NCBI GenBank assembly: GCA_030619985.1
Contig: JAUXAI010000066.1
Span: 1 to 5,983 of the forward strand
Direction of reading: 5' to 3'
Source of the DNA: a bacterium
GTDB lineage: Bacteria > UBP18 > UBA7526
DNA: 5,983 nt
The notes beneath the pieces were generated by a model that was given only the letters and a program-made list of their open reading frames with translations, had not been told where the DNA came from and made no database searches. The position numbers and the translations under genes were made by a program. Of this stretch, positions 1-5,983 are shown piece after piece (position 1 is the stretch's first letter; each line of letters starts with the position of its first letter).

Positions 1-270
1 GTAGAAAAGGGCGAAGATAGCCCCGGTTAAAAGTTCAACTATGAAGTAGCGTGGCGATATCCTTTTCCCGCAGTCTCTGCATCTTCCTTTGAGGAGAAGA
101 TAACTTGTCAGGGGGATATTGTCATATCCCCTAATAGGGGCCTGGCAGTGAGGGCAAAAGGAGCGAGGGGTAATGATGGATTTATTCCGAGGAAGGCGCC
201 AGATGCAGACGTTCAAGAAGCTCCCCATACAGGTCCCGAAAATGAAGGCGACAATTGCTCTGAATATCAA
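1..270 (-). CDS. pilD: Prepilin peptidase (A24 family), N-terminal 90 residues; C-terminus outside window
   Basis: The enzyme sits in the inner membrane, cleaves the leader peptide of type IV prepilins or type II pseudopilins and, in the bifunctional form, N-methylates the new N-terminus. The visible part matches the N-terminal prepilin-peptidase domain: a hydrophobic first segment (residues 2-23) with [17 protein letters not shown] at 12-28, then a cytoplasmic loop with CPHC (39-42) and CRDC (64-67), the zinc-binding cysteine pairs of the family. [16 protein letters not shown] at 49-64 is the typical connecting block, and a second membrane segment begins near residue 76. The catalytic aspartates lie beyond the window. 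The start is TTG at 268-270. A TAA stop lies directly upstream in frame, GGAGG (276-280) is 5 bases away, and the next in-frame ATG would cut into the conserved GxxxGSFLN block. It lies downstream of aroE on the same strand, across a repeat tract. The family call is firm; pilD, gspO or comC naming depends on unseen neighbours. Confidence 0.93.
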
Positions 271-275
271 TTATG

Positions 276-283
276 CCTCCTCG
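276..283 (-). promoter_or_regulatory. Ribosome binding site deciding the TTG start of the prepilin peptidase
   Basis: On the minus strand the sequence reads GAGGAGG, then five bases, then TTG. Because the in-frame codon just before TTG is TAA, this site fixes the start at 270. The site begins within a few bases of the end of the octamer repeat tract. Confidence 0.8.
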
Positions 284-286
284 TTT

Positions 287-370
287 AAGTTGATAAGTTA
301 ATAAGTTGACAAGTTGATAAGTTTCTTGGTAACTTGTATTCTTGTTGACTTGTTTCCTTGTTAACTAACT
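287..370. repeat. Period-8 octamer repeat tract with orientation switch, between aroE and the prepilin peptidase gene
   Basis: On the plus strand four consecutive octamers read AAGTTGAT (287), AAGTTAAT (295), AAGTTGAC (303) and AAGTTGAT (311), followed by a degraded unit, AAGTTTCT (319). After a short junction the motif appears in reverse-complement orientation: AACTTGTA (331), TTCTTGTT (339), GACTTGTT (347), TCCTTGTT (355) and AACTAACT (363). The two halves can pair; for example 296-305 and 357-366 are complementary with one mismatch. The tract contains the aroE stop codon (361-363) and its last codons, and ends just before the prepilin peptidase ribosome binding site. A second tract with the same architecture lies at 4303-4390. 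Function is unknown; a stem-loop in the intercistronic mRNA or a mobile palindromic repeat are both possible. Confidence 0.85.
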
Positions 371-1224
371 TGAGTTTTGAGTTCTTCTTCCAAGGCCCGA
401 GCCATTACTTCAATCGGTGCCTCCCGGCCGGTCCAGATGGTGAAGGCCAGAGCCCCCTGATAGAGGAGCATCCCCATCCCATTCAAGGTCTTGGCCCCTA
501 TCTCCTCTGCCTCGCTTAAGAGTCTAGTCTTCGAAGGATTATAGATTAAATCATAGACCAAAAGATTTGGATGAAGGAGTTTGGGATCGATGGGTGGGGG
601 ATCATCCGGCTTTATTCCAACTGGAGTAGCATTGATCAGGATATCTGCCTCCTTAATCTCTTTCTCCAGCCCCTCTTCTTTGAGCGCTGTGGCTTTCGCT
701 TCGGGAATATTCTTTTCGATGTGAGAGGCGAGATCCTGAGCCTTATCAAAGATGATATCGAAAAGATCGATTCCCTTTACTCCCTCCTTGGCAAGCTGGA
801 TGCTCACCGCTCGGCCAGCACCTCCAGCACCGATGATCACTACCTTCTTGCCTTTGGGATCGACCCCTGCCCCTTTCTTTAAGGAAGTAATGAATCCCTC
901 CCCATCTGTATTATATCCTATTAGTCTATTATCTCTAACCAAGATGGTATTTACAGCTCGAGTAAGTTCCGCCTCCTCAGTCACCTCATCCAGATATTCG
1001 CGAACCTTCTCCTTGTAGGGGAGGGTGACATTCACTCCCACTATGCCGAGGGCGGGTAGAGCCTTCAGGGCCCCTTTTAGATTATTCTCTTCAACAGGGA
1101 AGGGAAGATAGATATAATTAAGGTCCAGGTATTCGAAGGCCCTATTATGCATTGCTGGAGAGAGAGTATGTCCTATGGGATAACCAATGAGACCCACTAT
1201 CTTTGTCTCTCCATTGATCCTCAT
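361..1224 (-). CDS. aroE: Shikimate dehydrogenase (NADP-dependent)
   Basis: Reduces 3-dehydroshikimate to shikimate with NADPH in the cytoplasmic shikimate pathway. The 287 residues are normal for AroE. The substrate domain comes first, with IGYPIGHTLSPAMHN at 13-27 (T20 replaces the first of the two usual serines; S22 is kept) and NVTLPYKEKV at 65-74, where K71 is the catalytic lysine. RAVNT at 89-93 and GYNTDG at 103-108 follow, with D107 as the catalytic aspartate partner. The nucleotide-binding loop GAGGAGRA is at 132-139, then NATPVGI, and the C-terminal GMLLYQGALAF helix returns to the substrate domain. ATG at 1222-1224 lies three bases after the upstream gene's TAA, and the ribosome binding site GGGAGG overlaps that stop, so translation is probably coupled. 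The last codons (CAA GTT AGT TAA) run into the octamer repeat, so the C-terminal tip is repeat-derived. I see no broken motif and expect an active enzyme. Confidence 0.97.
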   Translation of the reverse strand: MRINGETKIVGLIGYPIGHTLSPAMHNRAFEYLDLNYIYLPFPVEENNLKGALKALPALGIVGVNVTLPYKEKVREYLDEVTEEAELTRAVNTILVRDNRLIGYNTDGEGFITSLKKGAGVDPKGKKVVIIGAGGAGRAVSIQLAKEGVKGIDLFDIIFDKAQDLASHIEKNIPEAKATALKEEGLEKEIKEADILINATPVGIKPDDPPPIDPKLLHPNLLVYDLIYNPSKTRLLSEAEEIGAKTLNGMGMLLYQGALAFTIWTGREAPIEVMARALEEELKTQVS

Positions 1225-1227
1225 TTT

Positions 1228-2535
1228 TTACCTCCCGCCGATCATCATCCCAGAGATATAGATAGAGGGTGAACCGATATTGCCCACGAAGCGCAGGTCA
1301 CTGCCCATCTCTTCTACAGAGTTCAAAAGTTCCATCAGGTTGCCGCTCATGGTTATCCCGCAGATAGGATAAGAGACCTCTCCTTTCTCAATCCACTGAC
1401 CATTTACTCCAATGGAAAAGTCGCCAGAGATGGGATCTGCGGTATGCATCCCCAAGGTCTCAGTAACATAGAGGCCCCTCCTTATCCCTTTGATTAACTC
1501 TTCTTGCGACCTTCTGCCGGGTGAAATAAATAGGTTGGTGGTTCCAATCCCGGGCAGGGACTTGAAAGAGCCCCTCATCCCATTTCCCGTAGAACTCTTT
1601 TTCTCTTTTGCTGCAGTATAGGTATTGTAGAGATAGCCTCTTAATATTCCCTTCTCAATGAGGGTCTTCCTTGATGTTGGCACTCCCTCATCGTCACAGG
1701 GAGCACTCCCCAAGCCTTCTTTTAAGGTGCCATCATCAATGATATTCAATTCAGGTGTGCCTATCCTCTTATCCAATTTAGCCCGGAACAGGGATCTCTT
1801 TCTCTGGACCGCCTCGGCACTTAGGGCGTTAGCGATTAATCCTGCAAAGCTGCTTCCTACTAAGGGATCTAGAAGTATCGATATCCTCTGGGTCTTTATC
1901 TTCTTAGCCCCTAGAAGGGAGAGGGCCTTCTGGGCCGCTCTCCTTCCCACCTCTTCTATCTTTAACTTCTCATAGAACCTTTGGATATCGAACTCCAACC
2001 CGCTCTGAGATTCTCTCTTCTCTTGAGCAATGGCCATAAGTGATATAGAGCAAGAGGTTCCAGAATAAGAGACCTCGAGCCCCTCAGAATTGCGGATGCT
2101 TATCCTATAGGTAGTATCATGATAGGCGGTCTTATAGACCTTTCTAATCCTTCTGTCATATTCTAAGGCAGCCCGGGAAGCCCTCTTTATCCTCTCAATC
2201 TTCTCCTTTAAAGATACTCTGTTTAAGTCCTTATCATAGATATTGACCTTGGGATAGGAAGAGGCTCTCTGGGGCAGGAGATTATACCTATCCTTAGTAG
2301 CGTATCTTGCATTTAGAGAAGCCTCTTCGATTGTCCTGTCTATTAGCCCAAGATCTGTGGTATAGCTAAAGCCCAGACCTCCTCTATCTATGACACGCAG
2401 GCCAAGGCCCTCTGCAGAGGCATGCTCTATGCTCTCTATCTTTTCGTCACTCAATTCAACAGTAAGGGAGTGGGCCTGGATTAGATATATCTCTGCTGGC
2501 TTAGCGATCTCTTTTACTATCTTATAAATATTCAT
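1228..2535 (-). CDS. pmbA: TldD/PmbA family protein, TldE (PmbA) type without metal-binding motif
   Basis: In characterised systems TldD and TldE (PmbA) form a heteromeric metalloprotease that cuts unstructured peptides and matures some modified peptides; TldD carries the HExxxH zinc site and TldE does not. This 435-residue protein spans the whole family fold. The N-terminal domain has the segment EGLGLRVIDRGGLGFSYTTD at 42-61. The C-terminal beta-rich domain starts near 216, with LLDPLVGSSFAGLIANALSA at 221-240, DDGT at 267-270, STGNGMRGSF at 315-324, and a family-typical end, GDFSIGVNG (371-379) and MSGNL (396-400). No HExxxH occurs at the position TldD would have it, so the PmbA/TldE assignment is favoured over TldD. 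No tldD partner is visible: the upstream gene is a small membrane protein, beyond a hairpin-rich gap. The ATG at 2535 has only a weak ribosome binding site. aroE follows after three bases. Confidence 0.92.
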   Translation of the reverse strand: MNIYKIVKEIAKPAEIYLIQAHSLTVELSDEKIESIEHASAEGLGLRVIDRGGLGFSYTTDLGLIDRTIEEASLNARYATKDRYNLLPQRASSYPKVNIYDKDLNRVSLKEKIERIKRASRAALEYDRRIRKVYKTAYHDTTYRISIRNSEGLEVSYSGTSCSISLMAIAQEKRESQSGLEFDIQRFYEKLKIEEVGRRAAQKALSLLGAKKIKTQRISILLDPLVGSSFAGLIANALSAEAVQRKRSLFRAKLDKRIGTPELNIIDDGTLKEGLGSAPCDDEGVPTSRKTLIEKGILRGYLYNTYTAAKEKKSSTGNGMRGSFKSLPGIGTTNLFISPGRRSQEELIKGIRRGLYVTETLGMHTADPISGDFSIGVNGQWIEKGEVSYPICGITMSGNLMELLNSVEEMGSDLRFVGNIGSPSIYISGMMIGGR

Positions 2536-2571
2536 CTCGATAAAAGAAAGGCCTTGGGAAGGTAAAAAGTC

Positions 2572-2603
2572 AAAAAATAAGAACCTGACTTCGTCAGAAC
2601 CTT
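2572..2603 (-). terminator. Candidate rho-independent terminator downstream of the small membrane protein gene
   Basis: Read on the minus strand, an imperfect stem (arms 2603-2593 and 2589-2579) closes a GAA triloop and is followed by A and then six T (2577-2572). The five pairs next to the loop are perfect (CTGAC/GTCAG). Further out, two positions are G-U wobbles only in minus-strand RNA and would be A-C mismatches in plus-strand RNA, with one U-U mismatch between them. This favours function in minus-strand transcripts. It would end transcription about 35 bases before the tldE-like gene, where I find no good promoter, so partial termination (attenuation) or a purely repeat-derived hairpin are alternatives. 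Confidence 0.55.
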
Positions 2604-2604
2604 G

Positions 2605-2637
2605 TTTTACTTATTGAAGTTCCGATACCTTAAAATA
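2605..2637. repeat. 33-bp imperfect-palindrome repeat, copy 1
   Basis: Identical to 2663-2695 except one base (T/C at the tenth position). The element begins TTTTA and ends TAAAATA, giving inverted ends, and has a core TATTG-AAGTTC-CGATA that can form a short stem (one G-T pair in this copy). The two copies flank the hairpin at 2638-2661, an arrangement similar to bacterial interspersed mosaic elements. No coding content. Confidence 0.85.
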
Positions 2638-2661
2638 ACGGCGCGCTTCGCTCTCCGCCGT
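2638..2661. repeat. 24-bp hairpin repeat (ACGGCG...CGCCGT type), copy 1
   Basis: Six-base outer arms ACGGCG and CGCCGT enclose an inner mini-hairpin GC-TTC-GC (GCGAAGC on the minus strand). A second copy at 3131-3154 differs at two positions, which are the two partners of one inner base pair (G-C here, A-T there). This suggests selection for, or inheritance as, a folded structure. Confidence 0.8.
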
Positions 2662-2662
2662 C

Positions 2663-2695
2663 TTTTACTTATCGAAGTTCCGATACCTTAAAATA
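2663..2695. repeat. 33-bp imperfect-palindrome repeat, copy 2
   Basis: Direct repeat of 2605-2637 with a 58-bp period and one mismatch. In this copy the core TATCG-AAGTTC-CGATA is a perfect five-base stem. A partial third copy of the 3' half is at 3245-3262. Confidence 0.85.
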
Positions 2696-2717
2696 GACCT
2701 CTTCCTCTTAAAAGAAT

Positions 2718-2732
2718 AAAGGTTTGGCCTTT
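2718..2732 (-). terminator. Weak hairpin right after the small membrane protein stop codon
   Basis: On the minus strand AAAGG and CCTTT pair around CCAAA, starting one base after the TAA stop (2734-2736), followed by the T-rich stretch ATTCTTTT. The stem is only five pairs, so this is at best a weak terminator. The stronger candidate for the same gene is at 2572-2603. Confidence 0.25.
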
Positions 2733-2733
2733 G

Positions 2734-2949
2734 TTATTTCGGACCCCTTGTAGCCCACCAGGCCCAGAGGAGAATGATGGCCCCGATGAGGAAAAAGCTT
2801 CCCGCTGCTAAACGATGGGTAAATGACCAACGATCCTCAAATAGAACTCTCTTCATAGCATTGTTAATCTTGATCACTACGTCTGGAACAGTAAAGTAGA
2901 GAAGGGCCAGAATTAAGGCAAAGATCCCTACGATTAAGAACCCAATCAT
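2734..2949 (-). CDS. Small two-helix membrane protein, unknown function
   Basis: I do not recognise a characterised family. The 71-residue product has a hydrophobic segment at 2-21 (IGFLIVGIFALILALLYF...), a polar and basic middle (KINNAMKRVLFEDRWSFTHR, 27-46), and a second hydrophobic segment at about 47-65 ending in WAWWATRG. Two transmembrane helices with a roughly 25-residue connecting segment are likely. The pattern of P-V-K-N followed by a KRVLF and arginine-rich loop resembles small uncharacterised membrane proteins I have seen in other bacteria, but I cannot name one. The start is ATG at 2949: a perfect AAAGGAGGT (2957-2965) lies seven bases upstream, whereas the GTG three codons earlier overlaps that site and cannot be used well. 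It is flanked on both sides by hairpin-rich spacers. The excellent ribosome binding site and intact frame argue that it is a real, well-translated gene. Confidence 0.8.
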   Translation of the reverse strand: MIGFLIVGIFALILALLYFTVPDVVIKINNAMKRVLFEDRWSFTHRLAAGSFFLIGAIILLWAWWATRGPK

Positions 2950-2956
2950 CTTCGTC

Positions 2957-2965
2957 ACCTCCTTT
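2957..2965 (-). promoter_or_regulatory. Full-length Shine-Dalgarno site of the small membrane protein gene
   Basis: AAAGGAGGT on the minus strand is a nine-base match to the usual anti-Shine-Dalgarno end of 16S rRNA, seven bases from the ATG at 2949. It decides the start against an in-frame GTG at 2956-2958. A small hairpin (2971-2987) lies five bases further upstream. Confidence 0.8.
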
Positions 2966-2970
2966 CAAGA

Positions 2971-2987
2971 TAACCCCTTCGGAGTTA
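2971..2987. repeat. Hairpin with TTC/GAA triloop
   Basis: TAACCCC and GGAGTTA pair with one mismatch around TTC. It lies immediately upstream of the Shine-Dalgarno site of the small gene, so folding in minus-strand mRNA could affect access to it. Confidence 0.6.
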
Positions 2988-2994
2988 CTTCCAT

Positions 2995-3019
2995 ACCCCG
3001 CACCTATTAGGTGCGGGGT
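2995..3019. repeat. Strong perfect hairpin, 11-bp stem and three-base loop
   Basis: ACCCCGCACCT and AGGTGCGGGGT are perfect reverse complements around ATT. It is GC-rich and the most stable-looking hairpin in the window. No T tract follows on either strand, so it is not a classic intrinsic terminator. A repeat unit or an mRNA stability/processing hairpin in the leader of the small gene are possible. Confidence 0.8.
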
Positions 3020-3021
3020 CA

Positions 3022-3058
3022 AGCGTTCCGTCCCGATTCGCTGGATCGGGACTCCGCT
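3022..3058. repeat. Inverted repeat with 8-bp core stem
   Basis: GTCCCGAT (3030-3037) and ATCGGGAC (3045-3052) pair perfectly around a seven-base loop, and AGCG (3022-3025) with CGCT (3055-3058) can extend the stem across an internal loop. A ten-base palindrome, CCCCTAGGGG, follows at 3064-3073. Confidence 0.7.
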
Positions 3059-3063
3059 GTTAC

Positions 3064-3073
3064 CCCCTAGGGG
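3064..3073. repeat. Perfect 10-bp palindrome
   Basis: CCCCTAGGGG reads identically on both strands and lies six bases after the preceding hairpin. No function can be assigned from the sequence. Confidence 0.45.
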
Positions 3074-3130
3074 AAATCAGATTATGGGCAAAGACAGACC
3101 CCCTAATCATCGGTAAATGCTTAATATTAA

Positions 3131-3154
3131 ACGGCGCACTTCGTTCTCCGCCGT
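3131..3154. repeat. 24-bp hairpin repeat (ACGGCG...CGCCGT type), copy 2
   Basis: Second copy of 2638-2661 with 22 of 24 bases identical. Both differences fall in one inner base pair next to the TTC loop (A-T here instead of G-C). AT-rich flanks (TTAATATTAA before; TTAAATATTAA from 3161) can extend the stem imperfectly, unlike at copy 1. Confidence 0.8.
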
Positions 3155-3157
3155 TGA

Positions 3158-3174
3158 TGATTAAATATTAATCA
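3158..3174. repeat. AT-rich hairpin, 7-bp stem
   Basis: TGATTAA and TTAATCA pair perfectly around ATA. It directly follows the second 24-bp hairpin and may belong to the same composite element. Confidence 0.5.
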
Positions 3175-3189
3175 ATTTAATGCTCTCTT

Positions 3190-3210
3190 CAATGCCAGCG
3201 AAGCGCATTG
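3190..3210. repeat. Hairpin with inner GCGAAGC mini-hairpin
   Basis: CAATGC (3190-3195) pairs with GCATTG (3205-3210). Inside, GC-GAA-GC (3198-3204) forms the same triloop as the 24-bp hairpin, here on the plus strand. It appears to be a diverged, inverted member of the same hairpin family. Confidence 0.65.
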
Positions 3211-3233
3211 GGTTCGAAATTTATGACTATGCC

Positions 3234-3262
3234 ATCACTTCGTGATTGAAATTCCGATACCT
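3234..3262. repeat. TTC-triloop hairpin joined to a partial third copy of the 33-bp element
   Basis: ATCAC-TTC-GTGAT (3234-3246) is a perfect five-base hairpin. Overlapping its end, 3245-3262 matches 2613-2630 at 17 of 18 bases (ATTGAA, then TTCCGATACCT). The joining of a triloop hairpin to the 33-bp element mirrors the arrangement at 2579-2637. Confidence 0.75.
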
Positions 3263-3291
3263 CACTCTGTTGATAGTAGCATAAACAGGAT

Positions 3292-3747
3292 TTAATTGTC
3301 AATGAGAAAGATCATGGCTACTTCATCACAATCGGGAAACTTTGGGCATCTAATGCATTCTCCCCATATCTTATGGGGCAATTTTTCTTTCTTAATTTTT
3401 TTAAAACCATTCCTCTTGAAGAATTTTTCTCGATTGGTGAGGGCGAAAACCCTCTTTATCCCCAAATCCTTTGCCTCTGAAAGAGCGCTTTGAAGGAGCC
3501 TGCTTCCTATCCTCCTCCTCCTTACTTTCCTATCGACTGCCAGGGATTTTATCTCTGCTAAGTCCTTCCAGCTAATATGGAGGGCACAGCATCCCAAGAG
3601 CTTCCCCTTCTCCTTCCAGACGAAGAAATCCCTCATATTTTCATATAATTCGTTCAGGGAGCGGGGAAGGAGGGCACCTTCCCGAGCATAGTGATTGATG
3701 AGCCTCTGTATCCCTTCAATGTCAGAAAACCTTGCTTTCTTAATCAT
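3292..3747 (-). CDS. GNAT N-acetyltransferase, short ArgA-like type
   Basis: A 151-residue single-domain acetyltransferase. Its sequence follows the short ArgA-like group, some members of which make N-acetylglutamate for arginine synthesis; that role is inferred here, not shown. Visible landmarks are LPRSLNELYENMRDFFVW at 27-44, LLGCCALHISWKDLAEIKSLAV at 50-71 (beta strands 3 and 4), the acetyl-CoA loop region VRRRRIGSRLL at 75-85, VFALTNREKFFKRNGF at 100-115, and a C-terminal PHKIWGECIRCPKFPDCDE with cysteines at 131, 134 and 140 that is characteristic of this group. The acetyl-CoA loop is odd: where the family usually has R/QGxG-I-G, this protein has four arginines encoded by AGG repeated four times (3511-3522). 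Its ATG overlaps the stop of the gamma subunit gene as ATGA and lacks a strong ribosome binding site, so it is probably translated by coupling to the oxidoreductase operon. Confidence 0.9.
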   Translation of the reverse strand: MIKKARFSDIEGIQRLINHYAREGALLPRSLNELYENMRDFFVWKEKGKLLGCCALHISWKDLAEIKSLAVDRKVRRRRIGSRLLQSALSEAKDLGIKRVFALTNREKFFKRNGFKKIKKEKLPHKIWGECIRCPKFPDCDEVAMIFLIDN

Positions 3748-4280
3748 TTAACGAGCTCGCTTCCTTTCTCAAGGGCCTTCTCATTTATCTCTAATAGGTC
3801 TTTCTTCTTCTCTCCTAAAATTTGGGGAAGAGATTTTATTATACTCTTCAGGGGGATTATTTTGCTCTTCTTTAAGTAAGCACCGAGGACAATCATATTG
3901 GCTACTTTGACGTTCCCTAATTTTATAGCCATCTCTGTGGCCGGGACCTCGGCTATCTCCAGATCCTTTCTCTCCACCCCCCTATCAACCAAGGAGGAAT
4001 TGAGAATCAAGAGGCCTTTCTCCCTCATCCTTTCTTCAAACTTATCAAGAGAGGGTTGGTTGAGGACGAGGCAAGAGGAAGGATGGGCCACCACTGGTGA
4101 GCCGATCTCCTCATCTGAGATAATCAGGCTACAGTTCGCCGTACCTCCCCTCATCTCTGCTCCATAGGAGGGGAAGAAAGTGACCTGGAGCCCCTCTAAC
4201 ATGGCCCCCTGGGCAAGCAGGCTTCCAGTAAACATGATCCCCTGGCCTCCAAAGCCAGCGATGACTATTTCCTTTCTCAT
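3744..4280 (-). CDS. korC: 2-oxoacid:ferredoxin oxidoreductase, gamma subunit
   Basis: The gamma domain of ferredoxin-dependent 2-oxoacid oxidoreductases helps form the coenzyme A-dependent catalytic assembly with the alpha and beta subunits in the cytoplasm. The 178 residues match a stand-alone gamma subunit. GFGGQGIMFTGSLLAQ at 9-24 is the family's N-terminal glycine loop, YGAEMRGGTANCSLIIS at 39-55 is the most diagnostic block, and NMIVLGAYL at 128-136 follows. A clear ribosome binding site (AGGAGAT) precedes the ATG by three bases. It follows the beta gene after a 98-bp spacer filled by an octamer repeat tract, and overlaps the acetyltransferase start by four bases. The symbol follows the kor naming for separate gamma subunits; from the alpha subunit the substrate is more likely branched-chain 2-oxoacids than 2-oxoglutarate. 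Confidence 0.93.
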   Translation of the reverse strand: MRKEIVIAGFGGQGIMFTGSLLAQGAMLEGLQVTFFPSYGAEMRGGTANCSLIISDEEIGSPVVAHPSSCLVLNQPSLDKFEERMREKGLLILNSSLVDRGVERKDLEIAEVPATEMAIKLGNVKVANMIVLGAYLKKSKIIPLKSIIKSLPQILGEKKKDLLEINEKALEKGSELVK

Positions 4281-4302
4281 ATTATCTCCTGTAAGGCGAT
4301 AT

Positions 4303-4390
4303 AGTTAACAAGTTGATAAGGATACAAGTTAACAAGGAAAAACTTGTCAACTAATCAACTTATTAACTTGTCAACTAATTAACTTGTATC
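4303..4390. repeat. Period-8 octamer repeat tract with orientation switch, between beta and gamma subunit genes
   Basis: On the plus strand the units read AGTTAAC (4303), AAGTTGAT (4310), AAGGATAC (4318), AAGTTAAC (4326) and AAGGAAA (4334), then flip to AACTTGTC (4341), AACTAATC (4349), AACTTATT (4357), AACTTGTC (4365), AACTAATT (4373) and AACTTGTA (4381). The spacing is exactly eight except for a seven-base unit at each of 4303 and 4334. Segments 4303-4319 and 4360-4376 are inverted complements with two mismatches in 17, one of them a G-U pair in minus-strand RNA. GATACAAGTTAA (4321-4332) and TTAACTTGTATC (4379-4390) are perfect inverted repeats. The beta stop codon (4379-4381) and its last two codons lie inside the tract. 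It is the same family as 287-370. Confidence 0.88.
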
Positions 4391-5116
4391 TTTGATGACC
4401 CCTAAGGGGAATTCAGGGAGCATTTTCTCCTCTACCCACCTGAGGGCCTCTTTGGGGCTTACCCACCAGCCAGTGGGGCACATGGATAGTATCTCCACTA
4501 AAGAGAACCCCCTATTCTCGAGTTGAACCTGGAATGCTTTCTTGATGGCTTTCTTTGCCTTTAATATATTCTTTGGACCGTTGACCGCTACTCGCTCAAC
4601 GTAGGCTGTTCCATCGAGCTGGGCCAGGGCCTCGGATATCTTTATGGGATAGCCTGCTATTTTTGGCTCCCGACCAGAAGGGGTAGTTAAGGTCTTTTGG
4701 CCAGTCAATGTGGTAGGAGCCATCTGCCCTCCCGTCATGCCATAGACGGCATTATTGACAAAGATCACGGTTATATTCTCTCCTCGATTGGCAGCGTGAA
4801 CCGTCTCTGCTGTTCCGATGGCTGCTAAGTCCCCATCTCCCTGATAGGTAAAGACTATCCTATCCGGTAGGACTCTCTTTATTCCCGTAGCTACTGCCGG
4901 AGGTCGGCCATGGGCGGCCTCAGTGGTATCGAATTTCCAGTACTGGTAAGCCAAAACAGCACAGCCTACCGGTGCCACAGCAATTATTTTCTCTCTTATC
5001 CCCAACTCATCGATTACCTCATAGATTAACCTATGAACGATGCCATGGCCACATCCTGGGCAGTAGATAGTCGGTACATCCTGCATACTCTCTGGCCGAC
5101 CAAATATTCGTTTCAT
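4379..5116 (-). CDS. korB: 2-oxoacid:ferredoxin oxidoreductase, beta subunit (thiamine pyrophosphate-binding)
   Basis: Binds thiamine pyrophosphate, decarboxylates the 2-oxoacid with the alpha subunit, and passes electrons toward ferredoxin. In 245 residues it shows CPGCGHG at 19-25, the diphosphate motif GDGDLAAIG at 93-101 closing with NN at 121-122, and [11 protein letters not shown] at 126-136. Cysteines 19, 22, 52 and 213 (the last in CPTGWW) match the spacing of the four cluster-binding cysteines known in this family, so one 4Fe-4S cluster is likely. [19 protein letters not shown] at 67-85 is typical of the Kor/Vor group rather than of pyruvate enzymes. The start ATG overlaps the alpha stop as ATGA, which indicates coupling. 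The final codons ACA AGT TAA fall inside the octamer tract, so the end of the protein (...KDTS) was shaped by the repeat. Catalytic motifs are intact. Confidence 0.95.
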
Positions 5117-5983
5117 CTTAAGACTTTCTTTATCCTTTTGATAATTGCTTTCACTTCTGGCAGACTACCTGCTGGCCGACCATAGAAATGGACCGGACAT
5201 CTTCCATTCACTGCCAATCTCACATCCTCTACCATCTGTCCCAGATTCATCTCTACAGTAAGATACCCTTTTATCCTCGAGGCATTCTCTAAAATGATCT
5301 CTTCGGGGAAAGGAAAGAGAGTGATGGGTCTTATGAGCCCCACTTTTAATCCCTCTTTCCTTGCCCGATGCATGGCCTCCTTGCCTATTCTGGCTGGGGT
5401 CCCGAAGGCCACCAGGATCACCTGAGCATCTTCTATTCCTATAGCCTCATATCTTATCTCTTTCTCCATCTCTTTATACTTCTTAGATAGTTTCTCATTA
5501 TGCTTCTCTAGTACCCCTTCTCCTAAGCGAAGGGACTTTATACTCCTTGGTTCCCTTCCCTGACATCCATTCAATATCCAATCCTTCTCTGGGATTTGGA
5601 CCTTAGACTTTGGACTTTGGACTACTTCTACTGGTTCCATCATCTGGCCTAGAACCCCATCTCCTAAAATAATGACCGGATTTCTATACCTATCCGCTAA
5701 ATCAAAGGCCTCTTTCGCTAGATGAAACATCTCTTGAACGGAATGGGGAGCCAAAACTAGGGTGCGATAGTCTCCATGCCCGCCCCCTCTTGTTGCCTGG
5801 AAGTAGTCTCCCTGGGCCCCGGAGATATTCCCCAGTCCCGGGCCTCCCCTCTGGATATTGACTATGACACAGGGGAGCTCTGCTCCTGCCATATAGGAGA
5901 TCCCTTCCTGCATCAAACTTATTCCAGGAGAAGAGGAAGAGGTCATGGCCCTTGCCCCAGTTAAAGAAGCGCCATAGAGCATA
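5113..5983 (-). CDS. vorB: 2-oxoacid:ferredoxin oxidoreductase, alpha subunit, VorB-like; N-terminus outside window
   Basis: Alpha subunit of a ferredoxin-dependent oxidoreductase that converts 2-oxoacids plus CoA to acyl-CoA and CO2. It is most like the 2-ketoisovalerate (3-methyl-2-oxobutanoate) enzyme subunit VorB. The first 289 visible residues start within the N-terminal domain: [20 protein letters not shown] at 3-22, [20 protein letters not shown] at 27-46, [16 protein letters not shown] at 57-72, and [13 protein letters not shown] at 107-119. A linker follows, then the second domain with [13 protein letters not shown] at 191-203, [11 protein letters not shown] at 216-226 and [18 protein letters not shown] at 243-260. 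Whole VorB proteins are about 350 residues, so roughly 60 are missing beyond 5983; the methionine at 5980-5982 is internal, not the start. The linker at about 121-130 is encoded by a heptamer repeat. A ferredoxin-like delta subunit gene would be expected just upstream, out of view. Substrate specificity is inferred from resemblance. Confidence 0.93.
5595..5622. repeat. Four tandem heptamers inside vorB
   Basis: On the plus strand TTTGGAC (5595), CTTAGAC (5602), TTTGGAC (5609) and TTTGGAC (5616) follow each other with no gaps. On the coding strand they read GTCCAAA and variants and encode VQSPKSKVQ in the linker after the EPVE block. Seven is not a multiple of three, so the repeat is read in different frames in successive units, yet the total leaves the gene open. 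Confidence 0.8.

Follow-up and report, generated by a model that had tools for sequence, protein, structure and literature searches.

An octamer-armed hairpin tract between putative oxidoreductase subunit genes as a probable copy of a dispersed, fast-turnover intergenic repeat

The period-8 tract that separates a beta-like from a gamma-like subunit gene in the stretch of DNA analysed here (hereafter the window, 5,983 nucleotides of contig JAUXAI010000066.1, assembly GCA_030619985.1, from a bacterium of the UBP18 lineage) is, in the explanation that we favour with moderate confidence, a single copy of a non-coding hairpin repeat that is dispersed, turns over fast, is probably neutral or selfish, spreads at the DNA level through hairpin tips and is carried in its operon as a passenger. 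The focal copy does not stand out among the others. Its family is part of a wider group of hairpin repeats, with periods of 7, 8 and 10, that occupy the gaps between genes in this lineage; its copies are dispersed with a fixed polarity, change in unit number, take part in hairpins nested in tips, and are replaced wholesale at orthologous spacers.

Across positions 4281-4390 the lag-8 match score amounts to 20, which none of 5000 dinucleotide shuffles reached (shuffle maximum 14), so that the 8-bp period with a strand flip recognised in the initial annotation is real at 4302-4390. Lag 16 scores 24 and lags 5-7 and 9-12 score 2-4, and in 1000 dinucleotide shuffles no lag between 4 and 16 equalled the focal score. 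The AAG cores (4310, 4318, 4326, 4334) and the AACT cores (4341, 4349, 4357, 4365, 4373, 4381) are each spaced by exactly eight, as had been noted, but the register claimed across the whole tract does not extend over the flip, which shifts the phase, the last AAGTT and the first AACTT being 15 nt apart. The left half had also been described as filled with AAGTTNNN; this is half right, since its units alternate between AAGTT and AAGGA, with AAGTT in two of the four. The main inverted repeat joins 4302-4336 with 4343-4377 (35 nt, 77% complementary, 6-nt loop). This single hairpin with 35-nt arms describes the tract better than the two competing folds proposed earlier, whose pairs represent alternative registers: the 12-base pair 4321-4332/4379-4390 is indeed perfect (12/12), whereas the 17-base pair 4303-4319/4360-4376 exists but matches at 15 of 17 positions. 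Folding of the minus-strand RNA had been suggested as a check; as RNA, both strands proved far more stable than shuffles (z -6.9 for the sense strand and -7.3 for the other; 0/200 shuffles as good), and the DNA folds of the two strands gave z -5.6 and -4.8 (again 0/200 as good).

Table. Features of the window that bear on the focal tract.
Feature	Position	Strand	Basis and remarks
Focal element: octamer-armed hairpin repeat, arm A-loop-arm B on +	4302..4390		Lag-8 score, inverted arms, other genomic copies
Arm A: TAGTTAAC AAGTTGAT AAGGATAC AAGTTAAC AAG	4302..4336	+	Inverted arms, lag-8 test; other copies with the same grammar
Arm B: (AACTTGTC/AACTAATC/AACTTATT)n	4343..4377	+	Complementary to arm A at 27/35 positions
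Final arm-B unit	4379..4390	+	Pairs perfectly with 4321-4332
Putative 2-oxoacid:ferredoxin oxidoreductase gamma-like subunit, flanking	3744..4280	-	ORF; synteny in G001-G004; function read from sequence
Beta-like subunit, flanking	4379..5116	-	ORF; orthologues 87-96% identical
Gamma leader with small Shine-Dalgarno hairpin (UAUCGCCUUACAGGAGAUA)	4282..4300	-	Outside repeat; kept throughout genus and family despite turnover of the spacer
Second window copy, A to B on -	286..366	-	Between shikimate dehydrogenase-like stop and prepilin-peptidase-like gene
Period-7 tract (TTTGGAC)n, another family, inside alpha-like ORF	5595..5623		G002 (L056): another heptamer (GGATCCT type) in this position

On the plus strand, the focal element is antisense to its flanking genes, and its final arm-B unit supplies the last codons and the stop of the beta-like gene (GAT ACA AGT TAA on the minus strand). 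Similarly, the stop codon of the shikimate dehydrogenase-like gene is supplied by the second window copy, whose counterpart in G002, the genome of a sister species, belongs to the same family with a different unit number. No terminator-like site (a GC-rich stem followed by a T run) was found in 4281-4390, no Rfam 15 family exceeded its gathering threshold on the window (the best overlap reached 27 bits against 99 needed), and Rfam 15 returned only a tRNA above threshold on ten loci with longer elements. The gamma Shine-Dalgarno sequence sits in a small hairpin, UAUC..CCUUACAGGA..GAUA, which is kept in G000, G002 and G004 and is similar in G001 and G003. Further palindromic repeats of the GGCGGAGAGCGAAGCGCGCC and GAAGTTCCGATACCTTAAAATA types are located at 2570-2700 and 3120-3250, each occurring more than once in the window.

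Searching the window's own genome (G000, 1.25 Mb, read around its tracts only) with the focal tract returned 60 matches at about 40 places, and the exact pattern AAGTTNNNAAGTTNNNAAGTT occurs 37 times compared with zero for a reversed control pattern; the window alone carries two tracts of the family, at 4302-4390 and 286-366. The octamers are thus not confined to this locus, and the suspected family of dispersed palindromic repeats with an exact 8-bp period and a central flip is borne out. The full element is an asymmetric hairpin, in which arm A is built of AAGTTRAC units in alternation with AAGGATAC-like ones, (AAGTTRAC AAGGATAC)n, a short loop lies near AAGGA/AAACTT, and arm B alternates AACTTGTC or AACTTATT with AACTAATC, (AACTTGTC AACTAATC)n. 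All 18 two-armed copies in G000 run AAGTT-first and none AACTT-first (p 8e-6), as do six of the seven in G002. Because an inverted repeat reads alike on both strands, this polarity is a property of the hairpin and not an orientation to transcription; for the same reason purine-first arms are uninformative, and a strand bias of the arms was discarded as a sign of transcriptional orientation.

In the comparison set, where six genomes represent the phylum, the repeat is present in both other species of the genus sampled and, of three further genomes of the same taxonomic family, in G004 and G005 but not in G003. The pattern RAGTTRAYRAGTTRAYRAGTT is carried by 8 of 386 surveyed genomes, namely five of this family together with G218 (25 matches), G059 (2) and G250 (1). 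Although G218 possesses the same octamer, no two-armed copies were seen in its sampled stretches. A scan of named genomes located the octamer pattern in Prevotella, other Bacteroidales, Niastella, Elusimicrobia, Omnitrophota and others, largely in intergenic positions. Carriage by viruses was rejected, as only nine matching stretches were obtained among 2.9 million viral contigs.

The focal family is found in none of the four orthologous beta-gamma gaps, three of which hold other repeats and one a plain spacer. In G001 the gap holds a hairpin of CAGGCTN/AGCTTGN heptamers; G002 has a repeat of the TGTAAAATG type that does not fold (z -0.2), G003 a plain AT-rich spacer of 66 nt, also without a fold (z -0.06), and G004 an AACAATG hairpin (z -4.4). 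Comparison of 64 orthologous spacers (G000 or G001 versus G002) gave tracts of the same family in 9, of different families in 13, in one species only in 24, and in neither in 18, meaning that the same family was kept in 9 of the 46 spacers bearing a tract in either species. Most of the aligned flanks of these spacers are 84-98% identical in DNA, and the spacer lengths are uncorrelated between orthologues (rho 0.17, p 0.19). One locus, L026, provides a clear pair of filled and empty sites. Judging from the heptamer tracts at 5595-5623 of the window and at L056 of G002, swapping appears to take place within a coding frame too. At a score of 9, a tract of a different family was predicted by the presence of one in the other species (odds ratio 4.4, p 0.014), which was not the case at a score of 11 (odds ratio 1.6, p 0.42); with same-family pairs set aside, tract presence is weakly or not correlated, depending on the threshold. 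In view of the correlation at the laxer threshold, some slots may be favoured or functional.

Such repeats are not limited to one family. The spacers of G002 (660 kb; the spacer borders are approximate, as ORFs were defined simply by length) display autocorrelation peaks at lags 7, 8 and 10 and their multiples, which coding DNA lacks. A tract of period 7, 8 or 10 was identified in 160 of 310 sampled G002 spacers, compared with 1.2 expected from shuffles; the tracts fall into more than 12 motif families, many with inverted arms, and repeats of this kind fill about half of the intergenic gaps of this lineage. Almost no such tracts were found in 20 unrelated genomes, each represented by one sampled stretch, while in the unrelated G023 25% of spacers have a tract, in stretches that were chosen around its own tracts. 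Period 9 is rare among the G002 tracts (7/164). As none of the common periods 7, 8 and 10 is divisible by 3 and TAA or TGA is part of many units, the arrays carry stops in all frames. Two other kinds of intergenic element were encountered. A hairpin of about 110 bp with GC-rich terminal repeats (GAACCCCGCCCCTC..GAGGGGCGGGGTGAA) is cleanly inserted at the beta-alpha junction of L056, at L106 of G001 and near the shikimate dehydrogenase start in G002, with an empty site in G000; it resembles a MITE family, with 2-3 bp duplicated. An element of about 140 bp with the ends GATTTCTGAAAAA..TTTTTTCAGAGACCTC lies between genes at L023 and L021 of G000 and is missing from the same sites of G002.

Hairpins of different kinds are furthermore stacked within one another. 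Eleven copies of a hairpin core of about 120 bp (GCCCGTATCG..CGAAACGGGC) are present in the stretches of G002 and G005; on our reading six of them lie inside AAGTT arms, one (L103) lies beside heptamer arms, and the others have neither. With one uncertain copy set aside, 6 of 10 cores are thus in AAGTT hairpins, compared with AAGTT arms in 27 of 313 G002 spacers (~9%), an excess for which a rough test at a background of 10% yields p ~1.5e-4. Two copies of the core (L085, L094) are themselves interrupted at the tip by a further hairpin, and stacking is three deep in some spacers (L080).

Given its strong sense-strand fold and its place between the subunit genes, directly upstream of the gamma Shine-Dalgarno sequence, the tract could be imagined as an RNA element of the operon, a transcribed hairpin that tunes the beta:gamma ratio by controlling stability or translation. 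However, the orthologous gaps are unrelated, and unfolded in G002 and G003, yet the gamma Shine-Dalgarno leader is retained; the antisense fold is equally strong, and neither a terminator-like site nor an Rfam family above threshold accompanies the tract. The initial annotation had proposed an effect on subunit ratio, transcript stability or gamma translation, which is not supported, as the gaps of relatives hold unrelated sequence, the family is missing from all four, and in two of them no significant fold is seen. We therefore regard such an element as very unlikely. An operon-specific RNA switch was rejected as well, the slot being occupied in relatives by unrelated or unfolded sequence, and so was a strand-specific RNA function: the sense strand has the lower MFE in 83 of 130 spacers, but antisense z values are as good and tract-free spacers are equally biased. 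An ordinary octanucleotide microsatellite grown by polymerase slippage would be in line with a few near-perfect tandem copies, (AAGTTRAT)11 in L031 and (AAGTTGAY)8 in L026, and with the unit numbers that differ between G000 and G002 copies. Nevertheless, adjacent units are not homogenised: their identity is 0.13 at a distance of one unit compared with 0.12 for random, and increases to 0.24 at two units (16 bp), 0.28 at three and 0.31 at four. With adjacent units no closer to each other than randomly drawn ones, and similarity increasing over two to four units, the arrays are not explained by the addition of one octamer at a time; slippage would also be insufficient for dispersal and nesting, and it leaves the asymmetric arms and the polarity common to loci unaccounted for. 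This explanation, already disfavoured, is hardly credible.

Units across the families, judged by two neighbours only, have fixed cores and are free at other positions (GATCACN, CAGGCTN, ATC[AG]GGNN and GGT[TG][AT]AC). A core of five to six bases with free neighbours and random-like adjacent units is unlike plain slippage and may reflect recognition by a protein. The tracts would then be arrays of binding sites for a protein of the ribbon-helix-helix type that reads repeats of 7, 8 or 10-11 bp, direct or inverted, in an operator, nucleoid or centromere-like setting. Besides the conserved core positions with freely varying neighbours, this is suggested by plasmids: among five with a match, three of the four examined (Enterobacter, Klebsiella, Erwinia) have arrays of AACTTATT and AAGATAAC/AAGGTAAC octamers beside a ParA gene, and each plasmid ParA has a partner of ~101 aa that has the look of a ribbon-helix-helix protein. 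Omega is known to bind 7-bp WATCACW repeats, direct or inverted (PMC9499535), and ParG binds spaced tetramer boxes (PMC7308502). On the other hand, RHH_1 (PF01402) was found in none of the six genomes nor in G218, a weak test as the plasmid partner itself weakly matches RHH_8 (PF17723); the many motif families would require many proteins, and from one sister species to the next tracts disappear or are exchanged, all of which makes a protein array doubtful. The plasmid arrays, at L279, L280 and L281, have no feature in the gene table and are probably centromeres or operators. A somewhat better, though still unlikely, candidate is a non-autonomous MITE- or REP-like element whose hairpin is acted on in trans by a transposase, with the octamer arms as terminal repeats. 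Dispersed copies with a fixed polarity and a common loop junction argue for it, together with the filled and empty sites at L026 and other spacers of the genus into which hairpins bounded by GC-rich terminal repeats (GAACCCCGC..GCGGGGTGAA) have been cleanly inserted. Inverted arms are present, but no target duplication was resolved in orthologous comparisons, and the tags GTAG, CTAC, CGTC and GACG are absent from both window copies. Mobility genes were searched for with two profiles in six incomplete genomes of the family: the Y1/RAYT transposase (PF01797) was found in 0/6 (53-93% complete), with positive controls in E. coli and G023, and reverse transcriptase (PF00078) also in 0/6, with positive controls in three named genomes.

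We return to the dispersed, fast-turnover hairpin repeat as the preferred explanation. The spread and replacement of its copies would take place in the DNA itself, the most likely cause being that single strands able to form hairpins induce template switching or tip insertion during replication or repair; slippage in steps of 16 bp or larger would accompany this hairpin turnover, and the focal copy would be a transcribed passenger of its operon that lacks a conserved regulatory role. No unambiguous target duplication was caught for any insertion of the focal family in the orthologous comparisons, and the mechanism of spread is therefore one that we can only infer. More tentatively, we speculate that a process driven by replication or repair might spread hairpins without any dedicated transposase or reverse transcriptase, new ones entering the tips and displacing the old, so that intergenic DNA would be rebuilt many times faster than coding DNA. 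If the preferred explanation holds, a large part of the intergenic DNA in this lineage of small genomes would consist of fast-moving nested periodic hairpins and not of conserved regulatory sequence, which cautions against taking such hairpins for riboregulators. The lineage would also offer a natural system for the origin and spread of hairpin repeats, and it would be worth asking why unrelated phyla share the octamer RAGTTRAY, which is also found next to partition genes of plasmids.

A literature search by repeat sequence words found nothing, and we found no description in the literature of a hairpin with octamer arms that combines the nesting of hairpins with wholesale replacement in sister species; several known systems nonetheless share part of these properties. 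The REP/BIME palindromes mobilised by RAYT are likewise dispersed intergenic hairpins, whereas the repeat described here has no GTAG/CGTC tag, no RAYT and longer periodic arms (PMC3733652). Centromere arrays of ParA/ribbon-helix-helix systems (omega/parS, ParG/parH) also consist of contiguous 7-8 bp repeats, direct and inverted (PMC9499535, PMC7308502), and similar AACTTATT/AAGGTAAC octamers adjoin parA in three plasmids; those arrays, however, are restricted to one or a few sites per replicon beside par genes, in contrast to the dozens of chromosomal spacers and the absence of any detected RHH_1 protein here. The TAACTGA repeats of marine Beggiatoaceae, Cyanobacteria and Bacteroidetes resemble ours in being intergenic, of short period and patchy across phyla, but they are almost all direct, have a single motif and lie mostly just upstream of starts, for which a translational role was proposed (PMC4679880). 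The GGGNATC heptamers of Xanthomonas and GGGGAYT heptamers of Nostoc are, as here, degenerate tandems with a fixed core, dispersed between genes, varying in length and sequence between close species and including some inverted pairs; unlike here, their period is 7, they form G-quadruplexes, each genome has one motif, and most repeats keep the same flanking genes in two species (PMC4692102). The statement in the initial annotation that no such family had been described is not quite right, as the part of the Geobacter metallireducens report available to us lists octanucleotide tandems that are paired on opposite strands at variable distance and dispersed, with the units GTTGCTYN (four copies), TCTCCGTS and TWGTTGAY (2+2) and the heptamer MTYCTGA (PMC2700814). 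These repeats were proposed to be sites of global regulators (IHF/HU), and that portion of the text does not speak of swapping between sister species or of nested hairpins (PMC2700814). Nevertheless TWGTTGAY is close to the arm-B unit [AT]AGTTRAY observed here, and in both cases tandem octamers are paired on opposite strands, which, by likeness of sequence and as far as that portion goes, makes the paired octanucleotides of G. metallireducens the closest precedent for the present family (PMC2700814).
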